Shown: in pieces, positions 1-64,000 of the stretch
How positions within the stretch are numbered: position 1 is the first letter of the stretch
How the letters are laid out: the number at the start of each line of letters is the position of its first letter
Origin: Hydrogenophaga sp.
Lineage (GTDB): Bacteria; Pseudomonadota; Gammaproteobacteria; Burkholderiales; Burkholderiaceae_C
DNA: 64,000 nucleotides
Direction of reading: 5' to 3'
Assembly: GCA_030682835.1 (NCBI GenBank)
Contig: JAUXNG010000074.1
Coordinates: forward strand, 1 to 64,000
Translations under genes and position numbers: made by a program
Notes under the pieces: generated by a model
What the model was told of the DNA's origin: nothing
Databases searched by the model: none
What the model saw: only the letters and a program-made list of their open reading frames with translations

Positions 1-3000
1 ATCAACGGCGTGAGCACGACCCTGGTGAACACGCTGGCCCCGGGCCAGACCGAAAACGTGGTCATCAGCGTGCCGCTGACGGCCACCGGTGCGACCGTCA
101 CGGCCAGCATCACCGCCTCCAGCGTGCCCGACAGCAACCTGAGCAACAACACCAGCTCGGCCACCAGCACGGCCCTGTTCGCCGACGTCACCACCGAAGT
201 CGACCTGCCGGCCAGCGCGCCCGCGGGCTCGGTGGTCACCGGCACGGTGGTGTTCACCAACAGCGCCACAGGACCCACCAGCACCACCGCCAGCGCGGTG
301 GTGGGCACGGTCACGCTGAGCAACGGGCAGGTGATCAGCTACCCCGTGGGCGATCTGGCTCCGGGTGCCAGCGTGAGCTACAGCTTCACCACCACCGTGC
401 CCAGCACGCTGGGCTCGGTGCTGGAAGTCACCAGCACGGTGGCCACAAGCACGCCGGAATCGAACACGGCCAACAACACCGACGTGGACAACCAGGCCGG
501 TGGCGAGCAGCTCACCCCGCTGTTCAGCGACCCGGGCGTGGTGATCAACCCGATCCCCAGTGGCACGCCGGGCAGCACCGTCACCACCACGCTGAGCCTG
601 TCCAACAACGGCAGCAGCACGACCAGCTTCACCACCACGGTGGTGATCAACGGCGTGAGCACGACCCTGGTGAACACGCTGGCGCCGGGCCAGACCGAGA
701 GCGTGGTCATCAGCGTGCCGCTCACCGCCACCGGTGCGACCGTCACCGCCAGCGTCACCGCCTCCAGCGTGCCCGACAGCAACCTGAGCAACAACAGCAG
801 CACCCAGAGCGCGGGAGCCCTGTTCGCCGACGTCACCACCGAAGTCGACCTGCCGGCCACAGCGCCCGCGGGCAGCATCGTCACCGGCACGGTGGTATTC
901 ACCAACAGCGCCAGCGCAGGCGCCACCGCCAGCGCGGTGGTGGGCACGGTCACGCTGAGCAACGGTGATGTCATCAGCTACCCCGTGGGCGATCTGGCCC
1001 CGGGTGCGAGCGTGACGTACACCTTCACCACCACCGTGCCCAGCACGCTGGGCTCGGTGCTGGAAGTCACCAGCACGGTGGCCACATCCACGCCGGAATC
1101 GAACACGGCCAACAACACCGATGTAGCGGCCACCGGTCCGCTATTCGCAGACCCTGGCGTGGAAGTGCAAGCCATTCCGTCCACGGTTGCCGGGTCTTCG
1201 GTGACCGCAACCGTGACGCTGTCCAACAGCGGTTCGGCAACGGTGACCTTCACCCCGGTGGTGGTGATCAACGGCACCACAGTCACTCAGGCGCCCGTCA
1301 CCCTGGCTCCGGCCGAGACGGCCACGCTGACCGTGACGGTGCCCATGACGACCAATGGCGCCACGGTCACTGCCCTGGTGACCGAGAGCACGGTGCCCGA
1401 CAGCAACCTCGACAACAACAGCGACACCCGGGTGGTGCAGGCGAGCATCCCCAATGCAGCGCTTTCAGGGCGCGTCTGGCTGGATGTGAATGGCAGCAAG
1501 ACCTATCAGGCGGGCATCGACCGCGACCTGGAGGGCTGGACGGCTGAGCTGAGCAAGGACGGGGTGGTCGTGGGCACGGGCGTGTCCGATAACCAAGGCC
1601 GGTACACCATTACCGACCTGTTGCCGGGCACGGGCTACACCCTGGTCTTCCGCAATCCGAATTCGAACGCCATCTTCAGTACCCCGCTGAACCAGGCCAC
1701 CACGCTGCCCAGTGGCAACACCTCGACCGGTGTGACCGTGCCTTACGAGGCAGGGGTGGAGCAGAGGATCAGCGTCGCTGGTGGAAGCATCGGTTCCATC
1801 ACGCTGTACGCCGGAGATAACGTTGCTGAGCAGAACCTGCCCATCGATCCGTCGGGTGTGATCTATGACTCCGTCACCCGACTGCCCATCGCTGGCGCCA
1901 CGGTGACGCTGCTCGGACCCGATGGCAACCGCCTGTCTGACAGCCTGGAGGCCAACGGCCGTACGCAGCTGGTGACGGGGGCCGATGGTGCTTACGACTT
2001 CTTCCTGCTCGGCACAGCGCCCTCTGGACGCTACCGCATCCAGGTGACGGCGCCTGCCGGGTACGCCGCGGGCGTTGCTTCGCTCGGTGGTGTGGCACAG
2101 CCAGGCCTGCTGTCTGGTCCGGCCGCGCAGGGGTCTGTCAACGGTGGTGTCTACACACCGCCCCTGGCCAGTGAACTGTCTGAGGTGCTGATCCAGGCCA
2201 ACAGCACCGAGCCGGGCGTCGGTACCGTGGGTGCCGGCCAGATCGGTGGTGCGGGAACACACTATTTCCTGGCTTTCGACATCACGGTCGGCGGTTCACT
2301 GCGCTCCGCCGAGATCAAGCACAACCACATTCCGCTGGATCCATTGGCGACGGGCGCGCTGCTGGTCAGCAAGGTGGGTGACCAGTCAGCGGTCGAGGTG
2401 GGTGATTCGCTGCGGTACACCGTCCGCGTGCGGAACACCTCGCAGACAGCCATCGCCGGCGTGACGGTCGAGGATGTGCTGCCCACGGGCTTCCGCTTCA
2501 TCCCCGGAACGGTGCGCCTGGGCACGGCCACACTGGCCGATCCCGTGCAGCTCGGCGCTCGCGCCTGGGTGTTCCAGCTCGGCGAGATCGCATCCAGCGC
2601 AAGCCTGGAGCTGAGCTACCACGTGCGGGTGGGCGTGGGCGCCCAGCTGGGGGATGGAACCAACCGTGCGACGGCCGTTTTCAACGGTCCTGCTGGACCC
2701 GTGCGTTCCAACACAGCCGCCTTCAAGGTCAAGGTGCAGGCGGGTGTGTTCACCAACCAGGGGTGCATCGTGGGCAAGGTCTACGTGGATTGCAATGGCA
2801 ACCATGTGCAGGACAACGTGGGTGGCAGCCAGGAGCTGGGCATTCCCGGTGTTCGCCTGGTGATGCTCGATGGCTCCCATGTGGTGACCGACAGCGAGGG
2901 CAAGTACAGCATCTGCGGCGTGAAGCCCCAGACCCATGTGCTCAAGGTCGACCGTTCCACCCTGCCCAAAGGTGCGCGACTCCTGCCGTCAAGCAACCGC

Positions 3001-3264
3001 AACGCGGGCGATGGCAACAGCCTGTTCGTGGACATGCGCGGCGGCGAAATGGCGCGTGCCGACTTCATCGAGGGCTCATGTTCGGTGGACGTCCTTGACC
3101 AGGTCAAGGCGCGCCGCGCGCAGGGAGGCGCTTCCACGCCCGAAAACGAAACGGGTGCGGATCTGAGGATGTGGCGTGGGAGCGAGCAGTCGGCTCAGCA
3201 GATTCTGCCGGCCCTTCGAGACGCGCCCGCGGCAGCGGTTCAGCCCCGGAGACCAGCGCCATGA
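1..3264 (+). CDS. Large exported repeat protein with CARDB-, SdrD B- and DUF11-like domains (5' partial)
   Basis: The frame is open from base 1 and the window starts inside a repeat module, so the true start lies upstream; a GTG at 10 is internal. About 1,087 residues are visible. Two alternating modules of roughly 100 residues come first: one beginning LFADVTTEVDLPA (from about 175 and 820), the other beginning LFSDPGVVI or LFADPGVEV (from about 520 and 1140). They are Ser/Thr/Val-rich beta-sandwich repeats resembling CARDB domains. Then come SdrD B-like domains (about 1462-1700, 1855-2060), a DUF11-like domain (about 2346-2730, VLPTGFRFIPGTV) and a final SdrD B-like domain with several Cys (2764-3100). 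No membrane anchor is visible at the C-terminus. Its stop overlaps the next start by 4 bases (ATGA), so the barrel gene is translationally coupled. Probably a surface or adhesin-like protein; the role is inferred. Confidence 0.8.
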   Translation: MNGVSTTLVNTLAPGQTENVVISVPLTATGATVTASITASSVPDSNLSNNTSSATSTALFADVTTEVDLPASAPAGSVVTGTVVFTNSATGPTSTTASAVVGTVTLSNGQVISYPVGDLAPGASVSYSFTTTVPSTLGSVLEVTSTVATSTPESNTANNTDVDNQAGGEQLTPLFSDPGVVINPIPSGTPGSTVTTTLSLSNNGSSTTSFTTTVVINGVSTTLVNTLAPGQTESVVISVPLTATGATVTASVTASSVPDSNLSNNSSTQSAGALFADVTTEVDLPATAPAGSIVTGTVVFTNSASAGATASAVVGTVTLSNGDVISYPVGDLAPGASVTYTFTTTVPSTLGSVLEVTSTVATSTPESNTANNTDVAATGPLFADPGVEVQAIPSTVAGSSVTATVTLSNSGSATVTFTPVVVINGTTVTQAPVTLAPAETATLTVTVPMTTNGATVTALVTESTVPDSNLDNNSDTRVVQASIPNAALSGRVWLDVNGSKTYQAGIDRDLEGWTAELSKDGVVVGTGVSDNQGRYTITDLLPGTGYTLVFRNPNSNAIFSTPLNQATTLPSGNTSTGVTVPYEAGVEQRISVAGGSIGSITLYAGDNVAEQNLPIDPSGVIYDSVTRLPIAGATVTLLGPDGNRLSDSLEANGRTQLVTGADGAYDFFLLGTAPSGRYRIQVTAPAGYAAGVASLGGVAQPGLLSGPAAQGSVNGGVYTPPLASELSEVLIQANSTEPGVGTVGAGQIGGAGTHYFLAFDITVGGSLRSAEIKHNHIPLDPLATGALLVSKVGDQSAVEVGDSLRYTVRVRNTSQTAIAGVTVEDVLPTGFRFIPGTVRLGTATLADPVQLGARAWVFQLGEIASSASLELSYHVRVGVGAQLGDGTNRATAVFNGPAGPVRSNTAAFKVKVQAGVFTNQGCIVGKVYVDCNGNHVQDNVGGSQELGIPGVRLVMLDGSHVVTDSEGKYSICGVKPQTHVLKVDRSTLPKGARLLPSSNRNAGDGNSLFVDMRGGEMARADFIEGSCSVDVLDQVKARRAQGGASTPENETGADLRMWRGSEQSAQQILPALRDAPAAAVQPRRPAP
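10..1126 (+). repeat. Tandem intragenic repeat, 645-bp period
   Basis: The sequence starting at 10 recurs from 655, and that starting at 175 recurs from 820, in both cases 645 bases (215 codons) apart. The copies are nearly identical even at synonymous positions over long stretches. A third, more diverged round follows from about 1140. The period contains two different beta-sandwich modules. High nucleotide identity points to recent duplication or homogenisation by recombination. Confidence 0.85.
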
Positions 3265-6200
3265 GAGTTTTTCGTCAACAGACCGGGCAAGTGACGCACG
3301 TGATCAACAAGACCCCGGTGGCGCTTGCCGCCACCCTGCTGGCCACGGCAGCCCTTGCCCAGCCCGCGCAAACCACCACAAGCGCCGATGTGGTCGAGTC
3401 GACCAGCACCTGGGTGGCCGGTGGCCAGGCGACCGTCGGGCCGCGACCTTTCACTTCGTTTCTGGAACGCCTGTCTTCGCCAGTCGAACAGATCACGATT
3501 GACGTGGCCGCAGACAACCTGCCCGCCGACGGTGTGGGTTTCACCGACGTGCGGGTCTCGCTGCTCGACGCGTCCGGGCAGCCGGTCACAGGCGAGGTGG
3601 AGGTGACGCTGCAGGTGGGCGGGGGTGCGCGCATCGTGCTGCCCGGCCGCAACACGCCTGAATCGGCCGCGGACCGTGGCGACATCGATCGCATCACCCC
3701 AGGCGTGCAGACCACCGTGTCCGGCGGGGTGCTTCGTTTCCGCTTGCTGGCGCCGTACCAGCCCGAGGCGGTGTCCGTGCGCGTGTCGGTCCGGGGTCGT
3801 TCGGCCGAGTCGGTCGTGCGCTATGTGCCAGACCTGCGCGAGATGATCGTCGTGGGTCTGCTGGAAGGCCGTCTGCGGTCCGACCGGTTTGACCCTAACC
3901 AGATCGTGCCGGTGCGCGAAGACGACGCGTTCGACAAAGAACTCAGCGGCTTCACTCGCGAATTCAATGGCGGCCGAACGCGCGCCGGCGCGCGAGCTGC
4001 GCTCTACCTCAAAGGCCGCATCAGGGGCGACTACCTGCTGACGCTGGCCTACGATTCCGACAAGGACACCGACCGTCAACTCTTCCAGGAAGTGGATCCC
4101 CAGGCGTTCTACCCGGTGTATGGCGACGCCAGCGTGCGCGGCTTTGACGCCCAGAGCAGTGGCAAGCTGTATGTGCGCCTGGACCGCAATCGCAGCTTTG
4201 TGCTTTACGGTGACCACACCACCACAGACGCCAATCCGGCTCGTCAGCTCAGCCAGTACAGCCGCTCGCTCACGGGGGTGAAAGCCCACCTGGAAGAGGG
4301 CGGCCTCACCGCCAACGCGTTCCTTGCGCAGGACAGTCTGCGCCAGGTGATCGACGAGTTTCCCGGTCGGGGCGTGTCGGGTCCTTACTCGGTGTCGAAC
4401 CCCAACGGTGTCACGGGGTCGGAAAAGATTGAGATCCTGGTGCGCGACCGCAACCAGCCCACGCGCATCCTCAAGGCCACCCCGCTGAGCCGCAGCAGCG
4501 ATTACGAGTTTGAGCCGTTCAGCGGTCAGATCCTGTTCCGCGCGCCCGTGCCCAGTGTCGATGACCAGCTCAACCCGGTGTCGATCCGCGTCACGTATGA
4601 AGTGGATCAGGGCGGTGAAAAATTCCTTGTCTACGGTGGCGACCTGAAGCTGGCCCTCTCCCCTGCGTTGACGCTGGGCGTGGCCGCCGCCCGGGACGAG
4701 AATCCCGAGGCTCCCTACACCGTGGCGGGTGCCAGCCTGCAGCTCAAGCTGAGCGAAAAAACGCAGCTGGTTGCCGAAGTGGCCGGCACCCGCAGCCTGG
4801 TCAACGACGGCGCCAGCGGATTCAACGCCAACACCAGCAACAACTTCGCCGGCAAGAGCGGCGAGCTGACGGGGGCCGCGGCCCGGCTGGAGATTCGCCA
4901 CACCGGTGAGCAGCTGCGTGCGCGTGCCTACGCTGCACGGGCGAGCGAAGATTTCAACAACAGCGCGGCCGGCGTCGCCGGCGGACGCACCGAAATCGGA
5001 GCGGCAGCCGCCTACAAGCTCAATCCCGAGCTCACGGTGAGCGGTGAATACCTGCGCTCCACCGACCAGCTGGAGGCCACGCTGGCGCGCCCGGGCATCG
5101 ACAACTCTTCCCAGGCCATGTCCATCGCCGCCGACTACAAGCTGGGCGAGCGGCTGACGGTGGGCGCTGGCGTGCGGGTGGTGAAGGAAAACGCCGCCAG
5201 CCTGTCAAGCCTGAGCAACAGCCTGTGCTCGGACGGCAGCACCGTCACCGCAAGCTCCGAGGGTTACAACAGCGGCTTCGGCATCAGCCAGGTGGGCAAC
5301 CAGACCATCGACCCGGCCACTGGACGCCCCGTGGTCTGCACCTCGCTGGCCGCCACTGCGCCAGCGGCCCCCGAGGACCTGGACCGCACGTCGGTCTTCG
5401 GACGGATAACCTACAAGCTGTCGGAGACCCTCACGCTCAACGGGGAGTTGCAGCGTGAACTGGGAACCGACGGGACCAACCTGTATCGGCTGGGTGCCGA
5501 CTGGCGGGTGGCCGAAAAGACACGCGTCTACGGGCGCTATGAGCGTTCCCGTGCCTTCGGCGGTGCCTACGGTCTGGGGGTGGGAGAAGCAGGCAACACC
5601 TTTGCGCTCGGCATCGACACCCAGTACATGCAGGACGGCACGGTCTACAGCGAATACCGCCTGCGTGACAGCGACTCGGGGCAGGACGTGCAGAGGGCCA
5701 TCGGCCTGCGCAACGGCTGGGTGCTGGCCGAGGGACTTCGCCTGGTCACCCAGGCTGAGCGCCTGGCTGCGTCCAGCGGCAACGCCACCGCCCTGGCCGC
5801 CGGGCTGGAGTACACGGCCAGCCCGCTCTGGAAGTCCTCGGGTCGCATCGAGTGGCGCCAGGATGCCAACAACACCAATCACCTGCTGACGCTGGGACTG
5901 GCACGCAAGCTCGACCGCGACTGGACGCTGCTGGCGCGTGACTACTTCAGCCAGGTTTCGGCCCGCACCGTGGAAGGTACCGACAGCCGGCAGAACCGCT
6001 TCCAGCTCGGTTTCGCCTACCGCCCCGTTGACAGCAACCGCTTCGATGCGCTGGGCCTGCTGGAGCAGCGCAGCGAAAACACGGCCGGCGCCAACGCCCT
6101 CGACCGCCAAGTGAGCATCGCAAGCCTGCGCGCCAATTACCACCCCAGCCGCCCCTGGTGGGTGTCGGGCCGGCTGGCCCACAAGCGCGTCAACGAGTTG

Positions 6201-6542
6201 CTGCTCGGCTCCATTCGCGACGACTACAGCGCCTCGCTGGCGGGCGCCCGTGTCACCTACGACCTGACCAACCGCTGGTCGCTGGGCGGCCTCTTCACGG
6301 TGTTGCAGGGCAGTGGAGGCGCACGCCAGCATGCCTACGGCCTGGAGGTCGGCTACGTGATGGCCGACAACCTGCTGGTGACGCTGGGCTACAACTGGCG
6401 CGGCTTTGCCGACCGGGACTTCGCCGGCAGCGACTACACCAACCGAGGCTGGGTGCTGGGCATGCGCTACAAGTTTGACGAGGACCTGTTCAACGCGAGC
6501 AAGGCCAGCGTCAACCGCACCCTCACGCCCGCCCAGCCCTGA
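3261..6542 (+). CDS. Outer-membrane beta-barrel protein with N-terminal Ig-like domain
   Basis: The start chosen is the ATG at 3261, which overlaps the upstream TGA and opens a signal peptide (basic start, then VALAATLLATAALAQPAQ); a GTG at 3291 is an alternative. The 1,093-residue product has an Ig/invasin-like segment (about residues 75-200: ITIDVAADNLPADGVGF), a linker with FYPVYGDASVRGFD, then many alternating amphipathic strands from about residue 240 to the end. It finishes with the strand GWVLGMRYKFDEDLF plus a short tail, which suggests a large outer-membrane barrel. Cys656 and Cys693 lie in one long Ser/Gly-rich insertion, probably an external loop. No TonB box or plug was recognised, so a TonB-dependent receptor label would be unsupported. 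It lies between a repeat surface protein and an OmpA lipoprotein, so it may display or anchor the former. Confidence 0.75.
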   Translation: MRVFRQQTGQVTHVINKTPVALAATLLATAALAQPAQTTTSADVVESTSTWVAGGQATVGPRPFTSFLERLSSPVEQITIDVAADNLPADGVGFTDVRVSLLDASGQPVTGEVEVTLQVGGGARIVLPGRNTPESAADRGDIDRITPGVQTTVSGGVLRFRLLAPYQPEAVSVRVSVRGRSAESVVRYVPDLREMIVVGLLEGRLRSDRFDPNQIVPVREDDAFDKELSGFTREFNGGRTRAGARAALYLKGRIRGDYLLTLAYDSDKDTDRQLFQEVDPQAFYPVYGDASVRGFDAQSSGKLYVRLDRNRSFVLYGDHTTTDANPARQLSQYSRSLTGVKAHLEEGGLTANAFLAQDSLRQVIDEFPGRGVSGPYSVSNPNGVTGSEKIEILVRDRNQPTRILKATPLSRSSDYEFEPFSGQILFRAPVPSVDDQLNPVSIRVTYEVDQGGEKFLVYGGDLKLALSPALTLGVAAARDENPEAPYTVAGASLQLKLSEKTQLVAEVAGTRSLVNDGASGFNANTSNNFAGKSGELTGAAARLEIRHTGEQLRARAYAARASEDFNNSAAGVAGGRTEIGAAAAYKLNPELTVSGEYLRSTDQLEATLARPGIDNSSQAMSIAADYKLGERLTVGAGVRVVKENAASLSSLSNSLCSDGSTVTASSEGYNSGFGISQVGNQTIDPATGRPVVCTSLAATAPAAPEDLDRTSVFGRITYKLSETLTLNGELQRELGTDGTNLYRLGADWRVAEKTRVYGRYERSRAFGGAYGLGVGEAGNTFALGIDTQYMQDGTVYSEYRLRDSDSGQDVQRAIGLRNGWVLAEGLRLVTQAERLAASSGNATALAAGLEYTASPLWKSSGRIEWRQDANNTNHLLTLGLARKLDRDWTLLARDYFSQVSARTVEGTDSRQNRFQLGFAYRPVDSNRFDALGLLEQRSENTAGANALDRQVSIASLRANYHPSRPWWVSGRLAHKRVNELLLGSIRDDYSASLAGARVTYDLTNRWSLGGLFTVLQGSGGARQHAYGLEVGYVMADNLLVTLGYNWRGFADRDFAGSDYTNRGWVLGMRYKFDEDLFNASKASVNRTLTPAQP

Positions 6543-6558
6543 GGAAAGGACGGACCCC

Positions 6559-7710
6559 GTGCCCGCACACCCCGCCACGACCCTGTCGACCGTCACCCCA
6601 ACGACTGCCCGGCCTTCATCTTTTGCGACGCTTCACACCATGTCTCCATCGCTCCTGGTTCCTTTCTTCTTGTCGGTGTTGACGCTGGCCGGCTGCGCCA
6701 GTCTGTCGACGGCGGGTAGCGAGCCATCCTCCACCAAGGCCGGTCTCTCACCTCAGGGCGCCCGCATCACGGATGAGCGCATCCTGGGGGATCGCCAGAC
6801 GCTGGAGGCCGTGCAGCAGCGGCTGCGTGCACTCAACGAGGCCGGCGTGCCGCAGAGCAACTACGCGCTGGCCAAGGCCCAGTGCTGGCTTGACACGGCC
6901 AAAACCCAGTACCACGAGAACGACCGCACGGGCTATGTGGCCGAGTCGCTCGCCGAATCGGTGCGGATCACGCAGGTGCTGGAGGCCGACCGGAATGCCC
7001 GCGCCGGCCAGGCCACACCGCTCGTGGCACGCAGCGTGCGTCTGCGCGAAGATTTGTGGACCCGCCTCGAAGGCTTCAAGTCCAATGCCGCCACTCTCAG
7101 CTGCAACGCGCAGACGGTTGCCTGCGCGGAGGTCCGACTGGTGCGGGCGGGACATGCCATGGAGCAGACTGGCTGGCGCCAGGCGACCCCTCACGTGGCC
7201 ATGGTGGAGGATGCGGTGCGGCGCGCTGAGGCAGAGGCCGCGCGTTGTGCGGCACCGGTGGTGGCCGCTCCAGCAGCCCCCGTCGCGCCAACCCCGCCGC
7301 CCGCCGCCGCGCCGGCTGTCGTGCACAAGGAAAGCATCGTGTTGCTGGGCGACGCGCTGTTCCGCTTCGACAAGGCCGGCCAGGATGATCTGTTGCCGGG
7401 CGGTCTGGAGCGTCTGCGGGAAGTGGCCGAACGCTTCAGGCAATACCGTTCGATCGAATCCCTGCGGTTCACCGGTCACACCGATCGCTGGGGGAGCGAG
7501 GAGCACAACGACGCCCTCTCGCTGCAGCGTGCTGAGACCGTGCGCGCCTACCTGGAGAGCCTGGGCGTGAAAGCGGAGCAAACCAGCGCGAGCGGTCGCG
7601 GTGCCCGCGAGCCGGGGGTGATCTGCAGCACGAAGCCGCCCAAGGCGCAGCAGGTGGTATGCCTGCAGCCCAACCGGCGCGTCACCATCGAGGTGTTGGG
7701 CGTCAAATAA
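6559..7710 (+). CDS. OmpA-family lipoprotein
   Basis: The C-terminal domain (about residues 255-383) is an OmpA-like peptidoglycan-binding fold: FRFDKAGQDDL, then FTGHTDRWGSEEHNDALSLQ and the RA.TVR.YL helix. A lipobox (LTLAGCAS) follows a hydrophobic stretch. The GTG at 6559 is preceded by a good ribosome site (GAGGAAAGGA, 8-base spacing). The ATG at 6640 would give a shorter, more typical lipoprotein signal but has no visible ribosome site. The middle part is helical, followed by an Ala/Pro linker. It lies 16 bases after the barrel gene, so it is in the same operon and may tie that complex to the cell wall. Its 3' end faces the minus-strand operon across an 18-base gap. Confidence 0.85.
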   Translation: MPAHPATTLSTVTPTTARPSSFATLHTMSPSLLVPFFLSVLTLAGCASLSTAGSEPSSTKAGLSPQGARITDERILGDRQTLEAVQQRLRALNEAGVPQSNYALAKAQCWLDTAKTQYHENDRTGYVAESLAESVRITQVLEADRNARAGQATPLVARSVRLREDLWTRLEGFKSNAATLSCNAQTVACAEVRLVRAGHAMEQTGWRQATPHVAMVEDAVRRAEAEAARCAAPVVAAPAAPVAPTPPPAAAPAVVHKESIVLLGDALFRFDKAGQDDLLPGGLERLREVAERFRQYRSIESLRFTGHTDRWGSEEHNDALSLQRAETVRAYLESLGVKAEQTSASGRGAREPGVICSTKPPKAQQVVCLQPNRRVTIEVLGVK

Positions 7711-7728
7711 GCCCCAGCCAATGCCCGT

Positions 7729-8121
7729 TCAGTCGGGCAGCACGGCGGTCACCTCGATCTCCACCTTGGCGCGCTCTTCCACGAGTGCGCTCACCTCGAC
7801 ACAGGTCATGGCGGGGAAGTTTTTGCCCATGACCTCGCGGTACACGGTGCCCAGTTCACGCAAGCGCGCGTTGTACTCCACCCGGTCGACGATGTACCAG
7901 GTCATGCGCACCATGTGCTCGGGGCCGGCCCCCGCGCAGGCCAGCACCGCGTGGATGTTGGCCAGGGCCTGGCGCGTCTGGGCAATGAAGTCGTCGCTCT
8001 CGAACTGTTGCTCGGCGTTCCAGCCGATCTGCCCGCCCACGAAGACGAGCGTGCCGCGGGCCGCCACGCCGTTGGCGTAGCCCTTGGGGGTGGCCCATCC
8101 GGGCGGTTGCAGGTGTTTCAT
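7729..8121 (-). CDS. RidA/YjgF-family protein with substituted active-site arginine
   Basis: At 130 residues it has the usual RidA length, with GTLVFVGGQIGW near the start and the signature NFPAMTCVEVSALVEERAKV near the end. In E. coli RidA the equivalent segment is FPARSCVEV, whose Arg105 holds the carboxylate of the enamine/imine substrate. Here residue 105 is Met, so it is not a canonical RidA deaminase. It is the last gene of the aromatic-CoA operon, 27 bases after the ligase. If the operon degrades 2-aminobenzoyl-CoA, a ring-derived enamine or imine has to be hydrolysed to release ammonia. A RidA fold lacking the carboxylate-binding Arg could suit a CoA-thioester substrate; that role is inference. 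A general housekeeping RidA is the alternative. Confidence 0.85.
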   Translation of the reverse strand: MKHLQPPGWATPKGYANGVAARGTLVFVGGQIGWNAEQQFESDDFIAQTRQALANIHAVLACAGAGPEHMVRMTWYIVDRVEYNARLRELGTVYREVMGKNFPAMTCVEVSALVEERAKVEIEVTAVLPD

Positions 8122-8148
8122 GCGGGTCTTTCGAGTCGGTAGGCAAGG

Positions 8149-9792
8149 TCAGGTGCGGGGAGCGGCGGCGGCCTGGCGCAGGGCGAAGCGTTGCAGCTTG
8201 CCGGTCTCGGTGCGGGGCAGCTGGGCCACGAAGACCACGTCGCGCGGGTATTTGTAGGGGGCCAGGGTTTGCTTCACGTGGTCCTGCAGCGTTTTCACCT
8301 GCCCCGCGTCGGCCGCCTCGCCCGGCTTGAGCACCACGTAGGCCACCACCACCATGCCGCGTTCCACGTCGGGGCGGCCGACCACGCCGCATTCGGCCAC
8401 GGCCGGGTGTTGCAGCAGGCTGGCCTCCACTTCAGGCCCGGCCACGTTGTAGCCGGCGGTGATGATCATGTCGTCGGTGCGGGCCTGGTAGAAGAAATAG
8501 CCCTCGGCGTCCTGGCTGAACGCGTCGCCGGGGAAGTTCCAGCCGTACTGTACGTACTGCGCCTGGCGCGGATCGTCCAGGTAGCGGCAGCCCGTGGCCC
8601 CGCGCACCGCCAGCCGCCCGACCTGCCCGCGTGGCAGTTCTTCACCGGCTTCGTTCACGATCTTCGCTTCATAGCCGGGCACCACGCGTCCCACGGCACC
8701 GCGCCGAACGGCTTCGGGCGGGGACGAGATGAAGATGTGGAACATCTCCGTGGCGCCGATGCCGTCGAGCATCTCCAGTCCGCTGGCCTGCTTCCAGAGC
8801 TGGCGGGTCGCGTCGGGCAGGCCCTCGCCCGCGCTCACACTGATGCGCAGGCGCCCCACGCCATGGGTCGGCGCGAAGGCGGCCATCTGGCGGTAGAAGG
8901 TGGGCGCCGTGTAGCAGATGGTGGCGCCGACGCGGCCCATCAGCTGCACCATCGCTTCGGGGGTGTAGGGAATGCTCGGAAAGTAGACCGAGGCGCCGGC
9001 CCACATGGGGAAGATCAGCAGCCCGCCCAGGCCAAAGGTGAAGGCCAGCGGCGGTGAACCCATCACGATGTCGTCGGGCGTGGCGCACAGCACATGACGC
9101 GGCCAGGTGTCGCAGGCGGCCAGCACATCGCGGTGGGTGTGTACGGCGGCCTTGGGCGTGCCTGTGGTGCCTGAGGTGAAGGCCAGCAGGGCGATGTCGC
9201 TGCCGGCGGTGGGGCAGGGCGTGGCCAGGTCGCTGTGCGCCTGTGCACGGGCTTCCAGCGAGGTGGCGTCGGCTGTGTCGGCGGCATTGAAGACACACAG
9301 CGGCAGACCGGCCGTGGTGTCGATGGCCGCGAGTGCGGTTTTCAGCTCCTCCTGCAGCTTCGCGTCGCACAAGGCGGCGCTGGGCTGCGCCTTGGCGATG
9401 ATGCTGGCGAGTTCGCGGGCGCGCAGCAGCGGCATGGTGGCCACCGCCACCAGCCCGGCCTGCACCACGCCCAGCCAGGCCAGCGCCATGGCGATGGAGT
9501 TGCCGCCGCGCAGCAGCACGCGGTTGCCGGGCTGCAGGCCCATCTGTTGCGTGAGCACGTTCGCGATGCGATTCACCTCGGCGCGCGCCTGGGCATAGCT
9601 GAGCGTGCGTTCGTCGCTGCGGAACAGCGGCCGGTCTGCATGGCCGGCGCTTTCGGCGCGGTCAAACAGAGCCTGCACCAGGTTGAGCTGACCGGGCAGC
9701 GGCGAGCCCCGCACGGGGTCGCGCAGCTCGGGCCATTGGTCCGGAGGTGGCAGCCGGTCGTGGACGAACCGGTCGGCTTGGGCAGAGGTCAT
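8149..9792 (-). CDS. Benzoate-CoA ligase family protein, probable 2-aminobenzoate-CoA ligase
   Basis: An ANL-superfamily enzyme of 547 residues. The start is the ATG at 9792 (MTSAQADRFVHDRLPP), which has an AAAGGA ribosome site; the frame is open further upstream. Motifs in order: P-loop LLAFTSGTTGTPKAAVHTH, the adenylation-core motif around DGIGATEMFHIF, the hinge YQARTDDMIITAGYNV, and the catalytic-lysine motif PRTETGKLQRFALRQ near the C-terminus. The family activates aryl carboxylates to CoA thioesters with ATP. The neighbouring monooxygenase/reductase fusion makes 2-aminobenzoate the preferred substrate; benzoate or salicylate remain possible. It would supply the CoA ester to the rest of this operon. 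Confidence 0.85.
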   Translation of the reverse strand: MTSAQADRFVHDRLPPPDQWPELRDPVRGSPLPGQLNLVQALFDRAESAGHADRPLFRSDERTLSYAQARAEVNRIANVLTQQMGLQPGNRVLLRGGNSIAMALAWLGVVQAGLVAVATMPLLRARELASIIAKAQPSAALCDAKLQEELKTALAAIDTTAGLPLCVFNAADTADATSLEARAQAHSDLATPCPTAGSDIALLAFTSGTTGTPKAAVHTHRDVLAACDTWPRHVLCATPDDIVMGSPPLAFTFGLGGLLIFPMWAGASVYFPSIPYTPEAMVQLMGRVGATICYTAPTFYRQMAAFAPTHGVGRLRISVSAGEGLPDATRQLWKQASGLEMLDGIGATEMFHIFISSPPEAVRRGAVGRVVPGYEAKIVNEAGEELPRGQVGRLAVRGATGCRYLDDPRQAQYVQYGWNFPGDAFSQDAEGYFFYQARTDDMIITAGYNVAGPEVEASLLQHPAVAECGVVGRPDVERGMVVVAYVVLKPGEAADAGQVKTLQDHVKQTLAPYKYPRDVVFVAQLPRTETGKLQRFALRQAAAAPRT

Positions 9793-9914
9793 GTGCGCGT
9801 CCTTTGCTGGGTGGGGGGTGGTGAGCGTTTCATCGGGCTCAACGCGCACAAAATATGAATACAAAGAGACTTAGAGAGCACACGCGCTTGCGCGCGGCGT
9901 GGCCCCCGCCCAGG

Positions 9915-10003
9915 AACACCGCGCAACCGGCTTTGCCGGGGCGCAGGTGTTGCCCCCTTGAGGGGGGATGCGGCTACGCGCAGCGAGCAAGCAACGGGGG
10001 TGT
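9915..10003 (-). repeat. Stop-codon-associated intergenic element, copy 1
   Basis: GC-rich element with internal dyads (CCGGCTTTGCCGG and CCCCCTTGAGGGGG). On the minus strand it begins directly after the stop codon of the acyl-CoA dehydrogenase gene (ACACCCCCGTTGC). It fills most of the 211-base gap before the ligase gene. It belongs to a family also found at 12299, 19648, 20667, 28009, 45012 and 59066. Confidence 0.8.
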
Positions 10004-11206
10004 TCATTTCAACGCGTGTTTGCCCAGTATCAGCAACTGCACCTCGCTGGCGCCTTCGTAGATGCGCAGCGAGCGGATGTCGCGGTACAGGCTCTCGATC
10101 TTCTGGCCCACCTGCACGCCGCGTCCGCCGAACATCTGCAGCGCCATGTCGATCACGCGCTGGGCGTTCTCGGTGGCGGTGAGCTTGGCGCTGGCGGCCG
10201 CAGCCGTGTAGGCCGGCGTGCCGGCGCCGCTGGTGGCGCTGCGGTCGCGCAGCCAGGCGGCGCGGTAGGTGAGCAGGGCGGCGGCGTCGATGAGTGCGCT
10301 CATCTCGCCCAGGCGCGCCTGCGTGAGCTGGAAGTCGGCCAGGGTCTGGCCGAACATCTGGCGTTCTTTCGCGTGTTTCACTGCTTCGGCCATGGCGCGC
10401 CGGGCCATGCCCAGCGCGGCCGCAGCGACCGAGGCGCGGAAGATGTCGAGCGTCTGCATGGCGAGCTTGAAGCCGCCGTGCAACGGGCCGAGCAGGGCGT
10501 GTGCGCCCAGTTCGCAGTCGGCAAAGCGCAGCGTGGCCAGCGGGTGCGGCGCCATCACGTGGATGTGCTCGCTGCTGTCCAGGCCGGGCTGCTGTGCGTC
10601 CACGATGAAGGCGCTGATGCCGCGTGCGCCCGCCTGAGGTTCGGTTTTGGCGAACACCACGTAGAAGTCGGCAATGTCGCCATTGCTGATCCAGGTCTTG
10701 CTGCCGCTGAGCCGGTAGCCGTTGTCGTGCGACGTGGCACTGCTGCGCATGGCCGCCACGTCGGAGCCGGCCTCGGGTTCGCTGAGGGCAAAGGCCGCGA
10801 TCTTCTCGCCACAGGCCACGGCCGGCAGGTAGGCGGCCTGCTGCGCCGGCGTACCGGCCAGCGTGATGGCACCGCTGCCCAGGCCCTGCATGGCAAAGGC
10901 GAAGTCCGCCAGTGGCGAGTGGTAGGCCAGGGTTTCACGCAGGATCACGAGCGAGCGCGAATCCAGCGCCGGCAGGGCGCCGCCGTGCGCGGCGGGCACG
11001 CAGTAGCGCAGCCAGCCGCCCCCGGCCAGGCGCTGCACCCAGTCGCGGCACGCCGCGCGGTCGTCGGTCTCGTCCACGTGCTGCTGCGCCGCCCAGGCTG
11101 CCAGCGCGGGTGCCATCTGGCGGTGCGTGTCGTCAAAAAACGGCAACTCCAGGTGGGCCGCAGACGGCGGCTTCAGGTTCGGGTGGGGGTGTTCAAAGGC
11201 GACCAT
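10004..11206 (-). CDS. Acyl-CoA dehydrogenase family protein
   Basis: A 400-residue FAD-dependent acyl-CoA dehydrogenase of normal length. Visible motifs are [16 protein letters not shown] (FAD/substrate-binding signature), [18 protein letters not shown], the helical C-terminal domain with [11 protein letters not shown], and the end signature [16 protein letters not shown]. The probable catalytic base is Glu384 in [10 protein letters not shown]. In this operon it would oxidise an alicyclic or ring-opened CoA ester made after the monooxygenase/reductase step. The substrate is not deducible from sequence. A repeat element separates it from the downstream ligase gene, and a different GC-rich repeat lies upstream of it. 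Confidence 0.88.
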
Positions 11207-11263
11207 GGCGGGTTCCTGAGCGGTGCGGGTTCTGGCTGAAGACGTGAGGTGCTGGCGTGCGTG

Positions 11264-11301
11264 CCCCTCACCCCAGCCCTCTCCCCGGAGGGGCGAGGGA
11301 G
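11264..11301. repeat. GC-rich palindromic intergenic repeat (second family)
   Basis: Between the enoyl-CoA hydratase and acyl-CoA dehydrogenase genes. The core CCCTCTCCCCGGAGGGG, followed by CGAGGG, forms a near-perfect dyad. It resembles REP-like sequences with CCCTCACCCCAGCCC flanks seen in many Proteobacteria. It is not adjacent to a stop codon and differs from the stop-associated family. Confidence 0.55.
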
Positions 11302-11397
11302 CGAAGGCACAGCCCTTGCACGGAAGCCGTTTGGTTCGATGCGGGTGCGCTCAGTCGCGGTGGGCGGTCGGGCATGTGTGCCCCGGCGGTGTTCACC

Positions 11398-12252
11398 TCA
11401 ATCGCCTTCAAACACGGGCCGCTGCTTGGCGGCAAACGCATCGAACGCGCGTTTGAAATCCTGCGTCTGCATGCAGATGGCCTGGGCCTGCGCCTCGGCT
11501 TCGATGGCCTGGTCCAGCGTCATGGCCCATTCCTGGTGCAGCATGGTCTTGGTCATGCCGTGCGCGAACGTGGGGCCTTGCGCCAGTTGCGCGGCCAGCT
11601 TATGCGCCGCGGGCAGCAGGGCATCGGTCTCGTGCAGGGCGTTGAAGAACCCCCAGGCGTGCCCTTCCTGCGCCGTCATGGAGCGTCCGGTGAACAGCAG
11701 CTCGCTGGCGCGGCCCTGGCCGATCATGCGCGGCAGCAGGGCGCAGGCGCCCATGTCAGCGCCGGCCAGACCGACGCGGGTGAACAGGAAGGCGGTGGTG
11801 GCCGCGGGGGTGCCCAGGCGCAGGTCGCTGGCGAGCGCCATCATGGCGCCGGCACCGGCGCACACGCCGTCGATGGCGGCCACGATGGGTTGCGGGCAGG
11901 CGCGCATGGCGCTCACCAGGGCACCCGTCATGCGGGTGAAGGCCAGCAGCTCGGGCATGGTCATCCTGGTGAGCGGGCCGATGATCTCGAACACGTCGCC
12001 GCCCGAGCAGAAGTTGTCGCCGGCGCCGGTGAGCACCACGGCCTTGATGTCGGTGGCGGTCTGCAGGACCAGGAACCAGTCGCGCAGCTCGGCATACGAC
12101 TCGAAGGTGAGCGGGTTCTTACGCTCCGGCCGGTTGAGCGTGACGGTGGCCACGCCGTCGCTCACGCTGAGCGCGAAATGGCTAGGCTGCTGGTCTGCGA
12201 CGGCGCGGTACTGGCCGCGCATGGGGTTGTGGTCGGGAATGGGGTGTTTCAT
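11398..12252 (-). CDS. Enoyl-CoA hydratase/isomerase family protein
   Basis: A crotonase-fold protein of 284 residues. It shows [19 protein letters not shown], then the oxyanion-hole segment [17 protein letters not shown] and the second oxyanion helix [20 protein letters not shown], followed by a usual C-terminal trimerisation helix region. The family binds CoA thioesters and carries out hydration, isomerisation or ring-opening hydrolysis. With the neighbouring acyl-CoA dehydrogenase and the fusion monooxygenase it probably acts on a non-aromatic ring product of 2-aminobenzoyl-CoA. The precise reaction cannot be assigned. It lies 117 bases after the MarR gene, with a repeat element in that gap. 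Confidence 0.88.
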
Positions 12253-12298
12253 GCGGTGATCATGGGCAGGTTGGGAGCAAGACGTGTCTTTGTCAGGC

Positions 12299-12369
12299 CC
12301 ACCGCGGAACTGGCTTTGCCAGGCCGCAGGTGGGGTCCCCTGGGGGAAGACGCGAGGCGGCGCAGGGGG
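12299..12369 (-). repeat. Stop-codon-associated intergenic element, copy 2
   Basis: On the minus strand it begins with CCCCCTGCGCCGCC immediately after the MarR stop codon and ends near GTTCCGCGGTGGG. It carries the family dyad around CTGGCTTTGCCAG. It is slightly diverged from the other copies (CCCCTGGGGGA in place of CCCTTGAGGGG). Confidence 0.78.
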
Positions 12370-12852
12370 TCATTCCATGCTGATCTGATGGGCTTTCACC
12401 TTGCCCAGCAGCCGGTGCAGCGTGTCGAGCTCGCGCGGGTTGAGCCCTTCGAAGGCTTCCACGATCCAGCGCTCGTGCTGAAGCGCCATGGCGGCAAAAG
12501 CGTCGTGGCCGCGGGCGGTCAGCCGCACGCGAAAGGCGCGGCGGTCGCCCTCGACCTCGGTGCGCTCCACCAGGCCTTCGGCCACCAGCTGGTCGGTGAT
12601 GCCGGTCACGTTGCCCCCTGTGACCATGAGCCGGTGCGACAGCTCCTTCATCTTCAGCCCCTCGGGGTAGCGTTCGAGCTGGGCCATGAGGTCGAAGCGG
12701 GGCAGGGTGGTGTCGAACTGTTCGCGCAGGCCGATCCGCACGCGCTTCTCGATCAGCTGCGAACAGGTCAGCAGGCGCAGCCACAGGCGCAGTTCCTGGG
12801 CGTGCTCGCTGTGGGCGCGGGCTTCGAGGTCGAGCGGGGCGGCGGCGGTCAT
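12370..12852 (-). CDS. MarR-family transcriptional regulator
   Basis: 160 residues with the winged-helix DNA-binding region of MarR proteins: [20 protein letters not shown], then the recognition helix area [18 protein letters not shown] and the wing [18 protein letters not shown]. Its start overlaps the stop of the monooxygenase/reductase gene by 4 bases (ATGA), so the two are co-translated. MarR repressors of aromatic-acid operons commonly respond to the CoA-thioester or acid substrate, so this is the likely local regulator. Its operator would be expected upstream of 15395, where AT-richer sequence occurs. Confidence 0.9.
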
Positions 12853-15395
12853 TCGACGGGTGTGGGAAGGGGTTGGGGGGCAGCCGCCTGCAGGCTCTGC
12901 TGGCGGGCGATTTCACGGTAGAGCTGGTCGCGGCCGCTTTCGTAGGGGCGCGGCCATTCCACGGCACGGGTCTGCAGGCGGGCCGCTTCGTGCAGCGTCC
13001 AGGCCGGGTCGGCCAGGTGCGGGCGGGCCACGGCGCACAGGTCGGCGCGGCCGGCCCCGATGATGCTGTTGGCGTGGTCGGCTTCGCTGATGGCCCCCAC
13101 CGCCATGGTCAGGATGCCGGCTTCGTTGCGCACGCGGTCGGCAAACGGCGTCTGGTACATGCGGCCGTACACGGGTTTGGCTTCGCGGGTGGTCTGACCC
13201 GACGACACGTCGATCACGTCGCAGCCGGCCGCCTTGAACAGGCGGGCGATGGCCACGGCGTCGTCGGGCGTGTTGCCGCCGGGCGCCCAGTCGTGCGCGG
13301 AAATGCGCACGCTCATGGGCCGGTCGGCCGGCCAGGCCGCGCGCATGGCGGCGAACACCTCCAGCGGGTAGCGGCAGCGGTTCTCCAGCGAGCCGCCGTA
13401 TTCATCGGTGCGTTGGTTCGTCAGCGGGCAGATGAAGGCCGAGAGCAGGTAGCCGTGGGCGGCGTGCAGTTCCAGCCAGTCAAAGCTGGCGACTGCCGCG
13501 CGGCGCGTGCTGTCCACGAAGGCGGCGGTGAGCGTATCCATGTCGGCGCGGGTCATCGCGCGCGGGGTCTGGTTGTTCGGGCCGTACGACACGGCACTGG
13601 CCGAGAGCAGTGGCCAGTTGCCGGCCACCAGCGGCTCGTCGATCGCTTCCCAGCCCAGCTGCGTGGAACCCTTGGGGCCGCTGTGGCCGATCTGGATGCC
13701 GATCCTGGCGCTGCTGCTGGTGTGTGCGAAGCGCACGATGCGCTCGAACGCGGCCTGCTGTGCGTCGTTCCACAGGCCGGGGCAGCCGGGGGTGATGCGG
13801 CCTTCGGGCGTCGGGCTGGTCATCTCCACCATCACCAGCGCTGCGCCGCCCACGGCGCGCGCACCCAGGTGCATCAGGTGCCAGTCGCCCACCACACCGT
13901 CCTGCGCCTGGTATTGCGCCATGGGCGAGACGACGATGCGGTTCTTCAGCACCACCTCGCGCACCTTCAGTGGCAGCAGCATGGGCGGTGTGGGGTGTTT
14001 TCTGGGTGCGGCACCGCCCTTCACCTGGCTTTCCAGCCAGGCCTCGTAACCCTCCAGCCAGGCCGGGTCGCGCAGGCGCAGGTTCTCGTGGCTGATGCGC
14101 TGGCTGCGGGTGAGCAGCGAGTAGCTGAACTGCTCGATGTCCATGGCCGTGTAGCGGTCCACGTTCTCGAACCATTCGGTGGAGTTGCGCGCCGCGTTCT
14201 GTATCTTCAGCACCTCGACGCCGCGGCGTTCTTCATAGCCCTGCAGCACGCTCTTCAGGTCGCTGCCGGGCATGCGCTGGAACTCGTCGGCCAGGTCGAT
14301 GGCGTCTTCCAGCGCGAGCTTGGTGCCGCTGCCGAGGGAGAAGTGGGCGGTGTGGGCCGCGTCGCCCATGAGCACGATCGGGACGTGGCGGACGCGATCC
14401 GGCGCCGGGCCGCCCCAAGCCGGATCAGCCCCCTCGGGGGGCAGCGACCCGCGCAGCGGCGGAGCGTGGGGGTCAGGGACCGCAGCGAAGGGCCGCTCCC
14501 GAGCAAGGTCAGCCCCCTCGGGGGGCAGCGACCCGCGCAGCGGCGGAGCGTGGGGGCGTAACTCCTGCCAGTGCACCCAGGTCTTGCAGATGACACGCGG
14601 AAAGCGGATCCAGTTGGCCGAGCCCCGCAGGTGCTTGGCGTTGCTGATGAGCGCATGGCCGTCGAGGTATTTGGCGAACAGCTGTTCGCAGAAGGCAATG
14701 CCTTCTTCCTGGCTCATCTGTTCCATGCCGTGCGCCTGCCACACGGCCTCGGGTACTTCGACGATGAAGGTGGAGGTGTCGGCGTCGAACTTGTAGGCGT
14801 GGGACTGGAACCAGCCGTGCTCGGTCTTTTCGAACGCGAAGGTGAAGGCGTCGAAGGTCTTGCGGGTGCCGAGCCACACGAATCGGCACTTGCGCGTGTC
14901 GATGTCGGGCTGGAAGGTGGCCGCGTAGCGCGTGCGGATGCGGCTGTTCAGGCCGTCGCTGGCGATCACCAGATCGGCCTGGTACTGCTCGGCCAGAGCC
15001 TGGTCGTCGGTCACGTCGGTCTCGAACACCAGGTCCACACCCAGCGCCAGGCAGCGCTCCTGAAGGATGTTGAGCAGGCGCTTGCGCCCGATGCCGCAGA
15101 AGCCATGGCCACCCGAGCGCACGCGGCCACCCTTGTACAACACCTCGATGTCGTCCCAGTGGTTGAAGGCATCGCCGATGAGCTGGGCCGACTCCGGGTC
15201 GGCCGCCTTCAGGTTCTGCAGCGTCTGGTCGGAGAACACCACACCCCAGCCGAAGGTGTCGAAAGGGCGGTTGCGTTCGACCACGGTGACGGTGAGCGAG
15301 GGGTCGCGCCGCTTCATCAGCAGGGCGAAATAGAGTCCTGCCGGACCGCCGCCAATGCACAGGATGCGCCGCAGCGCCGAAGTGGGGGTGTTCAT
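12849..15395 (-). CDS. 2-aminobenzoyl-CoA monooxygenase/reductase-type fusion (salicylyl-CoA 5-hydroxylase/oxidoreductase family)
   Basis: An 848-residue fusion. The N-terminal half is a class A FAD monooxygenase: [20 protein letters not shown] for FAD binding, then [12 protein letters not shown]. The C-terminal half (from about residue 470) is an old-yellow-enzyme domain: [20 protein letters not shown], then [20 protein letters not shown]. This architecture is known from the 2-aminobenzoyl-CoA enzyme that hydroxylates and then reduces the ring of CoA-bound anthranilate, and from enzymes annotated as salicylyl-CoA 5-hydroxylase. Hydratase and dehydrogenase neighbours favour the aminobenzoyl reading. 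The start is ATG 15395; a TTG at 15401 is in frame. About 50 residues (roughly 278-330) consist of two copies of a repeat-derived peptide inserted just before the GDAAH motif, so the protein is longer than expected for the family and may be impaired. Confidence 0.85.
14425..14472 (-). repeat. In-gene repeat element, unit 2 of a tandem pair
   Basis: This 48-base segment is identical to 14509-14556, 84 bases (28 codons) away. Its core CCCCCTCGGGGGGCAGC is a GC-rich dyad resembling the intergenic elements of this window. On the coding strand it translates in frame as [15 protein letters not shown]. Confidence 0.9.
14509..14556 (-). repeat. In-gene repeat element, unit 1 of a tandem pair
   Basis: Exact 48-base match to 14425-14472. 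The 84-base spacing is divisible by three, so the reading frame survives. The intervening 36 bases encode an Arg/Pro/Ala-rich linker. The pair interrupts the FAD monooxygenase domain before its conserved GD motif. Confidence 0.9.
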
Positions 15396-15404
15396 GCCCA
15401 ATTA

Positions 15405-15419
15405 GTTTAGGGTTAAAAC
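15405..15419. promoter_or_regulatory. Candidate operator upstream of the aromatic-CoA operon
   Basis: Ten bases upstream of the first gene's ATG is an AT-richer patch in which GTTT and AAAC arms flank AGGGTTA. The dyad is short and imperfect. Position rather than symmetry is the reason to suspect a site for the MarR protein encoded in the operon. Confidence 0.25.
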
Positions 15420-15613
15420 AAATGCAGGCCACCGGGGAAACCCTGAGCCATCCAGCCACGGGGCGCGTGGCCCGGTTTGTTGATCCAGATCGTCAACGAA
15501 GCCAGCCGTTGATGACAGAATGAAGCAACAGCCGGATCAGGGTCCGGCCCAGTATGGGCCTGGGGACACCACGGCGGCACAGGCCAATTGCAACCACTCC
15601 AAGGAGAAACAGG

Positions 15614-15943
15614 ATGACCACACCGTATCGATTCAAGTCACGCGACACCGGCGACGTCGTGATGCTCCACCACACCGGCAAGCGGGTGCTGGAGATCATC
15701 GGCAAGGACCCGTCGGGTCCCGGCATCATCCTGCCGGACCAGATCCCCGGGGCAGCAGCGGCCCTGCACGCCGCCATCGAGCAGGAAGAGGCCGATCAGA
15801 AGCGCCAGAAGGACGAAGCGCAGGCCAAGGGCGAGTTGCCGCCCGAGTTTGAAGTGGTGAGCCTGCGCATGCGCTGCCAGCCCATGTTCGAAATGATGGA
15901 GCGCTGCCGCCAGGCAGGCGTGGAGATTGTCTGGGGCGTCTGA
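15614..15943 (+). CDS. DUF1840 domain-containing protein
   Basis: A small cytoplasmic protein of 109 residues with a strong ribosome site (AAGGAG, 7 bases before the ATG). It begins MTTPYRFKSRDTGDVVMLHH and contains VLEIIGKDPSGPGIILPDQI, the recognisable start of the DUF1840 family of beta-proteobacteria. A charged, probably helical middle (about residues 55-76) is followed by MRCQPMFEMMERCRQAGVEI. No enzymatic motif is visible and the family function is unknown. It is transcribed divergently from the aromatic-CoA operon and converges on the Bug receptor gene at 16003. Confidence 0.85.
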   Translation: MTTPYRFKSRDTGDVVMLHHTGKRVLEIIGKDPSGPGIILPDQIPGAAAALHAAIEQEEADQKRQKDEAQAKGELPPEFEVVSLRMRCQPMFEMMERCRQAGVEIVWGV

Positions 15944-16002
15944 GGCTCCCGTGAACCGTGCCGGCGCGGCCAGCCAGGTTCAACGGGCTCGGCAGGCCGG
16001 CC

Positions 16003-17049
16003 TCAGTCCACCCGCGCGCCGGACGCCTTCACCACAGGCGCCCATTTCGCGATCTCGGCGCTGATCAGCCGGGCAAATTCGGCGGGGGTGTTGCCGCTGG
16101 GCACCGCGCCCTGGCTCATGAGCCGGTCCTTGATGGTCGGCTCGTTCAGCGCCTTGGCCACCTCCTGCTGCAGCCGGTTCACCACATCGGGCGGTGTGCC
16201 CGCTGGCGCGAGCAGGCCGAACCACGAGCTGGCTTCAAAACCCGGCAGGCTGGCCGCCTCGGCGATCGTCGGCAGGTCGGGCAGGGCGGGTGAGCGAGCC
16301 GCGCTGGTGACCGCAAACGCCTTCAGGCTGCCCGACTGGATGTGCGGCATGGCCGAGGGCAGGTTGTCGAACATCACGTCCACGTTGCCGGCGATCATGT
16401 CGGCCATGGCCGGGCCGGAGCCGCGGTAGGGAATGTGGGTCATGAAGACGCCGGTGCGCGCCTTGAACAGCTCGCCAGCGAGGTGGATCGAGGTGCCGTT
16501 GCCGCTGGAGGCCATGTTCAGCCGGCCCGGGTTGGCGCGCGCGTAGCGCACGAAATCGGCCACGGTGTTGATGCCCAGTGTGCGGGCCCGGTTGGCGTTC
16601 ATCACCATCACATTGGGCACCGCGGCCACCAGCGTGATGGGTGCGAAGTCTTTCTGCGGGTCGTAGGGCAGGCGGGCATACAGCGACTGGTTGATGCCGT
16701 GCGTGCCCACCGTGCCCATGAGCAGCGTGTAGCCATCGCCGGCGGATTTCGCCACAGCGTCGGCGCCCACGTTGCCACCCGCTCCGGCGCGGTTGTCCAC
16801 AATGAAGTTCTGGCCGAAGACCCGGCCCAGTTCGGGTGCCAGCGACCGCGCCAGCAGGTCGGTGGTGCCGCCGGGGGCAAAGGGCACCACGATGCGAACC
16901 GGCTTGGATGGCCAGGCGGACTGGGCAGTGGCGGTGCCGACGATGCCGAGGCCGACCAGCGCGGCCGACAGGGCAAGAACTGTGCGGCGGCGACCGGGCT
17001 GAAGGGGCTGGCTGGACACGGCGCGGGGCCGCGTGGGCTGTTGTCTCAT
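16003..17049 (-). CDS. Bug-family (TctC-like) periplasmic solute-binding protein
   Basis: A tripartite tricarboxylate transporter receptor of 348 residues. The start is the ATG at 17049, preceded by AGGAG; it opens a twin-arginine-like signal ([19 protein letters not shown] ending in TATAQ). The family signature [20 protein letters not shown] is followed by [19 protein letters not shown] and a C-terminal domain with [19 protein letters not shown]. Bug proteins bind small carboxylates, amides or vitamins in the periplasm. No TctA/TctB membrane genes are present nearby, which is common for the many orphan Bug proteins of Burkholderiales. The ligand is unknown. Confidence 0.9.
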
Positions 17050-17168
17050 GGGATCTCCTGTTGTTGTGGGGTGGGCGTCGCCGCGACGGCGTTGAAAATC
17101 AGTGTAGCCACGGCCGGGAGACCCGTCTGCCCCCTGCGCGACCCGTTCGCCCGGCGGCATGCAGACGT

Positions 17169-17192
17169 GAAAAAGCCGCCCTCAGGCGGCTC
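17169..17192 (-). terminator. Rho-independent terminator
   Basis: On the minus strand AGCCGCC, loop TGA, GGGCGGCT is followed by TTTTT. It lies about 56 bases after the stop of the second Bug receptor gene, separating that gene from the Bug gene at 16003-17049. Confidence 0.85.
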
Positions 17193-17247
17193 GGTGCGTC
17201 AGGAAACGGGGTGCTGGCTCGCCACCCCGTCGCCATCTGGCGTCGAC

Positions 17248-18231
17248 TCAGTCAGCGAACTGGCCGGCGGCGTCGATCACGCCTTTGAGCTTGGTCACCT
17301 CGGCGGCCACGAAAGCGCGGTGGCCGGCGGGGGTGACGCGGTTATCGGTCACCACCATGGCGCCCAGCTGCTCCTGGCGCTTGATGAACTCGGGGTCCTT
17401 CAGGGCCACGATCAGGGCGTCGTTGAGCTTCTTCGTGACGGCGGCCGGGGTGCCCTTGGGCGCGTACATGCCGTGCCAGATCGTAAGGTTGAAGTTCTTC
17501 AGGCCCATTTCCTGCAGCGACGGGTAGTCCTTCAGCAGGCGGTGGTTCGACAGCGGCTTGGCGGTGGTGACGGCAAAAGCCTTCACTCGGCCGGCTTCGA
17601 TCTGGCTCGTGGTGTTGGTGGTCTGGTCGCACATCACGTCCACCTGGCCGCCGATCAGGTCGTTCATGGCCGGGCCGGTGCCGCGGTAGGCGATGGTCGT
17701 CATGGACTTGTCGAGCTTCACGGCCGACTGCCACATCAGGCCGCACAGGTGCGAGGCGGAACCCAGACCGGCGTGGGCCAGGTTCAGCTTGCCGCCGTTG
17801 GCACGGATGTAGTTCTCAAAGTCGCGGTAGGTGTTGGCGGGCAGCTTGGGCGCGCCCAGCAGGGTCATGGGCACGTCGTTGATCATGCCCAGGAATTCGA
17901 AATCTTCCAGCGGCTGGAAGGCCTGCTTGCGGTACAGGCTGGTGGTGGCCGCCATGCCGATGTGCCAGACCAGCACGGTGTAGCCGTCCGGCGCGGCGCG
18001 TGCCACCTTGGTGGCGCCGATGGTGCCGCCGGCACCGGCTGCGTTCTCCACCACGATATTCACGCCACCCAGGGGTTTGCGCATGGCTTCGGCCAACTGG
18101 CGCGCCACCAGGTCGGTGGGGCCGCCGGCCGCGAAAGGCACCACGATCGTGATGGGTTTGGCGGGGAATTCCTGTGCGAAGGCGCCAGCGGAAACCGCAG
18201 CCGTCAGGGCGAAAGCGAGGAGTTTTTTCAT
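17248..18231 (-). CDS. Bug-family (TctC-like) periplasmic solute-binding protein
   Basis: A second Bug receptor of 327 residues. The start at 18231 (MKKLLAFALTAAVSAGAFAQ) gives a classical Sec signal peptide ending AFAQ, with CCAGGA upstream. The mature protein opens with FPAKPITIVVPFAAGGPTDL, followed by VENAAGAGGTIGATKVARAA. It shares only the family pattern with the neighbouring Bug protein, so the two probably bind different ligands. It has its own terminator downstream, indicating a separate transcription unit. No transporter membrane subunits are adjacent. Confidence 0.9.
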   Translation of the reverse strand: MKKLLAFALTAAVSAGAFAQEFPAKPITIVVPFAAGGPTDLVARQLAEAMRKPLGGVNIVVENAAGAGGTIGATKVARAAPDGYTVLVWHIGMAATTSLYRKQAFQPLEDFEFLGMINDVPMTLLGAPKLPANTYRDFENYIRANGGKLNLAHAGLGSASHLCGLMWQSAVKLDKSMTTIAYRGTGPAMNDLIGGQVDVMCDQTTNTTSQIEAGRVKAFAVTTAKPLSNHRLLKDYPSLQEMGLKNFNLTIWHGMYAPKGTPAAVTKKLNDALIVALKDPEFIKRQEQLGAMVVTDNRVTPAGHRAFVAAEVTKLKGVIDAAGQFAD

Positions 18232-18351
18232 GCGAGTATTCCTGGATGGGGGAGAACGCACATGGTACGCATCCCCACAGTGAAGGAAATCGCGGAAATT
18301 ACGTAGCCCGATCTAGGTGAAAACCCTCTGAATCGAGCCTTTTCGCTACGC

Positions 18352-19605
18352 TTACTGGTAGCTGCGGGCGTCCTCGATCACCTTGCCGTCGTTGGGCAGG
18401 CTGCCCACCCGAACCACCTGAACCTGCCCCCGCAACTTGGTGACCTCGCGCATGGCCGATTCGATCTGCTCGCGCAGGGCGTCGCCCCCTTCGGTGGCTT
18501 CCACCTGCAGGCACATGCTGTCATTGGCCATCTCACCGCTGACCACCAGGCGGGCTTTCTGCACCTGCGGGAAGCGGCGCACGATCTCGGCCACCTGGGA
18601 GGGGTGGACGAACATGCCCTTGATCTTGGTGGTCTGGTCGGCGCGACCCATCCAGCCCTTGATGCGCGGGGCGGTGCGCCCGGTGGGGCAGCTGCCCGGC
18701 AGGATGGCCGACAGGTCGCCGGTGCCGAAGCGGATCAGCGGGTAGGCCGGGTTGAGCGAGGTCACCACCAGCTCCCCCACTTCCCCTTCAGGCACCGGGT
18801 CGCCAGTGCCGGGGCGCACGATCTCGACGATCACGCCTTCTTCCAGCACCAGGCCTTCGCGGGACGCGGTCTCGTACGCCACCAGGCCCAGGTCGGCCGT
18901 GGCGTAGGTCTGGTACACGTCCACGCCCTGTTCCTTGAACCAGGCCGTCAGGCTGGGTGGGCAGGCTTCACCGCCGACCGATGCCTTGGTGAGACTGTCG
19001 ATTCGGGTGCCTGCCTGGGTGGCTTTCTCCAGCAGGATGCGCAGGAAGCTCGGTGTGCCGGTGTAGCCCTTGGGCTTGAGGTCGACCATGGCGTCGAGCT
19101 GCTGTTCGGTCTGGCCGGTGCCCGCCGGGAACACGGTGCAGCCCACCGCGTGCGCGCCCGACTCCAGGATGAAGGCGCCCGGCGTCATGTGGTAGCTGAA
19201 GCTGTTGTGCACCAGCTCACCGGACCGGAAGCCGGCCGCAAACAGGGCGCGTCCGGCGCGCCAGTAATCGGCAGTACTGCCTTCCGGCTCGTAGATCGGG
19301 CCCGGGCTGGAAAAGATGCGCGACATGGCGGGCCCGCGCACCAGGGACGAAAAGCCCCCGAACACGTCACCGCCGGCTGCACGCGACGCCTTCTGACGCT
19401 CCAGCAGCTCGTGCTTGCGGGTGACGGGCAGTGTGGCGAGTGCGGCGCGGCTGGTGATGCTGGCCGCGTCCACGCCCTGGAGGATCTCGGCCATGGCCGC
19501 GCTGTGCGCCTGGGCGTGGGCGATCTGCCCGGGCAAGGCGGCCATCTGCGCCGCTTCCCGCTCAGCCGGCGAACGGGTTTCGAGGGCGTCAAAAAAATCG
19601 GTCAT
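18352..19605 (-). CDS. PaaK-like adenylate-forming protein with degenerate P-loop
   Basis: A 417-residue protein of phenylacetate-CoA ligase type. Start ATG 19605 (MTDFFDALETRSP), with no obvious ribosome site; GTG 19617 is an alternative. It keeps YATADLGLVAYET (adenine-side motif), an RFGTGDLSAI core and the C-terminal catalytic-lysine motif PNDGKVIEDAR. Where PaaK-type ligases have an SSGTTG-like phosphate loop, this protein has FSSPGPIYEPEGST. Either it is an atypical ligase or it has lost ATP chemistry. It is the last gene of the LIV transporter operon, separated from livF by a repeat element. The likely role is CoA activation of the imported carboxylate; substrate unknown. Confidence 0.8.
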   Translation of the reverse strand: MTDFFDALETRSPAEREAAQMAALPGQIAHAQAHSAAMAEILQGVDAASITSRAALATLPVTRKHELLERQKASRAAGGDVFGGFSSLVRGPAMSRIFSSPGPIYEPEGSTADYWRAGRALFAAGFRSGELVHNSFSYHMTPGAFILESGAHAVGCTVFPAGTGQTEQQLDAMVDLKPKGYTGTPSFLRILLEKATQAGTRIDSLTKASVGGEACPPSLTAWFKEQGVDVYQTYATADLGLVAYETASREGLVLEEGVIVEIVRPGTGDPVPEGEVGELVVTSLNPAYPLIRFGTGDLSAILPGSCPTGRTAPRIKGWMGRADQTTKIKGMFVHPSQVAEIVRRFPQVQKARLVVSGEMANDSMCLQVEATEGGDALREQIESAMREVTKLRGQVQVVRVGSLPNDGKVIEDARSYQ

Positions 19606-19647
19606 GTCGAAAACCACAAAAGAAAGGGAGAGGTGTCTTCAGTCAAG

Positions 19648-19735
19648 AACACCGCGGAACTGGCTTTGCCAGGCCGCAGGTGTTGCCCCCTTGAGGGGGT
19701 GACGGCCCGAAGGGCCGGCGCGGGGGTGGGCTGAA
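19648..19735 (-). repeat. Stop-codon-associated intergenic element, copy 3
   Basis: Follows the LivF-type ATPase stop codon on the minus strand after 5 bases (CCCACCCCCGCGCCGG). It contains the dyads CCCCCTTGAGGGGG and CTGGCTTTGCCAG. It is very similar to copy 4 at 20667-20744. Confidence 0.85.
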
Positions 19736-20548
19736 TCAGGCCAGCCAACGCTTTCTGCGCTTGTAGCTCTTCACGTCTTTGAAGCTCTTGCGCTCGCCGC
19801 CGCCCATGCCGAGGTAGAACTCTTTCACGTCCTCGTTGTTGCGCAGGTCGGAAGCCAGTCCATCCATCACGATGCGTCCGCTCTCCATGATGTAGCCGTA
19901 ATCGGCGTAGCGCAGCGCCATGTTGGTGTTCTGCTCGGCGAGCAGAAAAGTCACCTTCTCTTTGGTGTTGAGGTCTTTCACGATCTCGAACACCTCTTCC
20001 ACGATCTGCGGCGCCAGGCCCATGGATGGCTCGTCGAGCAGCATCACGCTGGGGTTGGTCATCAGCGCGCGGCCAATGGCGCACATCTGCTGCTCGCCGC
20101 CCGAGGTGTAGGCCGCCTGGCTGGTGCGCCGCGTTTTCAGGCGCGGGAAATAGTTGTAGACCTTTTCCAGGTTGCGCGCGATCTCGGCCTTGTCGGTGCG
20201 GGTGTAGGAGCCCGTCATCAGGTTTTCTTCAATCGTCAGATGGGCGAAGCAGTGGCGGCCCTCCATCACCTGCACCACGCCCCGGTTCACCAGGTCAGCC
20301 GGCGTCAGGTTTTCGATGCGCTCGCCGCGCAACTCGATGCTGCCCTTGGTGACCTCGCCGCGCTCGGCCTTGAGCAGGTTGGAGATGGCGCGCAACGTGG
20401 TCGTCTTGCCGGCACCGTTACCACCCAGCACGGCGGCGATCTTGCCTTCTGGCACATTGAGCGAAACGCCCTTGAGCACCAGGATCACGTGGTTGTAGAT
20501 GACCTCGATGCCGTTGACGTTGAGGACGGTGTTGGGCGTAGTACTCAT
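19736..20548 (-). CDS. livF: Branched-chain amino acid-type ABC transporter ATP-binding protein (LivF-like)
   Basis: An ABC ATPase of 270 residues. The start at 20548 (MSTTPNTVLNVNGIEV) has a GAGGA ribosome site; the frame is open upstream. Motifs: Walker [16 protein letters not shown], an ABC signature replaced by YTSGGEQQMCAIGRALMT, and Walker B PSVMLLDEPSMGLAPQIVEE. This short-tailed form is typical of LivF. It partners the LivG-like ATPase and the two permeases of this operon at the inner membrane. Repeat elements lie on both sides of the gene. Confidence 0.92.
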   Translation of the reverse strand: MSTTPNTVLNVNGIEVIYNHVILVLKGVSLNVPEGKIAAVLGGNGAGKTTTLRAISNLLKAERGEVTKGSIELRGERIENLTPADLVNRGVVQVMEGRHCFAHLTIEENLMTGSYTRTDKAEIARNLEKVYNYFPRLKTRRTSQAAYTSGGEQQMCAIGRALMTNPSVMLLDEPSMGLAPQIVEEVFEIVKDLNTKEKVTFLLAEQNTNMALRYADYGYIMESGRIVMDGLASDLRNNEDVKEFYLGMGGGERKSFKDVKSYKRRKRWLA

Positions 20549-20666
20549 GATGTGTTCCTCGTTGACCATTTGCAAGACGCAGCAAGCCGGTCTTGCAGAT
20601 GGCGGCTGGCGAACCAGCCACAGCTTGAAAAACAGACCCGCCGCGCCAGAAGTGCCCCCCTTCAAG

Positions 20667-20744
20667 GGACACCGCGGAACTGGCTTCGCCAGGCCGCAGG
20701 TGTCGCCCCCTTGAGGGGGTCGCGCGAAGCGCGGCGGGGGTGTT
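20667..20744 (-). repeat. Stop-codon-associated intergenic element, copy 4
   Basis: Begins 4 bases after the stop codon of the substrate-binding protein gene on the minus strand (ACACCCCCGCCGCGC). It carries GCGCGAAGCGC, CCCCCTTGAGGGGG and CTGGCTTCGCCAG dyads; the loop bases differ from copy 3 while the stem is preserved. Confidence 0.85.
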
Positions 20745-20748
20745 CAGA

Positions 20749-22086
20749 TCAAGACTGGCAGTCAGCGCCCGAACGACGCGTCAGCTTCTTCTCGGCGGCG
20801 TACTTGTCAGCAGCTGCCTTGACCATGGGCTTCAGGATCTGCTCGTCGGCCTGCAGCCAGTCGCTGCTGAATTCCCACTTCGCGCCATCCCACGTGTGGA
20901 TGCGGGCCCAGTTGGCGCCCATGTGGTCCTGACACGAGGTGGACACGGGGCGCAGCACGCCCTTGAAGCCCAGCGCGTCCAGCTTGGGCTGGGTCAGGTT
21001 CAGGTTTTCATAGCCCCAGCGAGCCTGCTCGCCCGTCATGACCTTGCCCTTGCCGAACTTTTCCTGCGCCTGGCGCACGCCTTCAACGGCGAACATGGCA
21101 CTGATCAGGCCGCGCATGTACAGCACTTCGCCCACCTCGTCACGTGGGCCGGTGCCCTGGTTCTTGCCGTGCAGCTTGTCGAGGATCTCCTTGACCACGG
21201 CCGAGCCCTTCTCGGTGCCGTGCTGCATGGTGATGGCGTTGTAGCCCTTGGCACCCATGCCGACGTCCTTCACGTCCGGCTCGGCGCCGGCCCACCACAC
21301 GCCGTAGATCTTTTCACGCGGGTAGCCGGTGGCCTGCGCTTCCTTCAGCAGGGTGGAGTTCATCACGCCCCAGCCCCAGTTGATCACGTAGTCGGGGCGG
21401 TCGCGGCGGATCTGCAGCCAGGTGGCTTTCTGCTCCACGCCGGGGTGCGTCACGGGCAGCAGGCTCAGCTGGAAGCCGTGCATGGCGGCACGTTCCTGCA
21501 GCACCGGGATGGGCTCTTTGCCGAACGGGCTGTCGTGGTAGACCAGCGCGATCTTCTTGCCCTTGAGGTTGTTCAGGCCGCCTTCTTTCTTGCCGATGTG
21601 CTGGATCAGCACGTCGGCTGCCACCCAGTAGGTGCCAGCCAGGGGGAAGTTCCACTTGAACACGCCACCGTCAGCCGATTCGCTGCGGCCGTAGCCGGCG
21701 GTGATCAGCGGAATCTTGTCCACGGGGGCTTTTTCGGTCAGGGCGAAGGTGATGCCGGTGGACAGCGGCTGGAACACCGTAGCGCCACCGTTCTTGCCCT
21801 TCAGGCGCTCGTAGCACTCCACGCCGCGGTCGGTGGCGTAGCCGGTTTCGCACTCTTCAAACGACACCTTCACACCGTTGATGCCGCCACGGGCATTGGT
21901 GAGCTTGAGGTAGTCGGCATAGCCGTTGGCGAAGGGCACGCCGTTGGGGGCGTAGGCGCCGGTGCGGTACACCAGCGAGGGGAAGAACTGTTCGCCGGCC
22001 TGGGCCATGGCGGACGGTGCCACCAGCGCCGCAGACAGGGTGCCGCAGGTCACCGCAACGGAAAGAACCAGATTTCGCAGCTTCAT
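20749..22086 (-). CDS. LIV-type ABC transporter periplasmic substrate-binding protein
   Basis: A 445-residue periplasmic-binding protein of the LivJ/LivK superfamily, with a signal peptide (MKLRNLVLSVAVTCGTLSAA, cleavage after PSAMA) and an AGGAGA ribosome site. It contains NGVPFANGYADYLKLTNARG, ETGYATDRGVECYERL and a second lobe beginning KKIALVYHDSPFGKEPIPVL. It is longer than amino-acid-binding LivK proteins, as seen in relatives linked to aromatic or fatty acids. Flanking CoA ligases in this operon suggest an organic acid rather than leucine; that is inference. Confidence 0.88.
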   Translation of the reverse strand: MKLRNLVLSVAVTCGTLSAALVAPSAMAQAGEQFFPSLVYRTGAYAPNGVPFANGYADYLKLTNARGGINGVKVSFEECETGYATDRGVECYERLKGKNGGATVFQPLSTGITFALTEKAPVDKIPLITAGYGRSESADGGVFKWNFPLAGTYWVAADVLIQHIGKKEGGLNNLKGKKIALVYHDSPFGKEPIPVLQERAAMHGFQLSLLPVTHPGVEQKATWLQIRRDRPDYVINWGWGVMNSTLLKEAQATGYPREKIYGVWWAGAEPDVKDVGMGAKGYNAITMQHGTEKGSAVVKEILDKLHGKNQGTGPRDEVGEVLYMRGLISAMFAVEGVRQAQEKFGKGKVMTGEQARWGYENLNLTQPKLDALGFKGVLRPVSTSCQDHMGANWARIHTWDGAKWEFSSDWLQADEQILKPMVKAAADKYAAEKKLTRRSGADCQS

Positions 22087-22226
22087 CTCATGTCTCCTAG
22101 GAATAAATCAACCAAACACACACAAAGCACCAAGGCCCGTCAGTTCAACCCGGTTGCCCGCCGGACGCATCGGGGATGACCCCATCAGGTCTCACCCGGA
22201 TACGCCGGCAGACAGCCGCGTGGACG

Positions 22227-23303
22227 TCAATGCGGGAAGGGCCACAACCGCAGTTTCTGTTTCGCAATGCTCCAGAGCTTGGCCAGGCCATGGGGTTCCA
22301 CGATCAGGAACCACACGATCAGGGCGCCAAACACCATGAACTCGGTGTGCGAGATCGCCGCGGTGGACACCGTCAGGCCCACCAGCCCGCCGACCCATGG
22401 CAGGAACTGGTTCAGGAAGATGGGCAGCACCACGATGAACGCAGCGCCGAAGAAGCTGCCCATGATCGAGCCCATGCCGCCGATGATCACCATGAACAGC
22501 AGCTGGAACGAGCGGTCGATGGAGAAAGCAGCCGGCTCCCACGATCCCAGGTGCACGAAGCCCCACAGACCGCCGGCCACGCCGATGATGAAAGAGCTGA
22601 CCGCAAAAGCGCTGAGCTTGGCGTACATGGGGCGAATGCCGATCACGGAGGCGGCGACGTCCATGTCGCGGATCGCCATCCATTCGCGGCCGATGGCCGA
22701 GCGCACCAGGTTCTTGGCCAGCAGGGCGAAGACCACCAGGAAGGACAGGCAGAACAGGTACTTCTCCACCGGGGTGTCGATGCGCCAGCCCAGCACGCTC
22801 AGGTTGGAGATGGACACCGAGCCCGAAGCGCTGTAGTTGGTGAACCAGCCCAGGCGCAGGAAGGCCCAGTCAGTGAAGAACTGCGCGGCCAGTGTGGCCA
22901 CCGCCAGGTACAGGCCCTTCACACGCAGGCTGGGGATGCCGAAGAACATGCCCACCAGCGTGGCGAAGAAGCCGCCCGAGAGCAGGGCCACGATCAGCGG
23001 CATGCCGTCGATGCGGATGTAGGTGTTGTAGGCCATGTAGGCGCCCACCGCCATGAAGGCGCCCGAGCCCAGCGAGATCTGTCCGCAGTAGCCCACCAGA
23101 ATGTTCACGCCCAGCGCAGCCAGCGACAGGATGAGGAACGGGATCAGGATGGCCCGGAACATGTACTCATCCACCATGAAGGGGATGGCGATGAAGGCGA
23201 AGGCGATCAGTGCCAGGATGGCCCAGCGGTCCTGCGCGATCGGGAAGATCTGCTGGTCGGTGCGGTAGGAGGTCTTGAACTGACCGTTTTCACGATAGAA
23301 CAT
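22227..23303 (-). CDS. livM: LIV-type ABC transporter permease (LivM-like)
   Basis: A membrane protein of 358 residues with about ten hydrophobic segments. It includes LAALGVNILVGYCGQISLGS (the conserved GQ.SLG motif of LivM) and the cytoplasmic coupling region VRSAIGREWMAIRDMDVAAS, in which ATPase contacts lie. It begins MFYRENGQFKTSYRTDQQIF, the N-terminal extension typical of the larger LivM relatives. It lies 33 bases after the LivH-like gene. Confidence 0.92.
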   Translation of the reverse strand: MFYRENGQFKTSYRTDQQIFPIAQDRWAILALIAFAFIAIPFMVDEYMFRAILIPFLILSLAALGVNILVGYCGQISLGSGAFMAVGAYMAYNTYIRIDGMPLIVALLSGGFFATLVGMFFGIPSLRVKGLYLAVATLAAQFFTDWAFLRLGWFTNYSASGSVSISNLSVLGWRIDTPVEKYLFCLSFLVVFALLAKNLVRSAIGREWMAIRDMDVAASVIGIRPMYAKLSAFAVSSFIIGVAGGLWGFVHLGSWEPAAFSIDRSFQLLFMVIIGGMGSIMGSFFGAAFIVVLPIFLNQFLPWVGGLVGLTVSTAAISHTEFMVFGALIVWFLIVEPHGLAKLWSIAKQKLRLWPFPH

Positions 23304-23336
23304 GGTGTGTGCCCTTTCTTTGTTCTTGTGGTGGGG

Positions 23337-24266
23337 TCAGACGCGGTCGATGATCTTCTCGCCGAACAGGCCCTGCGGCCGGAACAGGAGGAACACCAGG
23401 GCGAGCACATAGGCAAACCAGATCTCGATGCCGCCGCCCACATAGGGGCCGAGGTACACCTCTGAGAGCTTCTCGCCCACGCCGATGATCAGGCCGCCAA
23501 TGATGGCGCCGGGCACCGATGTGAGGCCGCCCAGGATGATCACGGGCAGGGCACGCAGGGCCACGGTGGTGAGCGAAAACTGCACGCCCATCTTCGAGCC
23601 CCAGATGATGCCGGCCACCAGCGCAGTGATGCCGGCCACGAACCAGACGATGACCCAGATGCGGTTGAGCGGAATGCCGATCGACTGTGCAGCCTGGTGG
23701 TCGTCGGCGACGGCGCGCAGGGCGCGGCCGGTGCCGGTCTTCTGGAAGAACAGCGAGAGCACGATCACCAGCAGGGCGGCCACGCAGGCGGCGTACACGT
23801 CTTCCAGGTTCACCAGCACACCACCTTCGAACATGCCCTCCATTAGGAAGATGGGGTCTTTGGGCATGCCCACATCGATCTGGTAGATGTCGCTGCCGAA
23901 GATGGTCTGGCCCAGGCCGTCGATGAAGTAGGTGATGCCCAGCGTGGCCATCAGCAGGGTCACGCCTTCCTGGTTCACCAGGTGGCGCAGCACAAAGCGC
24001 TCGATCAGCCAGGCCAGCACGAACATCAGCGCCGCGGCCACCGCGAACGCCAGCACATTGCCCAGGATCTTGCTTTCCAGACCCAGCCATTGTGGAATCC
24101 ACTGTGAGAAGCGGGCCATGGCCAGGGCGGCGAACAGCACCATGGCGCCCTGGGCGAAGTTGAAAACGCCCGAGGCCTTGTAGATCAGCACGAAGCCGAG
24201 CGCCACCAGCGAATACAGCATGCCGGCCATGAGGCCGCCGAGCAGTGTTTCAAGAAAGAAAGCCAT
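23337..24266 (-). CDS. livH: LIV-type ABC transporter permease (LivH-like)
   Basis: A 309-residue inner-membrane permease. It starts MAFFLETLLGGLMAGMLYSL and has GFVLIYKASGVFNFAQGAMV, the standard LivH opening, plus the coupling loop KTGTGRALRAVADDHQAAQS and GGLTSVPGAIIGGLIIGVGE near the end. The length is normal for LivH. The upstream LivG gene ends 16 bases before its start, so the genes are closely coupled. Confidence 0.92.
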   Translation of the reverse strand: MAFFLETLLGGLMAGMLYSLVALGFVLIYKASGVFNFAQGAMVLFAALAMARFSQWIPQWLGLESKILGNVLAFAVAAALMFVLAWLIERFVLRHLVNQEGVTLLMATLGITYFIDGLGQTIFGSDIYQIDVGMPKDPIFLMEGMFEGGVLVNLEDVYAACVAALLVIVLSLFFQKTGTGRALRAVADDHQAAQSIGIPLNRIWVIVWFVAGITALVAGIIWGSKMGVQFSLTTVALRALPVIILGGLTSVPGAIIGGLIIGVGEKLSEVYLGPYVGGGIEIWFAYVLALVFLLFRPQGLFGEKIIDRV

Positions 24267-24282
24267 TCTGTTGTCTCCGTGT

Positions 24283-25065
24283 TCAGTGGCTCGTGCCGAG
24301 ATAGGCGCTGATCACTTCTTCGTTGTTGCGCACTTCTTCGGGGGTGCCGTCACCGATCTTCTTGCCGTAGTCGAGCACCACCACGCGGTCGGAGATGTCC
24401 ATCACCACGCCCATGTCGTGCTCGATGAGCACGATGGTGGTGCCGAACTCGTCGTTCACGTCGAGGATGAAGCGGCTCATGTCCTGCTTCTCTTCCAGGT
24501 TCATGCCGGCCATGGGTTCGTCCAGCAGCAGCACCTTGGGCTCCATGGCCAGGGCGCGGCCCAGGTCCACGCGCTTCTGCAGGCCGTAGGGCAGCTGGCC
24601 CACGGGCGTCTTGCGGAAGGCCTGGATCTCCAGGAAGTCGATGATGTGCTCGACGTATTCGCGGTGCTGCTCTTCTTCGCGCTGGGCCGGCCCGATGCGC
24701 AGGGCCTGCAGGAAGATGTTGCTTTTGATGCGCAGGTTGCGCCCGGTCATGATGTTGTCGATCACGCTCATGCCCTTGAACAGCGCCAGGTTCTGGAAGG
24801 TGCGGGCGATGCCCATCTCTGCCACCTGCCGGCTGTTCATGTGCTTGAAGGTCTTGCCGCGGAAGTTGATGGCGCCTTCCTGTGGCTGGTACACCCCGTT
24901 GATGCAGTTGAGCATCGAGCTCTTGCCGGCACCGTTCGGGCCGATGATGGCGCGCACCTCGTGCTCGCGCACGTTGAAGGAGATGTCGGTCAGGGCCTTG
25001 ACGCCGCCGAAGCGCAGGCTGATGTTCTGGACGTCGAGGATGACGTCACCGATTTTTTTGGTCAT
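24283..25065 (-). CDS. livG: LIV-type ABC transporter ATP-binding protein (LivG-like)
   Basis: An ABC ATPase of 260 residues. Motifs: Walker [21 protein letters not shown], the signature region LPYGLQKRVDLGRALAMEPK and Walker B VLLLDEPMAGMNLEEKQDMS, followed by the switch histidine in VLIEHDMGVVMDISDRVVVL and the LivG-type C-terminal extension GDGTPEEVRNNEEVISAYLG. It forms a heterodimer with the LivF-like ATPase. The gene lies between the long CoA ligase gene and livH in the same operon. Confidence 0.93.
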   Translation of the reverse strand: MTKKIGDVILDVQNISLRFGGVKALTDISFNVREHEVRAIIGPNGAGKSSMLNCINGVYQPQEGAINFRGKTFKHMNSRQVAEMGIARTFQNLALFKGMSVIDNIMTGRNLRIKSNIFLQALRIGPAQREEEQHREYVEHIIDFLEIQAFRKTPVGQLPYGLQKRVDLGRALAMEPKVLLLDEPMAGMNLEEKQDMSRFILDVNDEFGTTIVLIEHDMGVVMDISDRVVVLDYGKKIGDGTPEEVRNNEEVISAYLGTSH

Positions 25066-25144
25066 TTGACCCCCACGCTTGTCATTTCAGGTACGGCGCT
25101 TCCCCCCACGGGGGCTTGCACAACTTGGAGCGGTCCGGCGTTGT

Positions 25145-27091
25145 TCATGCTGCTGCCTTCACGGGTGCGAATGTCTTGGCGTCGCTCACCTTCAGCGTGG
25201 CGCTCACGCTGCCGGTGCGCCCGTCTTCGAACTTCACCTGGGTTTCGATGTATTGCTCCGACTTGCCGCCGTACAGGGCGTCGATCAGCACGTTGTACTT
25301 GTCGGCAATGAAGCCGCGGCGGACCTTGTTGGTGCGGGTGAGCTCGCCGTCGTCGGCGTCCAGCTCCTTGTGCAGCACCAGGAAGCGGCTGATCTGGCTG
25401 CCTGCCAGCAGCTCGTCACGGCTCAGGTCGGCGTTGACTTTTTCCACGCAGTCGCGGATCAGTTCGTACACCTCGGGTTTCTGCGCCAGGTCGGTGTAGC
25501 CCGCGTAAGGCAGGTTGCGCCGCTCGGCCCAGTTGCCCACGGCCTCCATGTCGATGTTGATCATGATGCAGACCTTCTCGCGCTGGTCGCCGTAGGCCAC
25601 TGCCTCCTTGATGTACGAGAAGAACTTGAGCTTGTTCTCCACGTACTTGGGCGCGAACATCGCATTGTCAAAGGTGCCGCCCTTGATGCGGCCCACGTCC
25701 TTCACGCGGTCGATGATCTTCAGGTGCCCCGATGCGTCGATGAAGCCGGCGTCGCTGGTGTGGTACCAGCCATCGGCCGTGAGCACCTCGGCCGTGGCAG
25801 CCGGGTTCTTGTAGTACTCCTTCAGCAGGCCCGGCGACTTCACGAGAATCTCGCCGGTCTCGCTCAGCTTGATCTCCACGCCTTCGCAAGGCACGCCCAC
25901 CGTATCGGCACGCGCTTCGTGGTCGGGCTGCAGGCACACGAACACCGCGGTCTCGGTGGAGCCATAGAGCTGCTTCAGGTTGATGCCGATCGAGCGGTAG
26001 AAGCTGAACAGGTCGGGGCCGATGGCCTCGCCAGCCGTGTAGGCCACGCGCACCCGGCTCATGCCCAGGCTGTTGCGCAGCGGGCCGTAGACGAACAGGT
26101 TGCCCAGCGCGTACATCACCGAGTCCATCAGGCCCACGGGCTTGCCGTCGAGCTTGTCCGGGCCGATGCGGCGCGCCACGTCCATGAAGGTGTGGAACAT
26201 CTTGCGCTTGAGGGCGCCCGCGTCTTCCATGCGGATCATCACCGTGGTGAGCAGGCCTTCGAACACGCGGGGTGGTGCGAAGTAGTAGGTGGGCCCGACT
26301 TCCTTCAGGTCGATGGTGACCGTGGCGCCCGATTCGGGGCAGTTCACCACGTAGCCGGCCACCAGCCACTGGGCGTAGCTGAAGATGTTCTGGCCGATCC
26401 AGGCGGGCGGCAGGTAGGCCAGCACCTCGTCCTTGTCGGTCAGCTTGTCGAAGCGCGTGCCCACGGCGGCTCGGTCGATCAGCGTGTTGTGGGTGTGCAC
26501 CACACCCTTGGGGTTGCCGGTGGTGCCCGAGGTGAAGAACATGGCGGCCACGTCGTCGGGCCTGGCCATGTCCACCTGCTCGCGGAACACCTGCGGGTGA
26601 ATCTGTGCAAACGCCTTGCCCGAGGCGATCAGCTCTTCCAGCGCGCCCAGACCGGGCTGGTCGTAGTTGCGCAGGCCGCGCGGGTCGTCGTAGTAGATGT
26701 GCGAGAGCTGCGGGCAGCGGTCGCGGATCTCCAGCATCTTGTCGACCTGTTCCTGGTCTTCCACCACCGCGAAACGCACGTCGGCGTTGTTGATGGGGAA
26801 CACGCATTCGGCACCCACGGCGTCCTGGTACAGCGGCACGGGAATGGCGCCCAGCGACTGCGCGGCCAGCATGGTGGCGTACAGGCGGGGGCGGTTGGCC
26901 CCGATCACGATCATGTGTTCATCGCGCTGCAGGCCGGCCTGGTGCAGGCCGCAGGCAATGGCTTCCACCAGTTGGGCCATGCCGGCCCAGGTGGTGGTCT
27001 GCCAGATGCCGTATTCCTTCTCGCGCATCGCGGGGGCGTCGGGGCGCTTCGCCGCGTGTTCCAGCAACAGCCGGGGAAAAGTGTCTTGCAT
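25145..27091 (-). CDS. AMP-dependent long-chain acyl-CoA synthetase-type ligase
   Basis: An ANL enzyme of 648 residues and the first gene of the transporter operon. The ATG at 27091 (MQDTFPRLLLEHAAKRPDAP) has a CAGGAG ribosome site. It has a canonical P-loop AAMFFTSGTTGNPKGVVHTH, the A5 motif LYGSTETAVFVCL, the hinge region DASGHLKIIDRVKDVGRIKG and the terminal lysine motif GELTRTNKVRRGFIADKYNV. Size and layout match long-chain fatty-acyl-CoA synthetases, but related proteins in LIV operons may activate aromatic or branched acids. Together with the importer it suggests uptake coupled to CoA activation. Confidence 0.88.
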   Translation of the reverse strand: MQDTFPRLLLEHAAKRPDAPAMREKEYGIWQTTTWAGMAQLVEAIACGLHQAGLQRDEHMIVIGANRPRLYATMLAAQSLGAIPVPLYQDAVGAECVFPINNADVRFAVVEDQEQVDKMLEIRDRCPQLSHIYYDDPRGLRNYDQPGLGALEELIASGKAFAQIHPQVFREQVDMARPDDVAAMFFTSGTTGNPKGVVHTHNTLIDRAAVGTRFDKLTDKDEVLAYLPPAWIGQNIFSYAQWLVAGYVVNCPESGATVTIDLKEVGPTYYFAPPRVFEGLLTTVMIRMEDAGALKRKMFHTFMDVARRIGPDKLDGKPVGLMDSVMYALGNLFVYGPLRNSLGMSRVRVAYTAGEAIGPDLFSFYRSIGINLKQLYGSTETAVFVCLQPDHEARADTVGVPCEGVEIKLSETGEILVKSPGLLKEYYKNPAATAEVLTADGWYHTSDAGFIDASGHLKIIDRVKDVGRIKGGTFDNAMFAPKYVENKLKFFSYIKEAVAYGDQREKVCIMINIDMEAVGNWAERRNLPYAGYTDLAQKPEVYELIRDCVEKVNADLSRDELLAGSQISRFLVLHKELDADDGELTRTNKVRRGFIADKYNVLIDALYGGKSEQYIETQVKFEDGRTGSVSATLKVSDAKTFAPVKAAA

Positions 27092-27198
27092 TGCCTTGTC
27101 TCCTGAATCCTTGGCCCGGGATCGGTGCGGTGCGCAACGGGTGCTCACCACGGTCGAGTCATTCTGGTGCGGATGTTAGGCGCCTATTTGACGTTATG

Positions 27199-27216
27199 TT
27201 GTCAGTACGACGACAA
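27199..27216. promoter_or_regulatory. Inverted repeat in the ligase/Crp divergent region
   Basis: TTGTC and GACAA arms separated by 8 bases, in the 185-base gap between the divergent ligase and Crp/Fnr-type genes. The surrounding sequence is AT-richer than the genes. A plausible operator for the adjacent regulator; the arms are short. Confidence 0.4.
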
Positions 27217-27233
27217 TTGAGGGGTCAACCCTG

Positions 27234-27249
27234 CTAGGACTTTCCCTAG
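27234..27249. promoter_or_regulatory. Second inverted repeat in the ligase/Crp divergent region
   Basis: CTAGG and CCTAG arms around ACTTTC, 28 bases upstream of the Crp/Fnr-type start codon. CTAG-containing dyads are scarce in GC-rich coding DNA, which makes this one stand out. It could be an autoregulatory site. Confidence 0.4.
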
Positions 27250-27276
27250 TGCTTTTTCACTGCCGGTGTCAGTTTC

Positions 27277-28005
27277 ATGTCATACCTCCTCCACCATCGC
27301 CACGCCTCCGTGTTACGCGAACGGGCACGCGCCCCGACCGAAGCCGAGCTGGCCGAGATCCCGTGGCTGCCCGGGCTGGCCGGGCCGGAGCGCGAGCGGG
27401 CGCTGGAGGGGCTGGTGGTCACCGAGGCGCAGGCGGGTGAATACATCTGCCGCTTTGGCCGCACCGCCACCTACTGGTTTGGCCTGGTGGATGGTCTGCT
27501 CAAGATGAACAACGACGAGTCGCAGGGCTTTGCCATCACCTTCACCGGCCTGGCGCCCGGTGGCTGGTTTGGCGAGGGTACGGTGCTCAAGCGCGAGCAG
27601 TACCGCTACAACGTGCAGGCACTGCGCAAGAGCCGCGTGGCCGGTCTGCCGGTGGACACTTTTCACTGGCTGCTGGACCATTCGATCGCCTTCAACCGCT
27701 TCGTGATGCAGCAGCTCAACGAGCGCCTGGGGCAGTTCATCGCCGCCCGTGAAATCGACCGGCTGACGAACCCAGACCTGCGCGTCGCGCGCAACCTGGC
27801 CGCGTTGTTCCACCCGCTGCTCTCACCCAACGTGGCGGGCATCCTGCGCATCACCCAGCAGGAGCTGGCCTATCTCGTGGGCCTGTCGCGCCAGCGCGTG
27901 AACGAGGCACTGGCTACGCTCTCGGCCAGGGGCTGGATACAGATCGAGTACGGCGGGCTGCGCGTGCTGGATCTGCAGGCCTTGCGCACCGGCGAGCTCA
28001 CATGA
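27277..28005 (+). CDS. Crp/Fnr-family transcriptional regulator
   Basis: 242 residues with an N-terminal cyclic-nucleotide-binding-like barrel (EYICRFGRTATYWFGLVDGL, then LAPGGWFGEGTVLKREQYRY) and a C-terminal winged helix (GILRITQQELAYLVGLSRQR). There is no Fnr-type N-terminal Cys cluster, so it is not an iron-sulfur oxygen sensor. The effector pocket does not show the standard cAMP signature. It is divergent from the ligase/LIV operon and is the likely regulator of it. A stop-associated repeat element follows its stop codon. Confidence 0.9.
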   Translation: MSYLLHHRHASVLRERARAPTEAELAEIPWLPGLAGPERERALEGLVVTEAQAGEYICRFGRTATYWFGLVDGLLKMNNDESQGFAITFTGLAPGGWFGEGTVLKREQYRYNVQALRKSRVAGLPVDTFHWLLDHSIAFNRFVMQQLNERLGQFIAAREIDRLTNPDLRVARNLAALFHPLLSPNVAGILRITQQELAYLVGLSRQRVNEALATLSARGWIQIEYGGLRVLDLQALRTGELT

Positions 28006-28008
28006 GGT

Positions 28009-28086
28009 GACCCCCGCGCCGCTTCGCGTCACCCCCCGGGAGGGGGCGGCACTGGCAGTCTGGCAAAGCCAGCCCGGCGGTGCCCT
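28009..28086 (+). repeat. Stop-codon-associated intergenic element, copy 5
   Basis: On the plus strand it begins 3 bases after the Crp/Fnr-type stop codon (GACCCCCGCGCCGC) and includes CACCCCCCGGGAGGGGGC and CTGGCAAAGCCAG dyads. Its orientation relative to the preceding gene is the same as that of the minus-strand copies, although it lies on the opposite strand. Confidence 0.82.
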
Positions 28087-28152
28087 TGGGGGCGTTGTTT
28101 CATGCGGTGCGAGCGGCGTTGCGGCGCCGGAAAAAGCTGGGATGATCCCCCC

Positions 28153-29484
28153 ATGACGACCGACAAACCCGCCCGCACCCTGAAACTCAACCCGGGTGCT
28201 GCCAGCAAGCCCCCCGCCGACCCCTACGCACCGCGCCGGGCACCCGTGCGCCCGCCCGGCCCGGCCCGCGCCAAGACCGTATCGGCCTCGGCTCCCAAGC
28301 CCCCGCGCGCGGCTGACGAGCCCGAGCGCCGCGAGCGCAGCCGCGACGAGCGCCCGGGCCAGGGTGGTGAGAACCGGCCGGCCGGTCGCGCGCCCGGCCC
28401 CCGCGCGGGTGACCGCTTCGGCAGCGAGCGCCCCGCTCCTCGCAGCGGCGGCCCCGCGCGAGCGCCCGCGCCGCGCCGCGATGCCGGCGGCTGGGGCGGT
28501 GACCGCCCCCCGGCGCGTGAGGGCGAGCGAGGTGATGGCCGCTTCGACGCGCCCCGCGGTGGACGAGACAGTCGAGACGCCCGCGATTCCCGGGATACGC
28601 GCGATCCCCGCACCTCTCGCGACCTGCCTCGCAGCACGGCCCGGCCCGTGAACCCCGCCCGGCCCGACCTGGCGCGTGTGGGCAATGTGCGCGGCGAGAT
28701 CCGCCTGAACAAACGCATGGCCGACCTCGGCCTGTGTTCGCGCCGCGAGGCCGACGAATGGATCGCCCGCGGCTGGGTGCTGGTGAACGGCGAGCCTGCC
28801 GTGATGGGCATGCCCGTGCCGCCCGACGTCCAGGTGGAGGTGCTGCCCCAGGCGCGCCACCAGCAGGCCGGGCAGGTCACCATCCTGCTGCACAAGCCCA
28901 TGGGCTACGTGAGCGGCCAGCCCGAAGACGGCCATGAAGCCGCCGCCACGCTGATCGGCGCGCCCAGCCAGTGGCGTGGTGATGCCGCCACACCCGCCGA
29001 TGGACGCCGCTTTGCGCCCGAGCACACGCGCGGCCTGGCGCCCTGCGGCCGGCTCGACATCGACTCGGTCGGCCTGCTCGTGCTCACGCAAGACGGCCGC
29101 GTCGCGCGCCAGCTCATTGGCGAGAACAGCGGCATCGAAAAGGAATACCTGGTGCGCGTGCAGTACGCGCCCCACGGCCCGCAGGGCGCGGGCGTGGTCA
29201 CGAAGGACGTGCAGGCCATCTTCCCGGCACAGCAGCTGGCTCTGCTGCGCCACGGTCTGAGCCTGGACGACCAGCCGCTCAAGCCCGCGCAGGTGGAGTG
29301 GCAGAACCCCGAACAGCTGCGCTTCGTGCTGCAAGAAGGCAAGAAGCGCCAGATCCGCCGCATGTGCGAGCAGGTCGGCCTGCATGTGGTGGGCTTGAAA
29401 CGCATCCGCATCGGCAACGTGGTGCTGGGCAACCTGCCGGTGGGGCAGTGGCGCTACCTGCGGGCCGACGAATCGTTTGCCTGA
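28153..29484 (+). CDS. rluF: RsuA/RluB/RluF-family pseudouridine synthase with long disordered N-terminus
   Basis: 443 residues. Residues 1 to about 175 are Arg/Pro/Ala/Asp-rich and low complexity. Then come an S4 RNA-binding domain ([20 protein letters not shown]) and the catalytic domain with the conserved [17 protein letters not shown], whose first Asp is the catalytic residue. The C-terminal [20 protein letters not shown] matches RluF best, suggesting modification of 23S rRNA; RluB or RluE-type activity is possible. The ATG at 28153 was chosen; one at 28102 is in frame. The basic tail may aid RNA binding. Confidence 0.8.
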
Positions 29485-29551
29485 GGGATTGGCCTGCAGG
29501 CTCTAGAGAGCCCGGCCCATTGCCCCTGCAGGGCCGGCGGCACAATGGGCC

Positions 29552-30835
29552 ATGAGCCCGCCTCGCAAGCTTTCCACCAAGACCCGTCTGCTGCGCCACC
29601 TGCGGCCGTCTGACCTGCAGGCCGCGGCGCAGCTGGCCACGCAGGCCACTCAGGGCGTCATCAACCTTGCTGAAGGCGTGCACCGCTCAGTGCACCGGCA
29701 GCTCGGGCTGACGGCCGGGCAGGCGCCGGACCGCACCAGCGGCCTCACCGGGCAGGTGTACGCGGGCGTGCGCGGCGCGGCGGGGCTGGTTGGCCGAGGG
29801 GTGGACCGGGCCCTGTCGGCATTGCTGGCGCGGCTCGACGACCCAGGCGCGACCCATGAGGCATCGCCCCAGCGCGAGGCCACGCTCGCCGCGCTGAATG
29901 GCGTGCTGGGCGACCGCTTGCGGGCCAGCGGCAATGCCCTGGCGCAGGCCAGCGAACTGCGCCACCAGGGGCAGCCACTTCCGATTGACCAGCCCGCAGC
30001 GATGGCCACCGCGCTGGAAGGCGCCGGCCCGCACCTGTTGCTGCTGATTCACGGCCTGTGCATGAACGACGCCCAGTGGTGCCGCGGCGGGCACGATCAC
30101 GGCGCCGTGCTGGCGCAGGAGCTGGGTGCCACGCCCGTCTACCTGCGCTACAACAGCGGCCTGCACACCTCGCAGAACGGCCGCGAACTGGCCAACCTGC
30201 TGGAGCGGCTGGTGGCGGCCTGGCCGGTGCCGCTGGAACGCATCAGCATCCTGGGCCACAGCATGGGCGGGCTGGTGGCTCGGTCTGCCCTGCAGGTGGC
30301 ACGCGACGCGGGCCTGCACTGGCCCGCCAGGCTGCGCGAACTGGTGTTCCTGGGCACGCCCCACCATGGCGCGCCGTTGGAGCGGGCCGGCCACGGGGTT
30401 GACCTGCTGCTGGCGGCCACGCCTTTCACGGCGCCCTTTGCCCGGCTGGGCAGGGTGCGCAGCGCCGGCATCACCGACCTGCGCCACGGCCATGTGCTCG
30501 ATGCCGACTGGCAGGGGCGCGACCGCTTTGCCTCGGCCGAGGACCACCGCGTGCCCTTGCCGTTGCCCGAGGGTATCGCCTGTTTCACGGTCGCTGGCAC
30601 GCTGGCGCCCAAGCGCGGCCTGCTCGCCGACCGCCTGACCGGCGACGGGCTGGTGCCCCTGAACAGCGCCCTGGGGCAGCACGACGAGCCCGCTCGCCGT
30701 TTGCAATTTGCCCGCGACAGCCAGTTCATCGCCTATCGCACCGGCCACCTGGACCTGCTGAGCAGCCCGGCGGTGGCCGCGCAGCTGCTGGCCTGGCTGC
30801 AGACGGGCCCGGCAGCGCAGGACGCCGGGTCTTGA
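29552..30835 (+). CDS. Alpha/beta-hydrolase (lipase/acylhydrolase-like)
   Basis: A 427-residue protein whose last 280 residues form an alpha/beta-hydrolase. The oxyanion-side motif LLLLIHGLCMNDAQW is followed by the nucleophile elbow ISILGHSMGGLVARSAL (Ser in GHSMG) and VFLGTPHHGAPLERAGHGVD, as in PGAP1-like and triacylglycerol lipases. A late GHLDLLSS may supply the catalytic His. The N-terminal 140 residues are Ala-rich and helical with no signal peptide, so it is probably cytoplasmic. Substrate unknown. It lies between the pseudouridine synthase and htpG genes on the same strand. Confidence 0.78.
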   Translation: MSPPRKLSTKTRLLRHLRPSDLQAAAQLATQATQGVINLAEGVHRSVHRQLGLTAGQAPDRTSGLTGQVYAGVRGAAGLVGRGVDRALSALLARLDDPGATHEASPQREATLAALNGVLGDRLRASGNALAQASELRHQGQPLPIDQPAAMATALEGAGPHLLLLIHGLCMNDAQWCRGGHDHGAVLAQELGATPVYLRYNSGLHTSQNGRELANLLERLVAAWPVPLERISILGHSMGGLVARSALQVARDAGLHWPARLRELVFLGTPHHGAPLERAGHGVDLLLAATPFTAPFARLGRVRSAGITDLRHGHVLDADWQGRDRFASAEDHRVPLPLPEGIACFTVAGTLAPKRGLLADRLTGDGLVPLNSALGQHDEPARRLQFARDSQFIAYRTGHLDLLSSPAVAAQLLAWLQTGPAAQDAGS

Positions 30836-30868
30836 AATAGCCCGCGCTGCCCATAAGTCACGCTCTGC

Positions 30869-32875
30869 GTGAGTGCCCCGCCGGGGCGCGCCCTGTGTTT
30901 CAACTCCCCAGTACCCCTGAGCAAACAAACCCTGTCTTTCCAGGCCGAGGTGTCGCAGCTGCTGCACCTCGTCACCCATTCGCTGTACTCCAACCCCGAG
31001 ATCTTCCTGCGCGAGCTGGTGTCGAACGCGTCGGACGCCTGCGACAAGCTGCGCTTTGAAGGCCTGAACAACGCCGCGCTGTTCGAGGATGCACCCAACC
31101 TGGAGGTGCGCGTGGCCTTCGACAAGGCGGCCAAGACCATCACCATCACCGACAACGGCATCGGCATGAGCCTGGCCGAGGCGGTGGAGCACCTGGGCAC
31201 CATCGCCAAGAGCGGCACCAAGGACTTCATGAGCCGCCTGAGTGGCGACCAGAAGCAGGACGCCCAGCTCATCGGCCAGTTCGGCGTGGGCTTCTACTCC
31301 GGCTTCATCGTGGCCGACAAGATCACCGTGGAAAGCCGCCGTGCCGGCCTGCCCGCGGCCGAAGGCGTGCGCTGGGTCAGTGGCGGCACGGGTGATTTCG
31401 AGGTGGAGAACATCGAGCGCGCCGCGCGCGGCACCAGCGTCACGCTGCACTTGCGAGACGACGCGGGTGAGTACCTCAGCCACTGGAAGCTCAAGCAGAT
31501 CATCGGCAAGTATTCCGACCACATCAGCCTGCCGATCCTGATGCAGAAGGAAGAATGGGACGCCGAGAAGAGCGAATATGTGCAGCAGGACGCATGGGAA
31601 GCCGTCAACTCGGCCAACGCCCTGTGGGCTCGCAGCAAGAAAGACATTTCCGAGGAGCAGTACGCCGAGTTCTACAAGAACATCAGCTACGACACCGAGG
31701 CCCCGCTGGCCTGGAGCCACAACCGCGTGGAAGGCAGCACCGAATACACGCAGCTGCTCTACATCCCGGCCAAGGCGCCGCACGACCTGTGGAACCGCGA
31801 CCGCAAGGCCGGCATCAAGCTGTACGTCAAGCGCGTGTTCATCATGGACGAAGCCGAGTCGCTGATGCCCTCGTACCTGCGCTGGGTCAAGGGCGTGGTC
31901 GATTCGGCCGATCTGCCGCTGAACGTCAGCCGCGAACTGCTGCAGGAAAGCCGCGACGTGAAGGCGATCCGCGAGGGCAACACCCGCCGCGTGCTGGCCA
32001 TGCTGGAAGACCTGGCGAAGAAGGACGTGGCGCAACAGGCCACCGAAGGCGCTCAGGACGCAGAGGGCGTGACCGACGTGGTGAGCGCCGAAGACAAGGC
32101 CGCTGCCGAGAAAGACGCGGGCAAGTTCAGCGCGTTCTACGCCGAGTTCGGTGCCGTGCTGAAGGAAGGCCTGGGCGAGGATTTTGCCAACCGCGAGAAG
32201 CTCGCGAAGCTGCTGCGCTTCGCCAGCACCACCAGCGACACCGTGAGCGTGGGTTTTGCCGACTACAAGGCCCGCATGAAGGAAGGCCAGCAGGCCATCT
32301 ACTACATCACGGCCGACAACCTCGCCGCCGCGCGCAACAGCCCGCAGCTGGAAGTGTTCAAGAAGAAGGGCATCGAAGTCCTGCTGATGACCGACCGCGT
32401 GGACGAGTGGGCGCTGTCGCACCTGAACGAGTTCGACGGCACGCCGCTGCAAAGCGTGGCCAAAGGCCAGGTAGACCTGGGCGAACTGCAGGACGAAGCC
32501 GAAAAGAAAGCGGCGGAAGAGGCTGCCGAGGTGTTCAAGCCGGTGCTGGAGCGCCTGAAGGAAAGCCTGAAGGACAAGGCCAAGGATGTGCGCGTGACCA
32601 CCCGCCTGGTGGACTCGCCCGCCTGCCTGGTGGTGGAAGACCACGGCATGAGCACCCAGCTGGCGCGCATGCTCAAGCAGGCCGGCCAGCAGGCACCCGA
32701 GACCAAGCCCATCCTGGAAGTGAACGCCGACCACGCGCTGGTGAAGAAGCTCGACGCCAGCGAACACTTCGATGACCTGGCCCACATCCTGTTCGACCAG
32801 GCGCTGCTGGCCGAAGGCGGCCTGCCGGAAGACCCGGCAGCTTACGTGAAGCGGGTGAACGCGCTGCTGGTCTGA
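30869..32875 (+). CDS. htpG: Molecular chaperone HtpG (Hsp90)
   Basis: Bacterial Hsp90, up to 668 residues depending on the start. The N-terminal ATPase has [40 protein letters not shown] and [20 protein letters not shown]. The middle domain contains [20 protein letters not shown], and the C-terminal dimerisation domain ends [11 protein letters not shown]. Homologues start MSKQTLSF; here the matching codon is CTG at 30917, preceded by a CCC codon. The GTG at 30869 gives 16 extra residues. Neither has a clear ribosome site, so the start is unresolved. The protein is otherwise intact. Confidence 0.95.
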
Positions 32876-32974
32876 GGTGGCGGGCGGCTCCGCTGGTCGG
32901 GTCACCGGCAGGCGGTGGCACCAATGGCGCAGCCCGCGCTCAAAATGCCATCGACCTGCCACAGCCCTGACACC

Positions 32975-33337
32975 ATGAGCCCCATAGTTTCTGTTCTGAC
33001 CCCGCCAGCCCGTCCTTTGCGCCGCGCGCCCGCTCGCTTCCTGGCGGCCTGCGCACTCAGCAGTACCCTGCTGCTGGGCGGCTGCGCCTCCGTCGGTGTC
33101 GGCTTCGGCATTCCCGTCGGCCCGTTCTCTATCGGGGTAGGCGCCAGCAACAGCGGCGTGAGCGCGGGTGTGAGCACCGGCGTGGGCCCGGTCGGTGTGG
33201 GCGTGGGGGTGAACCAGCGCGGGCAGGTGAGCGCCGGGGCGGGCGTTGGAACCAGCACACCGGTGGGAAACAGCGGAGCCCGGGTCGGGGTGGGCGTGGG
33301 CACCAGCACGGTGATCCACGATCCGGACACCCGCTGA
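32975..33337 (+). CDS. Small Gly/Val-rich lipoprotein
   Basis: 120 residues. The start at 32975 (MSPIVSVLTPPARPLRR) is followed by a hydrophobic stretch and the lipobox LLLGGCAS. The mature part is a run of GVG/GVS repeats (VGVGFGIPVGPFSIGVGAS, then GVGVNQRG and GVGTSTPVG) ending in IHDPDTR. No enzymatic motif. Glycine-rich lipoproteins of this kind are usually outer-membrane associated with unknown roles. It converges with the ohr gene, and a shared terminator lies between them. Confidence 0.75.
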   Translation: MSPIVSVLTPPARPLRRAPARFLAACALSSTLLLGGCASVGVGFGIPVGPFSIGVGASNSGVSAGVSTGVGPVGVGVGVNQRGQVSAGAGVGTSTPVGNSGARVGVGVGTSTVIHDPDTR

Positions 33338-33368
33338 GCCAGCCCGTTTTCCTGTGGACGAACAACAC

Positions 33369-33400
33369 AAAGCCCACCCGGTGCGAACCGGGTGGGCTTT
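33369..33400. terminator. Bidirectional rho-independent terminator
   Basis: A perfect 14-base inverted repeat (AAAGCCCACCCGGT and its complement) around a GCGA loop. A and T tracts at the ends serve both strands. It lies between the convergent lipoprotein and ohr genes. Confidence 0.9.
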
Positions 33401-33447
33401 GTGCTTCATGGAGCCCCGCGCAGCAAGCCGCGGGCTTCAACCGGGCA

Positions 33448-33876
33448 TCACACCAGCGTGAGCGTCACGTCGATGTTGCCGCGGGTGGCGTTGGAGTAGG
33501 GGCACACCTGGTGCGCGGTGTCCACCAGATCTTGCGCCACGGCACGGTCCAGGCCGGGCAGGCTCACGGCAAGGCGCACGGCAATGCCGAAACCGGCGGG
33601 GATCGGGCCGATGTCCACCTCGGCGTCAATGGCGGCGTCGGCGGGTACCGCCACTTTCTTCATGCCGGCCACGTGCTTGAGGGCACCCATGAAACAGGCC
33701 GAGTAGCCAGCGGCGAACAGCTGCTCGGGGTTAGTCGCCGTGCCGGCGCCGCCCATTTCCTTCGGGGGCGAGAGCTTCACGTCGAGCAGGCCGTCGTCGC
33801 TGCGTGCGCTGCCGTCGCGTCCGCCGGTGGTGTGGGCGCGGGCGGTGTAGACAACTTTCTCGAGGGATGTGGTCAT
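33448..33876 (-). CDS. ohr: Organic hydroperoxide resistance protein Ohr
   Basis: A 142-residue OsmC/Ohr-fold thiol peroxidase that reduces organic hydroperoxides using a lipoyl or dithiol donor. The two reactive cysteines are Cys61 in [10 protein letters not shown] and Cys125 in [13 protein letters not shown]. The N-terminal [15 protein letters not shown] and the [16 protein letters not shown] signature identify Ohr rather than OsmC. The start has an AAGGA ribosome site. The gene follows ohrR by 79 bases on the same strand, so it is probably induced by relief of OhrR repression. Confidence 0.95.
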
Positions 33877-33955
33877 GGTGGTTCCTTGGGGTTGGGTGCT
33901 TCGGGGAAGCGGGTTTAAAGCGGACGAAAGAGAGAAAGAGAAGTGCGGGCAAGGT

Positions 33956-34405
33956 TCAGGCCGTGAGCCGGTTGCGCAGCGACTGAATCTGGTGCGTCAG
34001 CGCCATCGCCTCTGAGACCTCGCAGTCGGTGGCCTGCAGCACGCAGCCGGGGATGCGGGCGGCCCGCGCCTTGAGCGAGCGGCCGGCTGCCGTGAGACGC
34101 ACCTGCACGCGGCGCTCGTCCTGCACATCGCGCAGCCGCGACACCAAGCCAGCCGCCTCCAGGCGCTTGAGCAGCGGCGTGAGCGTGCCGGAATCCAGGA
34201 ACAGGCGTTCGCCCAGCTCGGACACGCCTAGGCCGTCTTGCTCCCAGAGCACCAGCAGCGCCAGGTACTGCGGGTAGGTCAGGCCGAGCTCGTCCAGCAG
34301 GGGCTTGTAGAGCTTGGTCATGGCGAGCGAAGCCGAATACAGCGCGAAGCAGAGCTGGTTGTCCAGGCGCAGGGCCTGATCGATGGAGAGGTTGGGCTTG
34401 ACCAT
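33956..34405 (-). CDS. ohrR: Organic hydroperoxide-sensing repressor OhrR (MarR family)
   Basis: 149 residues of MarR fold. The peroxide-sensing Cys is expected at Cys19 in [20 protein letters not shown], a typical OhrR N-terminus. The winged helix covers [20 protein letters not shown] to [20 protein letters not shown]. Further cysteines near residues 120-130 may form the disulfide of two-Cys OhrR proteins. A perfect palindrome lies just upstream of the gene, consistent with autorepression and control of ohr. Confidence 0.93.
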
Positions 34406-34426
34406 GAAGCTGACTGTACGGACTTA

Positions 34427-34446
34427 TTCAATTGTGTGCAATTGAA
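34427..34446. promoter_or_regulatory. Probable OhrR operator
   Basis: A perfect 20-base dyad: TTCAATTG, TGTG, CAATTGAA. It lies 22 bases upstream of the ohrR start codon in an otherwise GC-rich region. AT-rich CAATT/AATTG half-sites are characteristic of described OhrR operators. Confidence 0.8.
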
Positions 34447-34551
34447 TTGCGTATAGCCTTTCTGGGCGAAGGGTTGCCCGTTGAGGCAGCGCCTGCGCTT
34501 CCGATGTTGGTGCAAGCGCCGGGCTTGCAGATGCTTTGCCGGGCCGCCGTT

Positions 34552-35616
34552 TCAGGCCATCAGGGGCTCGCCCTGCATTTCCTCGATCTGCTCCACCAGC
34601 ATGTCCACCTGGCCCTGCCAGTAGTCGCGGCTGCCGAACCACGGGAAGTTGATGGGGAAGGCCGGGTCGTCCCAGCGGCGTGCGAGCCAGGCGCTGTAGT
34701 GGATCAGGCGCAGCGTGCGCAGAGGCTCGATGAGCGCGAGTTCGCGGCGGTCGAAGGCGCGGAACTGTTCGTAGCCGTCGACCAGGGCGCCGAGCTGCTG
34801 GGTCTGCTGGCGGCGGTCGCCGCTGAGCAGCATCCAGAGGTCCTGCACGGCCGGGCCGGTGCGGGCGTCGTCCAGGTCTACGAAATGCGGGCCGGCGCCT
34901 GGCAGGTCGGCTGGCGTCCACAGGATGTTGCCGGGGTGGCAGTCGCCATGCAGGCGGATGAGGCGAAGGCTGTCTTCGTCCGCTGGCGGCGTCGCGCGCA
35001 GCGCGGGGTGGGCTTCGATGAGAGACAGCGCTTCTTCCAGCGCGGCGGTCCATGCCGTCTGCACCTCGGGCGCGATCATGCGGTGCTGCATCAGCCAGTC
35101 GCGCGGCTCGTGGGCGAAGCTGGCGACGTTCAGCGCCGGGCGCTGCTGAAAGGAGTGGCTCGCGCCCACGGTGTGGATGCGGCCCAGGAAGCGGCCGATC
35201 CACTCCAGCACCTCGAAGTCGTCCAGTTCCGGGCGGCGCCCGCCGCGGCGCGGGCTCACGGAGAAGGCGAAACCGCCAAAGTGGTGCAGTGTCTGTCCAT
35301 GGATCGACAGGGGCGGCACGGCCGGAATCTCGGCCGCCACCAGCTCGGCGGCGAACGCGTGTTCTTCGGCGATCTGCTCGTCGCTCCAGCGATGCGGGCG
35401 GTAGAACTTGGCCACCACCTGGCTGTGGCCCTCGAACGGCGTCTCCAAGTGCATCTGGTAGACCCGGTTTTCGAAGCTGTTGAGCGCGGCCATGCGCCCG
35501 TCGCCCCACAGGCCGATGCTGGCCAGCGCGTCCTGCACCACGTCCGGCGTGAGGGTGGCGTAAGGGTGTGAACGGGCGGGGTCTGTGGCGGGCGCAGCGG
35601 TGTTGTGGGGGTGCAT
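34552..35616 (-). CDS. srkA: Stress response serine/threonine kinase A (YihE/SrkA family)
   Basis: A 354-residue kinase-like protein. The ATG at 35616 (MHPHNTAAPATDPARSHPYA) has a GGAGGA ribosome site. It contains LNSFENRVYQMHLE, VAKFYRPHRWSDEQIAEEH (ATP-binding Lys), the catalytic loop LIRLHGDCHPGNILW and the metal-binding VDLDDARTGPAVQDLWMLLS. This is the aminoglycoside-phosphotransferase-like kinase fold of SrkA, which protects E. coli from stress-induced death. It is divergent from the methyltransferase gene, with a 39-base shared promoter gap. Confidence 0.92.
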   Translation of the reverse strand: MHPHNTAAPATDPARSHPYATLTPDVVQDALASIGLWGDGRMAALNSFENRVYQMHLETPFEGHSQVVAKFYRPHRWSDEQIAEEHAFAAELVAAEIPAVPPLSIHGQTLHHFGGFAFSVSPRRGGRRPELDDFEVLEWIGRFLGRIHTVGASHSFQQRPALNVASFAHEPRDWLMQHRMIAPEVQTAWTAALEEALSLIEAHPALRATPPADEDSLRLIRLHGDCHPGNILWTPADLPGAGPHFVDLDDARTGPAVQDLWMLLSGDRRQQTQQLGALVDGYEQFRAFDRRELALIEPLRTLRLIHYSAWLARRWDDPAFPINFPWFGSRDYWQGQVDMLVEQIEEMQGEPLMA

Positions 35617-35655
35617 GTGGCGATTGTCCTCCCTGCCCCGTGACAGAATCGCCCC

Positions 35656-36549
35656 ATGACCCGTTCCCGACCTCCTGCCGTGCCCGCCGCCCCGTCCAGG
35701 GGAGCCAAGACCCTGGAAGAGCAGCTGCCCGAGCTTCGGCCGGGGCAGTCTGTGGAGCTGCTGAAAGAGCTGCACATCCTCACCCGCGAAGGCAAGCTCA
35801 ACCAGGACACCCGGCGCAAGCTCAAGCAGGTCTACCACCTGGTGCGCTTCATCGAGCCGCTGCTCGACGAGGTGCTGGCCGCCCGGGGCGACGTGACCCT
35901 GGCCGACCACGGCGCGGGCAAGTCGTACCTGGGCTTCATCCTGTACGACCTGTTCTTCAAGCAGCGGACGGTGGGGCGCGTGTACGGCGTGGAGGCACGC
36001 GCCGAGCTGGTGGAGAAGTCGCGCGAGCTGGCGGAGCGCCTGGGCTTCGACCGCATGGACTTCCTGGCCACCACGGTGCAGCAGGCGCTGAGCCACCCGG
36101 ACCTGCCGCCGCAGATCGACGTGGTGACCGCGCTGCACGCCTGTGACACCGCCACCGACGACGCCATCGCCTTCGGCCTGGCCAAGCAGGCGCGCTTCAT
36201 GGTGCTGGTGCCTTGCTGCCAGGCCGAGGTGGCCGGGGTGATGCGGCAAAACAAGGCGCTGTCGCTCAAACGCTCCCCGCTGGCCGAGCTGTGGCGCCAC
36301 CCCTTGCACACGCGGGAGTTCGGCAGCCAGATCACCAATGTGCTGCGCTGCCTGCAGCTCGAAGCCCACGGGTACAGCGTGACGGTGACCGAGCTGGTGG
36401 GCTGGGAGCACTCGATGAAGAACGAACTCATCCTGGCCCGTAAAATGGACCACGACCGGGATGCCAGCAAGGCCCGGTCCCGTGAACGGCTGCGGCAGGT
36501 GCTCGACGAGCTGAACCTGCAGGTCCTCACGGAACGCTTCGCGGCCTGA
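35656..36549 (+). CDS. Class I SAM-dependent methyltransferase (METTL25/GSTCD-like)
   Basis: 297 residues. The Rossmann start LADHGAGKSYLGFILYDLFF replaces the common GxGxG loop. It is followed by GRVYGVEARAELVEKSRELA, the acidic motif VVTALHACDTATDDAIAFGL and FMVLVPCCQAEVAGVM. The LHACD plus VPCC pattern is typical of the Methyltransf_32 family. Substrate unknown; RNA or small-molecule methylation are both possible. A hairpin (GGCCTGAC, CCTC, GTCAGGCC) spans its stop codon. Confidence 0.85.
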   Translation: MTRSRPPAVPAAPSRGAKTLEEQLPELRPGQSVELLKELHILTREGKLNQDTRRKLKQVYHLVRFIEPLLDEVLAARGDVTLADHGAGKSYLGFILYDLFFKQRTVGRVYGVEARAELVEKSRELAERLGFDRMDFLATTVQQALSHPDLPPQIDVVTALHACDTATDDAIAFGLAKQARFMVLVPCCQAEVAGVMRQNKALSLKRSPLAELWRHPLHTREFGSQITNVLRCLQLEAHGYSVTVTELVGWEHSMKNELILARKMDHDRDASKARSRERLRQVLDELNLQVLTERFAA

Positions 36550-36562
36550 CCCTCGTCAGGCC
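36543..36562 (+). terminator. Hairpin spanning the methyltransferase stop codon, possible terminator
   Basis: A perfect 8-base stem GGCCTGAC / GTCAGGCC with a CCTC loop; the TGA stop lies in the 5' arm. There is no downstream T tract, so it may be a processing or stability hairpin rather than an intrinsic terminator. Confidence 0.4.
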
Positions 36563-36760
36563 ATTCCACGAACCCGCTTGCTGCGCGTATCCGCTGGCAC
36601 CGCCAGCGCCGCTGCGGCGCCTTCGTGGCGGCACCTCGTTTGCCGCCGTTCCCCGGTGTTCAAGTCAGCGCACAGCTGATGCCGGTTGGCCAGGTGGCCC
36701 CGGGAGATGACCGCATCTCCGGTGGCCACTGCTCAGGCCCCCACCCAGGAGAACCAGTTC

Positions 36761-37951
36761 ATGGTCATCGCCGATTTCAACTTCCTGCTCCAGACCATGG
36801 CCTGGCCGCTGGTGCTGCTGCTCGCCTGGTTTCTGGGTGAGCGCTTCCACGAGCGCTGGCACATACCGCGGGTCACGAGCTATGTGGGCGTGGGGCTGCT
36901 GGGCGGCCTGGTCAACCTGCCGGGCCTCACAGGGGACGTGCCCGGGCTGCCGTTTCTGGCCAACGTGGCGCTTTCGCTGGTGCTGTTCGAGCTGGGCTAC
37001 CGCATCAACCTGCGCTGGTTCCGCAACAACCCCTGGGTGCTGCTGCTGGGGGTGGTTGAATCCTTTGTCACCTTCGCGCTCATCTACTGGGTCAGCGGCT
37101 GGTTCGACCTGCAGGTGGACTTGCGCCTGATCATCGCCGCGCTCTCGGTCTCGGCCTCGCCCGCCGGCATCGTGCGCGTGGCCAACGAACTGCGCAGCGC
37201 CGGCCAGGTGACCGAGCGCGTGCTGCACCTGTGCGCCATCAACTGCATGATGTCGGTGCTGCTGCTCAAGCTGGTGGTGGGCTACTGGTACCTCAGCACC
37301 TCGGGCGATCTGGTGCTGGCGGCCTTCGGCAGCATCCACGTGGTGGCCACCTCTGTGGCCGTGGGTGCGCTGCTGGGCGTGGCGGTGCCCTGGCTGCTGC
37401 GCCAGCGCGGCACGCACGAACGCGGTGTGACGGTGGTGTTTTCGCTCGCCGTGCTGCTGCTGACCACCACGGCCTACGGCCTGAAGCTCTCGCCGCTGCT
37501 GGCCGCACTCACGTTTGGCATCGTGGCGCGCGAGCGGCGTGTGCACCTGACCAACGCGCAGCGCGATTTTGGCACCGCCGGCGACCTGCTCTCGGTGTTC
37601 CTTTTCGTCTACATCGCCTCGCTGCTGGACTGGGCTGATGTCGGCACCGGCATGCTGATCGGCCTGCTGCTCATTGCCGTGCGCACCGTGGCCAAGGTGG
37701 GTTGCAACCTGGCCGCGGCACGGCTCTCGGGCATCAGCGAGCGCAAGGGCCTGCTCACCGGGCTGGCGCTCACGCCCATGTCGGCGTTCGCCATTCTGCT
37801 GCTGGAGCAGACCCGGCTGTACGGTTTTGCGCCCGCGGTGCAGGTGCTCTCGGTGATGGCCGGGATGATGCTGCTGCAGGAGCTGCTGGGTCCGGTGGTG
37901 ACGCAGCGCGCCCTGATGGCCGCCCAGGAAACCCACGTGACCAAGGAATAA
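36761..37951 (+). CDS. CPA2-type cation:proton antiporter
   Basis: A 396-residue inner-membrane protein with about twelve hydrophobic segments. The start at 36761 (MVIADFNFLLQTMAWPLVLL) has a CAGGAG ribosome site. Family features include HIPRVTSYVGVGLLGGLVNL, the discontinuous-helix region IIAALSVSASPAGIVRVANE and ALTPMSAFAILLLEQTRLYG. It lacks the C-terminal RCK/TrkA-N domain of KefB/KefC. It is followed after 3 bases by ybdK, a gamma-glutamylcysteine ligase family gene. Probably moves K+ or Na+ against protons; the ion is not deducible. Confidence 0.85.
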   Translation: MVIADFNFLLQTMAWPLVLLLAWFLGERFHERWHIPRVTSYVGVGLLGGLVNLPGLTGDVPGLPFLANVALSLVLFELGYRINLRWFRNNPWVLLLGVVESFVTFALIYWVSGWFDLQVDLRLIIAALSVSASPAGIVRVANELRSAGQVTERVLHLCAINCMMSVLLLKLVVGYWYLSTSGDLVLAAFGSIHVVATSVAVGALLGVAVPWLLRQRGTHERGVTVVFSLAVLLLTTTAYGLKLSPLLAALTFGIVARERRVHLTNAQRDFGTAGDLLSVFLFVYIASLLDWADVGTGMLIGLLLIAVRTVAKVGCNLAAARLSGISERKGLLTGLALTPMSAFAILLLEQTRLYGFAPAVQVLSVMAGMMLLQELLGPVVTQRALMAAQETHVTKE

Positions 37952-37954
37952 GCC

Positions 37955-39085
37955 ATGCCACTGGAAACCTTCAAATCGTCCAAATCGCTCACCATGGGCG
38001 TGGAGCTGGAACTGCAACTGGTCAACTCCTACGACCTCGACCTGTCCAGCAGCGCCAACGACCTGCTCGATCTGCTCAGGCGCAAGCCATTTCCGGGTGT
38101 TGTCACGCCCGAGATGACGCAGAGCATGATCGAGATTGCCACCGACGTGCAGACCGAACACGGCCCGCTGCTGGCGCAGCTGCGCGACATTCGTGACACG
38201 CTGGTGAGCGCCGGCGACCGCCTCAACATCGAGATTGCCGGCGGCGGCACCCACCCGTTCCAACGCTGGTTCGAGCAGCGCATTTTTTCCAAGCCGCGCT
38301 TTCAGGAGCTGTCGGGCCTGTACGGCTACCTGGCCAAGCAGTTCACCGTGTTCGGCCAGCACGTGCACATTGGCTGCGCCAGCCCCGACGAAGCCCTGTT
38401 CCTGCTGCACTCGCTGAACCGCTACGTGCCGCACTTCATCGCGCTGTCGGCCTCGTCGCCGTTTTCGCAGGGTGTCGACACCCTGTTCGATTCCGCCCGG
38501 CTGAACTCGGTGTTCGCGTTCCCCCTGAGCGGCCGCGCGCCCTTCGTGCTGAGCTGGGAGGAGTTTGCCAACGTGTACTTCACCAAGATGGAATCCACCG
38601 GGGTGGTGAAGTCCATGAAAGATTTTTACTGGGACATCCGGCCCAAGCCCGAGTACGGCACCATCGAACTGCGCGTGTGCGACACGCCGCTCACGGTGGA
38701 GCGCGCCGCCGGTCTGGCCTGCTACCTGCAGGCGCTGTGCCGCCACCTGCTGGAGCGCGGCGAGCAGGCTCCCGAAGAAGACGACTACCTCGTCTACACC
38801 TACAACCGCTTCCAGGCCTGCCGCTTCGGCCTGGACGGCATGATGGTCAACCCCAAGACGCGCGAGCAGATCAGCATCCGCGAAGACATCCTGGCCACGC
38901 TGCGCCACCTGGGGCCGCATGCGGATGCCCTGAACTCGCACGCGGCACTCGACGAGATCGAGCGCACAGCCGCCCGCGACGGCAACCACGCCAGCTTCCT
39001 GCGGAAGCAGTTTCAGGCCAGTGGCAGCGTGCAGAGCGTGGTGCGCGCCAGCGTGGAGGCGCTGCGCAGTGGCCCTTTGACCTGA
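37955..39085 (+). CDS. ybdK: YbdK family carboxylate-amine ligase (glutamate-cysteine ligase type 2)
   Basis: 376 residues, the normal length for YbdK. It starts [20 protein letters not shown], where the acidic GVELELQLV motif belongs to the ATP/metal site of the GCS2 family. It also has [20 protein letters not shown] and [20 protein letters not shown]. YbdK of E. coli has weak gamma-glutamylcysteine ligase activity in vitro. Only 3 bases separate it from the antiporter gene, so the two are co-translated. A structured intergenic region follows. Confidence 0.93.
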
Positions 39086-39205
39086 CCCGCAAATGAACTG
39101 GCGGGTGAAAGCCGGCCACTTCTTCGCTTGTCAGGCATCTTCTGACGAGGCGAATGGCCAAAGGCTGACTCAAGTTTCTGAAGCGGCTGCATACAGTTGA
39201 CACAT

Positions 39206-39240
39206 CGGTTCACCGGATCGGCGAACCGCCCCTCTTTTTC
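39206..39240 (+). terminator. Hairpin with T tract between ybdK and the small gene
   Basis: CGGTTC, A, CCG, GAT loop, CGG, C, GAACCG, followed by CCCCTCTTTTTC: a stem of nine pairs with one internal mismatch. It may terminate the antiporter-ybdK transcript or act in the leader of the gene at 39253. A TTGACA box lies just upstream at 39197. A larger stem-loop is present at 39114-39159. Confidence 0.5.
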
Positions 39241-39252
39241 CCAGGATGTGTC

Positions 39253-39507
39253 ATGAAAACCAGCACCAGCAGTCTCAACCCCTTCGTCCTCCTGCTCGAC
39301 CCTGAAGCGGTCATCAATGCCATGGAAGGCAGTGCCGACCTGCGCGGCCTGCGCGGCCGCATCTGCCGCCCGCTCGACAAACCCCTGATCCCCAAGCTGT
39401 ACGACACGGTGCGTGCCTTTGACGCGCTGATCGAAGCCGAAGACTTCATCGACGGCGGCGCCGAGTTCTACACCGAAGCCCAGCCCGCCATGCGGGCCGT
39501 GCACTGA
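39253..39507 (+). CDS. Small conserved-looking hypothetical protein
   Basis: 84 residues, not recognised. It starts MKTSTSSLNPFVLLLDPEAV and is acidic and Leu/Ala-rich, with short helices (AVINAMEGSADLRGLRGRIC, RAFDALIEAEDFIDGG). There is no signal peptide or membrane segment. GGCGGC-rich codon use matches neighbouring genes, supporting real coding. It lies behind two predicted RNA hairpins and converges on the ABC-2 permease gene. Similar small proteins seem common near housekeeping genes in Comamonadaceae, but I cannot name a family. Confidence 0.65.
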   Translation: MKTSTSSLNPFVLLLDPEAVINAMEGSADLRGLRGRICRPLDKPLIPKLYDTVRAFDALIEAEDFIDGGAEFYTEAQPAMRAVH

Positions 39508-39519
39508 AGCTGCCCGATC

Positions 39520-40344
39520 TCAGCGCGCGAAGCGCTTGCGGGTGAGCGCCAGCGCCAGCCAGAAGGCGGCCACCGCGTAGACCAGCAGCACCAGCGCATG
39601 GAGCCAGGCCTGTTCAGGCCACTGATCCATGAACAGGGGTCGCACCAGTTCCACCGCATTCGTCAGCGGCAGCCAGTCGGACACCACGCGCACCACACCC
39701 GGTAGCTGCTCACGAGGGAAGAAGACGCCAGAGAGAAACATCATCGGCGTCAGGAACAGCGTGAAGTAGTAGGTGAAGAAGTCGTAGCCCTTGGCCAGGG
39801 CGTTGAACACCAGCGCGATGCATGAGAAGGTGATGCCCACGCCCAGCAGCACCGGCCACGCCAGCAGCAGCTTCGGGCTGTGGCTGATGCCCAGCGCCAG
39901 CATCACGCCCAGGATGGCGGTCACGGCAAACAGGGCCTTGAACCCGGCCCACAGCATCTCGGCCAGCACCACGTCGTCCAGGCTCACCGGCGCGTTCATG
40001 ATGCCGTCCCAGGTTTTCTGCACGTGCATGCGCGAAAACGCCGAATACAGCGCTTCGAAGCTTGCCGCGTTCATGGCGCTCATGCAGATGCTGCCGCTGG
40101 CCAGGAACAGGATGTAGGGCACCGCCACGGCGCCCTGCGGCGTGGCCACCGTCACCTGGCCCACCAGCGCGCCCATGCCGTAGCCAAACGCCACCAGCCA
40201 CATCAGCGGCTCGGCGATGTTGCCGACCAGGCTGGGCACCGCCAGCTTCTTCCAGACCAGCCAGTTGCGCAGGAACACCGGCCACCAGCGGGTGGAAAGG
40301 TTCGGCAGCGACCAGGGGGAGGGTGGGGTCAAGGTGGTGGTCAT
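39520..40344 (-). CDS. ABC-2 type permease (NodJ-like)
   Basis: A 274-residue inner-membrane permease with six hydrophobic segments. The start is ATG 40344 (MTTTLTPPSPWSLPNLSTRW). Features: VWKKLAVPSLVGNIAEPLMW, then FGYGMGALVGQVT, and the conserved LFLTPMMFLSGVFFPREQLP of NodJ/ABC-2 exporters. It partners the ATPase encoded upstream. The frame remains open upstream through repeat sequence, which is not part of the protein. The exported substrate is unknown; NodIJ relatives outside rhizobia are common and not linked to nodulation. Confidence 0.9.
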   Translation of the reverse strand: MTTTLTPPSPWSLPNLSTRWWPVFLRNWLVWKKLAVPSLVGNIAEPLMWLVAFGYGMGALVGQVTVATPQGAVAVPYILFLASGSICMSAMNAASFEALYSAFSRMHVQKTWDGIMNAPVSLDDVVLAEMLWAGFKALFAVTAILGVMLALGISHSPKLLLAWPVLLGVGITFSCIALVFNALAKGYDFFTYYFTLFLTPMMFLSGVFFPREQLPGVVRVVSDWLPLTNAVELVRPLFMDQWPEQAWLHALVLLVYAVAAFWLALALTRKRFAR

Positions 40345-40453
40345 GTTCGTGGGCCGGAAGCCGGTGGGTGCCTGAAGCATTTGTTCGGGTGGGGTTCGGT
40401 TTTTCCGAGGGGTGCCGCCTGTGTGAAGGTTCGTTCGCCAGCTTGTGTTTGAA

Positions 40454-40479
40454 GGCTTCGACAAGCTCAGCCCGAACGG
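40454..40479. repeat. Left arm of inverted repeat pair
   Basis: GGCTTCGACAAGCTCAGCCC followed by GAACGG. It pairs with 40550-40575 in inverted orientation with one mismatch. This is a widespread REP-like sequence of Proteobacteria. It lies between the two genes of the NodIJ-like transporter. Confidence 0.85.
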
Positions 40480-40549
40480 ATGTTTTTGGTTTTGGGCTGG
40501 GCATACGTCCTCTCTGGCGAGACACCTCCCCGTTCGCGCTGACTTATCC

Positions 40550-40575
40550 CCGTTCGGGCTGAGCCTGTCGAAGCC
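40550..40575. repeat. Right arm of inverted repeat pair
   Basis: CCGTTCGGGCTGAGCCTGTC followed by GAAGCC, the inverted partner of 40454-40479. A partial third copy (CCGTTCGCGCTGA) occurs at 40530. The arms could fold into a long hairpin in the transporter mRNA. Confidence 0.85.
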
Positions 40576-40585
40576 CTCACCGTGA

Positions 40586-41524
40586 TCATCCATCCTCGCG
40601 TATCTGCCTGCCCGTCAGCTTGAGGAACAGGTCTTCCAAGTTCGCCGGCCGGTGCAGGGTGCGCAGCTGCGGGTGTTCGCCCAGCGCCGCCAGCAGCGGA
40701 CGCGCCTGCGCGGTGTAGAAGAACACGGTCTCGCCACTCACCTCCACGCGCGCCGCCAGCCCGCGCAAGTCCGCGTGCACCTCGTCGTGAGCCAGCGCCA
40801 GTGCGCCGTTGCCATAGACCTCCACCACGTCCGGTTCCAGGTGCTGGGCGATCAGTTCGCGCGGCCGGCCTTCGGCGATCTTGCGTCCGTGGTCAAGCAC
40901 CAGCAGGCGCGAGCACAGGCGCTCCGCCTCGTCCATGAAGTGGGTCGTGAGCAGGATGCTCTTGCCCTGCTGCAGCAGCAGCTGCAGGCGCTCCCACATC
41001 AGGTGCCGCGCCTGCGGGTCCAGGCCGGTGGTGGGCTCGTCGAGCATCAGCAGCTTCGGGTCGTTCACCAGCGCACGCGCCAGCGACAGCCGCCGCTTCA
41101 TGCCGCCCGAGAGTTCGCCGGGCTTCGCGTCGGCCTTGTGCGCCAGCGCGGCAAAGTCCAGCAGTTGGGGAATGCGCGCGCGGATATCGGACGTGCGCAG
41201 CCCGAAATAGCGGCCGTACACCAGCAGGTTCTCGGCGCAGGAGAAGTCCGGGTCCAGCGTGTCGATCTGGCTCACCACACCCAGCTGCGCCTTGATCGCC
41301 AGCGCGTCACGCGGCATGTCCAGGCCACCAAAGGCGGTGATCTGCCCGGCATCGGGCGCCGTCAGCCCCAGGCACATGCGGATGGTGGTGGTCTTGCCCG
41401 CCCCGTTGGGCCCGATCACGCCCAGGCATTCGCCGGGCTCGATCGCAAACGACAGGTCGTCCACCACGGTGGCACTGCCATAACGCTTGACAAGGTGCTG
41501 GCAGTGGAAAAGGACGTTTGTCAC
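40586..41524 (-). CDS. ABC transporter ATP-binding protein (NodI-like)
   Basis: A 312-residue ATPase with a GTG start ([16 protein letters not shown]). Walker [21 protein letters not shown], signature [20 protein letters not shown] and Walker [21 protein letters not shown] are all intact. A C-terminal regulatory extension ends [17 protein letters not shown], as in NodI and related drug or polysaccharide exporters. It is divergent from the lipoprotein gene at 41617. Its permease partner begins 241 bases downstream. Confidence 0.92.
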
Positions 41525-41548
41525 AGGGGTGGCGCGGCTGTTGAATCG

Positions 41549-41578
41549 TTGATTATGTCGAGTGCAGAAGCCTAGAAT
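41549..41578 (+). promoter_or_regulatory. Candidate sigma-70 promoter for the lipoprotein gene
   Basis: TTGATT, an 18-base spacer, then TAGAAT, ending 38 bases before the ATG at 41617. The region is AT-rich compared with its surroundings. Confidence 0.55.
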
Positions 41579-41616
41579 GAAACAATTCTTCTACGCGAAT
41601 TTACTCAAGGGACTCT

Positions 41617-42417
41617 ATGAAACAGCGGTTGGCTATTCCATTGGCGGTGGCAAGTTCGGTGCTGTTGACCGCATGCGGGGGAGGGGGCGGCGACGATCCG
41701 CCGCCGGTCACGCCGCTGCGGGCGGAGAATTACACAGATGTTTCTCTGCAGGTGGTGTCCAGCGTGACGGCAACAGGTCCGGTGTTCGATGCTTTGGCGG
41801 TCGTGGCCTTGGCCACCTCAGACGCCGGGGGGCCATCGTGTGCCACCTTCACCGCAACCGATGTGGCGCCTCCTGGTCTTTCTCAAGGTGACAGCTTTGC
41901 AGTGGTCGCCAAGGAATGTGTTCTCCGCCCGGGAGAGCTTCCCGTCAACGGCGGACTCACGTTCACTTTCAATGCAGTTGGAACCAACAGCGCCGTGACC
42001 ATGCAATTCACCGAGTTCACCACCGCAGGCCTGACCCTGAACGGGGCGGCCCTGTTGTCCGTGAATTCGACCACCACCACCCTGGCGTACCAAGGGCTTA
42101 CGGCGGTAAAACCTGCCAGCGCGGGGACACCTGCTCGAACGGTGGTTTACAACCACACCATGGCGTTCTTTGACTCGTTTCAAACAGCAAGGGTGACGGG
42201 CGGCATGGTGGTGAACGGCAGCGCTTACCAACTGAGTACGCCGGAGGACCTCACGCTCGGGAGGGCCTATCCCGAAGACGGACGGCTGCTGATCTCGGAC
42301 GGACGCGGTGCCCGGGTCAGGGTTACGATGTCGGAGACGGGCTTTACCAGTGAACTCTTCCTTTCCTTGACCAGCCCGGTGGCAGCTACCGTTACACGGC
42401 TGTGGTCAGCGCTTTGA
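41617..42417 (+). CDS. Hypothetical lipoprotein with poly-glycine N-terminus
   Basis: 266 residues. The signal MKQRLAIPLAVASSVLLTAC ends in a lipobox whose Cys is followed by five Gly and an Asp/Pro linker, typical of exposed lipoproteins. The body is beta-rich and Thr/Val-rich (MQFTEFTTAGLTLNGAALLS) with three further Cys-containing segments (GPSCATF, AKECVLRPGE). No known domain recognised. The base composition is less GC-rich than neighbouring genes, which may indicate recent acquisition. AAGGGA precedes the ATG. Confidence 0.75.
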   Translation: MKQRLAIPLAVASSVLLTACGGGGGDDPPPVTPLRAENYTDVSLQVVSSVTATGPVFDALAVVALATSDAGGPSCATFTATDVAPPGLSQGDSFAVVAKECVLRPGELPVNGGLTFTFNAVGTNSAVTMQFTEFTTAGLTLNGAALLSVNSTTTTLAYQGLTAVKPASAGTPARTVVYNHTMAFFDSFQTARVTGGMVVNGSAYQLSTPEDLTLGRAYPEDGRLLISDGRGARVRVTMSETGFTSELFLSLTSPVAATVTRLWSAL

Positions 42418-42504
42418 GCCTCTGACGCTCGCTCCGGGGCGGGGTTCCGGGTTGTGCAGGCAGGGCTGGGATAATGCTCCACCTGCCTTCCGGATCTGCC
42501 CCTC

Positions 42505-43389
42505 ATGTCTTTCACCGTCTTCCTGCAGTACCTCCTGCCCAAACGCGCCCTGACCGAATTCGCGGGCTGGTGTGCCCATTCCAAGGCCACCTGGTGGGTG
42601 CACAACGTCATCCCCTGGTTCATCAAGCGGTACGGCGTTAACATGCAGGAAGCGGCCAACCCGGACCCGCGCAGCTACGCCACCTTCAACGAGTTCTTCA
42701 CCCGGACTTTGAAGCCCGGCGCCCGGCCGCTTGCAGCGAGCGATTTCGTGTGTCCGGTGGACGGGGCGATCAGCCAGGTCGGCCCGATCCGTCGCGACCA
42801 GATCTTCCAGGCCAAGGGCCACCACTACAGCACGCGCGCGCTGGTGGGTGGAGACGCGGAACTTGCCGCGCAGTTCAACGACGGCAGCTTTGCCACCATC
42901 TACCTCAGCCCCAAGGACTACCACCGCATCCACATGCCCGTCGAGGCGCGCTTGCGGCGGATGATCTATGTGCCCGGTGACCTGTTTTCGGTGAACCCCG
43001 ACACAGCACGCGGCGTGCCGGGGCTGTTTGCCCGCAACGAACGGGTGGTGTGTGTGTTCGACGCGCCGCACGGCCCGCGTGAGAACCACGAAACCCGTCC
43101 CTTTGTGCTGGTGCTGGTGGGGGCCACCATCGTGGGCAGCATGGCCACCACCTGGCACGGCGTGGTGAACCCGCCGCGCACGAAAGACGTGCGCGAATGG
43201 AACTACGACGACCGCGTGTTCCGCCTGCGTCGTGGCGAGGAAATGGGCTGTTTCCTGCTGGGCTCCACGGTGGTGATGCTGTGGCCCAAGGACACCATCG
43301 AACTCAACCCCGGCTGGACCCCTGGCCAGATGGTTGCCATGGGCGAGGCCATGGGGTCTGCCGTGCTGCCCGCCAGTGCATCCATTTGA
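42505..43389 (+). CDS. psd: Phosphatidylserine decarboxylase proenzyme
   Basis: A 294-residue membrane-associated enzyme that makes phosphatidylethanolamine. The self-cleavage motif is Gly253-Ser254-Thr255 in [14 protein letters not shown], where the Ser becomes the pyruvoyl group. Other conserved parts are [40 protein letters not shown] and [20 protein letters not shown]. The length is normal for the type I enzyme. It is followed by purT after 20 bases, likely as an operon of convenience. Confidence 0.95.
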
Positions 43390-43409
43390 CGAACACAGGA
43401 GCGACACCC

Positions 43410-44651
43410 ATGACCACCCTCGGAACCCCCCTTTCGCCTTCCGCCACCCGCGTCATGCTGCTGGGTTCGGGGGAGCTCGGCAAAGAAGTGCTCATTGCGC
43501 TGCAGCGCCTGGGCGTGGAAACCATTGCGGTCGACCGCTACGAACACGCGCCCGGCCAGCAGGTGGCGCACCATGCGCGCACCATCACCATGAGCGACGC
43601 GGCGCAGCTGAAAGCGCTGATCGAGGCCGAGCGCCCCCACCTCGTGGTGCCCGAGATCGAGGCGATTGCCACGCCCGCGCTGCAGGAACTGGAGGCGGCG
43701 GGTGTGGTGCGCGTGGTGCCCACGGCCCGTGCCGCGCGCCTGACCATGGACCGCGAAGGCATCCGGCGCCTGGCCGCCGAGACGCTGGGCCTGCCGACCA
43801 GCCCCTACCGTTTTTGCGATTCGCTGGACGAACTGCGGGCCGCCATTGATGGCGAGCAGGGCGCGGCCGGCATCGGTTATCCCTGCATCGTCAAGCCGGT
43901 GATGAGCAGCAGCGGCAAAGGCCAGAGCAAGATCGATGGACCGGCCGACGTGCAGACTGCGTGGGACTACGCCATGGCCGGTGGGCGCGTGGGCCCGGGC
44001 CGGGTGATCGTGGAAGGCTTCATCGACTTCGACTACGAAATCACCCAGCTCACGGTGCGGGCGCGCGGCGCCAGCGGCGAAATCGAGACCCATTTCTGCG
44101 ATCCCATCGGCCATGTGCAGGTGAGCGGTGACTACGTGGAAAGCTGGCAGCCCCACCCCATGACACCCGCCGCCCAGGCCGAGTCGCGCCGCGTGGCCAA
44201 GGCCGTCACCGATAACCTGGGCCAGGGCCTGGACGGTGAACCATCGGGCCTGGGCCTCTACGGCGTGGAGCTGTTCGTCAAGGGCGACCAGGTGTGGTTC
44301 AGCGAGGTCAGCCCGCGCCCGCACGACACTGGCATGGTGACCATGGTCACGCAGTGGCAGAACGAATTTGAGCTGCACGCCCGCGCCATCCTGGGCCTGC
44401 CCGTGAGCACCGCGCTGAAGAGCCCGGGGGCCAGCGCCGTGATCTACGGCGGCGTGGACGCTACCGGCATCGTGTTCGACGGCGTGGACGAAGCCCTGCG
44501 CGTGCCCAACAGTGAGGTCCGCCTGTTCGGCAAGCCCGAGAGCTTCGTGAAGCGCCGCATGGGCGTGGCCCTGGTGCACGACGCCGATGTGGACACCGCC
44601 CGCACCCAGGCCAAGCTGGCGGCGTCGAAAGTCAAACCCCGCACGGCGTGA
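43410..44651 (+). CDS. purT: Formate-dependent phosphoribosylglycinamide formyltransferase 2
   Basis: A 413-residue ATP-grasp enzyme that formylates GAR with formate and ATP in purine synthesis. The start at 43410 ([20 protein letters not shown]) has a CAGGAG site. It contains [40 protein letters not shown] (ATP-binding Lys), then [20 protein letters not shown] and [20 protein letters not shown]. The length matches E. coli PurT. The stop is close to the small membrane protein gene that follows. Confidence 0.96.
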
Positions 44652-44692
44652 GCGCGGCAGGCCCCAAGGGCGCTTCGGTGAGGGCCACTGGC

Positions 44693-44971
44693 ATGACCCG
44701 ACCGGTCAAATGGCTGTTCACCGCCATTTCGGCGGTCATGGCGCTGGCCAGCGCCGCGGTCATCGTGACCGAGGTGCGCACCGCCTCCACGCGCTACGAG
44801 GGCATCGTCACCGTGGTCGGTGACGACGCGGTGTGGGTCGGCCAGACCGGTTTGCTCCTGGCGGCCCTGCCGCTGGCGGTGTGGCTGCCACCCCGCTGGC
44901 TCGGCCCAGTGCTCACCGCTTGGTGGATCGCGCTGATGTTGTGGGTGTTCGGGACCGTGTTTGGGCGCTAG
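44693..44971 (+). CDS. Small membrane protein
   Basis: 92 residues from the ATG at 44693 (MTRPVKWLFTAISAVMALAS); a GTG at 44648 overlapping the purT stop would add 15 residues. Three hydrophobic segments are visible: LFTAISAVMALASAAVIV, GLLLAALPLAVWL and VLTAWWIALMLWVFGTVF. No family recognised. It shares the purT transcript by position. A repeat element follows it but belongs, by orientation, to the minus-strand permease gene. Confidence 0.6.
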   Translation: MTRPVKWLFTAISAVMALASAAVIVTEVRTASTRYEGIVTVVGDDAVWVGQTGLLLAALPLAVWLPPRWLGPVLTAWWIALMLWVFGTVFGR

Positions 44972-45011
44972 AGCCCGATACCTGTAGCCGGAGTGACGCG
45001 ACCCGAACCCA

Positions 45012-45099
45012 GGATGCGGTGGAACCGGCTTGGCCGGGCCACAGGCATCGCCCCCTGGAGGGGGTGACGCGCCCCAAGGCGCGGCGCGGGGGTGGGCTC
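45012..45099 (-). repeat. Stop-codon-associated intergenic element, copy 6
   Basis: On the minus strand it starts a few bases after the TAG of the MacB-like permease gene (CCCACCCCCGCGCCGC). It carries CCCCCTCCAGGGGGC and a diverged CCGGCCAAGCCGG dyad. It lies between two converging genes; only the permease gene's stop is adjacent in the standard orientation. Confidence 0.8.
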
Positions 45100-45101
45100 A
45101 T

Positions 45102-46310
45102 CTACTCATGCCGCAGCGCGTCGATCGGGTTCAGCCGGGCGGCCCGGCGTGCCGGGAAGTAGCCGAACAGCACGCCGATGCCCGCCGAGAACACGAAGCT
45201 CAGCAGATTCACGCCCGGGTTGAATACGTAGGGCACGTTCATGACGCTGGACAGGCCAATGGACGCCACCGTGGCCAGCACGATGCCGATCACGCCGCCC
45301 AGGGCGGCCAGCACCACCGCCTCGATCAGGAACTGCAGCAGCACCTCGCGCTCCAGCGCGCCGATGGCCAGGCGCAGGCCGATCTCGCGGGTGCGCTCGG
45401 TCACGCTCACCAGCATGATGTTCATGATGCCGATGCCGCCCACCAGCAGGCTCACCGCGGCCACCGCGCCCAGCAGGGTGGTCAGCACCCGGGTGGTGCC
45501 CGAGAGGGTGTCGGCCAGCTGCTTGGTGTCGAGCACGTTGAAGTTGTCTTCGTCGGTGTCGGCCAGCTTGCGGCGCTCGCGCAGCAGCTGGCTGAGGCTG
45601 GCCTTCACGCGGTCCGGGTCGCTGCCGTCTTCCATGGACACCAGCAGCGTGTTCACGCGGGTGTTGCCGGTCAGGCGGCGCTGCAGCGTTTTCAGGGGCA
45701 CGAGCACGGTGTCGTCCTGGTCGTTGCCGAAGGCGCCCTGGCCTTTTGAACCCAGGATGCCGATCACCTCGCACGACATCTGCCGCAGCCGCAGCGGTTC
45801 GCCCAGCGCCTCGCGGTTGCCGAAAAGCTCTCGGCGCACCGTCTCGCCGATCAGGCACACGGCCGAGCCCGCGCGCAGTTCGTCGGCACTGAAGATGCGG
45901 CCGCTGGCCACGCGCCAGTTGCCGGTGACCAGCCAGTCGTTGGTGCTGCCGATCACGCTGCTCGACCAGTTGCGGCCATTGGCCACCACGGTGGCGCCGG
46001 TGCGGGCTTCTGGTGCCACCGCGTTGATGCCGCCGATCTGCGTGGCGATGGCCTCGGCGTCCGTGTCCTTGAAGGCCGGCGCACTGGCGCCGCTGCCGCC
46101 CGGGCCCAGGCGCTGACCGGGCCGCACCTGCAGCAGGTTGGTGCCCAGGCCGGCGATCTGGTTCTGCACCGCCAGGGTCGCGCCGTTGCCCAGCGTCACC
46201 ATGGTGATGACCGCGCTCACGCCGATCACGATGCCCAGGATGGTGAGGAAAGAGCGCAGCAGGTTGCGCCGGATCGAGCGCAGCGCCAGCAGCAGGGTGT
46301 TGGCCCACAT
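45102..46310 (-). CDS. MacB-type ABC transporter permease
   Basis: 402 residues with the four-helix MacB/FtsX topology. One N-terminal helix (SFLTILGIVIGVSAVITMVT) is followed by a periplasmic MacB_PCD domain (about residues 45-260), then three helices including LLVGGIGIMNIMLVSVTERT and REIGLRLAIGALEREVLLQF. It ends FGYFPARRAARLNPIDALRH. It is the membrane half of a MacB split into two genes. It starts 2 bases after the ATPase stop, so the two are coupled. Confidence 0.92.
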   Translation of the reverse strand: MWANTLLLALRSIRRNLLRSFLTILGIVIGVSAVITMVTLGNGATLAVQNQIAGLGTNLLQVRPGQRLGPGGSGASAPAFKDTDAEAIATQIGGINAVAPEARTGATVVANGRNWSSSVIGSTNDWLVTGNWRVASGRIFSADELRAGSAVCLIGETVRRELFGNREALGEPLRLRQMSCEVIGILGSKGQGAFGNDQDDTVLVPLKTLQRRLTGNTRVNTLLVSMEDGSDPDRVKASLSQLLRERRKLADTDEDNFNVLDTKQLADTLSGTTRVLTTLLGAVAAVSLLVGGIGIMNIMLVSVTERTREIGLRLAIGALEREVLLQFLIEAVVLAALGGVIGIVLATVASIGLSSVMNVPYVFNPGVNLLSFVFSAGIGVLFGYFPARRAARLNPIDALRHE

Positions 46311-46312
46311 GC

Positions 46313-47121
<809 letters not shown>

Positions 47122-47125
<4 letters not shown>

Positions 47126-48471
47126 CGAGCCCTCGCCTCGCCGCTGCGCTGGTCGGTGATCACGGCCAGGCCTTCTTCCACGCCTTCGCCGCTGACCTCG
47201 GTCATGCGCCCGTCGCTGATGCCGGTTTTCACCGGCAGCGCCACCGGCTCGCCGTCGCGCAGCACCCAGACCTGGCGCATGCCCGGGGCCCGGCCGCCGG
47301 GGCTTTCGCCGGCGCGGCGCGGGCTTCCCGTGCGCGGCATGCGCGGCATCAGGGTGGAGAGCACATTGCTCCCGCCCGACGCGGCCGGTGCGCTGGCCCC
47401 CGCCTGAGCGGGCGAAAAACGCAGCGCGGTGTTGGGCACCAGCAGCACGCCGGTGCGTTCGGTGGCCACGATGGTGGCGGCGGCCGTCATGCCTGGGCGC
47501 AGGCTCAGGTCGGTGTTGTCCACATCCAGCGTGGTCACGTAGGTCACCACGTTGTCGGTCTTGGTGGACCCGAAGGCCACGCGCCGGATCGTGGCCGGGT
47601 AGCGCCGCGCCGGGTAGGCGCTGACAGTGAAGCTCGCTTTCTGGCCGGCCTGCACGGCGCCCACGTCGGCCTCGTCCACGCTCACTTCCAGGCGCAGCTG
47701 CGCCAGGTTTTCCGCGATGGTGAACAGCGTGACGGCCTGCAGCGAGGCCGCCACCGCATTGCCCGGATCGACCGAGCGGGCGAGCACCACGCCGTCAATG
47801 GGCGAGCGGATGGAAGCCTTGGAGAGGTTGGTCTCGTCGGTGGACAGGGTGGCGCGGGCGGCGGCCACGTTGGCGCGGGCGCTGGCCTCGGCGGCCACGG
47901 CCCGCTCGACCCCGGCGCGCGCGGTGTCCAGCTCGGCGGCCGAGGGCACCTTGCCGCCCGAGAGGCGGGCCACTTCCTCGAAGCGGGCCAGCGTGGCTTT
48001 CGCTTCCTGCACGGTGGCGCTGCTCTGGGCCAGCTGCGCCTGCGACGACGCGAGCGCAGCGCGGGAGCGCAACACCTGGTCGGTGAGTTTGGCGGTGTCC
48101 AGTTCCACCAGCACCTGCCCGACCCTCACGCGGTCGTTCACGTCCACCAGCACCCGCTTGACCGTGCCCGACAGCTCGCTGCCGATGGTCACCGCCCGGG
48201 TGGGTTGCAGGGTGCCATTGGCCGACACGGTGAGGGTGAGGTCGCCCTGACGCACCGCTTCCGTCACATACACCGGGGCGGCCTTGGCCTTGCGCTGGGC
48301 CTGCGTGTAGTAGAGCGCGCCGCCGATCAGCAGCACGGCCACCAGCACGGTCCAGAGTTTGGAAAGCAGTCGCCAGCGCGAGGGCCGTTCTTCGCCCAGC
48401 AGTTCGTCGAGTCGTTGGTCGTCCGCGCCTGGGGTGGCGGCACGGGTGGCGGGCAATTGGGGGTCGGTCAT
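47122..48471 (-). CDS. MacA-like periplasmic adaptor (membrane fusion protein)
   Basis: 449 residues. One N-terminal transmembrane segment (LLSKLWTVLVAVLLIGGALYY) precedes a lipoyl-like half-motif (VTIGSELSGTVKRVLVDVND), a coiled coil with VQEAKATLARFEEVARLSGG, the second lipoyl half (SIRSPIDGVVLARSVDPGNA) and a beta-barrel (VDEADVGAVQAGQKASFTVS). This is the MacA order. It would join the MacB-like inner-membrane pump to the outer-membrane channel encoded upstream. It lies 17 bases after that gene. Confidence 0.92.
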
Positions 48472-48488
48472 GGCGGGGTGGCGGCTTG

Positions 48489-49943
48489 TCAGGGTGAGCG
48501 CGGTGTGGCCGGCGCGGGGATGTTGTCAGGTGCTTCGGGTGTCCAGCCGCCGCCCAGTGCTTTGTACAGGCGCACATGGTCGGCGCTGAGCGTGGCGCGC
48601 ACGCTGGCCACGCTGTCCTGGGTGGCCAGCAGGGTGCGCTGCGTGTCGAGCACGGCCCGGAAATCGATCAGGCCGCTGCTGTAACGCTGGCGCGCCAGCA
48701 GTTCGGCGTTGGCCGCTGCGGCCGACGCCGCTTCCAGGCGTGCCAGCCGCTCCCGGTTGCCCTGCAGCGCCACCAGCGCGTCTTCCACGTCTTTCAGCGC
48801 GGCGAGCACCGCCCCCTCGTACGCCACGCGGGCCTGCTCCAGCGCCGCGTCCTGGGCGCGCACCCGGGCGCGCCCCGCGCCGCCGTCAAACAGCGGCGCC
48901 GACACACTGGCCAGCAGGGCGTTCGCCACCGATGCGCCGCTGGTCAGCGAGCCCAGCGCCAGCGCCGAGAGCCCGAGCGAGCCGCTGAGGCGGAAACTGG
49001 GCTGGCGCGCCGCTTCGGCCTGCGCAACGCGGGCCAGGGCCGCCTCGATGCGCCACTCGGCCGTGCGCACATCGGGCCGCTGGCGCAGGGTGTCGGCGGG
49101 GAAGGCGAGTGCCAGTGCGGCCGGCGCCTGCGGAACGGGAGCGGGCTCGACCAGCCGGGCCTGCAGGCGCCCGGGGGCCTCACCGGTGAGCACCGCCAGG
49201 CCGTTGGCCGCCTGCGCCACGCCGGTCTGCAGCGCCGGGATCTGCGCCGCGGTCTGCTCGCTCGCGGCCAGCGCCTGTTCCACATCCAGCGAAGACGCCA
49301 GGCCCGCCTGCGTGCGCCAGCGGGTAATCTGCAGGGTTTCGGTCTGCGCCGCGAGGTTGCGGCGCGCAATGTCCAGGCGGGTCTGCAGGCTGCGCAGTTC
49401 GATGTAGGTCAGCGCCACCTCGGCCGCCAGCGATACCTGCACCTGGCCCAGGTTCGCGGCAGAGGCCAGCGCGTCGGCCTCGCTGGCGTCCAGGCCCCGT
49501 CGGTTGCCGCCGAACACGTCGGGCTCCCAGCTCGCGTCGAAGCCGGCCTGGAAGCGGTTGGTGGCGTCGTTGCCGCCCGACACGCCGCGCTGCGCCGAGC
49601 CAGAGGCGCCGAGCGACGGCCCCATGCCGGCCTGCTGCACATCGCGCAGCGCCCGCGCCTGCAGCAAGGCAGCCTGCGCACTGCGAACGCTGGTGTTGGC
49701 CAGCAGCGCCTGTGTGACCAGCTCGCTCAGCAGCGGGTCGTCAAACCGCTGCCACCACTGGCCCAGTGCCGTGGGCAGCTGGCCAGCGTCTGCCGGCGCG
49801 GCCGCCGCGCTCCAGCTGCCTGGTACGGCGGTGGCGGTTGCTCGGGAGCCGGAGGCGAGCGGGGTGGCGCAGGCGGCCAGCAGGACCACACTGGCCAGGG
49901 CGACGAGGGATGCAGAAAGGCGGGGAGTGGGGCGCAGGTTCAT
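48489..49943 (-). CDS. NodT-family outer-membrane efflux lipoprotein (TolC-like)
   Basis: 484 residues. Lipobox VVLLAACATPLASG follows a signal helix. Two TolC-type repeats are visible: QWWQRFDDPLLSELVTQALL at the start and the second-half RQRPDVRTAEWRIEAALARV, with long coiled-coil helices after each. The length is usual for NodT/OprM channels. It is the first gene of a four-gene efflux operon (channel, adaptor, ATPase, permease). A perfect 7-base inverted repeat lies 12 bases upstream of its start. Confidence 0.92.
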   Translation of the reverse strand: MNLRPTPRLSASLVALASVVLLAACATPLASGSRATATAVPGSWSAAAAPADAGQLPTALGQWWQRFDDPLLSELVTQALLANTSVRSAQAALLQARALRDVQQAGMGPSLGASGSAQRGVSGGNDATNRFQAGFDASWEPDVFGGNRRGLDASEADALASAANLGQVQVSLAAEVALTYIELRSLQTRLDIARRNLAAQTETLQITRWRTQAGLASSLDVEQALAASEQTAAQIPALQTGVAQAANGLAVLTGEAPGRLQARLVEPAPVPQAPAALALAFPADTLRQRPDVRTAEWRIEAALARVAQAEAARQPSFRLSGSLGLSALALGSLTSGASVANALLASVSAPLFDGGAGRARVRAQDAALEQARVAYEGAVLAALKDVEDALVALQGNRERLARLEAASAAAANAELLARQRYSSGLIDFRAVLDTQRTLLATQDSVASVRATLSADHVRLYKALGGGWTPEAPDNIPAPATPRSP

Positions 49944-49954
49944 GGTGTTCGTTC

Positions 49955-49971
49955 AGCGTACCGCGTACGCT
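49955..49971. promoter_or_regulatory. Candidate operator of the efflux operon
   Basis: AGCGTAC, CGC, GTACGCT: a perfect 7-3-7 dyad, 12 bases upstream of the channel gene's ATG. Such symmetry next to an efflux operon suggests a TetR- or MarR-type repressor site. No regulator gene is adjacent. Confidence 0.6.
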
Positions 49972-50132
49972 ACTGTTCCATTGTGCGCAAACGCATGCAG
50001 TGAACCGTGACTCAAGAGTGAAGTTCCGGTAAAGCCCGGGGTCATGCGACGCGAGACCATCATTGCCTCAGGGTTGGCGCCCGGGGTTCCTTGTACGCCG
50101 TGATCGAGCCCTTGGATCATGGCGCCGGTTGC

Positions 50133-51632
50133 CTACTGGAACGCCACCTCGGCGAAGCTGCGCAACTTGCGGCTGTGCAGCTGCTCCACGCCACCCTCGC
50201 GCAGCCGCTCCACCGCGCGGATGCCGATGCGCAGGTGCTGGTCGACCCGCTCGCGGTAGAAGTGGTTGGCCATGCCCGGCAGCTTGATCTCGCCGTGCAG
50301 CGGTTTGTCGCTCACGCAGAGTAGGGTGCCGTAGGGCACACGGAAGCGAAAGCCGTTGGCCGCGATGGTTGCGCTTTCCATGTCGAGCGCCACGGCGCGC
50401 GATTGTGAGAACCGCCGCTGCGGCGTGTTGTCGGGCAGCAGTTCCCAGTTGCGGTTGTCGGTGCTGGCCACGGTGCCGGTGCGCATGATGCGCTTGACTT
50501 CGGCCGGTGCCACGCCGGTCACGTCGGCCACGGCGCCTTCCAGCGCCAGCTGGATTTCGGCCAGCGCGGGGATGGGCACCCACAGCGGCAGTTCTTCGTC
50601 CAGCACGTGGTCTTCTCGCACGTAGGCGTGGGCCAGCACATAGTCGCCCAGCTGCTGGCTGTTGCGCAGGCCGGCGCAGTGGCCGAGCATGAGCCAGGCG
50701 TGCGGGCGCAGCACGGCGATGTGGTCGGTGATGGTTTTGGCGTTGGCCGGTCCCACGCCGATGTTGACCATGGTGATGCCCGTGCGGTCGGCGCGCACGA
50801 GGTGGTAGCCCGGCATCTGTGGCAGCCGGGGCGGCTGTGCGCCCAGCTCGTCGCCCGCCAGTGGCGGCGTCCCGGCGCGGCGGGTGACCACATTGCCCGG
50901 TTCGACGAAGGCGATGTATTCGCTGTCGGCGCGCGCCATTTCGGCGTGGCCGAGCTTGATGAACTCGTCGATGTAGAACTGGTAGTTGGTGAACAGCACG
51001 AAGTTCTGGAACCACTCGGGCGCGGTGCCTGTGTAGTGGCGCAGGCGCTGCAGCGAGTAGTCCACCCGCGGGGCGGTGAACAGCGAGAGCGGGTGGGCCT
51101 CACCGGCGCGCGGCTCGTGCGTGCCGTTGGCTATGCCGTCGTCCATGGTGGTGAGGTCGGGCAGGTCGAACACGTCGCGCATGAGGGCGCGGCGCGCGGC
51201 GCTCAGGCTGCCCTCCACATGCTCGTGCTCGGCAAACGAAAAGTGGATCGGAATGGGCTGCGCGCTCACGCCCACTTCCAGCTCGCCCCCGTGGTTGGCA
51301 AGCAGCAGTCGGAACTGCTGCAGCAGGTAGCCGGCGTACAGGTCGGGCCGGGTCACGGTGGTCTCGAAGCGGCCGGCACCGGCCACGAAGCCGTAGCTCA
51401 GGCGACTGGTGGGCGCGCTGCTCTGGTGTGAGACGCTGTGCGTGTGCAGGCGCACGAAGGGGTAGCAGGCGCGCACATGCTGGCCGCCGAAATCATGGCC
51501 GTCGACAAAACCGCGCATGGCCTGGCGCAGGTGGTCGATCGACTGCTGGTAGATGCGCTGCACCTGGGCCAGGGCGGCGGCCGGGTCGTTGAAGAAGGCG
51601 GAGGGGGTCGGGTCGGGCGTGGTGATCTGCAT
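50133..51632 (-). CDS. amn: AMP nucleosidase
   Basis: A 499-residue enzyme that hydrolyses AMP to adenine and ribose 5-phosphate. The start at 51632 (MQITTPDPTPSAFFNDPAAA) was chosen; an in-frame ATG at 51656 lies inside a palindrome. The N-terminal Amn domain has HDFGGQHVRACYPFVRLHTH, and the C-terminal nucleoside-phosphorylase-like domain has GITMVNIGVGPANAKTITDH, LMLGHCAGLRNSQQLGDYVL and ALDMESATIAANGFRFRVPY. The length agrees with proteobacterial Amn proteins. Confidence 0.95.
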   Translation of the reverse strand: MQITTPDPTPSAFFNDPAAALAQVQRIYQQSIDHLRQAMRGFVDGHDFGGQHVRACYPFVRLHTHSVSHQSSAPTSRLSYGFVAGAGRFETTVTRPDLYAGYLLQQFRLLLANHGGELEVGVSAQPIPIHFSFAEHEHVEGSLSAARRALMRDVFDLPDLTTMDDGIANGTHEPRAGEAHPLSLFTAPRVDYSLQRLRHYTGTAPEWFQNFVLFTNYQFYIDEFIKLGHAEMARADSEYIAFVEPGNVVTRRAGTPPLAGDELGAQPPRLPQMPGYHLVRADRTGITMVNIGVGPANAKTITDHIAVLRPHAWLMLGHCAGLRNSQQLGDYVLAHAYVREDHVLDEELPLWVPIPALAEIQLALEGAVADVTGVAPAEVKRIMRTGTVASTDNRNWELLPDNTPQRRFSQSRAVALDMESATIAANGFRFRVPYGTLLCVSDKPLHGEIKLPGMANHFYRERVDQHLRIGIRAVERLREGGVEQLHSRKLRSFAEVAFQ

Positions 51633-51640
51633 GGTCTTAT

Positions 51641-51655
51641 TGTGTCGCCGACACA
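51641..51655. promoter_or_regulatory. Palindrome upstream of amn
   Basis: TGTGTCG, C, CGACACA: a perfect 7-1-7 dyad, 8 bases upstream of the chosen amn start, in the 63-base gap behind the glutathione reductase gene. Its position suits a translational or transcriptional control site; no purine-repressor consensus is recognisable. Confidence 0.45.
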
Positions 51656-51695
51656 TGTGGATACCGTGACGGGCGGGCCCAGGCCCGCCGCCGGC

Positions 51696-53096
51696 TCAGC
51701 GGGCTGGCTCGCGCATGGTGACGAACTCTTCGGCCGCGGTGGGGTGGATGCCGATGGTGCTGTCGAAAACCGCCTTGGTGGCGCCCGCCTTCATGGCCAC
51801 CGCAAAGCCCTGCACGATCTCGCCGGCCTCGGTGCCCACCATGTGCAGGCCCACCACGCGGTCGCTGGCGGTGTCCACGATGAGCTTCATGAGCGTGCGC
51901 TCGCTGCTGCCCGAGAGCGTGTGCTTCAAGGCCTTGAACTCGCTTCGGAAGACGGTGATATGCCCGAACTTCTCGCGCGCCTCGGCCTCGCTGTGGCCCA
52001 CCGTGCCCACATTGGGGTGGGTGAAGATGGCCGTGGGCACAAACTCGTAGCTCATGCTGCGCGGCGGTTTGCCGGCAGCAGGGCCGAACAGCTGGTCCAC
52101 CACCACCATGGCCTCGCCCAGCGCCACCGGCGTGAGCTGCAGGCGGTTGGTGACGTCGCCCACCGCGAAGATGGACGGCACGTTGGTGCGGTAGTGCGCG
52201 TCCACGACCACCGCACCCTGTTTGCCCTGCGCCACGCCCACGGTCTCCAGGCCCAGGCCCTTGACGTTGGGCACGCGACCGGTGGCGTAGAGCACGGCGT
52301 CGGCCATCACGGTGTTGCCGCCTTCCAGCTCCACCCGCAGGCCCTCGGCGGTCTTGCGCACATCCACCACGTCGGTGCCCAGGCGCAGGTCCACGCCGGC
52401 CTTCACCATCTCGGCCGCCACGAAGTGGCGCACCTCGTCGTCGAAGCCGCGCAGGATCTGCTCGCCGCGGTAGAGCTGCGTCACTTTCGAGCCCAGCCCG
52501 TTGAAGATGGACGCGAATTCACTGGCGATGTAGCCGCCGCCCACCACCACCAGGCGCTGCGGGAAGGGCTCCAGGTCGAAGATCTCGTTGGAGGTGATCA
52601 CATGCTCGCGGCCCACAAAGTGGGGCACGTGCGGCGTGCCGCCCGTGGCGATCAGGATGTGCTTCGCGGTGTAGCTCTGATGTCCCGGCGATCCGTCGGC
52701 GTTGAGCGTGGCCAGCGTCAGTGCGTGCTCGCCGTCGATGCGCGCAAAGCCGTTGAGCACGGTCACGCCCGAGCCACGCAGCAGGTTGCCGTAGACCGTG
52801 TTGAGGCGGCTGATCTCCGTGGCGCGGTTGGCTTTGAGGGTGCCCCAGTTGAGCGTGGGGGCCGGGCCTTCCCAACCAAAGCCGTGCGATTCGTGCGCCG
52901 CGTCGGCGTAGTGGGCGGCGTAGCTGTACAGCTTCTTCGGGATGCAGCCCACGTTCACGCAGGTGCCGCCCAGACCGTCGGTACCCAAAGTTTCCGCCAG
53001 CGCCACGCGGGCGCCGCGCTGCGCGGCCATGCGGGCGGCGCGCACGCCGCCGCTGCCGCCACCGATCACAAACAGGTCGAAGTCATGGGTGCTCAT
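51696..53096 (-). CDS. gor: Glutathione-disulfide reductase
   Basis: A 466-residue FAD/NADPH oxidoreductase. FAD motif FDLFVIGGGSGGVRAARMAA, then the redox disulfide Cys46/Cys51 in GGTCVNVGCIPKK. The NADPH-binding VVVGGGYIASEFASIFNGLG and the dimer-interface His in TIGIHPTAAEEFVTMREPAR complete the family pattern. It regenerates reduced glutathione. It lies on the same strand 63 bases before amn and is divergent from the SDR gene. Confidence 0.95.
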   Translation of the reverse strand: MSTHDFDLFVIGGGSGGVRAARMAAQRGARVALAETLGTDGLGGTCVNVGCIPKKLYSYAAHYADAAHESHGFGWEGPAPTLNWGTLKANRATEISRLNTVYGNLLRGSGVTVLNGFARIDGEHALTLATLNADGSPGHQSYTAKHILIATGGTPHVPHFVGREHVITSNEIFDLEPFPQRLVVVGGGYIASEFASIFNGLGSKVTQLYRGEQILRGFDDEVRHFVAAEMVKAGVDLRLGTDVVDVRKTAEGLRVELEGGNTVMADAVLYATGRVPNVKGLGLETVGVAQGKQGAVVVDAHYRTNVPSIFAVGDVTNRLQLTPVALGEAMVVVDQLFGPAAGKPPRSMSYEFVPTAIFTHPNVGTVGHSEAEAREKFGHITVFRSEFKALKHTLSGSSERTLMKLIVDTASDRVVGLHMVGTEAGEIVQGFAVAMKAGATKAVFDSTIGIHPTAAEEFVTMREPAR

Positions 53097-53265
53097 CTCT
53101 GGATCCTTGGCTAACTGGGCGCGGCGTCACACGACGCACGCCAGTGGTTGTGCATGTTACGCGGGCATGCCGGCCGCCGCGTTGATGCGCATCATGGGCC
53201 GCCAGCGGCAGGGGCCATGGCCGGGCTGGCTCCCGGTGGGCGGCCCCGCTCACCATAATGCGCCG

Positions 53266-54036
53266 ATGCCCAGCCCAAACGACGCCTCCGAAACCACCCC
53301 CTTGAGTGCCGGCGTTACCGGCACCGCGCCTGGCCTCACCGTGGTGCTGGGTGGCACGGGCGGTATCGGGGCGGCCCTGGTCGAAGCGCTGAGCGCGCGT
53401 GGCGAGCAGGTGCTGGAACTTGGGCGGCGCACCGTGCCGCGGCTGGACTACGCCGAAGAATCCAGCGTGGCCGACGCCGCGCAGTTCCTGCAGCAGCAGC
53501 TGGCGCAGCGTGGCCAGACGCTGACCCGCCTGATCGTGGCCACCGGTTTCCTGCACGGCGAGACCGCCAGCGGCCAGCAGGCAGAGCCTGAGCGCTCATG
53601 GAAGCACCTGAGCGCCGACGCGCTCAGCCACAGTTTCCAGGTCAACGCGATCGGCCCTGCGCTGGTGATGCGGCATTTCCTGCCGCTGCTGCCGCGCCAG
53701 GGGCCTTGCGTGGCGGCTTTTCTGTCGGCCCGCGTGGGCAGCATCGGCGACAACGCGCTGGGCGGCTGGTACGCCTACCGCGCTTCCAAGGCCGCGCTCA
53801 ACCAGCTGGTGCGCACGGCGTCCATCGAACTCGCGCGGCGCAACCGCCAGGCGGTCTGCATGGCCTTGCACCCCGGCACGGTGGACACGGGCCTGTCGCA
53901 ACCCTTCGCCAAGACCGGCCTGCAGGTGCGACCTCCGGCAGAAGCCGCGGCGGAGCTGCTGGCGGTGCTCGACGGCCTCACGGCGGCTGATACCGGTGGC
54001 TTCCGGGACCACCGGGGGCAGGTCGTCCCCTGGTGA
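53266..54036 (+). CDS. Short-chain dehydrogenase/reductase family protein
   Basis: 256 residues from the ATG at 53266 (MPSPNDASETTPLSAGVTGT). The nucleotide-binding motif is VVLGGTGGIGAALVEALSAR and the catalytic motif is YAYRASKAALNQLVRTASIE (Tyr and Lys). The segment VNAIGPALVMRHFLPLL and HPGTVDTGLSQPF resemble the CsgA/short SDR group. The N-terminal 20 residues are Ser/Thr-rich and atypical, so a later start is possible though none with a good ribosome site was seen. Substrate unknown. It converges on the hemerythrin gene. Confidence 0.87.
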   Translation: MPSPNDASETTPLSAGVTGTAPGLTVVLGGTGGIGAALVEALSARGEQVLELGRRTVPRLDYAEESSVADAAQFLQQQLAQRGQTLTRLIVATGFLHGETASGQQAEPERSWKHLSADALSHSFQVNAIGPALVMRHFLPLLPRQGPCVAAFLSARVGSIGDNALGGWYAYRASKAALNQLVRTASIELARRNRQAVCMALHPGTVDTGLSQPFAKTGLQVRPPAEAAAELLAVLDGLTAADTGGFRDHRGQVVPW

Positions 54037-54057
54037 GTTCCCGCCGGCCGCGGCGAC

Positions 54058-54591
54058 TCAGGCCGCTGCGGCCGCCCGCTTGAGGGCGCGGCGTTTGGCC
54101 ATCTCGCGGCCCATGCCCAGGGTGTCCAGCCCGGCCATGCGCGCCTTCGCCGCCGGGTAGGCGATGGACTCTTCCAGCAGGATGTGATCGAGGTAGAGCG
54201 CCTCGAACACGTCGAGCGCGTGGTGCAGTTCCTGCGTGTCGAACCATAGGTTGCCGTTGGTCGCGGCCTCCAGCGAGGGCGCCATCTGCAGCCAGTTCTC
54301 TTCCAGCCAGCCGTGGTCTTGCGTGAGGTGTTCGGCGGCGAGCACGATCTCGTCGTCCTGGCTGCCCAGCAGGGCCGGGAAGATGTGCTTTTCTTCGTCC
54401 AGGTGGTGCTGGCGTGCCTCGCCGTTGAAGAAGTCGAGCACCTGGTGCGCCCGTTCCCGATTGGCCTGGTTCAGGCCGTCGGTTTCAATCGCGTCCACCA
54501 GGGCGCGCAGCTGCTGCAGCTGCTGCTGGATCTCGCGGTGGGTGGCGTCGAGGAACTCGAACACGGCGATGGAGACGGGCGCTGCGGTCAT
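54058..54591 (-). CDS. Hemerythrin HHE domain protein
   Basis: 177 residues. The start at 54591 (MTAAPVSIAVFEFLDATHRE) opens a four-helix bundle with metal-ligand candidates: His18, the QHHLDEEKHIFPAL helix, AAEHLTQDHGWLEENW, and LDHILLEESIAYPAA. It resembles the HHE proteins thought to sense or carry O2, NO or iron. Basic, Ala-rich tail. It is divergent from trkA, with a 126-base gap. Confidence 0.85.
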   Translation of the reverse strand: MTAAPVSIAVFEFLDATHREIQQQLQQLRALVDAIETDGLNQANRERAHQVLDFFNGEARQHHLDEEKHIFPALLGSQDDEIVLAAEHLTQDHGWLEENWLQMAPSLEAATNGNLWFDTQELHHALDVFEALYLDHILLEESIAYPAAKARMAGLDTLGMGREMAKRRALKRAAAAA

Positions 54592-54717
54592 GACGGTACT
54601 CCTTTGAAGATGGCGTTCATTATGAAAATGCTGCGCTGCAGCAGCTTGATCTGGCTCAATGAATCCGCGCAGCTGCCCGCCGGCTGGCGCCGTCTGTCGC
54701 AGGAGTAACATCCTGTC

Positions 54718-56109
54718 ATGAACATCATCATCCTGGGTGCCGGCCGCGTGGGCGAGAGCGTGGCGGAAAGCCTGGTTTCCGAGCAGAACGACATCACCGT
54801 CATCGACCAGGACCCCGCCCGCCTGCGTCTGCTGGAAGACCGGCTGGACCTGCGGGGCGTGGTGGGCAATGGCATACAGCCTTCCGTGCTGCGAGAAGCG
54901 GGCGCGCAGGACGCCGACATGGTGATCGCCTGTGCCGCCGCCGACGAGTCGAACCTCGTGGTCTGCAAGGTGGCGCACGACATCTTCAACGTGCCCAGCA
55001 CCATCGCCCGGCTGCGTTCGCCCGAGTTCCTGGAGGGTGCGGAGCTGCTCGGCAAAAACGGCTTTGCGGTGGACCATGTGATCTGCCCCGAAGAGTCGGT
55101 GACGCGCTACATCCACCAGCTCATCAGCTACCCCGAGGCGCTTCAGGTGCTGGAGTTTGCCGATGGGCGCGCCAGCCTGATCGCCATGCGTGCCGCGCAC
55201 GGTGGTGCGCTGGTGGGCCACACCATCGGCGAATTTCGCGACCGCTTTCCGCACGCCGAGATGCGCGTGGTGGCGCTCTACCGGCTTGATACGGAGATGG
55301 AAGCCACCAAGACCACGCGCATCCTGGCCGGCGACGAGGTGTTCGTGCTGGCCGACACGCGCAAGATCCGCTACGTGCTGGGCGCCATCCACAACATCGA
55401 CAAGCCGGTGCAGCGCGTCATGATCGCCGGCGGCGGCAAGGTCGGCCTGCGGCTGGCACGCAGCTTGGTGGGCCAGTGCGAGGTGAAGCTGATCGAGCAG
55501 GACAAGAAGCGCTGCGAGTACCTGGCCAGCCAGCTGCCCTCCAGCATGCTGGTGCTGCACGGCGACGGTGCCGACGAAGATCTGCTGCTGGAAGAAAACG
55601 TGGGCCAGATGGATTTGTTCCTGGCGCTCACCAGCGACGACGAAGACAACATCATGTCGTCCATGCTGGCCAAACGGCTGGGCGCGGGCCGCGTGATGGC
55701 GCTCATCAACCGCCGCGCCTACGCCGACATGATGCAGGGCAGCACGATCGACATCGCCATCTCGCCGGCGCAGACCGTCATCGGCGAACTGCTCACTCAC
55801 CTGCGCCGGGGCGACGTGGCGGCCGTACACAGCCTGCGCCGGGGCGCAGCCGAAGCGCTGGAAGGCATTGCGCGCGGCGACCTCAAGACCTCCAAACTGG
55901 TCGGACGCAAGGTGGAAGAGATCAAGCTGCCCAAGGGCACGCGCATCGGGGCCATCGTGCGCGGCGAGGGCCGCAAGTCGGAAGTGCTGATGCCGCACCA
56001 CGACACGGTGATCGAGACCGACGACCACATCATCATCTTCATCCCCAACAAGCGCCTGGTGCGCGAGGTGGAAAAACTGTTCCAGGTCGGCGCCACGTTC
56101 TTCGGCTGA
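54718..56109 (+). CDS. trkA: Trk system potassium transporter TrkA
   Basis: A 463-residue cytoplasmic gating ring subunit. It has two RCK units, each with an NAD-binding Rossmann fold: MNIIILGAGRVGESVAESLV at the start and VMIAGGGKVGLRLARSLVGQ from about residue 235. Each is followed by a TrkA-C domain; the last ends EKLFQVGATFFG. The length matches E. coli TrkA. It is the first gene of a trkA-trkH-trkH operon; the first trkH starts 7 bases after its stop. Confidence 0.95.
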   Translation: MNIIILGAGRVGESVAESLVSEQNDITVIDQDPARLRLLEDRLDLRGVVGNGIQPSVLREAGAQDADMVIACAAADESNLVVCKVAHDIFNVPSTIARLRSPEFLEGAELLGKNGFAVDHVICPEESVTRYIHQLISYPEALQVLEFADGRASLIAMRAAHGGALVGHTIGEFRDRFPHAEMRVVALYRLDTEMEATKTTRILAGDEVFVLADTRKIRYVLGAIHNIDKPVQRVMIAGGGKVGLRLARSLVGQCEVKLIEQDKKRCEYLASQLPSSMLVLHGDGADEDLLLEENVGQMDLFLALTSDDEDNIMSSMLAKRLGAGRVMALINRRAYADMMQGSTIDIAISPAQTVIGELLTHLRRGDVAAVHSLRRGAAEALEGIARGDLKTSKLVGRKVEEIKLPKGTRIGAIVRGEGRKSEVLMPHHDTVIETDDHIIIFIPNKRLVREVEKLFQVGATFFG

Positions 56110-56116
56110 AGCTTCC

Positions 56117-57589
56117 ATGCCCTTCCTGCGCATATTCCCCGTGCTCGGGGTGATCGTGATGGTGTTCGCCCTCACGATGCTGGTGCCGCTGGGGGTGTCC
56201 TGGGTCACGCAGGACGGCGCGCAGGCGGCCTACCCGCTGGCCATCGCCCTGACGTTCGTCGTCGGTCTCGTCATGCGCGCTGCGGTCTTCCAGGTAGGGC
56301 ACAAGCTGGAGTTGCAGACGCGTGATGGCATCCTGCTGGTCGGCCTGTCGTGGACCTTGCTGCCCCTGTTCGCCTGCATTCCTTTCCTGGTCTATTTTCA
56401 GCAGGCCGGCACACCCATGGGGTTCACCCGCGCCTATTTCGAGGCCATGTCGGGGCTGACGACGACGGGCTCCACGGTGCTCACCGGGCTGGACGCGCTG
56501 CCGGGCTCGATCAACCTGTGGCGCTGCTTTTTGCAGTGGCTGGGCGGCATGGGCATTTTGGTGCTGGCGGTGGCGATCCTGCCGATGCTGGGGGTGGGCG
56601 GCAGCCAGCTGTTCCGTGCCGAGGCCACCGGCCCCATGAAGGACGCCAAGCTCACGCCGCGCATCACCGAAACCGCCAAGGGGCTGTGGAGCGTGTACTG
56701 CGCCCTGTCGCTGCTCTGTGCGCTGGCCTACTGGGCCGGTGGCATGACGCCGCTGGACGCGGCCACCCACATGTTCTCCACGCTCAGCCTGGGGGGGCTC
56801 TCATCGCACGACAGCAGCTTTGGCTTCTTTGCCTCGCCCGCGCTGGAGTGGATTGCCATCGTTTTCATGTTGCTGGCCAGCTGCAACTTCGCGCTGTATT
56901 TTGTCGCCATGGCCAAGCGCCAGCCGGGGCGGGTCTGGCGTGATGTGGAGTGGCGCAGCTCCATCCTGCTGCTGGTCGGGTCTGGTGTGTTTGTGGCCGG
57001 TCTGCTTCTCGTGAAGGGCACGATGAGCGACCCGGCAGAGGCCCTGCGCATGGCGTTATTCAACGTGATCTCGATCGGTTCCACCACCGGGTATTCAACG
57101 GTGGACTACACCCTGTGGCCGGTGTTCGCGCCGCTCTACATGATCATGCTGTCGGGTGTGGCCACCAGCGCGGGCTCCACCGGCGCGGGCATCAAGATGG
57201 CCCGCATCGTCATTCTGGTGAAGCAGGCGCGCCGCGAGATGCGCCGCATCGTCCACCCGCGCGCTGTCCATCCGGTGACCATGGGCAGCCACGCAGTGGA
57301 GAACAGCACCATTTTTTCCGTGCTCGGCTTCATGCTGGTGTACGGCGCCACCATCATCGGTCTCACCATGGTCCTGCTGCTGACCGACATGCCTTTCGAC
57401 ACGGCCTTTTCGGCCATCGTTGCCAGTGTGAACAACATGGGCCCAGGTCTCAACGAGGTCGGCCCGGCGGGCAGTTACGCTGGCCTGACGGATTTCCAAC
57501 TCTGGGTCTGCACCCTTGCCATGGTGCTGGGGCGCCTTGAGATGCTCTCGTTCATGGTGCTCTTCACCCGGGGTTTCTGGCGCAAGTAG
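56117..57589 (+). CDS. trkH: Trk potassium channel subunit TrkH (first copy)
   Basis: A 490-residue membrane protein with four M1-P-M2 repeats. The pore loops keep their selectivity glycines: GLTTTGSTVLTG, STLSLGGLSSHD, SIGSTTGYSTVD and VNNMGPGLNEVG. The intramembrane gating loop and cytoplasmic Arg-rich segment (VKQARREMRRIVHPRAVHPV) contact TrkA. It is followed by a second trkH after 13 bases. Confidence 0.95.
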   Translation: MPFLRIFPVLGVIVMVFALTMLVPLGVSWVTQDGAQAAYPLAIALTFVVGLVMRAAVFQVGHKLELQTRDGILLVGLSWTLLPLFACIPFLVYFQQAGTPMGFTRAYFEAMSGLTTTGSTVLTGLDALPGSINLWRCFLQWLGGMGILVLAVAILPMLGVGGSQLFRAEATGPMKDAKLTPRITETAKGLWSVYCALSLLCALAYWAGGMTPLDAATHMFSTLSLGGLSSHDSSFGFFASPALEWIAIVFMLLASCNFALYFVAMAKRQPGRVWRDVEWRSSILLLVGSGVFVAGLLLVKGTMSDPAEALRMALFNVISIGSTTGYSTVDYTLWPVFAPLYMIMLSGVATSAGSTGAGIKMARIVILVKQARREMRRIVHPRAVHPVTMGSHAVENSTIFSVLGFMLVYGATIIGLTMVLLLTDMPFDTAFSAIVASVNNMGPGLNEVGPAGSYAGLTDFQLWVCTLAMVLGRLEMLSFMVLFTRGFWRK

Positions 57590-57602
57590 TATTCAGCCAC
57601 TC

Positions 57603-59063
57603 ATGTACAGCCTTTTGCCCGTCCTCTCCGTGTTCTCGCGCATCCTGCTGGCGTTTTCCAGCGCCTTTCTGGTGCCGCTGGCCTGGGCCTGGTTCCTGGA
57701 TGCGCACCACCACACCACCATCTGGGCGGTGAGCTTCACCATCACTGCGGCCAGCGGACTTGGGCTGCTGCTGGCGACGAACCGTTACCGGCGCGAGCTG
57801 ATGGCCAAAGACGGCTTCCTGCTGGTGAACCTGGTGTGGCTGGTGCTGCCGGCCTACTCGGCGCTGCCACTGATGTACACCGTGCCCGACATCACCTGGA
57901 CCAAGGCCTATTTCGAGGCCATGAGCGCGCTGACCGCCACCGGTGCCACCGCGCTCACGGGGCTGGACGACCTGCCGGTATCGGTGAACATCTGGCGCTG
58001 CTTCCTGCAGCTGATCGGGGGGCTGGGCATCATGCTGCTGGTGGTGGCGGTGCTGCCGCTGCTGGGGCTGGGCGGCGTGCAGCTGTACAAGGCCGAAACC
58101 CCCGGCCCCATGAAAGACACCAAGTTCACCCCGCGCATTGCTGAAACCGCGCGCGGCCTGTGGGGCGTGTACTTCCTGTTTTCGGCCGCCTGCCTGCTGG
58201 CCTACCGCTGGGCCGGCATGGGCTGGGCCGACGCCTTCATGCACATGTGCACCACCATGGGCCTGGGCGGCTTCTCGTCGCACGACGCCAGCATCGGCTA
58301 CTTCGAGTCCCCGGCCATCGAATGGGTGGCGGTGGTGTTCATGTCCCTGGCCGGCATCAGCTTCATGCGCTACTTCATCGTGCTGCGCAGCCGCTCGCTG
58401 CAGCCGATCACGCGCGACCGCGAGATACGCACGTACTTCGCCGTGCTGGTGGCCTCCATCGCGCTGATCTCGGTGCTGCTGGCGGCGCAGGGCGTGTACG
58501 AGCACTTCCCCGACGCGCTGCGGGCCAGCGCGTTCCATGTGCTGTCGCTGGCCACCACCACCGGTTATTCGGCCACGGATTATTCGCAGTGGCCGGTGTT
58601 CGCGCCGGTGCTGCTCATGTTCCTGGGCTGCTTCGTGTCCTGCGCCGGCTCCACCGGGGGCGGCATCAAGATGGTGCGCATGATCCTGCTGGTGAAGCAG
58701 GCCCGGCGCGAGCTTGTGCGCATCATCCATCCGCGCGTGGTCAACCCGGTAACACTGGGCGGCGGCGTCATGCCCATGTCGGTGATGACGGCGGTGCTGG
58801 GTTTCATGCTCATTTACGGCGCCGCCACCATGGGCCTGGCGATGCTGTTGCTGTTCACGGGCATGGACATCGTGACCGCTTTCTCGGCCGTGGTGGCCAC
58901 GGTGAACAACATCGGCCCGGGGCTGGGCGAGGTGGGGCCTGCCAGCAACTTCGGTGGCCTGCACCCCTTCCAGATCTGGGTGCTGTCGTTCGCCATGCTG
59001 CTGGGACGGCTGGAGCTGCTGACGGTGCTGGTGCTGTTCACGTCGCGGTTCTGGAGGAAGTAG
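57603..59063 (+). CDS. trkH: Trk potassium channel subunit TrkH (second copy)
   Basis: 486 residues from the ATG at 57603 (MYSLLPVLSVFSRILLAFSS). Pore loops read ALTATGATALTG, TMGLGGFSSHD, LATTTGYSATDY and VNNIGPGLGEVG, so all four filter glycines remain while several neighbouring residues differ from the first copy. The TrkA-contact segment is VKQARRELVRIIHPRVVNPV. It is clearly a diverged paralogue, not a recent duplicate. A stop-associated repeat follows it. Confidence 0.95.
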   Translation: MYSLLPVLSVFSRILLAFSSAFLVPLAWAWFLDAHHHTTIWAVSFTITAASGLGLLLATNRYRRELMAKDGFLLVNLVWLVLPAYSALPLMYTVPDITWTKAYFEAMSALTATGATALTGLDDLPVSVNIWRCFLQLIGGLGIMLLVVAVLPLLGLGGVQLYKAETPGPMKDTKFTPRIAETARGLWGVYFLFSAACLLAYRWAGMGWADAFMHMCTTMGLGGFSSHDASIGYFESPAIEWVAVVFMSLAGISFMRYFIVLRSRSLQPITRDREIRTYFAVLVASIALISVLLAAQGVYEHFPDALRASAFHVLSLATTTGYSATDYSQWPVFAPVLLMFLGCFVSCAGSTGGGIKMVRMILLVKQARRELVRIIHPRVVNPVTLGGGVMPMSVMTAVLGFMLIYGAATMGLAMLLLFTGMDIVTAFSAVVATVNNIGPGLGEVGPASNFGGLHPFQIWVLSFAMLLGRLELLTVLVLFTSRFWRK

Positions 59064-59065
59064 AG

Positions 59066-59172
59066 GGCCACCCCCGCGCCGCAGCACAAGGTTCCCCCCG
59101 CGCCGCGCTTCGCGCGTCACCCCCCAGGGGGCGATGCCTGCGGCCTGGCGAAGCCAGTTCCGCGGCATCCTG
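59066..59172 (+). repeat. Stop-codon-associated intergenic element, copy 7
   Basis: Begins within about 6 bases of the second trkH stop codon (CCACCCCCGCGCCGC). A partly duplicated start is followed by GCGCGTCACCCCCCAGGGGG and CTGGCGAAGCCAG dyads, ending near GTTCCGCGGCATCC. It fills most of the gap before the rhodanese gene. Confidence 0.82.
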
Positions 59173-59244
59173 GGTGGGGGCACTTTCGCCGGCTGCGTCG
59201 GGGCTGACGCGTCGATAAACTGGCGTTTTACTCAGGAGACTTTC

Positions 59245-59682
59245 ATGCCGATCACCAAGGGATTCCGGGCGCTGGTGGATGAAGCCACTGCGCAGATCAC
59301 GACCTACAGCGTGGAGCAGGTGCGCGAGCGTCTGGCGGCGGGCGATTCGCGGTTGCAGGTGGTGGATATTCGCGACCCGCGCGAGCTTGAGCGTGAAGGC
59401 ACTGTGCCAGGTGCGCTGCACGCGCCGCGCGGCATGCTGGAGTTCTGGGTGGACCCGGACTCGCCTTATTTCAAGCCGGTGTTTGCCGACGAGAGCAAGG
59501 AGTTCGTGCTGTTCTGTGGCGCGGGCTGGCGCAGCGCGCTGGCGACCAAGACGCTCAAAGACATGGGCATGACGAATCTCGCGCACATCGACGGCGGTTT
59601 TTCGGAATGGGTGAAGCAGGGTGCGCCGACCGAAACACTCGAAGCCCACAAGGCCCGCCATGCCGCCCGCAAGCCGGCATGA
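59245..59682 (+). CDS. Rhodanese-like sulfurtransferase
   Basis: A single-domain rhodanese of 145 residues. The start at 59245 ([20 protein letters not shown]) has a CAGGAG site. It has [20 protein letters not shown] and the active-site loop [20 protein letters not shown] with the catalytic Cys at its start. It is of the type seen in sulfur transfer or cyanide detoxification; the acceptor is unknown. Its stop overlaps the start of the YchJ-family gene, so the two are translationally coupled. Confidence 0.92.
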
Positions 59683-60080
59683 GCGCTGCGCTTGCCACCT
59701 GCCCTTGCGGTCGCCTCGATGCGCGTGGCAAGCCGCTGGCGCCTGAGGCGTGCTGCGGTCGCTATCTGGACCGGGGGCTGCAGGCGCCCGACGCCGAACA
59801 CCTCATGCGTTCGCGCTACAGCGCCTTCGTGCTGGGGCGGGTCGAATACCTGAACGCCAGCTGGCACGCCAGCACGCGCCCGGCCGATCTGTCGCTGGAG
59901 CCCGGCGTGAAATGGCTGGGGCTGGACGTGAAGCGCCACCGCGTGATCGACGCCGACCATGCCGAGGTCGAATTTGTGGCCCGTTCGCGCACCGGCGGGC
60001 GCGCCCACCGTCTGCACGAGGTGAGCCGTTTCGTGCGCGAAGACGGGCACTGGTTTTATGTGGATGGAGAGCTCAAGTGA
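59679..60080 (+). CDS. YchJ-family (UPF0225) metal-binding protein
   Basis: 133 residues. The N-terminal Cys cluster [12 protein letters not shown] and [10 protein letters not shown] is the SEC-C-like metal-binding motif of YchJ proteins, followed by the NTF2-like domain ([20 protein letters not shown], then [14 protein letters not shown]). It overlaps both neighbours: its ATG shares bases with the rhodanese stop, and its stop overlaps the GTG of the HAD gene. Cellular role unknown. Confidence 0.9.
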
Positions 60081-60730
60081 GTCAGAAATTTGACGCCGTG
60101 CTGTTCGACTGCGACGGTGTGCTGGTGGACAGCGAACCCATCACCAACGGCGTGCTGCGCCAGATGCTCGTTGAGGCGGGCTGGTCGCTCAGCCAGACCG
60201 ACTGCGAACGCATCTTCATTGGCAAGGCCGTGCGCGATGAGCGCGCGCGCATCGAACTTGAAACGGGCCGGCCCTTGACGGAAGAGTGGATGCGGGCCTT
60301 TTACGCCCGCCGCGACCAGCGCCTGCGCGCCGAACTCAAGACCATGGCTGGCGCGCTCGACGCCGTCATCGCGGCGCACCGCCACACGGCCGGTCGCATC
60401 GCCTGCGCTTCAGGCGCCGACAAGGCCAAGGTGGTGATGCAGATCGACATGGCCGGTATGGCGCCGTACTTCGAAGACCGCATCTTCAGCGGCCACGACC
60501 AGCCGCGCTCCAAACCCCACCCCGACGTGTACCTGGCCGCCGCCGCGCATGTGGGTGTGCACCCCGAGCGCTGCCTGGTGATCGAAGACACCGCCACCGG
60601 CGTGCGCGCCGGGCTGGACGCCGGTGCCACCGTCTGGGGCTACTGCCCGGCCGGGCACGGGCGGGCGTTCGAAGGGTTGCCGGTGGCCCGGGTGTTTCAC
60701 CACATGGATGAGCTCGCGCGCGCCTGGTGA
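60077..60730 (+). CDS. HAD-superfamily phosphatase (beta-phosphoglucomutase-like)
   Basis: 217 residues with a GTG start at 60077 that overlaps the previous TGA. Motif [21 protein letters not shown] contains the nucleophile Asp; motif II is [12 protein letters not shown]; motif III/IV is [20 protein letters not shown] with [20 protein letters not shown]. The small helical cap is of the subclass I type. Substrates are probably sugar phosphates; the exact one is not deducible. It is the last gene of a three-gene coupled set with a strong terminator. Confidence 0.92.
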
Positions 60731-60746
60731 CCGCTTTCATTCACCC

Positions 60747-60780
60747 CAACAGAAAGGGCCCCGCGGGGCCCTTTCTGTTG
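60747..60780. terminator. Bidirectional terminator
   Basis: A perfect 34-base palindrome (CAACAGAAAGGGCCCCGC and its complement) between the convergent HAD and TRAP transporter genes. The stem is very stable; the T-containing ends on both strands are short. Confidence 0.85.
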
Positions 60781-60797
60781 TCTGCCCGGCGAGTCGG

Positions 60798-62168
60798 TCA
60801 GCCGCCGCCGTACATCTGCTGCGGCAGCCACATGATGATCTGCGGGAACTGGAAGCACAGGGCCACCATGGCCATCTGAAGCAGCACGAAGGGAATGACG
60901 CCGATGTAGATGTCGCGGATCGTCACTCCCTTGGGCACCGCCCCCTTGAGGTAGAAGAGCGAGAAGCCCACCGGCGGTGTGAGGAACGAGGTCTGCAGCA
61001 TCAGTGCCACCAGGATCAGGAACCAGGTCATCTCCAGGCCGGTCATCTTGATCACAGGGGCCAGCAGGGGCAGGATGATCAGCACGATCTCGAACCAATC
61101 CAGGAAGAAGCCGGCAATGAAGACCACCAGCAGCACCACCAGCACCAGACCGGTGGGGCCCAGACCCAGGCCCTTGAAGAATTCGGCGATCAGTTCGTCG
61201 CCGCCGATCAGGCGCAGCACATAGGCGAACACGGTGGCGCCGATGAAGATGGCGAAGATGAAGCAGGTGGTGAGCGTGGTCTCGATGCCCACCTGCCGGA
61301 TCACCGCCCAGTTCAGCCGGCGGTTGGCCGCTGCCAGCAGAATGGCCCCGAAGGCACCCAGGCCGGAGGCTTCCGTGGGAGTGGCCACCCCGAAGAAGAT
61401 CGAGCCGAGCACCACCAGGATCAGGCCAAAGGTCGGCAGGGTGGACAGGAAGGCGATGCCCACCTGTTTCGCGGTGAGCTTCTCGGCATCTGCCGGGCGC
61501 GGCGGCACCAGATCGGGCCGCACGAAGCCAACGATGACCACGTACAGCATGTACAGCAGACCCAGGGCGACGCCGGGAATGAGGGCGCCCATGAACAGGT
61601 CGCCCACCGAAACCGACACCTGATCGGCCATCAGCACCAGCATGATGGAGGGCGGGATCAGGATGCCCAGCGTGCCCGAGGCCGCCACCACACCCGAGGC
61701 GAGCGCCTTGTTGTAGTTGTTCTGCAGCATGACGGGCATCGACAGCACGGCCAGCAGCACCACTGAGGCGCCGACGATGCCGGTGGAGGCGGCCAGCAGG
61801 ATGCCGATGACGATGACGGTCAGGCCCAGTCCACCCCGGATGCCGCCGAACACCTTGACGAAGTTGCGCATCATGGTGTCGGCCACACCCGAGCGGTCGA
61901 GCATGAGGCCCATGTAGACGAACATGGGCAGTGACACCAGCACCCAGTTGGACATGATGGCGTCAAAGCGGTCCACCACGCCTGAGAACTTGGCCCAGCT
62001 CGTCATCAGGAAGGTGTCGACGCCGAATTGGTCGCCCAGGAAGATGCCGAGGGCGGCGAAGCCCAGCGAGAGCGTGCCCAGCAGCCAGGCCACGGGGTAG
62101 CCCGTGAACAGGGCCAGGATGAAGGTCGCCATCAGCGCGATGGCGAAGAATTCGTAAAAAGGGAGCAT
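60798..62168 (-). CDS. dctM: TRAP transporter large permease (DctM-like)
   Basis: A 456-residue inner-membrane protein with a dozen or more hydrophobic segments. Family motifs include LFTGYPVAWLLGTLSLGFAA, ASGTLGILIPPSIMLVLMAD and VALMLQTSFLTPPVGFSLFY. The length is in the range of the mannitol/chloroaromatic-type DctM proteins. It uses a sodium gradient with the DctQ subunit to import a carboxylate delivered by the periplasmic receptor. It lies 16 bases after the dctQ gene. Confidence 0.94.
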   Translation of the reverse strand: MLPFYEFFAIALMATFILALFTGYPVAWLLGTLSLGFAALGIFLGDQFGVDTFLMTSWAKFSGVVDRFDAIMSNWVLVSLPMFVYMGLMLDRSGVADTMMRNFVKVFGGIRGGLGLTVIVIGILLAASTGIVGASVVLLAVLSMPVMLQNNYNKALASGVVAASGTLGILIPPSIMLVLMADQVSVSVGDLFMGALIPGVALGLLYMLYVVIVGFVRPDLVPPRPADAEKLTAKQVGIAFLSTLPTFGLILVVLGSIFFGVATPTEASGLGAFGAILLAAANRRLNWAVIRQVGIETTLTTCFIFAIFIGATVFAYVLRLIGGDELIAEFFKGLGLGPTGLVLVVLLVVFIAGFFLDWFEIVLIILPLLAPVIKMTGLEMTWFLILVALMLQTSFLTPPVGFSLFYLKGAVPKGVTIRDIYIGVIPFVLLQMAMVALCFQFPQIIMWLPQQMYGGG

Positions 62169-62184
62169 GGGTCTTTCCGGGTGT

Positions 62185-62751
62185 TCAGTGTGTGTCGCGG
62201 CCGAAGAGGGCCACCCAGACGCGCGTGAGGCGGCTGATGGCGGCCAGTGCGAGCAGCACGAAGGCGGTCACGAGGAAGGACTTGATGACCCAGCGGTAGG
62301 GCAGGCCGCCGGGAGCGGCTGATACCTCGTTGAGCTGGTAGGAAGACCAGAAGAAGGGTGCGGCGTACCAGATGATCACGCTGCTGAAGGTCAGCAGGCC
62401 GGCCAGGCCGAACAGTTCGATCCATTGACGCGTGCGCTGCGAAAAGCGTTCGGCCACGACGTCGATGCGCACATTGCGCTCTTTCACCTCGGTGAACGAG
62501 ATGCCGAGCATGAAGCCGATGGCGTAGAGGTGCCACTGCAGCTCCTCCATCATGATCGAGCCCTTGCCGAAAACGTAGCGGGCGATCACCTGAATCACGA
62601 TGACCACTACCAGCACCAGCCACAGGGCCGATGCGAATTCTCCGAACCAGGTGACGATGCGGTCGGCTATCCGGGAAAAAGGGGTCGTGGGCAATGCTAT
62701 GCCCGAGGGCCCCGCTTCGAGCGGGGCAGCGTTGTGCGTTCTGTTGTTCAT
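62185..62751 (-). CDS. dctQ: TRAP transporter small permease (DctQ-like)
   Basis: 188 residues with four hydrophobic segments, including FASALWLVLVVVIVIQVIAR, and the conserved MEELQWHLYAIGFMLGISFT motif. It starts MNNRTHNAAPLEAGPSGIAL, an N-terminal extension before the first helix. It is required for assembly of the DctQM membrane complex. It lies between the receptor and dctM genes. Confidence 0.92.
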   Translation of the reverse strand: MNNRTHNAAPLEAGPSGIALPTTPFSRIADRIVTWFGEFASALWLVLVVVIVIQVIARYVFGKGSIMMEELQWHLYAIGFMLGISFTEVKERNVRIDVVAERFSQRTRQWIELFGLAGLLTFSSVIIWYAAPFFWSSYQLNEVSAAPGGLPYRWVIKSFLVTAFVLLALAAISRLTRVWVALFGRDTH

Positions 62752-62805
62752 TCAGCTGTCCTTGTGTGCGATCAACGCTGCCCGGGTCATGCCTTTCTCA
62801 GTGGA

Positions 62806-63858
62806 TTACTTGTAGTCGCGCGGCAGGTAGCCGAGGTTGTGCCAGTTGCGGTTCTTGTTCTGGAAGGCAGCCATGCTGTCGTGCACCTTCTTGAACAAGG
62901 GGTCTTTGGCCGACTCTTCTGCAATCACTTCCTTGGAAGCCTTGGCAAAAGCGTCCAGCATGGTCTTGTTGAACTGGCGCAGCTTGACGCCTTCCTTCTC
63001 GAACTTGGTCAGCATCTCGCCCTGCAGCGCCTCGGCCTTGGCCAAGGCCATGGTCACGCCAGCGGTACAGGTGGTTTCGATCTGGGCCTGCGTCTGGGGC
63101 TTGAGCTTGTTCCAGGCCGCCATGTTCACGTAGAGGTACTGGTTGGTGGACGGCTGGTGCCAGCCCGGCAGGTAGTAGTTCTTGACGATCTTGTCGAAGC
63201 CGAGCTGGTCGTCCACGGTGGGCAGCGAGAACTCGGTGCCGTCGAGCACGCCTTTTTCCAGTGCCTGGAACAGTTCGCCACCGGGCAGCATGGTCACCGA
63301 GGCACCCAGCTTCTGATAGATCTTGCCGCCCAGCGCAGCGGCGCGGAACTTCAGGCCCACGAGGTCGGCCGGCGTGTTGATTTCCTTGCGGAACCAGCCG
63401 GCTGATTCGGGGCTGATCGAGCCGCAGAAAATGGGATACACGTTGTGCGGCTTGAAGGTTTCCTTCAGCAGGGCGTCGCCACCACCGAAGTACATCCAGG
63501 CGGCGAACTGGGGCGTCTCCATGCCGAAGGGCAGGGCACCGAAGATGGCCGAGACCGGCACCTTGCCCAGTTCGTAGCCCATGAAGCTGTAGCCCGCTTC
63601 CGCTTTGCCGGAAGAAACGGCGTCAAAAATGCCCAGAGCTGGCACCAGTTTGCCGGGCTCGAACACCTGCAGGTTGACGCTGCCGCCCGATACTTTTTTC
63701 AGTTGCTCCGACACCCAGGGCATGGTGTCGCCCAGTGCCGTCAGGTTGGAGCCGAAGGACATGGGGATGCCCCAGCGAACGGTCTCCTGCGCGACAGCGG
63801 TGCTGCCGAGGGACGCCAGCGAGGCGGCAAGTGCGAGGGCTTTCAGGCCATTTTTCAT
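62806..63858 (-). CDS. TRAP transporter periplasmic substrate-binding protein (TakP-like)
   Basis: 350 residues. The start at 63858 (MKNGLKALALAASLASLGST) gives a signal peptide ending AVAQ and has a GGAGA site. It contains GALPFGMETPQFAAWMYFGG, FCGSISPESAGWFRKEINTP and FRAAALGGKIYQKLGASVTM, the last with the Arg that binds the substrate carboxylate in TRAP receptors. The pattern resembles the TakP/YiaO group for 2-oxo acids or aromatic acids. First gene of the operon; 142 bases of upstream sequence remain in the window without a recognisable promoter. Confidence 0.92.
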   Translation of the reverse strand: MKNGLKALALAASLASLGSTAVAQETVRWGIPMSFGSNLTALGDTMPWVSEQLKKVSGGSVNLQVFEPGKLVPALGIFDAVSSGKAEAGYSFMGYELGKVPVSAIFGALPFGMETPQFAAWMYFGGGDALLKETFKPHNVYPIFCGSISPESAGWFRKEINTPADLVGLKFRAAALGGKIYQKLGASVTMLPGGELFQALEKGVLDGTEFSLPTVDDQLGFDKIVKNYYLPGWHQPSTNQYLYVNMAAWNKLKPQTQAQIETTCTAGVTMALAKAEALQGEMLTKFEKEGVKLRQFNKTMLDAFAKASKEVIAEESAKDPLFKKVHDSMAAFQNKNRNWHNLGYLPRDYK

Positions 63859-64000
63859 GTTCAAGTCTCCGTCTGTTTTCAATGGGCACAAAGTCGGATC
63901 GCAGAGGTTTTCGTTTCCTGCACGACCCGTATACGCGGACGCTTCACCCGGGGTGGCCACCCGCGGATCGGGTGGTCAGAATCACTGGTCTCCTTGTTGG

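Follow-up and report, generated by a model that had tools for sequence, protein, structure and literature searches.

A two-hairpin, REP-like repeat in frame at two sites of a putative salicylyl-CoA 5-hydroxylase/oxidoreductase gene in Hydrogenophaga

The gene and its insert

The window analysed here is a stretch of 64,000 nucleotides, contig C52 of a 3.6-Mb Hydrogenophaga MAG that is 87% complete and lies in 104 contigs. Its minus strand carries a gene for a two-domain enzyme, in which an FAD monooxygenase half is joined to an old-yellow-enzyme-type oxidoreductase half. The open reading frame has 850 codons from a TTG, or 848 from an ATG at 15395, and the closest named relatives of the gene are Hydrogenophaga records. 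The predicted name, salicylyl-CoA 5-hydroxylase/oxidoreductase, comes from the family model NF006101, which matched at 1343.2 bits against an equivalog cut-off of 1078, in two stretches covering both halves. The better-scoring stretch starts at residue 336, immediately past the insert. The features are listed below; both repeat units were among the 29 sequences used to build the covariance model R1 that scores them.

12849..15401, minus strand: bifunctional salicylyl-CoA 5-hydroxylase/oxidoreductase gene, putative (open reading frame; NF006101, PF00724 and PF01494)
13986..14036, minus strand: interdomain linker (residues about 454-470), empty in this gene; 11 of the 50 genus loci match the REP there
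14397..14558, minus strand: REP-derived insert of 162 nt, or 54 residues (about 280-333), in the turn before GDAAH (from anchor spacing; both end points approximate, judged from sequence)
14389..14474, minus strand: REP unit 1 (L123), complete, two hairpins, GATCCGG-stem type (R1: 87.2 bits, E 7.8e-20)
14425..14472, minus strand: 48-nt block, copy 1 (repeat search)
14473..14558, minus strand: REP unit 2 (L124), same first half, degenerate second hairpin (R1: 64.5 bits, E 7.9e-17, in an unfiltered search of 168 bases; the default whole-window search did not list this abutting second unit)
14509..14556, minus strand: 48-nt block, copy 2, identical to copy 1 (repeat search)
25068..25154, plus strand: further copy of the element family, between genes by eye (R1: 59.7 bits, E 4.5e-13)

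The initial annotation had described two identical 48-base units, 84 bases apart and in frame, and this description was borne out: the start-to-start distance of the blocks is 84 nt, and both lie within the minus-strand reading frame. Extended to 59 nt (14414-14472 and 14498-14556), the copies share 93% identity. The FPRVI and LMGDAAH anchors are 216 nt apart in the window gene and 54 nt apart in the common allele, a net gain of 162 nt or 54 residues. The insertion before GDAAH therefore stands as first proposed, while its size is slightly above the "about 50" residues given at the time. A simple tandem duplication was rejected as the full account because the second hairpins of the two head-to-tail units differ: one has a GATCCGG..CCGGATC stem, the other a degenerate GACCTTGC-type stem. 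Among the loci read, a double unit in this loop was found in this MAG alone. The insert is not a product of chance, given 29 core copies in the MAG against 0 in the reversed control, together with the E values of the covariance model.

The repeat element

The 48-nt block is the conserved half of a REP-like element of about 80 nt with two hairpins. In the aligned MAG copies the first half is conserved (GCCCCCACGC...GAGGGGGC), and the second hairpin has an almost fixed loop and a stem that varies with compensation. In this second hairpin, 8 of the 13 pairs were changed on both sides, 91.3% of the cells pair, and the covariation score was reached by none of 500 shuffles. The first hairpin hardly varies and so provides no covariation support. 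Thus the compensatory changes typical of REP hairpins are present, through hairpin 2, and so is the dispersal typical of REPs, with many and mainly intergenic copies. Five of the six frames of the element are free of stops, and the open ones encode many Pro, Gly, Ala and charged residues.

A 143-nt stretch had matches at 41 places in the MAG, and a 19-nt core (up to 2 mismatches) occurred in 29 copies, with 0 in the reversed control; these counts are lower bounds, because the MAG is 87% complete. A 20-nt core, again with up to 2 mismatches, was present in all 67 genus genomes. In a sample of 299 genomes of the family it occurred in 241, which represent 123 of 141 genera; the reversed controls scored 0 in the rows shown. 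Head-to-tail arrays with a period of about 82-86 nt are listed for genome G004. An Rfam search of 14200-14800 returned no family at E <= 0.1.

Membership of the GTAG REP superfamily was considered and rejected: of 69 copies, a single one had GTAG near its 5' end and none had it near the 3' end. CGTC occurred within the 24-nt 3' stretch of 14 of the 69 copies and is not universal, and by eye the hairpins depart from the stem of 8-9 bp and the loop of 4-5 that mark the CGTC superfamily. We also rejected the Y1 transposases of the MAG as partners of the element, since the flanks retrieved for its two Y1_Tnp genes (L148, L149) contained 0 element matches at E <= 1 and thus no sign of a RAYT link; a RAYT may possibly be hidden in the missing part of this incomplete MAG. 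ATGA preceded 9 of the 55 copies (of 69) whose edge could be set, and no target tetranucleotide was concluded from this count.

Placement of the copies in genomes

Copies were classed by a codon-usage score, with the window as training set and not by annotation: 19 of the 29 MAG copies scored as intergenic and 10 lay in an open coding frame, at 8 sites in 8 genes. The search was for frames open across the element, so that an out-of-frame disruption of a gene would score as intergenic. This distribution supports the earlier suggestion that a repeat of intergenic type had been turned into a protein segment. Fifteen of the 19 intergenic copies begin -4 to 10 nt from a gene edge on the side of the first hairpin. 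Within L119-L147, 14 of the 19 begin at the stop end of a co-directional gene, with the first hairpin beside the stop.

A second sample, scored in the same way, covered 25 of the 27 copies of G005 and 15 of the 21 copies of G003. Of these 40 copies (L230-L269), 8 span a called gene, 5 in its interior and 3 at one end, and 29 of the 32 remaining copies begin -2 to 11 nt from the stop end of a co-directional neighbour. Two internal copies, L235 in G005 and L261 in G003, occupy the same place of one protein in two species; judging from its motifs, we take this protein to be AroA-like.

Besides the salicylyl-CoA enzyme, seven further MAG genes hold in-frame copies:

L120: formyltransferase/enoyl-CoA-hydratase fusion (family match)
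L121: XdhA (family match)
L127: Mpl (family match, empty homologues)
L134: UvrA (family match, empty homologues)
L139: acetoacetyl-CoA synthetase (family match)
L141: no family match; presumably a NorD-like gene
L143/L144: biotin-carboxylase subunit, two units (family match)

In-frame copies accompanied by empty homologues, the pattern of RPE-like insertions, were thus found in the salicylyl-CoA enzyme, UvrA and Mpl, and the other MAG genes were judged by family match only. In the 30 Mpl and 30 UvrA loci, which are the best-scoring of 66 and 61 genomes with a match and favour insert-bearing alleles because the query contains the insert, the element was found in one Mpl loop in 10 loci (11 matches, in either orientation) and in UvrA in 5. 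Every one of these inserts is read in a frame that stays open as far as the conserved motifs on either side, and the empty homologues appear as alignments that break at the insert.

Other recurring segments were seen in these proteins. The Mpl loop of L203, L205, L207, L209, L210 and others carries a different one, RSAQVKEEPAQRAGDTEQSAQPPR, which the element model does not match. In L139 and L143, AELVEAL...LRQAQPER stands in frame beside the element, in acetoacetyl-CoA synthetase and biotin carboxylase respectively, and in the XdhA of L121 PSPLPSPASGRG...LPLGEGWGEG does so; we assume that these two segments belong to other translated repeat families. The peptides at ORF starts at 11249-11330 of the window likewise look to us like another translated intergenic repeat.

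Filled and empty alleles at the loop

We compared 50 enzyme loci, taken from 58 genus genomes with a match; G010, G030, G032, G038, G047, G057, G058, G063 and G064 (61-68% identity) were left out of the set. The FPRVI-LMGDAAH spacing was 54 nt in 35 of the 50 loci, 45 nt in 2 and unreadable in 2. The remaining 11 have a loop insert, at 87, 132 (twice), 135 (four times), 138 (twice) and 162 nt and the 216 nt of the window, all of them multiples of 3. Ten genus loci besides the window therefore have a loop insert or a remnant of one, the remnant being the 87 nt of L159. The row nearest to the window gene, the partial gene L164 (92% over 1101 columns), is an empty allele. The homologue alignment proposed at the outset thus shows the segment to be absent from most homologues.

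Nor do homologues across genera carry the same insertion: outside the genus the spacing was 42-66 nt in 66 of 69 loci, longer in two (L052 and L100) and not read in one. In L052, a Polaromonas MAG, the element sits reversed in the same loop (E 3.5e-8), which requires a separate insertion; L100 gave no element match at E <= 0.1. Those Hydrogenophaga loop inserts that keep the second hairpin have a stem of the GATCCGG or GGTCCGG type, except for unit 2 of the window.

The interdomain linker as a second site

The linker between the enzyme halves is empty in the window gene. Of the 50 genus loci, 11 matched the element there, 5 with a forward copy (L150, L152, L154, L157, L162) and 6 with a reversed one (L151, L153, L155, L156, L160, L161). 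Ten of these 11 copies are in frame with both enzyme halves, the exception being L157. The copy of L162 (L046) comes from the named strain record of H. taeniospiralis NBRC 102512, so the family is not confined to MAGs. Polaromonas L065, L090 and L078 also have a linker element in frame, and in L071 the linker match is weak (E 0.002). In total, the 50 enzyme loci gave 33 model matches, 22 in the gene and 11 outside; two of the 22 fall in the chimeric L161, where the 5' part of the gene is missing, and one is the out-of-frame copy of L157.

In L157 (G051:C32:1500-5029) the element at 1895-1980 directly follows SHENLR, with a loss of about a dozen codons, and the enzyme halves are read in different frames. 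Either the gene is broken or split here, or the assembly is at fault; the locus speaks against the harmlessness of every copy. In L161 (G056:C51:10500-14200) a short-chain dehydrogenase gene is followed, at about 1300-1500, by two repeat units and then by the 3' part of the enzyme, which begins inside the repeat. A whole copy of the gene, L160, is present in the same MAG, and L161 reflects either recombination between repeats or misassembly. The linker of L159 contains an N run and is read out of frame across it.

Insertion history

On a gene tree of 53 rows, built without the loop and linker columns, the state of the loop changes at least 8 times. This tree includes partial and chimeric rows and one long branch (L157), which were removed stepwise: at least 7 changes were left without the long branch and with remnant and chimera uncounted, and at least 6 with full-length rows only. 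The linker state changes at least 6 times. The tree is unrooted, so these counts do not separate gain from loss. Forcing the carriers into one clade was rejected (p-AU 1.6e-32 on the 53 rows, and 2.8e-75).

The inserts differ far less than the genes that carry them. The insert of the window gene differs from that of L163 at 0 of 72 positions (gene pS 0.31) and from that of L160 at 1 of 72 (gene pS 0.37), a comparison that assumes a neutral insert and whose result gene conversion could also yield. Either such inserts in distant genes arose after their host genes had split, or they have been homogenised. The reversed copies require separate insertions.

Direct observation covers the repeat family with its covarying hairpin, the position of the insert in frame, the empty alleles and the copies at the loop, at the linker and in other genes. 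As their explanation we hold it to be very probable that REP-type elements have inserted recurrently, were kept mainly at permissive loops and linkers and are roughly neutral there.

Homologous recombination among Hydrogenophaga species, spreading a short insert-bearing segment, is compatible with recurrent insertion, and as an explanation of the pattern we regard it as possible, if rather unlikely. It would account for near-identical inserts in genes with about 31-38% synonymous difference. Moreover, L010 and L160 have junction letters in common while their genes are otherwise distant, and part of the spread likely went through recombination in view of these junctions. Nevertheless, L014, L016, L160 and the window gene (WIN) fall in their own well-supported clades with empty genes when the loop is excluded, so that any exchanged tract must be short, and recombination leaves the reversed copies and the copies in other genes unexplained.

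A single ancient loop insertion in the ancestor of the genus, followed by many losses, with copies homogenised by gene conversion from intergenic repeats, we consider improbable. The stem type common to the Hydrogenophaga loop inserts with a second hairpin (unit 2 of the window apart) and the shared junction letters of L010 and L160 are in keeping with it, and the change counts on the unrooted tree fit gain as well as loss. But this history requires repeated loss back to the exact 54-nt allele seen in 35 of the 50 loci, and L159, at 87 nt, is the single remnant. The two orientations at the linker and the reversed Polaromonas copy in the loop of L052 demand separate events in any case.

Effect on the protein

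With the loop excluded, dN/dS was 0.10-0.20 in four pairs with the window gene and 0.05-0.20 in 12 of 13 pairs; the exception was L160 against L161 of the same MAG (0.49 at dS 0.045). The window protein keeps 299 of the 302 columns that are invariant in the other 63 aligned proteins. In an AlphaFold2 model of moderate quality (shallow alignment of 64 rows, mean pLDDT 76.5, pTM 0.77), residues 282-332 have a pLDDT below 50 and lie between strands 274-279 and 336-342, adjoining GDAAH at 344-348. The two halves had fold matches to old yellow enzymes and VioD. No solved structure of the whole enzyme was found among the best 60 of 148 sequence matches, which cover single halves, nor among the best 50 fold matches.

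In the model, then, the element lengthens the turn between two strands into a loop predicted to be disordered, with the flanking strands intact; this is the outcome of the structure prediction that the initial annotation had called for. Of the two consequences then envisaged, a tolerated surface loop is favoured over damage to the enzyme by the lengths in multiples of 3, the low dN/dS, the retained invariant columns and the modelled disorder. Judged from sequence and model, the window gene is probably functional and its insert roughly neutral, and there is little support for damage.

It is accordingly very unlikely that the insert damages the enzyme and that the gene is a young pseudogene. One would point here to the 54 residues, modelled as disordered, close to GDAAH, and to the related L157, whose frame is broken at its linker element. 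The frame of the window gene is open, however, nearly all invariant columns are retained, and the loop is a multiple of 3 in ten other loci too; the dN/dS of 0.10-0.20 in the four window pairs also argues for function, with the qualification that a very recent loss would escape such measures. An artefact of MAG assembly or binning is highly improbable: the source MAG is incomplete (87%, 104 contigs), repeats are prone to misassembly and L161 of G056 is chimeric at such a repeat, yet the same site is filled in other genomes, including a single 5.4-Mb contig (G048/L012), and the junctions with coding sequence lie well within the window contig.

Discussion

Under recurrent insertion, the history of the window gene may be pictured as follows. 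Elements would reach genes again and again, either through transposition or through gene conversion by other copies. Most insertions that disrupt the reading frame or the fold would disappear; the survivors would have a length divisible by 3, be read in one of the frames without a stop and lie in a surface turn or a linker. At the present locus, two head-to-tail units of the genome-wide two-hairpin element would have entered the gene, the window allele carrying the second unit in addition. The resulting Pro/Gly/Ala/Arg-rich peptide would form a disordered surface loop and leave the FAD and old-yellow-enzyme domains intact.

Palindromic repeats in frame are already known; the novelty lies in this family of elements and in the fact that two sites of one enzyme have been used repeatedly. 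According to the main text of PMC3733652, the RPEs of Rickettsia are short palindromic repeats that occur in frame in many probably functional proteins, and the present element resembles them in this respect. It differs from them in belonging to another lineage and in its very GC-rich sequence with two hairpins. The same text (Di Nocera et al. 2013, PMC3733652) describes GTAG- and CGTC-tagged REPs as mostly intergenic and often beside the 3' ends of ORFs, some of them lying within ORFs, including uvrA, and adding 20-82 residues. Its authors propose flexible linkers or loops with a possibly neutral effect, and report REPs at about the same recB site in two Xanthomonas species (PMC3733652). Our element has these traits in common with them: copies are mostly intergenic and near the stop ends of genes, and some lie in ORFs, UvrA among them. 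Our element is longer, however, and its copies show the GTAG tag in 1 of 69 cases and CGTC in 14 of 69. The main text of PMC3733652 makes no mention of Acidovorax, Delftia, Variovorax, Polaromonas, Comamonas, Leptothrix or Rhodoferax.

With the REPs and BIMEs that are moved by RAYTs, the element has in common covarying hairpins, head-to-tail arrays and many intergenic copies. It differs from them in that no copy was found beside the two Y1_Tnp genes of the MAG. A literature search of titles and abstract openings, with most subscription journals outside its range, returned nothing on this repeat in Hydrogenophaga or Comamonadaceae.

The permissive sites that have been reused are the loop and the interdomain linker of the enzyme, a loop in Mpl and one in UvrA, and possibly AroA. 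What the present analysis adds is a comparative series for one enzyme, with two sites reused in both orientations and in two genera. Its alleles are empty, filled, double or decayed and in one case broken in frame, and Mpl and UvrA offer parallel series; the neutrality of the inserts, and the sites that accept foreign DNA, thereby become testable by ordinary enzymology. It also carries a warning, in that annotation and assembly can go wrong at repeats of this family and that the repeats can be taken for domains. Finally, we put forward as a speculation of low probability that the element is more than tolerated and acts as a lasting source of protein loops in Comamonadaceae, and that some of the linkers supplied may tune domain coupling and be retained for that. 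If this were true, the element would furnish ready-made disordered linkers at permissive protein sites.
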